Shown here piece after piece: positions 1 to 37,694 of a stretch of DNA of 37,694 nt. The stretch is taken from assembly GCA_012520375.1 (NCBI GenBank), contig JAAYOH010000058.1, forward strand, positions 1-37,694, written 5' to 3'. Below the pieces are notes generated by a model that was not told the DNA's origin, did not search any database, and worked only from the letters and a program-made list of their open reading frames with translations. The position numbers and the translations under genes were made by a program. The DNA is from Clostridiales bacterium. GTDB taxonomy: Bacteria > Bacillota > Clostridia > Christensenellales > Aristaeellaceae. Each line of letters begins with the position of its first letter. The first letter of the stretch is position 1.

Positions 1-15
1 GAGGGAAATCGGGCA

Positions 16-675
16 ATGGAAAGTACGTATCGCATCGCCCGGGAAAAACTGGAACAGAGTGGAATACACATATCCGATGAAGCCTTTCGGACAGCCTTTG
101 ATGCGGAAAAAGAATATATGAGGCGCGATGCGAGGCTCCATGCGGAATATCCAGAGGAGTTGGGCCCATGTCCCCGGGTTTCTGTTCCCGAAGCCGCCTA
201 TAATCTGCTCGTGTTCGCAGGCGCCGGGGATTATGACTATGATACAGGGGAATGGGCTCCGTGGTCGGATCAGGTATATGCCTTTGAAGCAGAGGTTTTT
301 GATGTCCATTCCATGTATACATTGTTTTTGCAGGGCGTCGAGAGCATTGTGCCCGGCGCGCATTTTGAACAGGTTCAGGAGGATCTGTCGGAAATGACGG
401 ATGAATGGAAAGAGAACGAGGATCCTGCCTGTCCGCCAACCGACGGAAAACGCAGCGTTTCCTTTGTTTTCAACGGGAAGGAGTACCAGTTTACGTTTGC
501 CAGTTATCTCGATTGGTTCAATGTGGAGATGATTGCTCAATGCAACCAGCTGCTGCAGGAGAACGGGTTCCCTGGACAACTGCACTCGATCGGCAATGAC
601 CACTTTGGTCTGACGATCATCCTGTTCTACGGCAGCGAGCAGGAGGTTTCCGCACTGGAGAAAATCATTCAATGA
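16..675 (+). CDS. hypothetical acidic cytosolic protein
   Basis: Open frame of 219 codons with an ATG preceded by a GAGGGA ribosome binding site. I do not recognise the family with confidence. There is no signal peptide or membrane segment, and the protein is acidic. The N-terminal third looks helical and is rich in Glu and Arg. The C-terminal part (from about residue 143) reads like a compact alpha/beta domain, with FVFNGKEYQF followed by YLDWFN, a long helix, and GNDHFGLTIILFYG near the end. From memory, small Firmicute proteins with a similar FNGKEY/DWF/IIFY pattern exist as stand-alone hypotheticals, and some resemble immunity-type proteins; that is inference only. The gene stands alone: the next gene points towards it, and no terminator hairpin is obvious in the 45 bp between them. 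Anything upstream lies outside the window, so it could be the last gene of an operon. Confidence 0.7.
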   Translation: MESTYRIAREKLEQSGIHISDEAFRTAFDAEKEYMRRDARLHAEYPEELGPCPRVSVPEAAYNLLVFAGAGDYDYDTGEWAPWSDQVYAFEAEVFDVHSMYTLFLQGVESIVPGAHFEQVQEDLSEMTDEWKENEDPACPPTDGKRSVSFVFNGKEYQFTFASYLDWFNVEMIAQCNQLLQENGFPGQLHSIGNDHFGLTIILFYGSEQEVSALEKIIQ

Positions 676-720
676 CCCTACAGCAACCATCGGCGCCCCA
701 ACATTTCTTGAGGCTTTGCA

Positions 721-1395
721 TCAGTCCCACCGCAGGTAATAATAGAACCAGTTCGGCAGGATCCTTTCGGTTATGACCTGTTTTTGCCCGTCCTCGCTTT
801 CCCATTCGTACATGCCGTCTCCGGTTTGCGTAAACTGAGCTTCCTCCTCAAATTCCAGGGCGAACGGAACATCCTTTTTCGAGAAATAAAATCCGGAATA
901 TGTGGAGCTGGTGACAATCCCCGTGCCGCCGCAATAGAATTTAAGTATATCCTGGTTGTATCGATACACGTTTTTCACGATTGTATCAATGCCGAGATCG
1001 TCTTCGATGAACAGCTGTTTCTTTTCGTCGCTCCAGATCATCTGGTAGGTGAGATAGGGAAAACCAGACAGATCCTCCACGTGTTCCTTCACATATTGGC
1101 ATATGTCTTCCTTTGATTGTGAATCATCGGACTGTTCAAATATAGAAGAAACGATCCGCGAACAAACGATCCTCACCGGTATAAAATGGGGAGCCCAAAG
1201 CTTTCTGAACATCTCCCTTGGCAGCGGGAAGGGAAAGTCCACTGATTCAGCGTCAAAGAGGGTAACGACCGTAGGGGGAACGCCATGGAAAGACCGTCCA
1301 TTCAGAGGATGCTGTTCTTCTTCGGCCGCTGCAAAGGTATATACCCATACCCCCAGCATGAGGATGGATACAATCGCCGCCATGATTCTTTTCAT
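721..1395 (-). CDS. hypothetical exported protein
   Basis: Frame of 224 codons on the minus strand. The start ATG has AAGGA close upstream and a GGAGGAG a little further up. Residues 1-24 form a classical Sec signal peptide: basic start MKR, a hydrophobic core, and an A-A-A cleavage region just before an acidic EEE stretch. There is no lipobox cysteine, so the product should be released or wall-associated rather than lipid anchored. The mature part is acidic and aromatic-rich near the C-terminus (WFYYYLRW). No catalytic motif or known domain was recognised. It is transcribed divergently from the ROK kinase gene and converges with the first gene. Function unknown. Confidence 0.7.
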   Translation of the reverse strand: MKRIMAAIVSILMLGVWVYTFAAAEEEQHPLNGRSFHGVPPTVVTLFDAESVDFPFPLPREMFRKLWAPHFIPVRIVCSRIVSSIFEQSDDSQSKEDICQYVKEHVEDLSGFPYLTYQMIWSDEKKQLFIEDDLGIDTIVKNVYRYNQDILKFYCGGTGIVTSSTYSGFYFSKKDVPFALEFEEEAQFTQTGDGMYEWESEDGQKQVITERILPNWFYYYLRWD

Positions 1396-1494
1396 ATTCC
1401 TTTCAGCTCCTCCATCAAGGTCAAGCTGCTTGGCCGTGCAGTCATCCAGTCAAAATCTGTTGGTTTTTGCTTCCTGTCTTTGTATGTATGACGT

Positions 1495-1500
1495 ATTATA
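1495..1500 (-). promoter_or_regulatory. putative -10 box for the exported protein gene
   Basis: On the minus strand a perfect TATAAT lies about 100 bp upstream of the start codon at 1395. No good -35 hexamer is found at 16-18 bp, so this is only a candidate. Confidence 0.3.
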
Positions 1501-1551
1501 TCGCAATCGGGTTTTTCACATCGTTAATACTCGGTTAAATCCTCCTGCCAC

Positions 1552-1581
1552 CTGACCAGGTCCGTCGTTTTTTGCTATAAT
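1552..1581 (+). promoter_or_regulatory. sigma-A promoter for the ROK kinase gene
   Basis: CTGACC (1552-1557), 18 bp, TATAAT (1576-1581), with TG one base before the -10 hexamer (extended -10). The predicted start point near 1588 leaves a leader of about 48 nt and lies upstream of the chosen TTG start codon. Confidence 0.55.
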
Positions 1582-1635
1582 GACAAAAAGAAGTGATTCG
1601 CGCTGGATTTGCGCTGGTTGAAAGGGGATGCGCCG

Positions 1636-2571
1636 TTGAAACCGTATAGCATCGGCATCGACGTGGGGGGGACCAAGGTCGCCTATGGTTTGTTCTCTCA
1701 AGATGGCAGTCTTATGGACCGCTTCCAGCATCCCTCAGACCGGAATGCGGACGGCCCGGCATTCACGGACACGATCCTGGAAACCATCCATGGGATCCTC
1801 CGGAAGAACAGTTTGTCCCTCTCTGATTTGAACGGTGTGGGCCTGTGTATGCCCTCCCACATCCTCTTTGACGAGGGGTTTGTGTATCTTACCCCGGCGC
1901 TCCCCCTGATCAGAAGCTTTGCCATGCGGGAATACCTTCAGAAACGCCTTGACGCCCGCATCATCCTGGACAACGACAGCAACGGCGCAGCCCTTGCGGA
2001 ATACCGCCGCGGCGCGGGACGGGGCTGCCGCCATATGGTGTATATCGCGATGGGTACGGGGATCGGCAGCGGCCTGATCATCGACGGCGAGCTGTTCCGG
2101 GGCAGTTATGGGTGGGCAGGCGAAAGCGGCCACATGCTGGTGACCCCGGGAGAGGGAGAACTGTGCGGCTGCGAAAACAGGGGCTGCATCATGGCCTATG
2201 CCAGCGGGCGCTTTGTGGCGAACCGCATGCAAAAAGATCTCCGATCCGGCCGCAGCAGCATATTGTCGAAAGTAGAAAACCCCGATTGCGAAGATTTGCT
2301 CAAAGCGTATCGGCAAGGGGACGCCTATGCGGACGAGATGATCTCCTCCATGGCGCATTACATCGCTATCTGTGTATACAACCTGTATCAGGTGCTCAAC
2401 ATCAACGTTTTCGTGTTCGGCGGCGGGTTGACCAACTTCGGCCCCGTACTCTTCGAGCGGATCCGAAGCGCCTTCGACGCCTTTGACCACATCGGCCTTC
2501 CGGTGGAGTTCCGGTTGGCCCAGCTGGATCAGGATTTCGGGATCATCGGCGCAGCGGAGCTGCTCCGGTAA
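1636..2571 (+). CDS. ROK-family sugar kinase
   Basis: ATP-dependent phosphorylation of a hexose-like substrate is expected for this family (glucokinase, fructokinase, NanK-like). Seen: phosphate loop DVGGTK at about residues 9-14, catalytic DND (Asp112-Asn113-Asp114), GTGIGSG, the substrate/zinc motif ExGH (Glu163-His166) and zinc cysteines 177, 179 and 184. The start is taken as the TTG at 1636 because GAAAGGGG sits 8 bp upstream; an in-frame TTG at 1609 has no ribosome binding site. The product is about 311 aa, normal for ROK kinases, and lacks the N-terminal helix-turn-helix of ROK repressors, so it is an enzyme. Odd: the usual GC(L/I)E glutamate is Met186. It ends 3 bp from the convergently transcribed activase gene. 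Context suggests it makes the phosphorylated substrate of the nearby glycyl radical enzyme. Exact substrate not determinable. Confidence 0.9.
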   Translation: MKPYSIGIDVGGTKVAYGLFSQDGSLMDRFQHPSDRNADGPAFTDTILETIHGILRKNSLSLSDLNGVGLCMPSHILFDEGFVYLTPALPLIRSFAMREYLQKRLDARIILDNDSNGAALAEYRRGAGRGCRHMVYIAMGTGIGSGLIIDGELFRGSYGWAGESGHMLVTPGEGELCGCENRGCIMAYASGRFVANRMQKDLRSGRSSILSKVENPDCEDLLKAYRQGDAYADEMISSMAHYIAICVYNLYQVLNINVFVFGGGLTNFGPVLFERIRSAFDAFDHIGLPVEFRLAQLDQDFGIIGAAELLR

Positions 2572-2574
2572 AAG

Positions 2575-3351
2575 TCAATCCGTGCGGCAGCACAAGCCTT
2601 GGGCGCGAAACAGCGCCTCGTACCCTTGCAGGTCCTCGGGATGAAGCTGTCCTACCCCTTTCATGGCATAGGGGATCTCCAGCTGCTCGTACTTTTTCTC
2701 GCCCAATTGATGAAACGGCAGCAGCTCAACTTTCTGTACGCCCATGCGGGACAAGAGGGATGCCATGTTGGCCCCATCTTCCCGGCTGTCATTGAAGCCC
2801 GGGATCACAGGGATCCGCACAACGAGCGGCATGCCCTGCTGCAGCGCTACGCATAGGTTCTTCAGGATCAGCTCATTGCCGACCCCTGTCCCCCAAATGT
2901 GCCGCTCGCTCTGCCAGTGCTTTAGATCGAATAGAAGCAGGTCCACTTGGGACAGCATCTGCCGGAAAGTATCTTCCGGGGCATGTCCCGTGGTCTCTAA
3001 TGTGCGATGGAATCCGGCTTCCCCGGCCTGACGGAGCACCTCCATGCAAAAAGCATGCTGCTGCAGCGGCTCCCCGCCGCTCAGGGTCATCCCGCCGCCG
3101 GATTCCTCGTAGAAACAGCGGTCTTTCTCCACTTCTGCCAGGACACCCTGGGGGGTATACCGCTTGCCGGACATGCTTTCTCCATCGCAGCGTTCGGCCC
3201 GTTCCCGGTTGTGGTTTTGGGATTCGGGATTGGAACACCATCGACAGCACAAAGGACAACCGCTCAAAAAGACCACCGTACGGATACCCGGTCCGTCGTT
3301 GAGGCTAAAACGCTGTATGTTGAACACCTTTCCATATACGGGTCCCTTCAT
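2575..3351 (-). CDS. glycyl radical enzyme activating enzyme (radical SAM)
   Basis: Radical SAM activase that installs the glycyl radical on a partner enzyme in the cytoplasm, using SAM and a 4Fe-4S cluster. The cluster motif CxxxCxxC is Cys32, Cys36 and Cys39. It is preceded by the typical NIQRFSLNDGPGIRT signature and followed by the SGGEP glycine-rich SAM-binding motif. The product is about 258 aa, the size of pyruvate formate-lyase activase. The ferredoxin-like insert with two extra cysteine clusters found in most activases of the YbiY/CutD/GlyDH type is missing; only one cysteine lies in that region. The start at 3351 is preferred over an ATG at 3366 because GAGGTGG precedes it with good spacing. 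It is divergent from the glycyl radical enzyme gene, its obvious partner, and has its own consensus-like promoter. Confidence 0.92.
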   Translation of the reverse strand: MKGPVYGKVFNIQRFSLNDGPGIRTVVFLSGCPLCCRWCSNPESQNHNRERAERCDGESMSGKRYTPQGVLAEVEKDRCFYEESGGGMTLSGGEPLQQHAFCMEVLRQAGEAGFHRTLETTGHAPEDTFRQMLSQVDLLLFDLKHWQSERHIWGTGVGNELILKNLCVALQQGMPLVVRIPVIPGFNDSREDGANMASLLSRMGVQKVELLPFHQLGEKKYEQLEIPYAMKGVGQLHPEDLQGYEALFRAQGLCCRTD

Positions 3352-3376
3352 GTCTCCACCTCGCATCCCCCTTGGT

Positions 3377-3405
3377 ATTCTACCACCAAGGCACCTTTAT
3401 GTAAA
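3377..3405 (-). promoter_or_regulatory. sigma-A promoter for the activase gene
   Basis: Minus strand TTTACA (3405-3400), 17 bp, TAGAAT (3382-3377). The -35 hexamer lies inside the palindrome at 3399-3417, so a bound regulator would block it. Confidence 0.6.
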
Positions 3406-3417
3406 TACTTTTTACAT
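3399..3417. promoter_or_regulatory. 19-bp palindrome, probable operator
   Basis: ATGTAAA, a 5-bp spacer, then TTTACAT: a perfect 7-bp inverted repeat in the divergent region between activase and glycyl radical enzyme. It overlaps the activase -35 box and lies about 20 bp upstream of the -35 box of the enzyme gene. This is a typical size and position for a dimeric repressor or activator site. No regulator gene is present nearby, so the protein that reads it is unknown. Confidence 0.45.
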
Positions 3418-3436
3418 CATTCGCATGGAGTGTAGG

Positions 3437-3466
3437 TTGTATTCCAACGCGCCCAACTGGTATAAT
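3437..3466 (+). promoter_or_regulatory. sigma-A promoter for the glycyl radical enzyme gene
   Basis: TTGTAT (3437-3442), 18 bp, TATAAT (3461-3466). The predicted start near 3473 gives a short leader of about 25-30 nt containing the GGAAAGG ribosome binding site. Confidence 0.65.
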
Positions 3467-3497
3467 AAACCATAGGCTGACAGCAAGTCGGGAAAGG

Positions 3498-5909
3498 ATG
3501 ATGATGATGAGCCGCTTCGGGGAACTCAGCCCGCGCATGCACGGCTTTCGCGAAGACCTTTTGAATGCCAGGCCCCGGATCTGTACCGAGCGGGCCCTCC
3601 TGACCACAGAGAGTTACAAACTTCACGCAGACAAGCCTGTGGTTTTAAAGCGCGCCTACATGCTGAAAAACGTGCTGGAAAATATGAGCATCTATATCGA
3701 AGACCAAACGCTGCTCGCCGGCAATCAGGCCAGCGGCAACCGGTTTGCCCCCATATTCCCCGAGTATGCCATGGATTGGGTCATAAAAGAACTGGATACC
3801 TTTGAAAAACGGGACGGCGATGTATTCCTCATCAGCAGCGAAGCAAAAGAGCAGCTCCGCTCCATCGCTCCCTTTTGGGCACACAATACCACCAAGGACA
3901 AGGGCCTGGCAGCCATGCCGCCCCAAAGCCGGATATACTATGACCTGGGCATCATAAAAGCAGAAGGGAACATCACTTCCGGGGACGCGCACATTGCGGT
4001 AGACTATACTGCCCTGCTGAACAAGGGCCTGAAGGATTTCGAAGCGCGAACGCGGGCAGCCGAAGACCGTTTGGATCTCACGAAACCCTCCGATTTGCGC
4101 CGATACCATTTCTATCAAGCCGTGCTGATTGTGCTGAAGGCTGTTCGTGATTTTGCTTTGCGCTATGCCGCATTGGCCGAATCCATGGCGTCAAATGCCA
4201 AGGAAGGCCGCAGAGTCGAACTTCTGGAGATGGCGCGCATCCTGCGCCGTGTACCCTGGGAACCGGCAGAGAGTTTTCACGAAGCGTTGCAGTCCCTTTG
4301 GCTGGTACACCTGGTGTTGCAGATAGAGTCCAACGGGCATTCCCTGTCCTATGGACGCATGGATCAGTATTTGCAGCCTTTCTACGCCCGGGATATAGTC
4401 GCCGGCAGGGTCACACAAGGCCAGGCTTGTGAACTGATGTGCAATTTGTGGCTAAAAACCTTTACCATCAACAAGATCCGAAGTTGGAGCCATACCCAGT
4501 TCAGCGCCGGCTCCCCCCTCTACCAGAACGTCACGGTGGGAGGCCAGCACAGCGATGGCCAGGACGCCGTCAATGAGATGAGTTACCTGATCCTGCGCAG
4601 TGTGGCGCAGACCCGTCTCCCCCAGCCCAATCTGACCGTTCGCTACCATGCAAACCTGTCGGATGATTTCATGCGAGAAGCCATCGAAGTGGTCCGGCTT
4701 GGCTTTGGTATGCCCGCCTTCAACAACGACGAGATCATCATCCCTTCCTTCATTGAGAAGGGGGTAAAGCCCGAAGACGCGTACAACTACAGCGCCATCG
4801 GCTGTGTGGAAACCGCCGTGCCGGGGAAATGGGGTTACAGATGTACGGGCATGAGTTTTCTCAACTTCCCGAAATCCCTGCTGATCGCCATGAATGACGG
4901 GGTTGACCCGGTATCGGGCATTCGGCTCACCCAGGGCCTTGGCCATTTCAGGGACATGCAGGATTACGATCAATTGAAAGCTGCCTGGGACAAGATCATC
5001 ACCGAATTTGCGCGCCAGAGCGCCTTGATCGAAAATGTGTGCGACATGGTGCTGGAAAGGGACGTGCCCGATATCCTGTGTTCGGCACTCTGCGAGGATT
5101 GTATCGGCCGCGGGCTGACCCTGAAAGAGGGCGGCGCCGTTTATGATTACATCAGCGGCCTGCAGGTAGGCATCGCCAATCTGGCGGATTCCCTCGCCGC
5201 CATCAAAAAACTGGTCTTTGAGGAGAAGCGCATCAGTGCGGGAGAACTGTGGGAAGCCCTGATGAGCGATTTCTCCGGGGAACAGGGGGAAAGGATTCAG
5301 AAGATGCTGATCCACGAGGCGCCCAAGTACGGAAATGATGACGATTATGTGGATCTGCTGCTGGTGGATGCCTACGAAACTTTCATTCAGGAAAACAAGA
5401 AGTATCCCAATACCCGTTTCGGTCGCGGCCCGATCGGCGGGACGCGCTATGCCGGCACCTCCTCCATCTCTGCCAACGTGGGCCAGGGGCAGAACACCAT
5501 GGCCACGCCCGACGGGCGGCATGCCTGGGAACCCCTGTCCGAAGGCTGTTCCCCTTCCCATGCAATGGATCGGAAAGGCCCCACTGCCGTCTTCAAATCC
5601 GTAGCCAAGCTGAATACCGGGGAAATCACGGGTGGCGTCCTGCTGAACCAGAAGGTCACGCCGCAGCTGCTGGAAAAGGAGGAAAACCGCGCCAAGCTGA
5701 TCATGCTGATCCGGGCCTTCTTCAACCGCCTGCATGGCTATCATGTACAGTACAATGTGGTGTCCCGGGAGACCCTGCTGGATGCCCAGATACACCCTGA
5801 AAAACATCGGGACCTGATCGTGCGCGTGGCGGGCTACAGCGCCTTTTTCAATGTGCTCTCCCGCCAGACGCAGGACGACATCATTGCGAGGACCGAACAA
5901 AGCCTGTAA
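3498..5909 (+). CDS. glycyl radical enzyme, YbiW-like (predicted anhydrosugar-phosphate lyase)
   Basis: Oxygen-sensitive glycyl radical enzyme of 803 aa, full length for the family. Seen: C-terminal radical loop RVAGYSAFF with Gly779, and the active-site loop IGCVETAV with thiyl Cys436 and acid/base Glu438, the pattern of C-O or C-N lyases rather than pyruvate formate-lyase (which has two adjacent cysteines). By memory alignment it matches E. coli YbiW closely: GIIKAEGNITSGDAH, LQIESNGHSLSYGRMDQY, AGSPLYQNVT, PAFNNDEI and GKWGYRCTGMSF. YbiW has been reported to open the ring of 1,5-anhydroglucitol-6-phosphate, giving 1-deoxyfructose-6-phosphate. Substrate here is inferred from that similarity plus the ROK kinase and sugar importer next door. 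Four ATG codons run in tandem (3498-3509); GGAAAGG abuts the first, so 3504 or 3507 may be the true start. Not recognised nearby: the aldolase expected downstream in the pathway. Alternative: another sugar- or polyol-phosphate dehydratase. Confidence 0.93.
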   Translation: MMMMSRFGELSPRMHGFREDLLNARPRICTERALLTTESYKLHADKPVVLKRAYMLKNVLENMSIYIEDQTLLAGNQASGNRFAPIFPEYAMDWVIKELDTFEKRDGDVFLISSEAKEQLRSIAPFWAHNTTKDKGLAAMPPQSRIYYDLGIIKAEGNITSGDAHIAVDYTALLNKGLKDFEARTRAAEDRLDLTKPSDLRRYHFYQAVLIVLKAVRDFALRYAALAESMASNAKEGRRVELLEMARILRRVPWEPAESFHEALQSLWLVHLVLQIESNGHSLSYGRMDQYLQPFYARDIVAGRVTQGQACELMCNLWLKTFTINKIRSWSHTQFSAGSPLYQNVTVGGQHSDGQDAVNEMSYLILRSVAQTRLPQPNLTVRYHANLSDDFMREAIEVVRLGFGMPAFNNDEIIIPSFIEKGVKPEDAYNYSAIGCVETAVPGKWGYRCTGMSFLNFPKSLLIAMNDGVDPVSGIRLTQGLGHFRDMQDYDQLKAAWDKIITEFARQSALIENVCDMVLERDVPDILCSALCEDCIGRGLTLKEGGAVYDYISGLQVGIANLADSLAAIKKLVFEEKRISAGELWEALMSDFSGEQGERIQKMLIHEAPKYGNDDDYVDLLLVDAYETFIQENKKYPNTRFGRGPIGGTRYAGTSSISANVGQGQNTMATPDGRHAWEPLSEGCSPSHAMDRKGPTAVFKSVAKLNTGEITGGVLLNQKVTPQLLEKEENRAKLIMLIRAFFNRLHGYHVQYNVVSRETLLDAQIHPEKHRDLIVRVAGYSAFFNVLSRQTQDDIIARTEQSL

Positions 5910-5917
5910 ATATGCGA

Positions 5918-5952
5918 AAAACTGCCGCTTCCCACTGCAAAGCGGCAGTTTT
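5918..5952. terminator. bidirectional intrinsic terminator
   Basis: A perfect 13-bp stem (AAAACTGCCGCTT with its complement) and a 9-nt loop, with A-rich and T-rich arm ends. It sits between the convergent glycyl radical enzyme and permease genes, so it can serve both transcripts. Confidence 0.85.
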
Positions 5953-5969
5953 CCTTTGCTCTTCCCTCG

Positions 5970-6953
5970 TTAATCCCGCTGTGTCTTCGCGCTGATATTG
6001 CCCACCACTTTTTCCAAAGCCAGGGCAAAGATGATCAGCGCCCCCAGCGCAATCTTCTGGTAGAAGCTGGACACGTTCAGAATGCTCAGACCATTGAAAA
6101 TGGTCCCGATCAGGATGCCGCCCAGGAGGACGCCGAAGGGTTTCCCCTTGCCTCCGAAGAAGCTCGTGCCTCCGATAATGCATGCGGCGATGGCGTATGT
6201 CTCGTACCCGTCACCCGCCGTGGGCTCTGCCGCGCCTACCCGGGCGGTCATGATGATGCCCGCAATGCCCGCAAGGGTCGAGGAGAGAATATGGGCCAGC
6301 AGGGTGAACCTCTTGGTATTGATACCGGAATACCAGGCCGCCTGCTTGTTTCCCCCCAGGGCGTACATATTGCGCGCCGCGATGGTGTACTTGGTGAACC
6401 AAATCAAAATGGCCGCAATGACCAGCACGATCAGAAAGGGGATCGGGAACCCGCCAACGTACAGGGCAATGGACTTGAATCCAAGGGGCAAGCCAAAGAT
6501 CGGCTTTCCGTTGCACATCACCAGGACAATGCCCCTGAAAATGGTGTTCGTGCCCAAGGTGACCACGAAGGGATGCAGCTGGAGCAGATTGATCAAGGTG
6601 CCGTTGATGGCGCCAAGAGCCACCCCCACCAGGAGGCCTATCAGAACGGCTGCCCAGACAGGGCAGTTCACCAGCAACAGTTTTGCGCATACGGCGCCGC
6701 AAAAAGCTGCAACAGACCCCACGGACAAATCGATGCCGGCCAGAAGGATGGCAAAGAACTCGCCAAAGGCCAACACCGTATAGATCGTGCTCTGCATGCC
6801 GATCTGCTTGATGTTGTTCACCGAAAGGAAATAGTTCGGCGATGCAATCGAAAAGCCGATCAGGATGAGCAGCAAAATGCTCAGCGTACCAAACCTCTCC
6901 CAGTAGGATCCAAAGGACATCCTGCTCTTCTTTTTTGCGGCTGTGTTTACCAT
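5970..6953 (-). CDS. sugar ABC transporter permease (RbsC/AlsC type)
   Basis: Integral membrane permease of the ribose/galactose/allose ABC importer family, about 327 aa with eight to ten hydrophobic segments. Seen: the family motif LLAGIDLSVGSVAAF after the second hydrophobic segment, GTNTIFRG, and the C-terminal IGGTSFFGGKG loop that docks on the ATPase. The start is placed at ATG 6953 because AAGGAG, which overlaps the stop region of the ATPase gene, lies 8 bp upstream; a GTG at 6962 directly abuts that site. It is the last gene of the leftward binding protein-ATPase-permease operon and ends at the bidirectional terminator. Substrate specificity cannot be read from the permease; context suggests an anhydrosugar or related monosaccharide. 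Confidence 0.93.
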   Translation of the reverse strand: MVNTAAKKKSRMSFGSYWERFGTLSILLLILIGFSIASPNYFLSVNNIKQIGMQSTIYTVLAFGEFFAILLAGIDLSVGSVAAFCGAVCAKLLLVNCPVWAAVLIGLLVGVALGAINGTLINLLQLHPFVVTLGTNTIFRGIVLVMCNGKPIFGLPLGFKSIALYVGGFPIPFLIVLVIAAILIWFTKYTIAARNMYALGGNKQAAWYSGINTKRFTLLAHILSSTLAGIAGIIMTARVGAAEPTAGDGYETYAIAACIIGGTSFFGGKGKPFGVLLGGILIGTIFNGLSILNVSSFYQKIALGALIIFALALEKVVGNISAKTQRD

Positions 6954-6965
6954 TTCATTCACTCC

Positions 6966-8483
6966 TTAGTACGCTGAAACAGCGGCATATAGTATCTTTT
7001 CCTCTGTGGCTTCCTCGTTCATAAAGGTCTTCGTGATCTGGCCGTTGGAAAAAACGATGATCCGGTCGCAGACACCGAGCAATTCTGTCATGTCCGAAGA
7101 GACCATGACGACAGCCTTTCCTTCGTCCACCATGTCCCGCATGATCTGGTAGATCTCGCTTTTTGCCCCCACGTCAATCCCCTTTGTGGGTTCGTCAAAG
7201 ATGAACACATCGGAATTGACGGCCAGCCACTTTCCCACAATGACCTTTTGCTGGTTTCCACCGGATAGATTGACCGTCATCTGATCGATTCCCCAGCACT
7301 TGGTGCGCAGCTTTTCACTGTAGTGCGTCGCTTGCTCCCGCTCCTGCTTTTCGTCGGTCAATCCTGTAAAACCGCCGAACCGGGACTTCTTCAAGTTGGT
7401 GGTAACGGAGATGTTCTTCCAGATCTCAAAGTTCTGGAAAAAACCTGTTTCCCTGCGGTTCTCGGTCACAAAGGCTATGCCCTGTTTCAATGCACTGTAG
7501 GGATTTGTGATCTCAAGTTTTCTGCCATGCAGATAAACCTCCCCTTCCGAGATGGGGCTGACACCGAAAATTCCCTCCATGGCTTCACTGCGACCGGCAC
7601 CGATCAATCCACCCAGGCCCAGGATCTCTCCTTTGTACACGTCAAAACTGATGTTTCGGGCTTTTCGGTCGCGGCGCGTCAAGTTCCGAACCGAAAAGAG
7701 AACTTCGGGTTCGGCCTCAGGAGGCGTCGGCCGCAGGAAACGCTCCTGTACCTGGCGCCCCACCATCATGGGGACGAGATCTTCGACTTCGATATCGCTG
7801 ACATCCCTTGTTCCCATGTACTTTCCATCCTTCAGGACGGTTACGCGATCGCCGATCCTTTTGATCTCCTTCAGCTTGTGGGAAATATAGATGATGCCGA
7901 TACCGTCGGCTTTGAGCTGCCGGATGATATCAAAGAGATTGTCGGTTTCCTCCACAGACAGGGATGAAGTAGGCTCGTCCATGATCAGAATGCGGGCGTC
8001 GGCCGCCAGCGCTTTGGCGATCTCCACCATTTGCTTTTCCGATATGGACAACTCCTGTACCAGGGTACCTGGGCTGCGGCGGATGCCCACCTTGTCCATC
8101 AGCTCTTTCGCATGTTCGTTCATTTTCGCGTAGTCGACATGGGGGATCCCAAGGATACGCTTGGTGGGCAGTTTCCCTACATGAAGATTTTCCGCAATGG
8201 ACAGTTCGTCGATTACAGAAAGCTCCTGGTAGATGATGGCAATCTTGTTATCCTTGGACATAGCCGGTGTCAGGTGGGTGAAGTGGGTCCCTCCAATGAA
8301 CATTTCACCCTCTGTAGGATGATTGATCCCGCTCAGGATCTTCACCAGGGTCGATTTGCCTGCGCCGTTCTCCCCCAACAGCACGTGTACCTCGCCGGGG
8401 CGAAGATCGAAACTGACTTTGTCAAGGGCTACGACACCCGCAAACTTCATGGTCATATTGTGCATTTGTACCAGGTATTCCAT
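6966..8483 (-). CDS. sugar ABC transporter ATP-binding protein (RbsA/MglA type)
   Basis: Cytoplasmic ATPase with two fused nucleotide-binding domains, about 505 aa, normal for RbsA. First domain: Walker A GENGAGKST near residue 40, signature LSISEKQ, Walker B ILIMDEPTSSL. Second domain: the degenerate Walker A GLIGAGRSE that is usual for this family, signature LSGGNQQKV, Walker B FIFDEPTKGID. Only the first Walker A is canonical, as in other monosaccharide importers. Two starts are possible: ATG 8489 is only 2 bp from AGGGAG, while ATG 8483 is 8 bp away and preferred. It is separated from the upstream binding-protein gene by about 120 bp containing a hairpin, and is translationally close to the permease (12 bp). 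Confidence 0.95.
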   Translation of the reverse strand: MEYLVQMHNMTMKFAGVVALDKVSFDLRPGEVHVLLGENGAGKSTLVKILSGINHPTEGEMFIGGTHFTHLTPAMSKDNKIAIIYQELSVIDELSIAENLHVGKLPTKRILGIPHVDYAKMNEHAKELMDKVGIRRSPGTLVQELSISEKQMVEIAKALAADARILIMDEPTSSLSVEETDNLFDIIRQLKADGIGIIYISHKLKEIKRIGDRVTVLKDGKYMGTRDVSDIEVEDLVPMMVGRQVQERFLRPTPPEAEPEVLFSVRNLTRRDRKARNISFDVYKGEILGLGGLIGAGRSEAMEGIFGVSPISEGEVYLHGRKLEITNPYSALKQGIAFVTENRRETGFFQNFEIWKNISVTTNLKKSRFGGFTGLTDEKQEREQATHYSEKLRTKCWGIDQMTVNLSGGNQQKVIVGKWLAVNSDVFIFDEPTKGIDVGAKSEIYQIMRDMVDEGKAVVMVSSDMTELLGVCDRIIVFSNGQITKTFMNEEATEEKILYAAVSAY

Positions 8484-8551
8484 AGACATCGCTCCCTCTC
8501 ATCATCCCGGAGCTCCCAGCGCTGCCCCGGTTCGGGTCAATATTCAGGGAA

Positions 8552-8581
8552 GGCAGGTCTATACCAAAGTATAAACCTGCC
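8552..8581 (-). other. intercistronic hairpin between binding-protein and ATPase genes
   Basis: GGCAGGT pairs with ACCTGCC, and inside it TATAC pairs with GTATA around a short loop; one mismatch interrupts the stem. There is no T-tract, so it is more likely an mRNA-stabilising or attenuating structure than a full terminator. Such hairpins commonly keep binding-protein mRNA in excess over the rest of the operon. Confidence 0.5.
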
Positions 8582-8609
8582 CGAAAGCTGTCAAAGATAC
8601 ATCTGTCTA

Positions 8610-9569
8610 TCAGAGATAGTCCGCCACGTTTCCGGCGTGGACCAGGAAGCAATCGATGTACTGGGTGACGCACTGCTCCACAGCAGGATCCGCCTTCCAG
8701 CCGTCCAGCACACACTGAAGCGCCCATTCGCCACAGGCAATGCCGATCCCAATGTTGTCCTGGCCGACCGTAGCAGCCAAGCCGCCGTCACGGACGGATT
8801 CCTTGGCGCCCTGAACGGCGTCGGTGCCCACAACCATGACCTGGTCTGCCTTGCCCGCATTCAGAACGGCCTCATACACGCCCAGCGCCATGGTATCGTT
8901 GGCACAGTAGAACGCCTTCAGGTCGGGGTATGTGGTCATGATGTTGGTGGCGGCGTCCATGGAAACCATGCGGTCCCAATCGCCGTTCTGTACGGCGACG
9001 AGTTCAATGCCGTCCGTTGCCTCAAAGATGGCGGTAGCACCGGCGACACGGTTGTTGGAAGTCACGTTTCCGTCCGTACCGGAGATGATCGCCACCTGGC
9101 CCTCCCCGATGGTGTCGACGATGAACGAAGCACCGGTATTCCCGACGATGATGTTGTCCGTGGTATAGTGACCGGCCATGTTCCCGCCCTCGGCGATAAC
9201 GGCCTCCAGGTCGATATTCTCGTCCACATTGACCACCACAACGCCGGCTTGCGCTGCCTTCACGGCGCCGGAAACCAGGTTGTTGGAAGACAGGGGCGCC
9301 GCGCAAATGGCGTCGTAGCCCATGTTTACCATGTTCTCCATCATTTCCAGCTGGCCGGTGAAATTGCTCTCATCATCTACACACTGCACGTCGACCTGGA
9401 CGCCTTTCTCTGCTGCCCAAGCCAAAACGCCCTCCTTCATGCTGGACCAGTACTCGTTGGATTCGGGCTTCAGGATGTAGCCGATCTTAACCTCAGAGAT
9501 CTCTTTCGCGGAAACGCCGAGCACAAGGACCATCATCAGACACAGAACGATTGCTAATACTTTCTTCAT
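8610..9569 (-). CDS. sugar ABC transporter substrate-binding protein (periplasmic-binding type I)
   Basis: Solute-binding protein of the ribose/allose family (type I periplasmic binding fold), 319 aa. Start at ATG 9569, with AAGGAG 7 bp upstream; an upstream in-frame ATG at 9623 has no such site. Residues 1-21 are a Sec signal peptide with a hydrophobic core and an AxA-like VSA cleavage site. Family features seen: IGYILKPESNEYW at the mature N-terminus, AAPLSSNN, VVVNVDENID, GTDGNVTSNNR, AFYCANDTMALG and VVGTDAVQGA. Odd: there is no lipobox cysteine after the hydrophobic core, although a Gram-positive binding protein normally needs a lipid anchor. First gene of the importer operon, with a strong promoter. 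Ligand not determined; the binding-site residues suggest a monosaccharide-like compound. Confidence 0.93.
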   Translation of the reverse strand: MKKVLAIVLCLMMVLVLGVSAKEISEVKIGYILKPESNEYWSSMKEGVLAWAAEKGVQVDVQCVDDESNFTGQLEMMENMVNMGYDAICAAPLSSNNLVSGAVKAAQAGVVVVNVDENIDLEAVIAEGGNMAGHYTTDNIIVGNTGASFIVDTIGEGQVAIISGTDGNVTSNNRVAGATAIFEATDGIELVAVQNGDWDRMVSMDAATNIMTTYPDLKAFYCANDTMALGVYEAVLNAGKADQVMVVGTDAVQGAKESVRDGGLAATVGQDNIGIGIACGEWALQCVLDGWKADPAVEQCVTQYIDCFLVHAGNVADYL

Positions 9570-9612
9570 GGGACCGCTCCTTTCAAAATATATGTATAGA
9601 TCAAGATCTTTT

Positions 9613-9667
9613 GCCGGCGCCATCCGAAATCACAGCTCTCTTTTCCCGGAATTCTTCGGGCGCCGAC
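9613..9667 (-). promoter_or_regulatory. structured 5' leader of the importer operon
   Basis: In the roughly 165-nt leader of the binding-protein mRNA, GTCGGCGCC (9667-9659) can pair with GGCGCCGGC (9621-9613), a 9-bp stem with one G-U pair closing a loop of 37 nt. It ends about 45 nt before the start codon. I do not recognise a known riboswitch class in it. It could control translation or mRNA stability. Confidence 0.35.
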
Positions 9668-9740
9668 TGGGATCCCGCTATTGACATCATCGGACAAGTG
9701 TTGGGCAAAGGTTTTCACACATAAAGTTACTCCGTATGGA

Positions 9741-9769
9741 ATTGTAACACAAAACCGATAGGCTGTCAA
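9741..9769 (-). promoter_or_regulatory. strong sigma-A promoter for the importer operon
   Basis: Minus strand TTGACA (9769-9764), exactly 17 bp, TACAAT (9746-9741). A loose inverted repeat GTTAC/GTAAC (9726-9748) overlaps the -10 box and the expected start point and could be an operator. The 396-bp gap between the binding-protein gene and cmk holds this promoter, the structured leader and the divergent cmk promoter; nothing else was recognised in it. Confidence 0.75.
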
Positions 9770-9913
9770 ACCCCCTTTCCCATCTTCTTATAACAATTTG
9801 CTATGGAACAGATTGTAAAAGCAATGTCCTCTTCTTTTCCGCTTTGGACATTTCGTCGGAAGAATGACAGAAAAATTGCTTCTTTCAATGAATCATCATT
9901 CATCCGCAATGTT

Positions 9914-9942
9914 TTGCCAAATCAGGAATAATGTGGTATACT
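9914..9942 (+). promoter_or_regulatory. sigma-A promoter for cmk operon
   Basis: TTGCCA (9914-9919), 17 bp, TATACT (9937-9942). The predicted start point near 9949 excludes the longer in-frame ATG at 9931 as a start codon. Confidence 0.7.
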
Positions 9943-9966
9943 ATCCCATCGGGTGAGGAGATTATG

Positions 9967-10656
9967 ATGAGCACAAAGCAATTGTTCTCGGTGGCGATCG
10001 ACGGGCCCTGCGGCGCGGGAAAATCCACGATCGCCAGGGCATTGGCTCGGCAGGCCGGTGCTCTGTACCTGGACACGGGGGCGATGTACCGGGCTGTGGG
10101 GTTGGCTGCCCTGCGCCAGGATATCCCCTTGTCAAACGAAGCCGCCGTCACCAGGCTGTGTGACGAGCTGCAGGTGGACGTCCGCTACGAGGCAGGGGAA
10201 CAGCACATCTATCTGGGGGACGAGGACGTGTCGGAGCAGATCCGCGCCCCGGAGATCTCCGCCGCGGCATCCCGGGTGTCCGCCTATCCCGGGGTCCGGC
10301 GGCGGCTGGTGGACATGCAGCGGGCCATTGGGCGAGGCTGTTCCATCGTCATGGACGGCCGGGACATCGGTACCAAGGTGCTGCCCGACGCCACCCTCAA
10401 GATCTACCTGCTGGCGGATCCCGCAGTCCGGGCCCGGCGCAGGTATCTGGAGTTGCAACAAAAAGGGCTGCCGGATACCTATGAAATGGTCTACCAGGCG
10501 CTTTTGGCCAGGGATCACGACGACATGACCCGCGCAGCCTCTCCCCTTGCGCGGGCAGAGGACGCCATTGAACTGGACACCACGCATCTGAACCTGGAAG
10601 AAAGCGTGTCCCGGGCGCTGGAACTACTGTCCCACAGACTGGAGGGCCGCATATGA
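9967..10656 (+). CDS. cmk: cytidylate kinase
   Basis: Phosphorylates CMP and dCMP with ATP in pyrimidine nucleotide metabolism. Seen: P-loop GPCGAGKST at residues 13-21, the CMP-binding DTGAMYRA segment, and DGRDIGT about a third in from the N-terminus; length 229 aa is normal. The start is ATG 9967 (or the adjacent 9964) because GAGGAG lies 6 bp upstream. It shares an ATGA overlap with plsC, so the two are translationally coupled. The order cmk-plsC-ispH/S1 is common in Clostridia. GC content rises at this gene relative to the sequence on its left. Confidence 0.96.
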   Translation: MSTKQLFSVAIDGPCGAGKSTIARALARQAGALYLDTGAMYRAVGLAALRQDIPLSNEAAVTRLCDELQVDVRYEAGEQHIYLGDEDVSEQIRAPEISAAASRVSAYPGVRRRLVDMQRAIGRGCSIVMDGRDIGTKVLPDATLKIYLLADPAVRARRRYLELQQKGLPDTYEMVYQALLARDHDDMTRAASPLARAEDAIELDTTHLNLEESVSRALELLSHRLEGRI

Positions 10657-11237
10657 AAGCGGAAAAACGCTTCGCCATCGCAAGAAAGCTGGTGCGCTTC
10701 CTGATCTGCCCCCTTTGCCCCATCCGTTTTACGGGCACGGAGAACCTGCCCCAGGAAGGGCCGGTCATCCTCTGCGCCAACCATGAATCCCTGCTGGACC
10801 CCATTGCCATCGGTTACGCACTCCGCCGCCCCGTCAGCTACATGGCCAAGAAAGAGCTGTTCAAGGTACCCCTTCTTGGCTCACTGCTTCGGAGCATGTG
10901 CGCCCTCCCGGTGGATCGGGGCGCCGGGGACATGGCCGCGATACGGGCGTCCCTGCAGGCGCTGAAGGAAGGCATGGCCTTCGGTATCTTCCCCCAGGGC
11001 ACCCGTTCTTTCAAGCGACGGCTTCCTTTTCAAAGCGGCGTGTCCGTCATCGCCCTGCGCTCCGGTGCCCCGGTGGTGCCGGTGCTGGTGGGTTCCCGTG
11101 CCCGGCTGTTCAGGCCCCTTCGGCTGGTCTTCGGCGTTCCGGTGGATCTGGCCGACTTCGCCGGGCCCACCACCAAGGAGAAACTGGAACAGGCTACCCG
11201 CCGCATTGAGGCGGCTGTGTTCTCCCTGCGCCCCTGA
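10653..11237 (+). CDS. plsC: 1-acyl-sn-glycerol-3-phosphate acyltransferase
   Basis: Membrane-associated acyltransferase that converts lysophosphatidic acid to phosphatidic acid in phospholipid synthesis. Seen: the catalytic HX4D motif NHESLLDP (His44-Asp49) and the third motif FPQGTRS (residues 113-119); about 194 aa, at the short end of the family. The third motif normally reads FPEGTRS, so Gln115 replaces the usual glutamate. Start ATG overlaps the cmk stop codon (ATGA). Only one moderately hydrophobic N-terminal stretch is visible. The downstream gap of about 110 bp before ispH/S1 has no terminator or promoter that I could recognise, so all three genes are probably cotranscribed. Confidence 0.9.
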   Translation: MKAEKRFAIARKLVRFLICPLCPIRFTGTENLPQEGPVILCANHESLLDPIAIGYALRRPVSYMAKKELFKVPLLGSLLRSMCALPVDRGAGDMAAIRASLQALKEGMAFGIFPQGTRSFKRRLPFQSGVSVIALRSGAPVVPVLVGSRARLFRPLRLVFGVPVDLADFAGPTTKEKLEQATRRIEAAVFSLRP

Positions 11238-11348
11238 TTTTTCTGTTAAATGTGCGATTTTGGCCTCTCCTTGCAGGAATACCCAAGAGGAAGGCGAATA
11301 AATATACGAGTCTGCGAAATTGGGTGAAGTGGGCGGAAGGTGTTTTCC

Positions 11349-13715
11349 TTGATTCGAGTGGCCGAAAGCGCCGGCTTTTGTTACGGGGTGCGGCGCGCCG
11401 TGGAAATCGCCGAAAGCCTGAATGAGGGGGTAACCTTGGGACCCCTGATTCATAATCCCGTCTATGTGGCGGGGCTGGCGAAGCGGGGCGTCAAGCCCGT
11501 TTCCCAGGTTTCGCAGGTGCTGCCGGGGCAGCATGTGGTCATCCGCTCCCATGGGGTCGGGCTGGCAGAGCACCAGGCCCTTCGGGAAAAGGGTGCCCAC
11601 GTCGTGGACGCCACGTGCCCCTTTGTCCAGCGCATTGCGCTCATGGCCCGGGAAGCCGGGGAGCGGGGCATCCCCCTGATCGTGGTGGGCGACGCAACCC
11701 ACCCCGAGGTGGTGGGCGTGCTGGGTTGGAGCATGGGCATGGGGCGCTGTGTGATGAATCCCCGGGAAGCCGGGGAGCTGCCTCACATGGAGCGGGCCGT
11801 CGTGGTCTCCCAGACCACCTTGGACGAGGCGCTGTTCGATGCGGTGTGCGAGGCCCTGAGGGAACGCATCCGGCATATCGAGGTGCACCATACCATCTGT
11901 CCCGCTACCAGGCAGCGGCAGGAAGAGGCAATACGCCTCGCCGAGTGGGCCGATCTGATGATCGTCGTCGGAGGGAGAAACAGCGCGAACTCCCGCAAGC
12001 TGTACGAGTTGTGCAGCGCGCTGTGCCCGCGAACTTACTTTATCGAATCTGCGGCGGAGCTGCAAACCGACTGGCTGCGTCCGCATGATCGAATAGGGAT
12101 GACAGCCGGTGCATCCACACCGGTCTGTACATTTAAGGAGGTTGTGACACGAATGAACGACATCGAGAGACAGGAACAGGTTAGCGAGATCGTAGCCGAT
12201 CACGCAGAGGCGATGACGCCGGAAGACTACTTCATGGCGAGCGTCGACAAGACGATGGTCCAGCTGAGACCCGGACATACGGTGACCGGCACCGTGCTGC
12301 AGATCAAGGATGATGAGGTCTCAGTGAACGTTGGCTACAAAATGGACGGTCTGATCAAAAAGGCGGACCTCTCCTCGACCGATGTCAAAGTTGGAGATGA
12401 GATCGAAGTCGAAGTCGTGAAGGTCAACGACGGTGAGGGCAACGTCCTGCTCTCCCAGCGCAACATCGTCAACAGGAAGAACTGGGAAGAGATCGTGGCC
12501 AAATACGAAGCCGGCGAGTTCGTCACGGGTACCGGCAAGCAGGCTGTCAAGGGTGGCCTCATCGCCACCGTTCTGGGCATCCGCACCTTCGTCCCCGCTT
12601 CCCATCTGGCCCAGCACTACGTTGAGAAGATCAGCGACTTCGTAGACCAGGAGATGACCCTCAAGATCATTGAGATAGACAAAGCCAAAAAGCGCATCGT
12701 GGCCTCCCGGAAAGAGGTCCTCAGGGCAGAAGAAGCCGAGCGCAAGGAGAAGGTCTGGGAAACCCTGGAAGTAGGTGAGGTGCGGAATGGCATCGTGCGT
12801 CGGCTCACCGATTTTGGCGCCTTTGTGGACATCGGCGGCGTTGACGGCCTGGTGCATGTGACCGATCTGGCCTGGTATCGCATCAAGCATCCCAGCGATA
12901 TCGTGCATATCAAGCAGGAGATCCCCGTAAAGATCATGTCTCTCGATCCCGAAAGGGGCCGCATCTCCCTGTCTTACAAGCAGACCCAGCCCCGTCCCTG
13001 GGATACGGCGGATGAGAAATATATCGTGGGTTCCGTGGTAGAGGGCAAGGTCGTTCGCATCACCACCTTCGGTGCCTTCGTGGAACTGGAGCCCGGTCTG
13101 GACGGCTTGGTGCACATTTCCCAGTGTGCCCTCACCCGCATCGCCAGAGTGGAAGACGCGGTGAACGTAGGGGATATCATTCGGGTGAAGGTGCTGGATG
13201 TGAACAGCAAGGCCAACCGCATCTCCCTCTCCATCCGTGCCGTTCTGGAAGACGAAGCTCTTCTGTACACGGGAGAGGATGTGGCCGAGGTCTACGCCAT
13301 CGAGGGCGCCGAGCCCATGCCGGCATACGAGCCCGTTCCGGAAGAAGAGCCTATCCTGGAGGTAGAGGAAGAAACCGCTCCGGAAGATGAACCTGCCGCA
13401 GTGGAAGGACCTGTAGCGGAGGAAGAGACCCCTGAGGAAGAACCTGCCGCAGTGGAAGAAACCGCTGTGGAAGAAGAGCCCGCCGCAGTGGAAGAAACTG
13501 CTGTAGAAGAAGAGCCCGCCGCAGTTGAAGAAACTGCTGTGGAAGAAGAGCCCGCCGTAGTGGAAGAGCCTGCCGCAGAGGAAGAGCCTGCCGCAGTGGA
13601 AGAGCCCGCCGCAGAGGAAGAGCCTGCCGCAGTGGAAGAGCCTGTCGCAGTGGAAGAGCCTGTAGCGGAGGAAGAAACCGCTTCTGAGGAAGAAGAAACC
13701 TCTGTGGAGGAATAA
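11349..13715 (+). CDS. ispH: fused HMBPP reductase (IspH) and ribosomal protein S1-like protein
   Basis: Bifunctional fusion known from Clostridia, about 788 aa. Residues 1 to about 275 are IspH, the 4Fe-4S enzyme making IPP and DMAPP in the last step of the MEP pathway. Its three cluster cysteines are in GFCYGV, DATCPF and ICPATRQ, with the HPE, NSANSRKL and AGASTP motifs also present. From about residue 300 come four S1 RNA-binding domains (near 304, 386, 472 and 557); the last two carry the DFGAF/TFGAFV and GLVH signatures. From about 650 an acidic low-complexity tail follows, including a tandem 12-residue repeat. The start chosen is TTG 11349, 8 bp after GGAAGG; GTG 11340 overlaps that site. 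The S1 part probably acts in translation initiation or RNA binding. Ends before a hairpin shared with a convergent gene. Confidence 0.95.
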   Translation: MIRVAESAGFCYGVRRAVEIAESLNEGVTLGPLIHNPVYVAGLAKRGVKPVSQVSQVLPGQHVVIRSHGVGLAEHQALREKGAHVVDATCPFVQRIALMAREAGERGIPLIVVGDATHPEVVGVLGWSMGMGRCVMNPREAGELPHMERAVVVSQTTLDEALFDAVCEALRERIRHIEVHHTICPATRQRQEEAIRLAEWADLMIVVGGRNSANSRKLYELCSALCPRTYFIESAAELQTDWLRPHDRIGMTAGASTPVCTFKEVVTRMNDIERQEQVSEIVADHAEAMTPEDYFMASVDKTMVQLRPGHTVTGTVLQIKDDEVSVNVGYKMDGLIKKADLSSTDVKVGDEIEVEVVKVNDGEGNVLLSQRNIVNRKNWEEIVAKYEAGEFVTGTGKQAVKGGLIATVLGIRTFVPASHLAQHYVEKISDFVDQEMTLKIIEIDKAKKRIVASRKEVLRAEEAERKEKVWETLEVGEVRNGIVRRLTDFGAFVDIGGVDGLVHVTDLAWYRIKHPSDIVHIKQEIPVKIMSLDPERGRISLSYKQTQPRPWDTADEKYIVGSVVEGKVVRITTFGAFVELEPGLDGLVHISQCALTRIARVEDAVNVGDIIRVKVLDVNSKANRISLSIRAVLEDEALLYTGEDVAEVYAIEGAEPMPAYEPVPEEEPILEVEEETAPEDEPAAVEGPVAEEETPEEEPAAVEETAVEEEPAAVEETAVEEEPAAVEETAVEEEPAVVEEPAAEEEPAAVEEPAAEEEPAAVEEPVAVEEPVAEEETASEEEETSVEE
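13434..13667 (+). repeat. tandem 36-bp coding repeat, acidic tail of IspH-S1
   Basis: About 6.5 copies of a 36-bp unit encoding EEEPAAVEETAV or close variants, in frame, with a half unit near the 3' end. The first three copies are identical at protein level; later copies have EEPAA or EEPVA. Flanking sequence on both sides is similarly acidic but less regular. Confidence 0.85.
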
Positions 13716-13738
13716 CGGCAAAATCCATGCAACAGTTT

Positions 13739-13775
13739 ACCGGCTGTCCCGGGGTGTTCCCCCGCGGCAGCCGGT
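13739..13775. terminator. hairpin between convergent ispH/S1 and PfkB kinase genes
   Basis: ACCGGCTG pairs with CAGCCGGT, with a further GC-rich inner stem around a TGTT loop. The T-tract is poor on both sides, so termination efficiency is uncertain, but position and stability suit a shared bidirectional terminator. Confidence 0.6.
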
Positions 13776-13797
13776 GCATTATTTGGGGGTTCGCCAT

Positions 13798-14733
13798 TCA
13801 GTGAGCAGCCAGGAAATCTTCCAGTTCGCGCCTGTCCGGAGAGCCCTCCATAGGCCCCTGCTTGCCGACGGACAGGGCGCCGGCCCCGTTGGCAAAGCGC
13901 GCGCAGTCCCTCAGGTTCTTCCCCTCGCACAGGGCCACCAGAAAAGCGCCGCAAAAAATGTCTCCCGCCCCCGTGGGATCCACCTCGGTAACGGGAAAGC
14001 CAGGGACATCCATGACCTGGTCCCCCGCGTACACGCAGCACCCCTTTTCCCCGTTCTTCAAGACGACGATCTTGCCCTGCGCCGCCCATTTGCGGCACCC
14101 CTCATCGTCGGTGTCCGTGTCGTTGAACATCATGGCCTCCCCCTTGCTTGGGAAGACGATGGAGGCACGATCCAGCACGGGCTTGCACAATTCCCTGGTC
14201 TTTTCCACCCCCAGGGCTTCCGGGCGGATGTTGGGATCGAAACACACTTTGGTGTCCTCCGGCAGTTCCTCCATCATCCGGTGGATCGCCCGGGCCGCCC
14301 CCGGGCACACGGACATGGCAAAGCCCGTCACGTGAAGCCACCTGGCCCCCGTGATTTTTTCGATGTGCATATCCCGCTCATCCATGTCCCCGCAAGCCGC
14401 GTCGTGTACGTGATACAGGAAACTGCGGCTCCCGTCCCCGTAGTAGCACACAAAGGCTACCCCGGTGGAGGCACGGCTGCATACCCGCACCATGGAGCAG
14501 TCCGCGCCGCTCTCCCGGAGGCGCCGGGTGATGCAGCAGCCGAAGGGGTCATCCCCCACGACGCCGATCATGGCGCACCTGGCCCCCAGCTTCGCCGCGC
14601 CGTTCAGCATGATGCCGGAGTCGCCGCTGGGGTAAGGGCCGGTGAAGTCCGCCGGCCTGTCCAGGGGCTTGTCCAGTTCCTTGCGCATGACCTCGCACAG
14701 CAGGGCGCCGATGGAAACGATATCATACCCCAT
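13798..14733 (-). CDS. PfkB-family carbohydrate kinase
   Basis: Ribokinase-like (PfkB) sugar or nucleoside kinase of about 311 aa. Seen: N-terminal VSIGALLCEVM strand-turn, GGIMLNGA-like sugar-binding region in the form SGDSGIMLNGAA, and the C-terminal signature DPTGAGDIFCGAF containing the GAGD anion hole and catalytic Asp. It phosphorylates a sugar hydroxyl with ATP; the substrate cannot be named (candidates: ribose, fructose, 2-keto-3-deoxygluconate, or a nucleoside). ATG 14733 is preferred over 14739 because AAGGAG is 8 bp away from the former and only 2 bp from the latter. It follows a Dabb-domain gene by less than 25 bp, so the two form an operon; its 3' end faces ispH/S1. Confidence 0.9.
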   Translation of the reverse strand: MGYDIVSIGALLCEVMRKELDKPLDRPADFTGPYPSGDSGIMLNGAAKLGARCAMIGVVGDDPFGCCITRRLRESGADCSMVRVCSRASTGVAFVCYYGDGSRSFLYHVHDAACGDMDERDMHIEKITGARWLHVTGFAMSVCPGAARAIHRMMEELPEDTKVCFDPNIRPEALGVEKTRELCKPVLDRASIVFPSKGEAMMFNDTDTDDEGCRKWAAQGKIVVLKNGEKGCCVYAGDQVMDVPGFPVTEVDPTGAGDIFCGAFLVALCEGKNLRDCARFANGAGALSVGKQGPMEGSPDRRELEDFLAAH

Positions 14734-14757
14734 CTTCATCGCTCCTTATTCCGCGCC

Positions 14758-15045
14758 TCAGCACTCAAAGTCGCAGGCTACGGAGCTCTCCCGTACCTCA
14801 TGCATGCGCTTTCTTACCGGCATGTGCACGGGGTGGGTCTGGTAGGCGTCGAAAGCATCCCGGTCTTTGAAGGTGCAGATCAGGGCCAGGTCGTAGGAGC
14901 GGTAGGAGTGCAGTATATCCGCCCCGGATTCCAGGTCCAGCATCCCCTCGATGCGCCCCTTCATGCCGTAGAAATTTTCAACCAGCTGGGGGATCTCTGC
15001 TTTGAACTCGGGCTTGATTTTAAACAGTACGATGTGCCTGATCAT
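14758..15045 (-). CDS. Dabb (stress-responsive A/B barrel) domain protein
   Basis: Small protein of 95 aa matching the dimeric alpha/beta-barrel Dabb family: start MIRHIVLFKIKPEF, then helix, SYDLALICTFKDRDAFDAYQ, and PVHMPVRK before the end. Family members are small dimers of ill-defined or varied enzymatic function (some are cyclases or isomerases); here the role is unknown. The start ATG has GGGAGG 8 bp upstream. First gene of a two-gene operon with a PfkB sugar kinase under a perfect consensus promoter, which hints at a role in the same sugar pathway. Confidence 0.9.
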   Translation of the reverse strand: MIRHIVLFKIKPEFKAEIPQLVENFYGMKGRIEGMLDLESGADILHSYRSYDLALICTFKDRDAFDAYQTHPVHMPVRKRMHEVRESSVACDFEC

Positions 15046-15072
15046 GTTGTTTTCCTCCCATCGTTTTTTTGT

Positions 15073-15101
15073 ATTATAAAACAGCCGCCCCAGGCTGTCA
15101 A
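15073..15101 (-). promoter_or_regulatory. perfect consensus sigma-A promoter for Dabb/kinase operon
   Basis: Minus strand TTGACA (15101-15096), 17 bp, TATAAT (15078-15073). Both hexamers and spacer are consensus. Back to back with the dipeptidase promoter. Confidence 0.85.
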
Positions 15102-15107
15102 GGATCC

Positions 15108-15136
15108 TTGCCTCCGAATCGGAGAGGTGGTATCAT
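15108..15136 (+). promoter_or_regulatory. sigma-A promoter for the dipeptidase gene
   Basis: TTGCCT (15108-15113), 17 bp, TATCAT (15131-15136). Its -35 box lies 6 bp from the -35 box of the divergent Dabb operon promoter. Confidence 0.6.
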
Positions 15137-15176
15137 GCGGCCTGCATTCACGTTCTAAGTTCCAAGGAGGTATCCC

Positions 15177-16079
15177 ATGTATATTGCCGATGCACACTGC
15201 GATACCTTGTACGCCCTGGCCATCCGGAACAGGGATCCATCCACCCTTCAGGCGACCCGCAGCGCCCTGGAGCAGGGCGGGGTAGCCCTGCAGACGTACG
15301 CCCTGTTTATAGGCACCCATGATGACCCGGGCACTCCCAAAAGCCGGATCCGGGCCATGCTGGGGGCAGTGGAAAGCCTGGGCGTCCCCCTGCTGGAAGG
15401 GCCCCTGCCGAAAAAGCTCCCCCCGGGGCCCGTGGCGGTTCTCTCCATCGAGGGAGGCGAAGCGATAGACAGACTGGAAGAACTGGAACTGTACAAGTCC
15501 CTGGGCGTCCGCATGATTACCCTGACCTGGAATCATGAAAACCGGATCGGCTATCCGGCATTGTCCGGAAGCCGCCGGGGCCTGAAACCTTTCGGCTTTG
15601 AACTTTTGGAACAGATGGGGGCGCTGGGCATCATCGCCGACTTGTCCCACCTGAACGACCAGGGCATCGAGGATGTGCTGGCCCATGGGCGGGTGAAGGC
15701 TGCAGCCAGCCATTCCAACATCCGGGAGCTTACCCCCTTCCCCCGGAACCTTCCCCGGGCCCTGGCCCGGGAGATCATCCGGGCAAAGGGCTTCATCGGG
15801 CTCAATTTCTGCGGGGAGTTCCTGGCCGGCGGGCGGCCCGCCACCCTGGAGGATGTTCGCCGGCACGGAGAAGCCATTCTGGAGTTGGGCGGCGAAAAGG
15901 CCCTGGGCATGGGCTCGGACTTCGACGGCATCAGCAACTGGCCCCAGGGGCTGGACAGCGCCGCCGACTTCCCGAAACTGTTGAAGGTCCTGGGCCAGGG
16001 CGTGGATCATGCCACCCTGAAGGACATCGCCTGGGGCAATCTGTGGCGCCTGTACAAGGAGGCCGAAGTGCTATCGTGA
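15177..16079 (+). CDS. membrane dipeptidase-like metallopeptidase (family M19)
   Basis: Zinc dipeptidase of the renal dipeptidase family, 300 aa, without signal peptide or membrane segment, so cytoplasmic here. Metal ligands seen: HxD at His7-Asp9, the bridging glutamate in SIEGGEA, His in DLSHLND, His in ASHSN, and the conserved GSDFDGI near the C-terminus. Family members cleave dipeptides, including some with D-residues at the C-terminal position. Start ATG 15177 has a near-perfect AAGGAGG 7 bp upstream. Its last 9 bp overlap the convergent YgiQ-like gene, leaving no room for a terminator between them. Confidence 0.93.
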   Translation: MYIADAHCDTLYALAIRNRDPSTLQATRSALEQGGVALQTYALFIGTHDDPGTPKSRIRAMLGAVESLGVPLLEGPLPKKLPPGPVAVLSIEGGEAIDRLEELELYKSLGVRMITLTWNHENRIGYPALSGSRRGLKPFGFELLEQMGALGIIADLSHLNDQGIEDVLAHGRVKAAASHSNIRELTPFPRNLPRALAREIIRAKGFIGLNFCGEFLAGGRPATLEDVRRHGEAILELGGEKALGMGSDFDGISNWPQGLDSAADFPKLLKVLGQGVDHATLKDIAWGNLWRLYKEAEVLS

Positions 16080-17984
16080 GCGGGGCCTGCCCCGGCCCCT
16101 GCCGGAAGGGCCGGAAGGATCCGTCCTTTTGCGGGATTGCTCCGCCTTGTCTCTCCTTCTCCCCGAAGCCCGGCTCTTCTCCGGAGGCTGTTTCCCTTTG
16201 GCCCACATTGGGGGGATCAGGCAATGCCGGTGGAAACCGATCAGGTCTTCCCTTCCGGCCTTGATCAGGGCGCTTTGCACCAGGCCCCGGTTGACGGGCA
16301 GCTCGTACTGCAACAGGGCCCGCTGCATGGCCTTTTCCTTTAAATCCCGGGCCACGTATACCGGCTCCATGGTCCGGGGATCCAGCCCGGTGTGGTACAT
16401 ACAGGTGGACAGGGTGCCCGGGGTAGGGTAAAAGTCCTGCACCTGCTCCGGGCGCAGTCTGTTCTTCTTCAGGTATTCGGCCAGCAGGATGGCATCCTCC
16501 AAGGTGCTGCCCGGATGGCTGCTCATGAAATAGGGTACCAGGTACTGTTTCAGCCCGAATTTCTGGTTGGCTGCCCGGTACTTTTGGGCAAAGCGCTCGA
16601 AGACCTTGACATCGGGCTTCCCCATACAGGCCAACACCCGGGGCGATACGTGCTCAGGGGCCACTTTCAGTTGCCCGGATACGTGGTGTTGGACCAATTC
16701 GTTCAAAAAAGCGTCGCTTCTCTTGCCCAGCAGATAATCGAAGCGGATGCCCGAACGGACGAATACTTTTTTGATCCCCGGAAGTTCCCGCAGGGTCTGC
16801 AGCAGGCGGACGTACTCCCCGTGGTCGGCGTTCAGATTTTTACAGGGCGTGGGGTACAGGCACTGCCTGTCCAGGCAGGCGCCCCGTTTTTCCTGACCGG
16901 CACAGGCAGGATGCCGGAAATTTGCGGTGGGCCCGCCTACGTCGTGGATATACCCCTTGAAATCCGGGTCCATCGTGAGGATCCTGGCCTCCCGCACCAG
17001 GGATTCAATGCTGCGGGAGGTGACGATGCGGCCCTGGTGGAAGGTGAGGGCGCAAAAACTGCAGGCGCCAAAGCAGCCCCGGCAACTGGTCAGGGAGAAT
17101 TTCACTTCGGAGAGGGCAGGCACGCCGCCCATGCCGTCGTACATGGGATGCCAGGCCCGCCTGTAGGGCAATTCATACACCCTATCCATCTCTTCCCGGG
17201 TCAAGGGCATGGCCGGGGGGTGCTGGATCAAATATCTGTTTCCATGCTGCTGGCACAGGCCGCCGCCCCGTACCGGGTCGTGGTCCCGATATTGCAACGC
17301 TACGGAGCGTGCATAGGCCCGCACGTCGGAAGCCGACTCCTCAAAGGACGGCAGCTTGGTATACCCTTCCGGCGCCTGCCGGCCCGTCACGCAGGTGCCG
17401 GGGATCCGGGAATCCGCGAGGGACTCGCCCTTCTCAAGGGCCCGGACCGCCTGCACTGCGCTTCGTTCCCCCATGCCGTACATCAGCAGATCCGCGCCGC
17501 TGTCTATGAGATAGCTGGCCCGCACCCGGTCATCCCAGTAGTCGTAATGGGCGAAACGGCGCAGGGACGCCTCTATCCCACCAATCAGGATGGGCACGTC
17601 CCCGTAAGCCTCCCGGATGCGGTTGCAATACACGATGGTGGCCCGATCGGGCCGGCAACCTCGCTTTCCCCCGGGGGAATAGGCGTCTTCCCTTCTGGGT
17701 TTTTTCGCTGCGGTATAGTGGCTCACCATGGAATCGATGACGCCCCCGGACACCAGAAAACCCAGTTTGGGCTTGCCGAACCGGGTGAACGCGCTGGCAT
17801 CCCGCCAGTCTGGCTGGGGCAACATGGCTACCCGATACCCCTCCGCCTCCAGCACGCGGGAGATGATGGCATGGCCGAAGGAGGAATGGTCCACATAGGC
17901 GTCCGCCGTCACATAGACGAGATCCGGCGCATCCCAACCCCGCTCCCTGACCTCTTCCGCCATGACCGGCAAAAAAACCTGCAT
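16071..17984 (-). CDS. YgiQ-family radical SAM protein
   Basis: Large radical SAM protein of 637 aa (UPF0313/YgiQ family), cytoplasmic. Seen: N-terminal YVTADAYVDHSSFG typical of the family, GGIEASLRRFAHYDYW, radical SAM cluster motif CxxxCxxC in CFGACSFC, DVGGPTANF, a second cysteine group (CAGQEKRGACLDRQCLYP) and KVAPEHVS. The reaction of YgiQ proteins is not established. The last 45 residues are very basic (Arg/Lys/Ser/Gly-rich), suggesting nucleic acid binding or an unstructured tail; this is inference. It lies 27 bp downstream of mfd and is probably the last gene of that operon; its 3' end overlaps the dipeptidase gene. Confidence 0.93.
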   Translation of the reverse strand: MQVFLPVMAEEVRERGWDAPDLVYVTADAYVDHSSFGHAIISRVLEAEGYRVAMLPQPDWRDASAFTRFGKPKLGFLVSGGVIDSMVSHYTAAKKPRREDAYSPGGKRGCRPDRATIVYCNRIREAYGDVPILIGGIEASLRRFAHYDYWDDRVRASYLIDSGADLLMYGMGERSAVQAVRALEKGESLADSRIPGTCVTGRQAPEGYTKLPSFEESASDVRAYARSVALQYRDHDPVRGGGLCQQHGNRYLIQHPPAMPLTREEMDRVYELPYRRAWHPMYDGMGGVPALSEVKFSLTSCRGCFGACSFCALTFHQGRIVTSRSIESLVREARILTMDPDFKGYIHDVGGPTANFRHPACAGQEKRGACLDRQCLYPTPCKNLNADHGEYVRLLQTLRELPGIKKVFVRSGIRFDYLLGKRSDAFLNELVQHHVSGQLKVAPEHVSPRVLACMGKPDVKVFERFAQKYRAANQKFGLKQYLVPYFMSSHPGSTLEDAILLAEYLKKNRLRPEQVQDFYPTPGTLSTCMYHTGLDPRTMEPVYVARDLKEKAMQRALLQYELPVNRGLVQSALIKAGREDLIGFHRHCLIPPMWAKGKQPPEKSRASGRRRDKAEQSRKRTDPSGPSGRGRGRPRSR

Positions 17985-18011
17985 CCATATCCCTCCCTGT
18001 TCAAAAACGCC

Positions 18012-21000
18012 TCATGTCTGGGTTGGTGACACGGCTTTGGGCGCCACGTCCTCCATCATGTGCAGCGCCTCTGTCAGCATTTCCTCTGTACTGCGGCCGG
18101 GCATGGTGAAGATCAGGGCGCTGCGCTTGCCCCCCTGCATCCGCACATATCGGTCGTAGGGGGCCAGCGCTTCCAGAAGTCCCGCCACGTCGGGCTCTGC
18201 GGTGGGGGCGAAATGCATGACCATTTCCCCCGGCCTGCCGATCACCAGTTCGATACCGATGGAGTTGCACAGGGACTTGAGCTGGGCGATGTTCAGCAGG
18301 TTGAGCACGGGCCGGGTAGGATCTCCGAAGCGATCGATCAATTCTTCGATCATGTCGTCCCGCTGGGCACGGGTGGTGATGCAGGCGATTTTTTTGTACA
18401 TTTCCACCCGGGCCAGGTCGCTGGGCACGTACTCCGCGGGCAGGTAGGCGTCCACCTTCACTTCCACCCGGGTCTGGATATCCCCCAAGCTCACGTTACC
18501 CCGCAGCCGCGCCACGGTCTCTTCGATCATCTTGACGTACAGGTCGTAGCCCACGCTGGCCATGTGTCCCGACTGCTCTACTCCCAGCAGGTTGCCGGTG
18601 CCCCGGATCTCCAGGTCCCGCATCGCCACCCGAAAGCCGGAACCAAACTGGGTAAATTCCCGAATGGCCGTCAAGCGCTTGTCCGCCGACTCTGTGAGCA
18701 CCCGGTTGGGGCTCACCGTCAGGTAGGCGTAAGCCAGGCGATTGGAGCGCCCCACCCGGCCCCGCAGCTGATACAGCTGGGCCAGGCCGAAGCGGTCGGC
18801 GTCGCACACGATCAGGGTGTTGGCCCGGGGCACGTCCAGCCCCGCCTCGATGATGGTAGAACACAGCAGCACGTTGAACTTGCCCTCGTAAAAGTCCAGC
18901 ATCACGTCCTCCAGCGCGTGCTCCCGCATCTGCCCGTGCCCCACCGCGATGCGCGCTTCGGGCACCAACTTGCTCAGGCGCTGGTACATCACGTCGATGG
19001 TACGCACCCGGTTGTACAGCACATACACCTGGCCGCCCCGGGAAATCTCCCGCAGGATGGCGTCCCGCACCAATCCGTCGGAATATTCCACCACGTAGGT
19101 CTGCACGGGATAGCGCTCCTCCGGGGGAGTGCGCAGCAGGCTCATGTCCCGGATGCCCACCATGGACATGTGCAGAGTCCGGGGGATGGGGGTAGCGGAC
19201 AGGGTCAGGACGTCGATGGAATTCTTGAACTTTTTGATGGTTTCCTTGTGCTTGACCCCGAAGCGCTGCTCCTCGTCTACCACCAAGAGGCCCAGGTCCT
19301 TGTATCCGACGTCCTTGCCCAGCAGCCGGTGTGTGCCGATGACCACGTCCACCTCGCCGCTCTTTAGGTCCTGAATCGTCTTCTTCTGCTCCCCGGGGGT
19401 ACGGAAGCGGCTGAGGGTTTCCACCCGTACCGGAAACCCGTCGAAGCGCTGCAGCAGGGTCGCGTAATGCTGCTGCACCAGGATGGTGGTAGGAGCCAGC
19501 AAGGCCGCTTGTTTTCCGTCCATCACCGCTTTGAAAATGGCCCGGATCGCCACCTCGGTCTTGCCGTAACCCACGTCCCCGCACAGCAGCCGGTCCATAC
19601 AGCGGGGAGACTCCATGTCCTGTTTGATCTCCGCAAGGGCCTGCACTTGGTCCGGGGTCTCCTCGTACTCGAAGCTGTCCTCGAGCTGCCGCTGCCAGGG
19701 GGTATCCGGAGAAAAAGCGTGGCCCTTTGCGGCCAAGCGGGCGGCGTATAACCTGACCAGCTCCCCCGCGATCTCCTGGATGGCCTTTTGCACTTTGGAC
19801 TTTTGCCGCTGCCATTCGCCCCCGGACAGTCGGTTGAGCTTGGGCGCCTCCCCCTCGGAACCGATGTACTTCTGTACCCGGTCCATCTGGTCCGTGGGCA
19901 CATACAGCTTGTCGCTGCCCAGGTACTGGATGTGCAGGAAATCCCGGAAGGTGCCCTCGCTGGCCAGACGCACCGTCCCCATGTAGCGACCGATGCCGTG
20001 GCTTTCATGCACCACATAGTCCCCGGCCTTCAGGTCGGTAAAAGCGGCGATCTTCTCCCCGGGCATGGATCGGCTGCTGGTCTTATGCCGGCTGGTACCG
20101 AAGATGTCGCTCTCGGTGATCAACGCCAGCTTGATCTCGGGATAGAGGAAGCCCCGGTTCAGGGAAGCGGCCAGGATCACCGGCCTTCCGGGGACAAGGG
20201 TCTCGGGCGCCGGATCTTGAAAGGGCAGCGCCATGCCCAGTTCCTCCAGCATGCGCTTCAGGCGCTCGCCCCGGGCCATCCCGCCCGCCAACAGGGCCAC
20301 CCGCCAGCCCTCGGACACCCACCTGTCCAGATCCCGCATCAGCTCCCTGGGACTGCGCTGGTATCCGGAGGCGTTCAGCCCCTCCACCTTCAGGATTTTG
20401 TCAAACCGCAGATCCTTCATGGTGCGCACCAGGGTACTGAGGGCAATCACGCTGTAATTTGAAAGCTGTGCCAGGATCCTGTCATAGGGTAGAAGCAGGG
20501 TCGCCTGCTCCTGCAGAGCGTCCCCCCGCTCCAGGGCCACCTTGAAGTGTTCCTCGTATTCCAGGATCCGGTTTTCGCAGCGCTCCCGCAGCCGGTCCGG
20601 CTGGTCCAACACCACGATGGGGTTGTGAAAGTATTCAAACAATGTGCATGTCTCGTCGTACAGCAGATGAATCAGGGACTCCGCCCCCGGGAAAGCGTGC
20701 CCGTCGGACAGGGCATCGATGCGGGAGGCGTAGTTTCGACCGATGCCCGTGTGCAGGGCGTACTGCAGGCTGCGCCCATCTACCGCCGCCCGTTCCGGCT
20801 CCTGCTCTTCCTCCCCGATCAGCTCAAAGAACTGCTCGCAAGGCATCAGGTCGAATTCCTTTTCCAATGCCCGCTGCCGCTCTTCCCGGGAGCGCTGCCC
20901 CGGGACGCCCGGCCCCCTCGCTGCGTTCACCACCAGCCCCATCAGCTTCTGCCCGGCAAACACCGCCTCGTCTCCGGACAGAATCACCTCCTGAGCGGGG

Positions 21001-21674
21001 AAGATCCGGGCGCTCTGCCGCCGGGCGAAGGAGCGCTGGGTCATGACATCGAAGTCCCGGAGGGAATCGATCTCGTCGTCGAAGAACTCCACCCGCAGGG
21101 CGTTTTCGCTGCCTACCGGGTACACATCCAGGATGCCGCCCCGCAGGGCGCACTGGCCCCTGGCTTCGGTGGTCTCCACCCGCTCATAACCCGCTGCCAC
21201 CAGCTGGGCCATCAACCCCTCCAAACTGCGTCGCTCCCCCTCTTTGAGGGTGATGATGCTCTGCAGGAAGCTGTGCCTGGGCATCAGCCGATACAGCATG
21301 GAATCCGCAGGGACGATCAGGGCGCGCAGTTCCCCCGTAAGGGCCAGCCCCAGCACATGGAGCCTTCGCATGTTCAAATCCCGGCTGGACGCCGCGGTGC
21401 GCAAAAAAGAGACCTCCCGGGGAGGCAGGGTCATCACGGCCCCGGACAGGAGCCCGGACAGGTCCTGGGCGCAGCGGGCCGCCGCCTGTTCGCTTGGGAC
21501 GATGAGGACCAGGGGCCGGCCGGTCTCCTCCGCCAGGCCGGCCAGGAAATGCATGCGCTGGCTGTCGTCCAGCCCGAAAAGGCCCCGGGCGCCCGCCGTA
21601 TCCACGATCTCCTTCAGCTGCCGGTATGCGGGCAGTTCGGCCAGGGGCCGCAGGATCCCCTCCAACCGGTTCAC
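18012..21674 (-). CDS. mfd: transcription-repair coupling factor
   Basis: Mfd translocase, 1220 aa: removes RNA polymerase stalled at DNA lesions and recruits UvrA. Domains in order: UvrB-like N-terminal module (GGILDVYP), the RNA polymerase interaction (CarD-like) module with LKAGDYVVHESHGIGRY, then RecG-like helicase motor with Walker A CGDVGYGKTE, DEEQRFG box, and TLSATPIPRTL, and the C-terminal TRCF domain. Start codon is GTG, overlapping the pth stop as GTGA, which implies translational coupling. The order pth-mfd is standard in Firmicutes. Confidence 0.97.
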   Translation of the reverse strand: MNRLEGILRPLAELPAYRQLKEIVDTAGARGLFGLDDSQRMHFLAGLAEETGRPLVLIVPSEQAAARCAQDLSGLLSGAVMTLPPREVSFLRTAASSRDLNMRRLHVLGLALTGELRALIVPADSMLYRLMPRHSFLQSIITLKEGERRSLEGLMAQLVAAGYERVETTEARGQCALRGGILDVYPVGSENALRVEFFDDEIDSLRDFDVMTQRSFARRQSARIFPAQEVILSGDEAVFAGQKLMGLVVNAARGPGVPGQRSREERQRALEKEFDLMPCEQFFELIGEEEQEPERAAVDGRSLQYALHTGIGRNYASRIDALSDGHAFPGAESLIHLLYDETCTLFEYFHNPIVVLDQPDRLRERCENRILEYEEHFKVALERGDALQEQATLLLPYDRILAQLSNYSVIALSTLVRTMKDLRFDKILKVEGLNASGYQRSPRELMRDLDRWVSEGWRVALLAGGMARGERLKRMLEELGMALPFQDPAPETLVPGRPVILAASLNRGFLYPEIKLALITESDIFGTSRHKTSSRSMPGEKIAAFTDLKAGDYVVHESHGIGRYMGTVRLASEGTFRDFLHIQYLGSDKLYVPTDQMDRVQKYIGSEGEAPKLNRLSGGEWQRQKSKVQKAIQEIAGELVRLYAARLAAKGHAFSPDTPWQRQLEDSFEYEETPDQVQALAEIKQDMESPRCMDRLLCGDVGYGKTEVAIRAIFKAVMDGKQAALLAPTTILVQQHYATLLQRFDGFPVRVETLSRFRTPGEQKKTIQDLKSGEVDVVIGTHRLLGKDVGYKDLGLLVVDEEQRFGVKHKETIKKFKNSIDVLTLSATPIPRTLHMSMVGIRDMSLLRTPPEERYPVQTYVVEYSDGLVRDAILREISRGGQVYVLYNRVRTIDVMYQRLSKLVPEARIAVGHGQMREHALEDVMLDFYEGKFNVLLCSTIIEAGLDVPRANTLIVCDADRFGLAQLYQLRGRVGRSNRLAYAYLTVSPNRVLTESADKRLTAIREFTQFGSGFRVAMRDLEIRGTGNLLGVEQSGHMASVGYDLYVKMIEETVARLRGNVSLGDIQTRVEVKVDAYLPAEYVPSDLARVEMYKKIACITTRAQRDDMIEELIDRFGDPTRPVLNLLNIAQLKSLCNSIGIELVIGRPGEMVMHFAPTAEPDVAGLLEALAPYDRYVRMQGGKRSALIFTMPGRSTEEMLTEALHMMEDVAPKAVSPTQT

Positions 21675-22255
21675 GGTCCTGCCACCCCCGCATAGGCATT
21701 GGCAAAGGCTGCCGCCCTTTGGGCGCCCTCCTCCAGGTACAGTTCAATGGTCCTGGCGGCGGCCAGGAAGGCGTCAAAGGCAATTTTTCGTTCCTCGGGA
21801 CCATGGTAGCCGGTGAGCACGTAGTCCTTCAGATCCCATTGCTCCGGGGGCCGTCCGATGCCCACCCGCACCCGGGGAAAGTCGTCCCTGCCCAGCAGGT
21901 ATACGATGGAGCGCATGCCATTGTGGGTACCCGCGCTGCCCTGGGTCCTGAAGCGCAGTCTGCCAAAGGGCAGATCCACGTCGTCGTACACCAGGATCAA
22001 TTGGTCGGGCTCCGGCTTGTACCAGTTGCACAGGGCCACCACGCTCTCTCCGCTCAGGTTCATATAGGTCTGGGGTTTGCACAGGGCCACAGGCTTTCCC
22101 CCGATCCGCCCCTCCCCCACCCTGGCCTTGCAACGGGTACGGGTCAGCCGGATCCCGCTTTGCTGGGACAACACCTCCACCACGTCATAGCCCGCATTGT
22201 GGCGGGTATGCGCGTATTTGTCGCCCGGATTGCCCAAGCCCACGATCACGTACAT
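21671..22255 (-). CDS. pth: peptidyl-tRNA hydrolase
   Basis: Recycles peptidyl-tRNA dropped from ribosomes. Seen: GLGNPG at residues 6-11, catalytic His19 in TRHNAGY, the conserved Asn in YMNLSG, and Asp in YDDVDLPFG; 194 aa is normal. AGAGGTAGAGG precedes the ATG. It starts 4 bp after the phosphoglycosyl transferase gene and overlaps mfd by 4 bp, so it sits in the middle of a tightly packed operon. Confidence 0.97.
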   Translation of the reverse strand: MYVIVGLGNPGDKYAHTRHNAGYDVVEVLSQQSGIRLTRTRCKARVGEGRIGGKPVALCKPQTYMNLSGESVVALCNWYKPEPDQLILVYDDVDLPFGRLRFRTQGSAGTHNGMRSIVYLLGRDDFPRVRVGIGRPPEQWDLKDYVLTGYHGPEERKIAFDAFLAAARTIELYLEEGAQRAAAFANAYAGVAGP

Positions 22256-22259
22256 GCCT

Positions 22260-22850
22260 CTACCTCTTGGCCCCCTCGACCACGCCGGAATGGCGGATCA
22301 CGGCGGCCACCGTCTTCAAAATGCAGACCAGATCCCCTGTAAAGGTGATGCGCTTTACATAGCTGCCATCCAGGGCGGCCTTTTCGGGGATGGGCAGTTC
22401 GTCCCGCCCTCCGATCTGGGCAGGTCCGGTGAGCCCGGGCCGCACTCCGTTGGCCCCGTAGCGATCCCGCTCGGCGATCAAGTCGAGTTGATTGGGCAGC
22501 GCCGGCCTGGGCCCTACGATGCTCATGTCCCCCTTGAGGATGTTGATGAGCTGGGGCAGTTCGTCCAGGGAGTACTTGCGCAGCACCTCGCCGCAGCGGG
22601 TGATGTAGCAGTTCGCCTGGCCAAGCTCATGGGTGGGGGTATCACGGGGCGCGTCGGTTTTCATGGAACGGAACTTGTATATCAAAAAAGTGGTCTTGTC
22701 TTTGCCCACCCGTTCTTGCACAAAGAAGGCCGGCCCCTTGGAATCCAGCTTGACCCACAAGGCCAGAATCCCGAACAGGGGGCTCAAGAGAATGAGGGCA
22801 ACGAAGGAAAGCAAGGCGTCCAGAATGCGTTTCATCGAGCGGACGTACAT
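22260..22850 (-). CDS. phosphoglycosyl transferase (bacterial sugar transferase, PglC/WcaJ core type)
   Basis: Membrane-bound enzyme of 196 aa that transfers a sugar-1-phosphate from a nucleotide sugar to undecaprenyl phosphate, the first step of surface glycan assembly. It is the short, core-only type with one N-terminal re-entrant hydrophobic segment (residues about 10-33). Seen: the KFRSM motif, the catalytic Asp-Glu in SLDELPQLINILKGDMSIVGPRP, and GLTGPAQ. Which sugar it carries is unknown and no other glycan genes are nearby. The first ATG (22850) is used; GAAGGGA lies 11 bp upstream. First gene of the operon with pth, mfd and ygiQ. Confidence 0.93.
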   Translation of the reverse strand: MYVRSMKRILDALLSFVALILLSPLFGILALWVKLDSKGPAFFVQERVGKDKTTFLIYKFRSMKTDAPRDTPTHELGQANCYITRCGEVLRKYSLDELPQLINILKGDMSIVGPRPALPNQLDLIAERDRYGANGVRPGLTGPAQIGGRDELPIPEKAALDGSYVKRITFTGDLVCILKTVAAVIRHSGVVEGAKR

Positions 22851-22893
22851 GGGCTTTCAGATCCCTTCTGTGGTGATTTCGGACAGTCCAATG

Positions 22894-22923
22894 ATTATAC
22901 CATACCCTTTCCCCCCTTGTCAC
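22894..22923 (-). promoter_or_regulatory. sigma-A promoter for the PGT-pth-mfd operon
   Basis: Minus strand GTGACA (22923-22918), 18 bp, TATAAT (22899-22894) with TG one base before the hexamer (extended -10). The spacer is G-rich. Confidence 0.7.
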
Positions 22924-23063
22924 CCATATGTTTGTGAAGATGCGAAGACTTGGCCCTTTTCCTGCAACATTCGTGCCGCCCGGTCGTCCAAAATATGATA
23001 CGCCATACCCTCAGAGTGACACAAAGGCTTAACCGGCCACAGGTACCTGCCCGGACAAACTTG

Positions 23064-23072
23064 TGCTATAAT
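23064..23072 (+). promoter_or_regulatory. extended -10 promoter for the penicillin-binding protein gene
   Basis: TG-C-TATAAT with no convincing -35 hexamer at 17-18 bp. It lies about 40 bp upstream of the start codon at 23111. Confidence 0.55.
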
Positions 23073-23110
23073 GGGGCAATCCCTTGGTTCCATATTAGGA
23101 GGAAACATCC

Positions 23111-25726
23111 ATGAGTCTATTCAAAGCCCGTACCCGGGATCGAAGTTTTTTGTTCTCCGTCATCCTGACCACCGCAAAAATGCTCTTCGTCACCCTGCTG
23201 ATTTTGGCGGTAGCGGGCACGGGGGTCTTGATGGGGATCGCCAAAGCCTGGGTGGAAACCGCGCCCCAATTGGATATGTCCGTGTTCGGCAGTCAGGCCA
23301 AGACCTCCTTCGTGTACGACAAGTACGGCGAATTGATCACCGACTTCAAGGGCAATGAAAACCGGATCGACGCCACCTGGAACGAGATCCCGGACAACCT
23401 GAAGAAAGCGGTCATCGCCATAGAAGATCAACGCTTTCACACCCATAACGGAGTGGATATCCGCCGCTACATCAGCGCATTCATCGGCAACCTGTTCAGC
23501 AACGATATGCAGGGCGGCTCCACCATCACCTGCCAATTGGTGAAACTCACCATGCTGTCTTCCGAACAGACCTTCAAGCGCAAGCTCCAGGAGGCCTATC
23601 TGGCCCTGGAGTTGGAAAAGGTCATGAGCAAGGACGACATCCTGCTGCAATACATGAACCTCTTCTACCAGGGCGGCTCCAACTACGGGGTCAAGGTGGC
23701 CGCCAGGGATTATTTCGGCAAAGAACTTCCCGACCTGTCTCTGCGGGAGTGCGCCGCCCTGGCCCGCATCATCCGCAACCCCTACAGGTACAATCCACGG
23801 CGCAATTACTACGGTTCCGGCTCCCCGGAGATCATCGAGGACGGCGCCGATTACGTGCTGCGGCAGATGCACAGCCAAGGCCTGATCACCGACCGGGAAC
23901 TATCCGACGCCCTGTCCCAGCGCCTGTTCGTGCTGGAGCATTCGGTTTTCACCAGCAAGCTGTACGACCACGCCTACTACGTGGAGTACGCCATCTCCGA
24001 CGTGGTCACCAAGATGCTTCGGAAAGAAGGGCTTCAGGACACCTCTGCCAACCGCAGCCAGATGGAGCACAAGCTGCGCACCGGGGGCTACAAGATCTAT
24101 ACCTGCCTGGATCCCGTGATGCAGCAGGCCGTGCAGAATGTGGTCACCGAATGGAAAGACTATCCCGCCACCCGCTCCGCTTCGGACAAATTCTACATGG
24201 CGCCCCTGGACGGCAACGAAAAGTTGAAAGTGCTCAATCCCCAGGCCGCCGTGGTGGTGATGGATCAGCATACCGGGGAACTGGTGGCGGTGGTGGGAGG
24301 CCGCTCCGAGCCCATCCAATACAAGCAGCTGAACCGGGCCTCCTATGGCAATATGCCGATAGGTTCCTCCATCAAGCCCCTGTCGGTGTACGGACCCGCC
24401 CTGGATCTGGGCAATTCCCCGGGCTCCCCGGTGATCAACGCACCCCTGAAGATCGATGGATGGAACACCCCGAAGGGCTATCCCGCCAACTTCAGCGACG
24501 GCGGCTACAACGGGGTGGAATCCCTGCGCTATGCCATGGCCAAGTCCCACAACACCGCCTCCGCCCAAGCCCTGTTCACCTATGTGGGCATTGAAAACTC
24601 CATGAACTACCTGCTGAAGCTGGGGGTATCGGCGGACCACATCGAGGCCACCGGGGCCGGCCTGTCCCTGGGCGCTTCCGGCCTGTCCATGGTAGAACTG
24701 GCAGGGGGCTTTGCCGCCATAGCCAACAAGGGCCTGTACCTGGAACCCTGCGCCTTCACAAAGGTAATTGCCCCGGACGGCAGCGTTTACCTCGACGCCA
24801 GGGAACAGCAGGTCGCCCGGCAGGTCTTCAAAGAATCTACTGCCTGGATGCTGACGGATATGCTGGAGGACTGCGTCGGCCCCCACGGCACAGGTTCCAA
24901 TGCCAATTTCGGGAATTTCACCGTGGCCGGCAAGACGGGCACCAACAGCGACTACCGCGGCGTCAGCTTCGCGGGAATGACGGGTTACTATACCGGTGCG
25001 GTTTGGATCGGCTGTGACAACTACAAGCCCCTGGCGTCCAACACCACCGGCGGCGCCTACGCCGCACCCCTGTGGAGCGCCGTCATGAGCAAGGTGCACG
25101 ATGTGGCAGGGATCACCAGGGACCGGCCCATCATCCGGGGCAGCGCCAGGGACTACGGGCTGGTCAAGGCCGAGGCCTGCGCGGTGTCGGGGATGAAGCC
25201 CACCCGGGCCTGCCGGGAAGACGTGAACGACTACGGCGTCACGCGGGACTTCTACCTGCAAGGCACCCAGCCCACGGCGAGTTGCACCATGCACCGCACC
25301 ATCCGCCTGTGCTCCAAGAGCCGCAAACTGCCCACCGATGCGTGCAGGTCCGTGAGGAGTTACGGCACCATCTACCTGCCCGAGGGACATCCCCTTCGCT
25401 ATGCGGAGTACGAAAGCGTTTCGGAGTATTTCAAGGGCGCCTCCACCGACCGGGCAGCCGCCACCATCGGCTACTGCACCAGCTGTAAGGGCTCTGCCGC
25501 AACCAAGCCTATCAACACCGAAGCCCTGACAGAAGCCACCGCCACGGGAGAACGGCTGATCGAACAGGCCAACATCCTGCTGGACAGCAACACCTTGACC
25601 ACCAAACAGTACAACAAGCTGAAAAAGCTTCGGGACCGCACACAAAAGGCCATCAACAACGGCAACCTGTCCAACATCAAGAAGTACGGCAAGCAGCTGC
25701 AGCAGTACATCAAAAAAGTACGGTAG
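23111..25726 (+). CDS. class A penicillin-binding protein (transglycosylase/transpeptidase)
   Basis: Bifunctional peptidoglycan synthase, 871 aa. Residues about 14-42 are a membrane anchor. The GT51 glycosyltransferase domain follows, with catalytic Glu105 in EDQRFHTHNGVD, then GGSTITCQL and KRKLQEA. The transpeptidase domain has the SxxK motif with Ser419-Lys422, an SxN-like SHN, and KTGT at 608-611. The C-terminal extension beyond the transpeptidase domain contains eight or so cysteines spaced over about 160 residues, then a lysine-rich helical end. AGGAGG lies 8 bp before the ATG. Monocistronic: its own promoter upstream and an intrinsic terminator downstream. Confidence 0.95.
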   Translation: MSLFKARTRDRSFLFSVILTTAKMLFVTLLILAVAGTGVLMGIAKAWVETAPQLDMSVFGSQAKTSFVYDKYGELITDFKGNENRIDATWNEIPDNLKKAVIAIEDQRFHTHNGVDIRRYISAFIGNLFSNDMQGGSTITCQLVKLTMLSSEQTFKRKLQEAYLALELEKVMSKDDILLQYMNLFYQGGSNYGVKVAARDYFGKELPDLSLRECAALARIIRNPYRYNPRRNYYGSGSPEIIEDGADYVLRQMHSQGLITDRELSDALSQRLFVLEHSVFTSKLYDHAYYVEYAISDVVTKMLRKEGLQDTSANRSQMEHKLRTGGYKIYTCLDPVMQQAVQNVVTEWKDYPATRSASDKFYMAPLDGNEKLKVLNPQAAVVVMDQHTGELVAVVGGRSEPIQYKQLNRASYGNMPIGSSIKPLSVYGPALDLGNSPGSPVINAPLKIDGWNTPKGYPANFSDGGYNGVESLRYAMAKSHNTASAQALFTYVGIENSMNYLLKLGVSADHIEATGAGLSLGASGLSMVELAGGFAAIANKGLYLEPCAFTKVIAPDGSVYLDAREQQVARQVFKESTAWMLTDMLEDCVGPHGTGSNANFGNFTVAGKTGTNSDYRGVSFAGMTGYYTGAVWIGCDNYKPLASNTTGGAYAAPLWSAVMSKVHDVAGITRDRPIIRGSARDYGLVKAEACAVSGMKPTRACREDVNDYGVTRDFYLQGTQPTASCTMHRTIRLCSKSRKLPTDACRSVRSYGTIYLPEGHPLRYAEYESVSEYFKGASTDRAAATIGYCTSCKGSAATKPINTEALTEATATGERLIEQANILLDSNTLTTKQYNKLKKLRDRTQKAINNGNLSNIKKYGKQLQQYIKKVR

Positions 25727-25743
25727 AACAAAACCGGCCCGGA

Positions 25744-25777
25744 GGCTGTTATGGTCTTGCGACTGTAACAGCCTTTT
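25744..25777 (+). terminator. intrinsic terminator after the penicillin-binding protein gene
   Basis: GGCTGTTA pairs with TAACAGCC, with a 14-nt loop, followed by TTTTAT. Confidence 0.8.
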
Positions 25778-25859
25778 ATGATCGGTGGGCGTTGTATATT
25801 GTCTATGCAATAACCGGGGACAGGGCTATAGGATCGCATCCGTTTTAAAGGGCAGATGG

Positions 25860-25889
25860 TTGACAAAGGGTGGGGGACGGGGGTACAAT
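25860..25889 (+). promoter_or_regulatory. sigma-A promoter for trpS
   Basis: TTGACA (25860-25865), 18 bp of G-rich spacer, TACAAT (25884-25889). The start point near 25896 gives a leader of about 50 nt, too short for a T-box. Confidence 0.7.
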
Positions 25890-25944
25890 ACTATGGTGGC
25901 GTCCACCCGGGCGCAAAACGCGGTATATCGGAGGGAAACAAAGC

Positions 25945-26946
25945 ATGGAGCCCAAAAAACGCATCTTCTCGGGCATACAACCCACGGGTACCCTGACGCT
26001 GGGCAATTACATCGGCGCACTGCGCAACTTCAAATTGCTGGAAGACGAATACGATTGCGTGTACTCTATCGTAGACATGCACGCCCTGACCGTCCGGCAG
26101 AATCCCACGGCCCTGCGCAAGGCTTGCCTGACCGTCATGAGCCTGTACCTGGCGGTGGGGCTGGACCCGGACAAAAGCCTGATCTACTTTCAAAGCCATG
26201 TGCCCCAGCACGCCGAGCTGAGCTGGGTGCTGAGCTGCTACACCTACATGGGCGAGCTGAACCGCATGACCCAGTTCAAGGACAAAAGCGCCAGGAACGC
26301 CGACAACATCAACGCGGGCCTGTACACGTACCCCGTGCTCATGGCCGCGGACATCCTGCTGTACAAAGCCGACCTGGTTCCCATCGGAGCAGACCAGAAG
26401 CAGCACCTGGAACTATCCCGGGACGTCGCAGAGCGCTTCAACAAGGTGTACGGAGACGTGTTCGTGGTGCCCGACGCCTATATCCCCAAGGTGGGGGGGC
26501 GGGTCATGTCCCTGCAGGAGCCCACCCGGAAGATGAGCAAATCCGATCCGGAGGATACCTACATCGCCATGCTGGACGAGCCCTCCGCAATCCGGAAGAA
26601 GCTGCGCCGCGCGGTCACCGATTCCGAAAACGCCATCCGCTTCGCCCCCGAGAACAAGCCCGGGGTCAGCAACCTGATGAGCATCCTGTCCACATTGAGG
26701 GGTATAACCCTGGACGAGGTCGCATCCCTGTACGACGGGAAAGGGTACGGCGTCTTCAAGGATGCCGTGGCGGACGCGGTCATCGAAACCCTTGCTCCCA
26801 TCCAGGAACGCTTCCGCCGTTTCAATTCGGACAAGGCTTACCTGGAAGAGGTAATGACACATTCCGCCCGGCGGGCCGAGGCCATTGCCGCCAAAACCAT
26901 GGCCAAGGTGCGCCGCAAGGTGGGCTTGGCGGCCACCCGGCTGTAG
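25945..26946 (+). CDS. trpS: tryptophanyl-tRNA synthetase
   Basis: Class I synthetase charging tRNA-Trp, 333 aa, the normal length. Seen: SGIQPTGTLTLGNYIGAL at the N-terminus (the HIGH-type site reads TLGN, as in many Firmicutes) and KMSKS at residues 196-200. Start ATG 25945 has GGAGGG 8 bp upstream; a longer in-frame ATG at 25870 lies inside the promoter and is rejected. Flanked by its own promoter and the gap promoter, so probably monocistronic. Confidence 0.97.
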   Translation: MEPKKRIFSGIQPTGTLTLGNYIGALRNFKLLEDEYDCVYSIVDMHALTVRQNPTALRKACLTVMSLYLAVGLDPDKSLIYFQSHVPQHAELSWVLSCYTYMGELNRMTQFKDKSARNADNINAGLYTYPVLMAADILLYKADLVPIGADQKQHLELSRDVAERFNKVYGDVFVVPDAYIPKVGGRVMSLQEPTRKMSKSDPEDTYIAMLDEPSAIRKKLRRAVTDSENAIRFAPENKPGVSNLMSILSTLRGITLDEVASLYDGKGYGVFKDAVADAVIETLAPIQERFRRFNSDKAYLEEVMTHSARRAEAIAAKTMAKVRRKVGLAATRL

Positions 26947-26984
26947 TTTATAGCCCAAATAAATTAACACAGTCGGTCGCGTAT

Positions 26985-27018
26985 TTTGACATTTTACCTT
27001 TCGCCCGTGCTTGTCAAA
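26985..27018 (+). promoter_or_regulatory. inverted repeat around the gap -35 region
   Basis: TTTGACA (26985-26991), 20 bp, TGTCAAA (27012-27018). The second arm overlaps the -35 box of gap. Either a regulator site or a by-product of two -35-like hexamers in opposite orientation. Confidence 0.3.
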
Positions 27019-27039
27019 GGCGCAAGGGTGGGGTACAAT
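27011..27039 (+). promoter_or_regulatory. sigma-A promoter for gap
   Basis: TTGTCA (27011-27016), 17 bp G-rich spacer, TACAAT (27034-27039). Shares GGGGTACAATA with the trpS promoter. Confidence 0.75.
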
Positions 27040-27065
27040 ATATGAGATTTCAAAACAGGAGGTAA

Positions 27066-28079
<1,014 letters not shown>

Positions 28080-28095
28080 TTTCGGAGACAAACCG

Positions 28096-28126
28096 CCCTC
28101 TCCCGAAAACGGGGGAGGGTTTTTTT
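28096..28126 (+). terminator. strong intrinsic terminator after gap
   Basis: CCCTCTCCCG pairs with CGGGGGAGGG (one G-U pair) around an AAAA loop, followed by seven T residues. Confidence 0.92.
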
Positions 28127-28275
28127 CTGGCTCCTTTTCTGCATTTCTGACACAATGCCCTTTCCCTCCGGGAAGGATTTTCCCGTTATTTCACCCTACC
28201 CGCCTTGACTTTTTCCGCCGTTCAGCACAAACTACCCTGTGGGACCGGGACGAGGGGATCGGAGGACGAACGGAC

Positions 28276-30627
28276 ATGACACTGAAGGAACTGGGCGTTG
28301 GCCATAGCGCCATCGTTCGCACCGTAGGGGGCGAAGGAGCGCTGCGCCAGCACTTTCTGGACATGGGCATCATCCCCGGCGCGCACATTTCCGTCATCAA
28401 GTACGCCCCCATGGGGGATCCGATGGAACTGATCGTCCAGGGCTATTCCCTTACCCTGCGGCTGGAGGATGCTGCCCGGATAGAAGTAGACCCCGTGAGC
28501 GGCGGGGCCCGGATCCCTCCGGCGCGGCACACCCATTCCATCGCCATCGAGCACCCCGGCCTGGGGGAAGGCGGCCGCTACCATACGAAGGCAGAGGAAG
28601 AGCCCCTCCCCGAGGGGACGCGGCTCACCTTTGCCCTGGTGGGCAACCAGAACAGCGGCAAGACCACCCTGTTCAACCAGCTCACCGGGGCCAACCAGCA
28701 CGTGGGCAACTTTCCCGGGATCACGGTGGATCGCAAGAGCGGCCCCATCAGGGGCTGCCCCAACACCGAGATCACCGACCTGCCCGGCATCTATTCCATG
28801 TCTCCTTATTCCTGCGAGGAGATGCTGTCCCGTTCCTTCATCCTGGACGAAAAGCCCAAGGGCATCATCAACATCGTGGACACCACCAACATCGAGCGCA
28901 ACCTGTACCTCACCATGCAGTTGATGGAGCTGGACGTGCCCATGGTACTGGCCCTGAACATGATGGACGAAGTGCGGGGCAACGGCGGATCCGTCCGCAT
29001 CAACGAGATGGAGGCCGCCCTGGGCATCCCGGTGGTTCCCATTTCCGCCGCCAAAAATCAAGGCGTGGATGAATTGGTATCCCACGCCCTCCACGTAGCC
29101 CGGTATCAGGAGCGGCCCGGGCGTTTGGACTTCTGCAGCCAGGACGAGCACGGCGGCGCGATCCACCGCTGCCTCCACGCCGTCATGCACCTGATCGAGG
29201 ATCACGCCCGGGAGGTAGGCATCCCGGTTCGCTTCGCCGCCACCAAGCTGGTGGAGGGGGAGGCGCAACTGGCAGATACCCTGCGGCTTGACGCCAACGA
29301 ACGGGAGATGGTAGAGCACATCGTGCAGCAGATGGAAGCGGAGTGCGGCATGGACCGCAGCGCCGCCATCGCGGATATGCGCTTCGACTTCATCCGGGAC
29401 CTGGTGGCCGCCACCGTGATCAAGCCCCGGGAGAGCCGGGAGCGGCTGCGCAGCGGCCGCATCGACCGCTTCCTCACCGGCAAGTACACCGCCATCCCCG
29501 CTTTCCTCCTCATCATGGGCCTGATGTTCTACTTCACCTTCAATTTGATCGGTCCGTGGCTCCAGGGTCTCACGGAAAGGGGTATCCAGGCCTTGGCCCA
29601 TCTCACCGACACCGCGCTCCGCTCCCTGGACGTGCATCCGGTGATCCATTCCCTCGTCATCGACGGCATATTCGCGGGGGTGGGCTGTGTGCTCAGCTTC
29701 CTCCCCGTCATCGTCACCCTCTTCTTCTTCTTGTCCCTTATGGAGGACACGGGCTATATGGCCAGGGTGGCTTTTGTCATGGATAAGCTGCTGCGGCGCA
29801 TCGGCCTGTCCGGGCGCTCCATCGTGCCCATGCTCATCGGCTTTGGCTGCACCGTGCCCGGAATCATGGCCAGCCGCACCCTGCCCAGCGAACGGGACCG
29901 GAAGATGACCATCCTCCTGACCCCCTTCATGACCTGCTCCGCCAAGCTGCCCATCTTCGGTTTCTTTGCATCGGCCTTCTTCCCCCGGTATAGCGGCCTG
30001 GTGATGGTCGGACTTTATGTGGCGGGCATGCTCATGGGGGTGCTGGTAGCCCTCCTGTTCAAGAATACCCTGTTCAAAGGGGAGGCGGTACCCTTCGTGC
30101 TGGAACTGCCCAACTACCGCATGCCCGGCATCAAGAATGTGGGACGGCTGTTGTGGGACAAGGCGGAGGATTTCCTGCGCCGGGCCTTTACGGTGATCTT
30201 CCTCGCCACCCTCGTGATCTGGTTCCTCCAGAGTTTCAGTCCCCTTTTGGCCCCGGTATCCCACAACGGCGCCAGCATGCTGGCCCTTCTGGCCGGGGTG
30301 ATCTCCCCTGTCTTCGCCCCTATGGGCTTCGGAGACTGGCGCATCGTCGCTTCCCTGATCACCGGCCTCACGGCCAAGGAGAGCGTCGTATCTACCCTGA
30401 ACGTGCTCTTTGGCAGCAAGGCAGCCCTTACCGCCGCCCTATCCCCCCTCTCCGCGGTATCCCTGCTGGTGTTCACCCTGCTGTATACCCCTTGTGTGGC
30501 CGCCATCGCCGCAGTACGCCGAGAGTTGGGCGCCCGCTGGGCCCTGGGGATCGCCCTTGGGCAGTGCCTGTTTGCATGGATCTGCGCCCTGATCGTATAC
30601 CTTGCGGGCGCCCTGTTCGGCCTATGA
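28276..30627 (+). CDS. feoB: FeoA-FeoB fusion, ferrous iron transporter
   Basis: Fe(II) importer of 783 aa in the cytoplasmic membrane. Residues 1-75 form a FeoA-type SH3 domain fused to FeoB. The G-protein domain follows: G1 GNQNSGKT at 123-130, DLPGIYS (G3), and NMMDE (G4). The membrane part has about eight to ten hydrophobic segments, with the conserved FGCTVPGIMASR and MTCSAKLPIF gate motifs. A poor promoter with TTGACT near 28205 may exist, without a convincing -10 box. The 3' end overlaps a small Cys-rich gene by ATGA. Iron supply fits the many Fe-S and radical SAM enzymes of this anaerobe; no Fur or DtxR box was recognised. Confidence 0.95.
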   Translation: MTLKELGVGHSAIVRTVGGEGALRQHFLDMGIIPGAHISVIKYAPMGDPMELIVQGYSLTLRLEDAARIEVDPVSGGARIPPARHTHSIAIEHPGLGEGGRYHTKAEEEPLPEGTRLTFALVGNQNSGKTTLFNQLTGANQHVGNFPGITVDRKSGPIRGCPNTEITDLPGIYSMSPYSCEEMLSRSFILDEKPKGIINIVDTTNIERNLYLTMQLMELDVPMVLALNMMDEVRGNGGSVRINEMEAALGIPVVPISAAKNQGVDELVSHALHVARYQERPGRLDFCSQDEHGGAIHRCLHAVMHLIEDHAREVGIPVRFAATKLVEGEAQLADTLRLDANEREMVEHIVQQMEAECGMDRSAAIADMRFDFIRDLVAATVIKPRESRERLRSGRIDRFLTGKYTAIPAFLLIMGLMFYFTFNLIGPWLQGLTERGIQALAHLTDTALRSLDVHPVIHSLVIDGIFAGVGCVLSFLPVIVTLFFFLSLMEDTGYMARVAFVMDKLLRRIGLSGRSIVPMLIGFGCTVPGIMASRTLPSERDRKMTILLTPFMTCSAKLPIFGFFASAFFPRYSGLVMVGLYVAGMLMGVLVALLFKNTLFKGEAVPFVLELPNYRMPGIKNVGRLLWDKAEDFLRRAFTVIFLATLVIWFLQSFSPLLAPVSHNGASMLALLAGVISPVFAPMGFGDWRIVASLITGLTAKESVVSTLNVLFGSKAALTAALSPLSAVSLLVFTLLYTPCVAAIAAVRRELGARWALGIALGQCLFAWICALIVYLAGALFGL

Positions 30628-30767
30628 ATCTGGTCAGCATCTTGCTTCTGCTTTTGGTGCTGGGCTTCGCGGTCCTGGCCATCCGGGTGCACCGGAAAAA
30701 CCCCTCGGGCTGCGACGGAAACTGCGGCGCCTGCAAAAACCATTGCCCCAGGGCCGGGGATCCCTGA
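30624..30767 (+). CDS. FeoB-associated Cys-rich membrane protein
   Basis: Tiny gene of 47 codons overlapping the feoB stop as ATGA. Residues 3-20 form one membrane helix; the cytosolic tail is CDGNCGACKNHC, with four cysteines in pattern Cx3Cx2Cx3C. This matches the small FeoB-associated Cys-rich proteins that often follow feoB in Firmicutes, whose role (perhaps iron handling or FeoC-like regulation) is not established. The same frame is open far upstream, but only this part is a plausible gene. Confidence 0.85.
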   Translation: MNLVSILLLLLVLGFAVLAIRVHRKNPSGCDGNCGACKNHCPRAGDP

Positions 30768-30850
30768 CGGTGTTCTATGGCACATCCGCCCGATTCTTGC
30801 TCTTTCCTTTGTACCCCTTTGTCAAGTTTTGGGAATCTTCCATTTTTGCA

Positions 30851-30879
30851 TTGACAGATCCTGAATCATGGTGTAAAAT
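30851..30879 (+). promoter_or_regulatory. promoter for the tRNA-Leu/tRNA-Gly unit
   Basis: TTGACA (30851-30856), 17 bp, TAAAAT (30874-30879), about 27 bp before the mature tRNA-Leu. Confidence 0.8.
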
Positions 30880-30912
30880 GATTTCTTGTTAGGGTTTCAG
30901 GAGATCGTTCAT

Positions 30913-30997
30913 GCGGGCGTGGCGGAATGGCAGACGCGCCAGATTTAGGATCTGGTGTCCCAAGGGCATATGAGTTCGAGTCTCTTCGCCCGCACCA
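30913..30997 (+). tRNA. tRNA-Leu (anticodon UAG)
   Basis: 85 nt with a 7-bp acceptor stem (GCGGGCG/CGCCCGC), D-arm GCGGAATGGCAGACGC, anticodon stem CCAGA/TCTGG with loop TTTAGGA (anticodon TAG), a long class II variable arm, T-loop TTCGAGT, discriminator A and encoded CCA. The T-stem has one T-T mismatch (position 50-64). Confidence 0.95.
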
Positions 30998-31004
30998 TGT
31001 ACAT

Positions 31005-31080
31005 GCGGTAGTAGCTCAGTTGGTAGAGCGCCACCTTGCCAAGGTGGAGGTCGCGAGTCCGAGTCTCGTCTACCGCTCCA
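31005..31080 (+). tRNA. tRNA-Gly (anticodon GCC)
   Basis: 76 nt with acceptor GCGGTAG/CTACCGC, D-arm GCTCAGTTGGTAGAGC, anticodon stem CCACC/GGTGG with loop TTGCCAA (anticodon GCC), T-stem GCGAG/CTCGT, discriminator T and encoded CCA. The T-loop reads TCCGAGT instead of the near-universal TTC start, so position 55 is C. Confidence 0.95.
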
Positions 31081-31081
31081 A

Positions 31082-31103
31082 GCCGTCTTCGGACGGCATT
31101 TTT
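31082..31103 (+). terminator. UUCG-tetraloop terminator of the tRNA unit
   Basis: GCCGTC-TTCG-GACGGC followed by A and five T residues, directly after the tRNA-Gly CCA. Confidence 0.9.
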
Positions 31104-31110
31104 GTTTCCC

Positions 31111-31139
31111 TTGACATCCCCCGGGATTTGGGGTACCAT
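31111..31139 (+). promoter_or_regulatory. sigma-A promoter for the TIM-barrel/ribulokinase operon
   Basis: TTGACA (31111-31116), 17 bp, TACCAT (31134-31139), just after the tRNA terminator. Confidence 0.75.
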
Positions 31140-31170
31140 CACATATATCATTCACGCATTGGGAGGTCAA

Positions 31171-32049
31171 ATGACGCGATTTGGGCCCGCAGGCAACAGC
31201 GAACGTTTTTACGAGGAAGGGCACAAGGCCACGGTAGAAGCCCCCGCCTGGGTGGCTGCCCAGGGGCTGAACGCCTTCGAATACTCCGCAGGCCGGGGCG
31301 TCTCCCTGTCCGAGGCCACGGCCCGGGCCATCGGCGAGGAGGCCAAGGCCCACGGGGTCGCCCTCTCTCTCCACGCCCCCTATTACATCAACTGCGCCAC
31401 CCCGGACCCGGAAAAGCGGGAGAAGACCCTGGGGTACCTCCTGGCTTCCGCCCGGGCCTGCCATCACCTGGGGGGCGAACGGGTGGTCTTTCACGTGGGC
31501 GCCCCGGTGGGACAGCCCCGTGCGGAGGCCAATCGGCGGGCTGCGGACACGGTGCTGGAAGCCCTTGCACAAATGGAAACCCTGGGCCTCGGCCACATCC
31601 GCCTGTGCCCCGAGACCATGGGCAAAGCGAGCCAACTGGGCTCCCTGGAGGAGGTCCTGGACCTGTGCCTGTTGGATGAGCGGCTGATCCCCGTCCTTGA
31701 TTTCGGGCATCTGCACGCCCGGGACCTGGGCGCCCTGAATACCCAGGCGGATTTCCGGGCTGTACTGGACAAGTTGATCGCCGCCCTGGGAACCGAGCGG
31801 GCCCGGCACTTTCACGCCCATTTCAGCCGCATCGCCTACATGGACAAAGGGGAAAAGCGTCACATGCGCTTCAGCGACCCGGGCTACGGTCCGGACTTTG
31901 CCCTGCTGGCGCCCCTCTTGCCGGAGTACAACTTAGAGCCCGTCATCATTTGTGAATCAAACGGTAGCCAAGCCGATGACGCCATGATGATGAAGCGCCA
32001 ATGGGAGAAGGCCTGTGACCAGAGGATGGAGGAATCAAGCCATGGCTAA
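31171..32049 (+). CDS. endonuclease IV-like TIM-barrel protein
   Basis: 292-aa protein of the endonuclease IV/xylose isomerase-like TIM-barrel superfamily. Metal-ligand positions of Nfo are largely kept: His in LHAPYYIN, His in VFHVGA, Glu in CPETMGK, Asp and His in LDFGHLHARD, His in HAHFSR, and Glu in ICESNGS. The DRH ligand triplet reads KRH (in GEKRHMRF), so the Asp ligand is lost. Start ATG 31171 has GGGAGGT 3 bp upstream; a longer frame from 31036 would run through the tRNA-Gly and is rejected. It overlaps the ribulokinase gene by 8 bp. It could be an AP endonuclease, or given the neighbour a sugar-phosphate isomerase or epimerase. Confidence 0.88.
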   Translation: MTRFGPAGNSERFYEEGHKATVEAPAWVAAQGLNAFEYSAGRGVSLSEATARAIGEEAKAHGVALSLHAPYYINCATPDPEKREKTLGYLLASARACHHLGGERVVFHVGAPVGQPRAEANRRAADTVLEALAQMETLGLGHIRLCPETMGKASQLGSLEEVLDLCLLDERLIPVLDFGHLHARDLGALNTQADFRAVLDKLIAALGTERARHFHAHFSRIAYMDKGEKRHMRFSDPGYGPDFALLAPLLPEYNLEPVIICESNGSQADDAMMMKRQWEKACDQRMEESSHG

Positions 32050-33706
32050 GTATGCAATCGGTGTGGATTTCGGATCCCTGTCCGCCCGCGCCCTGGTGGC
32101 GGAGATCGGGACGGGACGGGAGCTTGCTTCCAGCGCAATGGAGTATCCCCACGCCATCATGGATCGTGCGCTGCCCGACGGAGTCCGGCTGAAGCCGGAC
32201 TGGGCGCTGCAGCACCCCCAGGATTACCTGGACTGCCTGAAGGCGGTCATCCCCCGGGCAATGGACCGGGCGGGCATCCACCCCCGGGACGTGGTGGGCC
32301 TGGGCCTGGATATAACCGCCTGCACCATGCTGCCCATCGATGAGGCGGGCGTCCCCCTGTGTTTTGCCGACGAGTGGAAGGACGATCCCTATGCCTACGT
32401 GAAGCTGTGGAAACACCACGCGGCCCAGCCCCAGGCGGACCGCATCAACGCCCTGGCACGGGAGCGGGGGGAAAAGTTTCTGGACCGCTTCGGCGGCAAG
32501 GTGTCCAGCGAATGGATGCTGCCCAAGATCCTGGAAACCCTGGAACAGAATCCGCCCCTCTACAAAGCGGCCCACCGCTTCATCGAAGCGGGGGACTGGC
32601 TGGTGCTGATGCTCACGGGCAACGAGCGCCGGGCCCTGGGCCTGGCGGGATACAAGGCGCTGTGGAACGCCCGGACGGGTTATCCCTCCAAATCTTTCCT
32701 GAAAGCCCTGCATCCCGGGCTTGAAAACCTGGTGGAAGAAAAACTGAATCCCCACGTGTACCCCCTGGGCAGTTGCGCCGGCGGCATCACCCGGGAAGGA
32801 GCCGTCCTTACCGGCCTCATGCCCGGTACCCCTGTGGCGGTGTGCAACATCGACGCCCACGTCTCCTTCCCCTCCATTGGCCGGGCACAGGCGGGAGACC
32901 TGCTCATGGTCATGGGCACCAGTGTGTGCCACATCATGGTGTCCCGGGAGTCCCTGGACGTGCCCGGTCTCTCCGGCAGGGTGGAGGATTCGGTAATCCC
33001 AGGCCTGGTGGGCTACGAGGCCAATCAGGTCATGGGGGATCACTACAACTGGCTCGTGGACAACTGCGTCCCCGAAAACTACGCCGGGGAAGCCCGGGAG
33101 AAGGGGCTCAGCCTCCATGACCTGCTCACCCGGAAGGCAGCTGCCCTCAAGGTGGGGGAAAGCGGCCTGCTGGCCCTGGACTGGTGGAACGGCAATCGAT
33201 CGGTGCTGGTAGACGGGCAGCTCTCCGGCCTGATGCTGGGCATGACCCTGCAGACCCGCCCCGAGGAACTGTACCGGGCCCTCGTCGAGGCCACCGCCTT
33301 CGGTTCCCGGATGATCCACGAGACCATGGAAAAGGGCGGCATCCCCATCGAGAACCTGATCGCCTGCGGCGGCATCGCCCTGAAAAACCCCTTTGTCATG
33401 CAGGTGTACGCCGACGTCCTGGGCAAGGAGATCCGGGTGGTGCGCTCTGCCCAGGCCCCTGCCCTGTGCAGCGCCATGTTTGGCGCGGTGGCCGCCGGGC
33501 GCAAGGGGGGCGGCTACGACAGCATCGGCGAAGCCTCCCGGGAAATGGGGGGCCTGCTTCCCGTGTGCTATGTCCCGGACCCCGACCGCAGCGCCCTGTA
33601 CGACGAGCTGTACGCCGAGTTCGCCGCGCTCCACGACTTTTTCGGGCGGGGCGGAAATGATGTGATGAAGCGGCTGAAAGCAATGAAAGCGCGGGTGGCA
33701 GAGTGA
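32042..33706 (+). CDS. araB: ribulokinase (FGGY family, AraB-like)
   Basis: FGGY carbohydrate kinase of 554 aa with the ribulokinase features: N-terminal GVDFGSLSARALV, TACTMLPIDEAG, ADEWKDDPYAYVKLWKHH, and the C-terminal ATP site with CGGIALKNPFVMQVYADVLG. L-ribulokinase phosphorylates L-ribulose to L-ribulose-5-phosphate in arabinose use; a related ketopentose is possible. No araA or araD lies in the window. GGAGG lies 9 bp before ATG 32042, and the gene overlaps the upstream TIM-barrel gene, so the two are cotranscribed. Confidence 0.9.
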   Translation: MAKYAIGVDFGSLSARALVAEIGTGRELASSAMEYPHAIMDRALPDGVRLKPDWALQHPQDYLDCLKAVIPRAMDRAGIHPRDVVGLGLDITACTMLPIDEAGVPLCFADEWKDDPYAYVKLWKHHAAQPQADRINALARERGEKFLDRFGGKVSSEWMLPKILETLEQNPPLYKAAHRFIEAGDWLVLMLTGNERRALGLAGYKALWNARTGYPSKSFLKALHPGLENLVEEKLNPHVYPLGSCAGGITREGAVLTGLMPGTPVAVCNIDAHVSFPSIGRAQAGDLLMVMGTSVCHIMVSRESLDVPGLSGRVEDSVIPGLVGYEANQVMGDHYNWLVDNCVPENYAGEAREKGLSLHDLLTRKAAALKVGESGLLALDWWNGNRSVLVDGQLSGLMLGMTLQTRPEELYRALVEATAFGSRMIHETMEKGGIPIENLIACGGIALKNPFVMQVYADVLGKEIRVVRSAQAPALCSAMFGAVAAGRKGGGYDSIGEASREMGGLLPVCYVPDPDRSALYDELYAEFAALHDFFGRGGNDVMKRLKAMKARVAE

Positions 33707-33717
33707 TTTTCCATAAC

Positions 33718-33739
33718 TGTCAAGACATTTTACTTGACA
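33718..33739. promoter_or_regulatory. 22-bp palindrome over the ylxM -35 box
   Basis: TGTCAAG, 8 bp, CTTGACA: perfect 7-bp arms. The right arm contains the -35 hexamer of the SRP operon promoter. Candidate operator, or a weak terminator hairpin of the preceding gene without T-tract. Confidence 0.4.
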
Positions 33740-33762
33740 CTTTGTCCTCGCTGTAGTATACT
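33734..33762 (+). promoter_or_regulatory. sigma-A promoter for ylxM-ffh operon
   Basis: TTGACA (33734-33739), 17 bp, TATACT (33757-33762), 35 bp before the ylxM start codon. Confidence 0.8.
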
Positions 33763-33797
33763 TCACAGAGCGTATCGCAAGGGAGAAGGGAAAAGCC

Positions 33798-34142
33798 ATG
33801 GATCGATTCGAGGCCTGCAGGCTGCTGGATTTCTACGGGCCGCTTTTGACCCCCTCCCGCCAGTCCGTACTGAAACTGTATCTCGAAGAGGACTTGTCCC
33901 TGGGGGAGATCGCCCAGGAGACGGGGATCACCCGGCAGGGGGTACACGATGCCCTGCAGAAGGCACAGCGGCAACTCCGGGGATACGAGGAAAAGCTGGG
34001 CCTGGTGGCGCGCTACCGGCGCATCCGGAGGGAAGTACAGGGCTGCAGAACGCAGCTGGCTCAGGTACGGGTCCAGCCGGGCTCCGAAGCGCCGCTGGAA
34101 AAAGTCGTGCAGGCGCTGGACCGGATCGAACAAACCGCATAA
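33798..34142 (+). CDS. ylxM: YlxM-type SRP-associated helix-turn-helix protein
   Basis: 114-aa member of the UPF0122/YlxM family, with a sigma-70 region 4-like helix-turn-helix: LYLEEDLSLGEIAQETGITRQGVHDAL at residues about 24-50, then a helical C-terminal part. YlxM is reported in Gram-positive bacteria to associate with the signal recognition particle. It sits 23 bp upstream of ffh, the conserved position. The ATG follows GGGAGAAGGG. Confidence 0.92.
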   Translation: MDRFEACRLLDFYGPLLTPSRQSVLKLYLEEDLSLGEIAQETGITRQGVHDALQKAQRQLRGYEEKLGLVARYRRIRREVQGCRTQLAQVRVQPGSEAPLEKVVQALDRIEQTA

Positions 34143-34165
34143 AACGGGAACGGAGTTGAAACATC

Positions 34166-35503
34166 GTGGCATTCGAGGGGTTGACCGACAAGCTGCAGCA
34201 GGCCTTTCGCAAACTGACCAGCAAGGGCAAGCTGTCCGAACAGGATGTAAAAATCGCCATGCGCGAAGTGCGCATGGCGCTGCTGGAAGCCGACGTCAAC
34301 TTCCTGATCGTCAAGGATTTTGTCAAACGGGTGACGGAGCGGGCCGTGGGCAGCGAGATCCTGTCCAGCCTGACCCCGGGCCAGCAGGTCATCAAGATCG
34401 TCAACGAAGAACTCACCCAGCTCATGGGCGGCACCAACACCCGCCTCACCTACGCATCCGCCCCGCCCACGGTGTATATGCTGTGCGGCCTGCAGGGCGC
34501 GGGCAAGACCACCATGGCGGCCAAACTGGGCGGGCTCATCAAAAAACAGGGCAAAAAGCCGCTGCTGGTGGCCTGCGACGTGTACCGTCCCGCTGCCATC
34601 AAACAGCTGCAGGTGGTGGGCGAGGCCGTAGGGGTGGAGGTCTTCGAGAAAGGCCAGATCGACCCGGTGGACATCGCCACCCAGGCCATCGAATATGCCA
34701 GGTACTACGGACGGGATCCGGTGATCCTGGACACTGCGGGCCGGCTGCACATCGACGAGAAGCTGATGCAGGAGCTGCGGGACGTAAAAGCCGCGGTAAA
34801 TCCCCAGGAGATCCTGCTGGTGGTGGACGCCATGACGGGCCAGGACGCGGTGAACGTGGCGGATACCTTCCAGAAGAACCTGGGGGTGGACGGAGTGATC
34901 CTCACCAAGCTGGACGGCGACGCCCGGGGCGGCGCGGCCATCTCGGTCAAAGCGGTCACCGGCAAGCCCATCAAGTTCAGCGGTATCGGGGAAAAGCTCA
35001 CCGACATCGAGCCCTTCCACCCCGACCGCATGGCTTCCCGCATCCTGGGCATGGGGGACGTGCTCAGCCTCATCGAAAAGGCCGGGGACGCCATGGACGA
35101 AAAAGACGCCCAGGACATGGTGCGCAAGGTCCGCACCTCCTCTTTCACCCTGGAAGATTACATGCAGCAGATGGGCCAGCTCAGCAAAATGGGCTCCATC
35201 TCCGACCTGCTCAAGATGATCCCCGGCATGGGCGGCAAGCTCAAAGGCGTGGAGATCGACGAGGACAAGATCGGCCGGGAGCAGAAAAAGAACATCGCCA
35301 TCATCAGCGCCATGACCCGGATGGAACGGCGGAACCCGGACATCCTGAACGCCAGCCGCAAGCGGCGCATCGCAGCGGGCAGCGGCGTCACGGTCCAGGA
35401 GGTCAACCTGCTCCTGAAGCAGTTCGAACAGGCCAGGGGCATGATGAAGCAAATGATGGGCGGCGGCAAAAGGCGCATGAAGATGCCATTTGGTTTACGG
35501 TAG
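34166..35503 (+). CDS. ffh: signal recognition particle protein Ffh
   Basis: SRP54 GTPase, 445 aa, targeting membrane and secreted proteins cotranslationally. N domain first, then the G domain with [15 protein letters not shown] and [10 protein letters not shown], then a methionine-rich M domain that binds 4.5S RNA and signal peptides, ending [16 protein letters not shown]. Start codon is GTG. No 4.5S RNA gene (ffs) was recognised nearby. Confidence 0.98.
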
Positions 35504-35564
35504 CCCTCACCGCGCACGGCGCGATGAAGATATATTCCCCACAGAGTGTAAGGAGGTTATTCCC

Positions 35565-35804
35565 ATGGTCAAGATCCGTCTCAAGAGAATGGGCATGAAG
35601 AAAGAGCCCTTCTACCGCATCGTCGTCACCGACAGCCGCAACGCCCGCGACGGCCGCTTCATCGAGGAGCTGGGTTACTACAACCCCATCCCCGATCCCG
35701 CAGAGATCAAGGTCAACGTGGAACGTGCAAAGTATTGGCTCAGCGTCGGCGCCCAACCCACCGACACCACCCGAGGCCTGTTAAAGAAGGGCGGCGCGCT
35801 GTAA
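35565..35804 (+). CDS. rpsP: 30S ribosomal protein S16
   Basis: 79 aa, starting [20 protein letters not shown], followed by [19 protein letters not shown], the S16 signature. Start ATG 35565 follows AAGGAGG by 7 bp; an upstream in-frame ATG at 35490 lies within the ffh end and is rejected. Part of the ylxM-ffh-rpsP-khpA-rimM-trmD operon. Confidence 0.98.
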
Positions 35805-35828
35805 GATGCGCGGCGTATGGTGATGAGC

Positions 35829-36056
35829 ATGGTGGAACTTGTGCGCTTTATAGCCAAATCCCTGGTGGAGCATCCCGACGAGGTGGATGTGCGCGAAGTG
35901 GAAAGCGCGGACAGCATCGTGATCGAGTTGCGCGTTGCAGAGGGTGATATGGGCAAGGTCATCGGCAAGCAGGGCCGGATCGCCAAAGCCATCCGCACGG
36001 TAGTCAAGGCAGCCACGGCCAAGAATGCCAAGCCCGTATTTGTCGAGATCCTGTGA
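35829..36056 (+). CDS. khpA: KH-domain RNA-binding protein KhpA
   Basis: Small KH-domain protein of about 75 aa, with VIGKQGR providing the GxxG loop that contacts RNA. KhpA with KhpB binds RNAs and influences cell-wall growth in Gram-positive bacteria. Start is uncertain: in-frame ATG at 35817 and 35823 lack a ribosome binding site; 35829 has GGTGAT and gives the usual MVELV N-terminus. Its place between rpsP and rimM is the standard one. Confidence 0.93.
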   Translation: MVELVRFIAKSLVEHPDEVDVREVESADSIVIELRVAEGDMGKVIGKQGRIAKAIRTVVKAATAKNAKPVFVEIL

Positions 36057-36113
36057 CAGTCGGATGCGGAGCGCTCGGGGCTTCCCGGATGCTCCCTTTC
36101 TTTTGGAGGTACC

Positions 36114-36641
36114 ATGGTAAGCGATTATCTGGTGATCGGAGAGGTGCTGAAGCCCCAGGGACTCCGGGGCGAGATCAAGGTGCGTCCCATCACCGCCGAC
36201 CCCATGCGTTTCTCAAGGCTGAAGGGCGTCTGTCTGGAAAAGGACGGCGTCATGGTCCCGATATCCATGAAGTGCGTCCGCATCGAACCGGACGCCGTCT
36301 ACCTGCTGGTCGAAGGGGTAAAGGACCGGGACCAGGCGGAAAAGCTGCGGGGACAGCTGATCTATGTGGATCGGGCCAACGCCATCGTTCTGCCCGAGGA
36401 TACGGAATTCATCTGTGACCTGATCGGCTGCCGCGCCACCGACGACGAGGGCAACGATTACGGGGAGCTCGTCCAGGTCCTGCAGCCCGGCGCCGGAGAC
36501 GTGTACGTCTTTCAAGGGCCTCTGGGCGAAGTACTGGTCCCCGCTCTGAAGCGGGCCGTCACCCAGGTGAATGTACGGGAAAAACGCATCACCCTGTGTG
36601 CCGCCGTCCTGCGGGAGGTGGCGGTGTTTGAAGACCGATGA
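36114..36641 (+). CDS. rimM: 16S rRNA processing protein RimM
   Basis: 30S maturation factor, 175 aa. N-terminal RimM domain with VIGEVLKPQGLRGEIKV, then a PRC-barrel with LIGCRATDDEGNDYGELVQVL and a C-terminal VLVPALKRAVTQV. TGGAGGT precedes the ATG. Binds the 30S protein S19 in known cases. Confidence 0.96.
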   Translation: MVSDYLVIGEVLKPQGLRGEIKVRPITADPMRFSRLKGVCLEKDGVMVPISMKCVRIEPDAVYLLVEGVKDRDQAEKLRGQLIYVDRANAIVLPEDTEFICDLIGCRATDDEGNDYGELVQVLQPGAGDVYVFQGPLGEVLVPALKRAVTQVNVREKRITLCAAVLREVAVFEDR

Positions 36642-36656
36642 AACGGGTGATATAAC

Positions 36657-37358
36657 ATGTGGGTCAAGGTGCTGACCATCTTCCCCGACATGCTCAGGCC
36701 CATGCTCTCCGAGAGCATCCTGGGAAGGGCGATGACGAAGGGATTGCTTCGGGTCGACCTGATCGACATCCGCCCCTTTTCCCGGAACAAGCACAAAAAC
36801 ACCGACGACTACCCCTTCGGCGGCGGCGCCGGCATGGTCATGTTGGCCCAGCCCATCGTGGACGCAGTGGAAGCCCAGGAGGTCGAAGGCTTCACCGGAC
36901 GGCGCATCTACCTTTCCCCCCGGGGCCGCACCTTTACCCAGCAGGTTGCGGGGGAACTGGCGGGGGAAGAACAGCTGCTCCTGTTGTGCGGCCACTACGA
37001 AGGCGTGGACCAGCGGGCGCTGGACATCTGCGGTTTCGAGGAATTGTCCATCGGGGATTATATCTTGACGGGGGGCGAACTGGGGGCGCTGGTGGTGATC
37101 GACGCGGTCTCCCGGCTGATCCCCGGGGTGCTGGGCAGCGAGGAATCCAGCGTGGACGAGAGCTTCTCCTCCGGGTTGCTGGAGTACCCCCAGTATACCA
37201 GGCCCAGGGTTTACCGTGGCCTGGAGGTGCCCGAGGTGTTGCTGAACGGGCATCACAAACACATCAACGATTGGCGGCGGGATCAGGCCCTGAAGATCAC
37301 CCGGGCACGAAGGCCCGACCTGCTGGCCAAAGACCAAGGATCACCCACGGACGAATAA
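36657..37358 (+). CDS. trmD: tRNA (guanine-N1)-methyltransferase
   Basis: SAM-dependent methylation of G37 in tRNAs with G36. SPOUT-fold enzyme, 233 aa, with the knot motifs LLCGHYEGVDQR and SIGDYILTGGELGA, and the C-terminal GHHKHINDWR. Starts 15 bp after rimM. No rplS follows; a rubrerythrin gene comes next instead, 13 bp on. Confidence 0.97.
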   Translation: MWVKVLTIFPDMLRPMLSESILGRAMTKGLLRVDLIDIRPFSRNKHKNTDDYPFGGGAGMVMLAQPIVDAVEAQEVEGFTGRRIYLSPRGRTFTQQVAGELAGEEQLLLLCGHYEGVDQRALDICGFEELSIGDYILTGGELGALVVIDAVSRLIPGVLGSEESSVDESFSSGLLEYPQYTRPRVYRGLEVPEVLLNGHHKHINDWRRDQALKITRARRPDLLAKDQGSPTDE

Positions 37359-37371
37359 GGAGGAAAACAAC

Positions 37372-37694
37372 ATGAAACTGAAGGGAACACGCACCGAAGC
37401 CAATCTTTGGACCGCCTTTGCCGGCGAGAGCCAGGCGCGCAACAAGTACACCTATTACGCCTCCAAGGCAAGGAAAGAGGGCTACGAGCAAATCGCCGCC
37501 CTGTTTCAGGAGACTGCAGACAACGAGAAGGAACACGCCGAGATCTGGTTCAAGCTGGTCCAGGGCATCGGCGCCACCCCCGAAAACCTGGTGGATGCCG
37601 CCGAGGGCGAACGCTACGAGTGGACCGAAATGTACGCCACCTTCGCCAAGGAAGCCCGGGAAGAGGGATTGGACGAAATCGCCGAGCTCTTTGA
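37372..37694 (+). CDS. rubrerythrin (3' part beyond the window)
   Basis: ATG 37372 follows AAGGAGG by 8 bp; the frame stays open for 107 codons and leaves the window without a stop. Seen: the ferritin-like diiron domain with Glu19 in GESQARNKY and ExxH (Glu52-His55), then a second helical pair with YEWTEMYATFAKEA. Rubrerythrins reduce hydrogen peroxide in anaerobes. The C-terminal rubredoxin domain would lie outside the window. Only 13 bp from trmD, so possible readthrough from the translation operon. Confidence 0.93.
   Translation, partial: MKLKGTRTEANLWTAFAGESQARNKYTYYASKARKEGYEQIAALFQETADNEKEHAEIWFKLVQGIGATPENLVDAAEGERYEWTEMYATFAKEAREEGLDEIAELF

Follow-up and report, generated by a model that had tools for sequence, protein, structure and literature searches.

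Which sugar is phosphorylated by a ROK-family kinase that has lost the acidic residue with which its relatives contact the anomeric hydroxyl? The question is raised by the gene at 1636..2571 on the forward strand of a 37,694-nucleotide contig from a Clostridiales bacterium (JAAYOH010000058.1); this whole stretch is called the window here, and it also holds a gene for a glycyl radical enzyme (GRE) of the YbiW type. YbiW and PflD are described as cleaving the 6-phosphates of 1,5-anhydroglucitol and 1,5-anhydromannitol, respectively, to 1-deoxyfructose-6-phosphate, and in the bacterial route described there the hexitol is phosphorylated by the PTS (PMC12441222). 1,5-Anhydroglucitol, a sugar analogue from the diet, serves as a blood marker of glycaemic control and gives rise to the toxic metabolite that underlies two inherited neutropenias (PMC12441222). 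Judged from its sequence and its neighbours, the window gene probably encodes an ATP-dependent 1,5-anhydrohexitol 6-kinase, most likely for 1,5-anhydroglucitol, which would feed a YbiW-type lyase, the sugar entering by an ABC importer and a kinase and not by a PTS.

The kinase and its active site

Translation of 1636-2571 (+) gave a protein of 311 amino acids containing GESGHMLVTPGEGELCGCENRGCIMAYASGR. The TTG start at 1636 is plausible because AAAGGGG, a probable ribosome-binding site, was read 8 nt upstream (1621..1627, +). Pfam PF00480 placed the protein in the ROK family (E 2.3e-56, 191.9 bits, cut-off 22.9, computed from the upstream TTG at 1609). No NCBIfam model cut-off was reached: the glucokinase model TIGR00744 gave 191.5 bits (cut-off 260.35) and the D-allose kinase model NF007251 gave 95.6 bits (cut-off 253). 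A ROK repressor was ruled out, as no HTH model was matched in Pfam, the ROK match starts at the N terminus, the length is 311 residues and D114 is present. An AlphaFold2 model (alignment of 44 sequences; mean pLDDT 95.8, pTM 0.91) matched best, over the whole length, the ROK glucokinases 2qm1 (Z 36.8, rmsd 2.8 over 310) and 3vgk (Z 35.8, rmsd 2.4 over 300) together with other ROK proteins.

The DxGxT motif (D9-G11-T13), the catalytic D114, E163 and H166 are present and were invariant or nearly so across the alignments, and the DND is kept (N113, D114). The ExGH motif (E163-H166; 2122..2133, +) and the zinc-cysteine motif C177-x-C179-x4-C184 (2164..2187, +) are intact, and the predicted zinc site (H166, C177, C179, C184) is complete. 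The zinc motif reads C177-G-C179-E-N-R-G-C184-I-M186-A-Y-A-S-G: the sugar-site acid that ends the canonical CxCGxxGCx(E/D) of ROK hexose kinases is missing, and the codon at 2191..2193 (+) encodes Met186. This Met aligned gap-free with the Glu of GC(L/I/W/F)E in relatives and with the acid of GCID in Plesiomonas shigelloides NagK (PsNagK; D187); in the alignment of E. coli NagK with PsNagK, E154 and H157 of the latter fell on ExGH and D187 fell in the Met186 column. Translation and alignments thus bore out the sequence-only reading of this DNA, which had put Met186 at the GC(L/I)E position with ExGH and the zinc cysteines intact. A replacement acid nearby was ruled out, columns 184-192 being free of Glu and Asp in all 21 relatives that carry Met at this position (Met-ROKs). 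One Met-ROK, that of genome G011 (L039:14114-15028), has DKD for DND and so lacks the Asn beside the catalytic Asp.

The lost glutamate had further been said to contact the sugar near the C1 and C2 hydroxyls. Published work upholds the first half of this statement; for the C2 half no source was found. In PsNagK the 1'-OH is engaged by D187, and with D187N KM for GlcNAc was 430 instead of 98 µM and kcat 110 instead of 202 per s (PMC10031466); in MurK the C1 hydroxyl is recognised by the acid D141 (PMC10465942); and in human GNE sugar binding is assigned to five residues, among them E588 of the same motif (PMC2742894).

Compared with the ROK glucokinases of Streptomyces griseus (GlkA, 3vgk) and Enterococcus faecalis (2qm1), the window kinase has the same full-length fold, DxGxT, ND, ExGH and zinc cysteines, but it is 28-30% identical in the structural alignments, has Met for the Glu of GCxE and scores below the glucokinase model cut-off; Ser74, found in most Met-ROKs, is Gly in nearly all Glu-bearing rows. 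With NagK (PsNagK 7p7i; E. coli NagK, 28% identical) it has the order of motifs in common, but the substrate of NagK is a reducing sugar, and the enzyme keeps an acid at the C1 position (Asp187 in PsNagK, Glu in E. coli). Lmo2764 (4htl) is another ROK kinase without the acid, with Asn172 at the position of Met186 (PMC5458393). It would take C1-blocked sugars if its name is right; it is listed as 'Beta-glucoside kinase' in the PDB sequence list and as 'putative N-acetylmannosamine kinase' in the entry title. Lmo2764 is 21-23% identical to the window kinase and differs from it in having Tyr155 for the ExGH histidine and Asn, not Met, in place of the acid (PMC5458393).

A substrate without a C1 hydroxyl, such as a 1,5-anhydrohexitol, had been proposed not to need the acid, in keeping with the locus, and the role of NagK D187, the YbiW-type GRE nearby and the linkage described below all argue for that view. 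The wording may understate the case. On 1,5-anhydroglucitol the efficiency of human low-Km hexokinases is 10,000-30,000-fold below that on glucose, and that of the ADP-dependent glucokinase about 20-fold below (PMC12441222). Hexokinase sites can therefore depend strongly on O1, and an anhydro-sugar kinase would gain from a C1 pocket that does not reward it; since the low-Km enzymes are so poor on 1,5-anhydroglucitol, the Met may turn preference away from glucose, which would amount to a gain of specificity.

Conservation and phylogeny of the substitution

Among 136 distinct ROK proteins collected, residue 186 was Glu in 107, Met in 21, Gln in five, His in two and Asn in one; matches shorter than about 230 residues and identical sequences were left out of this count, and many of the Glu rows are actinobacterial near-copies. 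A first survey had found Met in all 15 relatives of at least 43.6% identity. The 20 genomes and plasmids with a Met-ROK include Clostridia, a spirochaete, Rouxiella and a Chloroflexota plasmid; a plasmid search returned, in the best 10 of 1519 records, ROK relatives of 34.6-35.5% identity only. Outside column 186, where the separation of 21 Met from 51 thinned Glu rows is perfect by construction because the groups were defined on that column, position 74 was Ser in 18 of the 21 and Gly in 50 of the 51.

A ROK tree was built by a quick method, with column 186 excluded, from 73 rows: every one of the 29 sequences without Glu, 14 drawn at random from the Glu sequences of genome_contigs, and 30 further Glu sequences. 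Nineteen Met sequences and the one with Asn formed a single clade (SH-aLRT 99), whose sister is a group of six (Gln three, His two, Glu one). The Met-ROKs of L156 and L154 branched outside both, within a set of 28 rows at SH-aLRT 91, and the Gln sequences of L145 and L147 stood apart. A local or chance substitution was ruled out by this distribution, with Met in 21 of the 136 ROKs, in one clade and two near branches. The tree requires three changes between Glu and the other residues. It does not settle their course; a likely one has Glu change to Met once, with the Met afterwards replaced in the sister group, and Glu change to Gln independently.

The genome of the window also encodes an intact Glu-bearing ROK (L001, motif GCWERYASA), whose 379-residue open frame contains no internal TAG. 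This rules out the window kinase as the only glucokinase-like ROK of the cell, and the kinase therefore need not serve glucose.

Neighbouring genes and linkage to glycyl radical enzymes

Downstream of the kinase lie a radical-SAM GRE-activating protein (2575..3366, -; TIGR02494, 272 bits, cut-off 174.35) and the YbiW-type GRE (3498..5909, +), a putative 1,5-anhydrohexitol-6-phosphate lyase. The best PDB matches of the GRE were E. coli YbiW (8yjn, 8id7; 879 bits), with PflD at 491. A 65-row GRE tree placed it in a clade of 26 rows (SH-aLRT 100) that includes E. coli YbiW, PflD lying in another clade; its identity to E. coli YbiW by tblastn is only about 52%. The genes for a sugar ABC importer follow on the reverse strand, namely an AlsC-like permease (5970..6962; D-allose permease model NF007252, 369.8 bits, cut-off 396), an AlsA-like ATPase (6966..8489; NF007253, 698.5 bits, cut-off 772) and an AlsB-like periplasmic sugar-binding protein (8610..9623; NF007254, 288.4 bits, cut-off 335; PDB 8wl5, 1gub).

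All 20 genomes and plasmids that hold the 21 Met-ROKs (Christensenella hongkongensis has two) hold a YbiW-like GRE, at an identity of at least 51% in 17 genomes, 56% and 73% in two, and 44% in the Chloroflexota plasmid. The GRE gene lay in the fetched stretch of the Met-ROK itself in 18 of the 21 cases; 16 of the 18 enzymes belong to the 26-row YbiW clade, and those of L146 and L154 lie outside it, in neighbouring branches. In L038 and L039 the ROK gene is near a contig end and the GRE gene near the end of another short contig, and in L057 a PflD-like GRE lies near the Met-ROK, with the YbiW-like GRE on another contig. By comparison, no GRE match (E < 1e-30) was found in the 3-21 kb stretches around 72 Glu-ROK genes (genome_contigs, L064-L136 without L074); L001-L037, with flanks of about 1.5 kb, were kept outside this comparison. 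A ROK beside GREs of other clades (L169) keeps the Glu.

In surveys of whole genomes the GRE was present in nine of 391 genomes of the class, the window's included, and in ten of 398 of a phylum sample, in which six genomes had a ROK at E <= 1e-55. Those ROKs of the phylum sample with at least 48% identity (window, G224, G618) all carry Met and all come from the ten GRE genomes; those at 37-38% (G513, G569, G670) all carry Glu, and none comes from the ten. Because relatives with the same substitution come from GRE-bearing genomes, the window kinase probably feeds the breakdown of 1,5-anhydroglucitol.

The most informative arrangement is that of Rouxiella aceris (L060), where about 6.5 kb hold an FsaA-like gene (83% identical to that of E. 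coli), YbiW (87.5% to E. coli), the activase, a Met-ROK and a GldA-like gene (48%), the Met-ROK lying between YbiW and the GldA-like gene with FsaA nearby. The Met-ROK loci L051, L053 and L059 likewise have an FsaA-like gene adjoining the GRE. At L053:8673-11160 the GRE match runs through two overlapping frames (8673-9140 and 9097-11160), perhaps by a frameshift or an assembly error.

Gln-ROKs of a separate branch occur in L145 (11619-12566) and L147 (12359-13312), each after a GRE 47-48% identical to that of the window and with a PflD-like GRE in the same stretch; in the GRE tree the GREs of these two loci share a branch with that of L154. Both Gln-ROKs have Tyr for N113, an AlsBAC-like importer is encoded in the same stretch, and in L145 a ribulose-phosphate 3-epimerase gene follows the kinase gene.

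ROK genes without a nearby GRE, and GREs without a nearby ROK gene

In the sister group of the Met clade (L042-L046, L063; Gln, His or Glu) no GRE was found in the fetched stretches; a GH42 beta-galactosidase gene lies by the ROK in L044 and metallophosphatase genes lie by it in L046 and L063. Since this GRE-less group carries Gln and His, loss of the acid is not diagnostic of an anhydrohexitol substrate by itself. In one of its members (L045) the catalytic Asp is replaced by Asn. The ROK with Asn at the C1 position (L074:11231-12178, the same as L173:15299-16246) is a second ROK, beside GH4, aldose-epimerase and HAD genes and about 11 kb from the GRE of its contig (L173), with a Met-ROK in the same cluster.

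Conversely, a ROK gene was absent from the fetched stretch of ten GREs of the 26-row YbiW clade, so the kinase is not obligatory. They are L171 and L172 (Met-ROK on another contig), L054 (contig ends in the GRE), E. coli, L052, L138, L139, L140, L152 and L153; some of these stretches are short, that of E. coli being a few kb. A Pfam scan of ten ORFs around the ROK-less GREs of L138 and L139 found no PTS gene. On an Enterococcus gilvus plasmid, mannose-family PTS genes were seen about 8 kb from a GRE.

Alternative substrates

Were the window kinase a standard ROK glucokinase or hexokinase that simply tolerates the Met, with a GRE nearby by coincidence, its intact general catalytic residues and the glucokinases as its best solved relatives (28-29% identity) would be accounted for. 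Such a reading is improbable, as the Met is found in 20 genomes or plasmids and every one of them also holds a YbiW-like GRE, the genome of the window has its intact Glu-bearing ROK, and the acid contacts the 1'-OH in NagK, where its change costs affinity (PMC10031466). Given the AlsBAC-like transporter, a D-allose kinase of an allose operon was also considered, and the transporter genes do score best against the AlsB, AlsA and AlsC models, yet below their cut-offs. The kinase itself reached 95.6 of the 253 bits set for allose kinases; E. coli AlsK, 23% identical to it, keeps the Glu (GCLETNCSG); and in L041, L146 and L154 a separate AlsK-like ROK, also with Glu, stands in the same cluster beside the Met-ROK, that of L041 passing the allose-kinase cut-off. 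D-Allose has a C1 hydroxyl, and the importer of L049, L155, L161 and L173 is only distantly related (ATPase 38-41%). On the model score, the Glu of AlsK and the separate AlsK-like ROKs this candidate was ruled out, and it is hardly credible.

A third possibility, unlikely though of some weight, is another sugar without a free anomeric hydroxyl, for example a beta-glucoside, or an anhydrohexitol of manno or allo configuration. Lmo2764 (4htl), the 'beta-glucoside kinase' of the PDB sequence list, has Asn172 in place of the acid (PMC5458393), but no glycoside hydrolase was found among the ten window ORFs scanned with Pfam in the first 11 kb. The manno form is suggested by the Met-ROKs of L057 and L050, which are also by PflD-like GREs, PflD being the enzyme that uses 1,5-anhydromannitol-6-phosphate (PMC12441222); the GRE of the window, however, is of the YbiW and not of the PflD type. 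For the allo form there are the allulose-6-phosphate 3-epimerase genes of L041, L062 and L146, which passed the cut-off of that family and are accompanied in their stretches by RpiB-like and AlsK-like genes. The epimerase of L154 scored below every cut-off and that of L145 passed ribulose-phosphate 3-epimerase cut-offs only; the L154 plasmid (CP069395.1) is annotated with alsK, rpiB, alsB and alsC. Thus L041, L062, L146 and L154 combine genes of the allose type (importer, AlsK-like kinase, RpiB-like protein, epimerase) with a Met-ROK, a GRE and an activase, and because of the allose-like importer and the epimerase genes an allo-configured anhydrohexitol is possible for some Met-ROKs.

Proposed pathway

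For the window kinase, 1,5-anhydroglucitol remains the likeliest substrate. The ABC importer would take in the unphosphorylated sugar, and the ROK kinase would phosphorylate O6 with ATP to give the 6-phosphate, Asp114 serving as the base that activates O6 and Asn113, Glu163 and His166 presumably binding the remaining ring hydroxyls, as their counterparts do in other ROK kinases. With Met186 in place of the anomeric-hydroxyl clamp, the hydrogen bond that favours glucose would be removed and a nonpolar contact offered to the bare C1 methylene. The radical-SAM activase, whose gene lies between those of the kinase and the GRE, would switch on the GRE, and the latter would open the ring of the 6-phosphate to yield 1-deoxyfructose-6-phosphate.

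Anhydroglycolysis in E. coli has a YbiW-clade GRE and an activase in common with the window locus, but there the hexitol is phosphorylated by the PTS (PMC12441222), where an ABC importer and a ROK kinase are proposed here. A further difference is the aldolase: an FsaA-type enzyme (TIGR00875) gave no match in the genome of the window (95% complete), and of the 22 genomes searched, seven, this one included, had none and four more had matches below 40 bits only. FsaA/FsaB and GldA reportedly catalyse the later steps in E. coli (attributed to Ma et al., JACS 2024). Close to the Met-ROK of L057, whose genome has only weak FsaA-family matches, there is a DHDPS-family gene (13774-14700) that might encode a 1-deoxyfructose-6-phosphate aldolase. 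A literature search for a published ROK kinase acting on 1,5-anhydroglucitol found none; Ma et al. 2024 and other papers outside its reach may describe one.

It can be suggested, more tentatively than the role of the window gene, that anaerobes possess a dedicated family of anhydrohexitol 6-kinases, derived from ROK hexokinases by removal of the clamp (with Met in place of Glu and, in a separate event, with Gln beside a YbiW-like/PflD-like pair). Such a family would provide a PTS-free entry through ABC importers, and the residue together with the GRE would mark organisms that consume 1,5-anhydrohexitols, the manno and allo forms perhaps among them. If the proposed function is correct, an ATP-dependent kinase preferring the anhydro sugar would explain how ABC-importing anaerobes enter anhydroglycolysis; it would help to mark 1,5-anhydroglucitol use in genomes and might serve as an enzymatic tool for this compound. 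The window kinase would then be a natural experiment in how recognition of the anomeric hydroxyl is lost from a hexokinase site.

Other genes in the window

Upstream of the kinase, the ORFs at 16-675 (+) and 721-1395 (-) had no Pfam or NCBIfam match. The ORF at 11340-13715 (+) encodes a LytB domain fused to S1 domains, and the rest of the scanned window holds mostly housekeeping genes of the Mfd, GAPDH, FeoAB, RimM and TrmD types.
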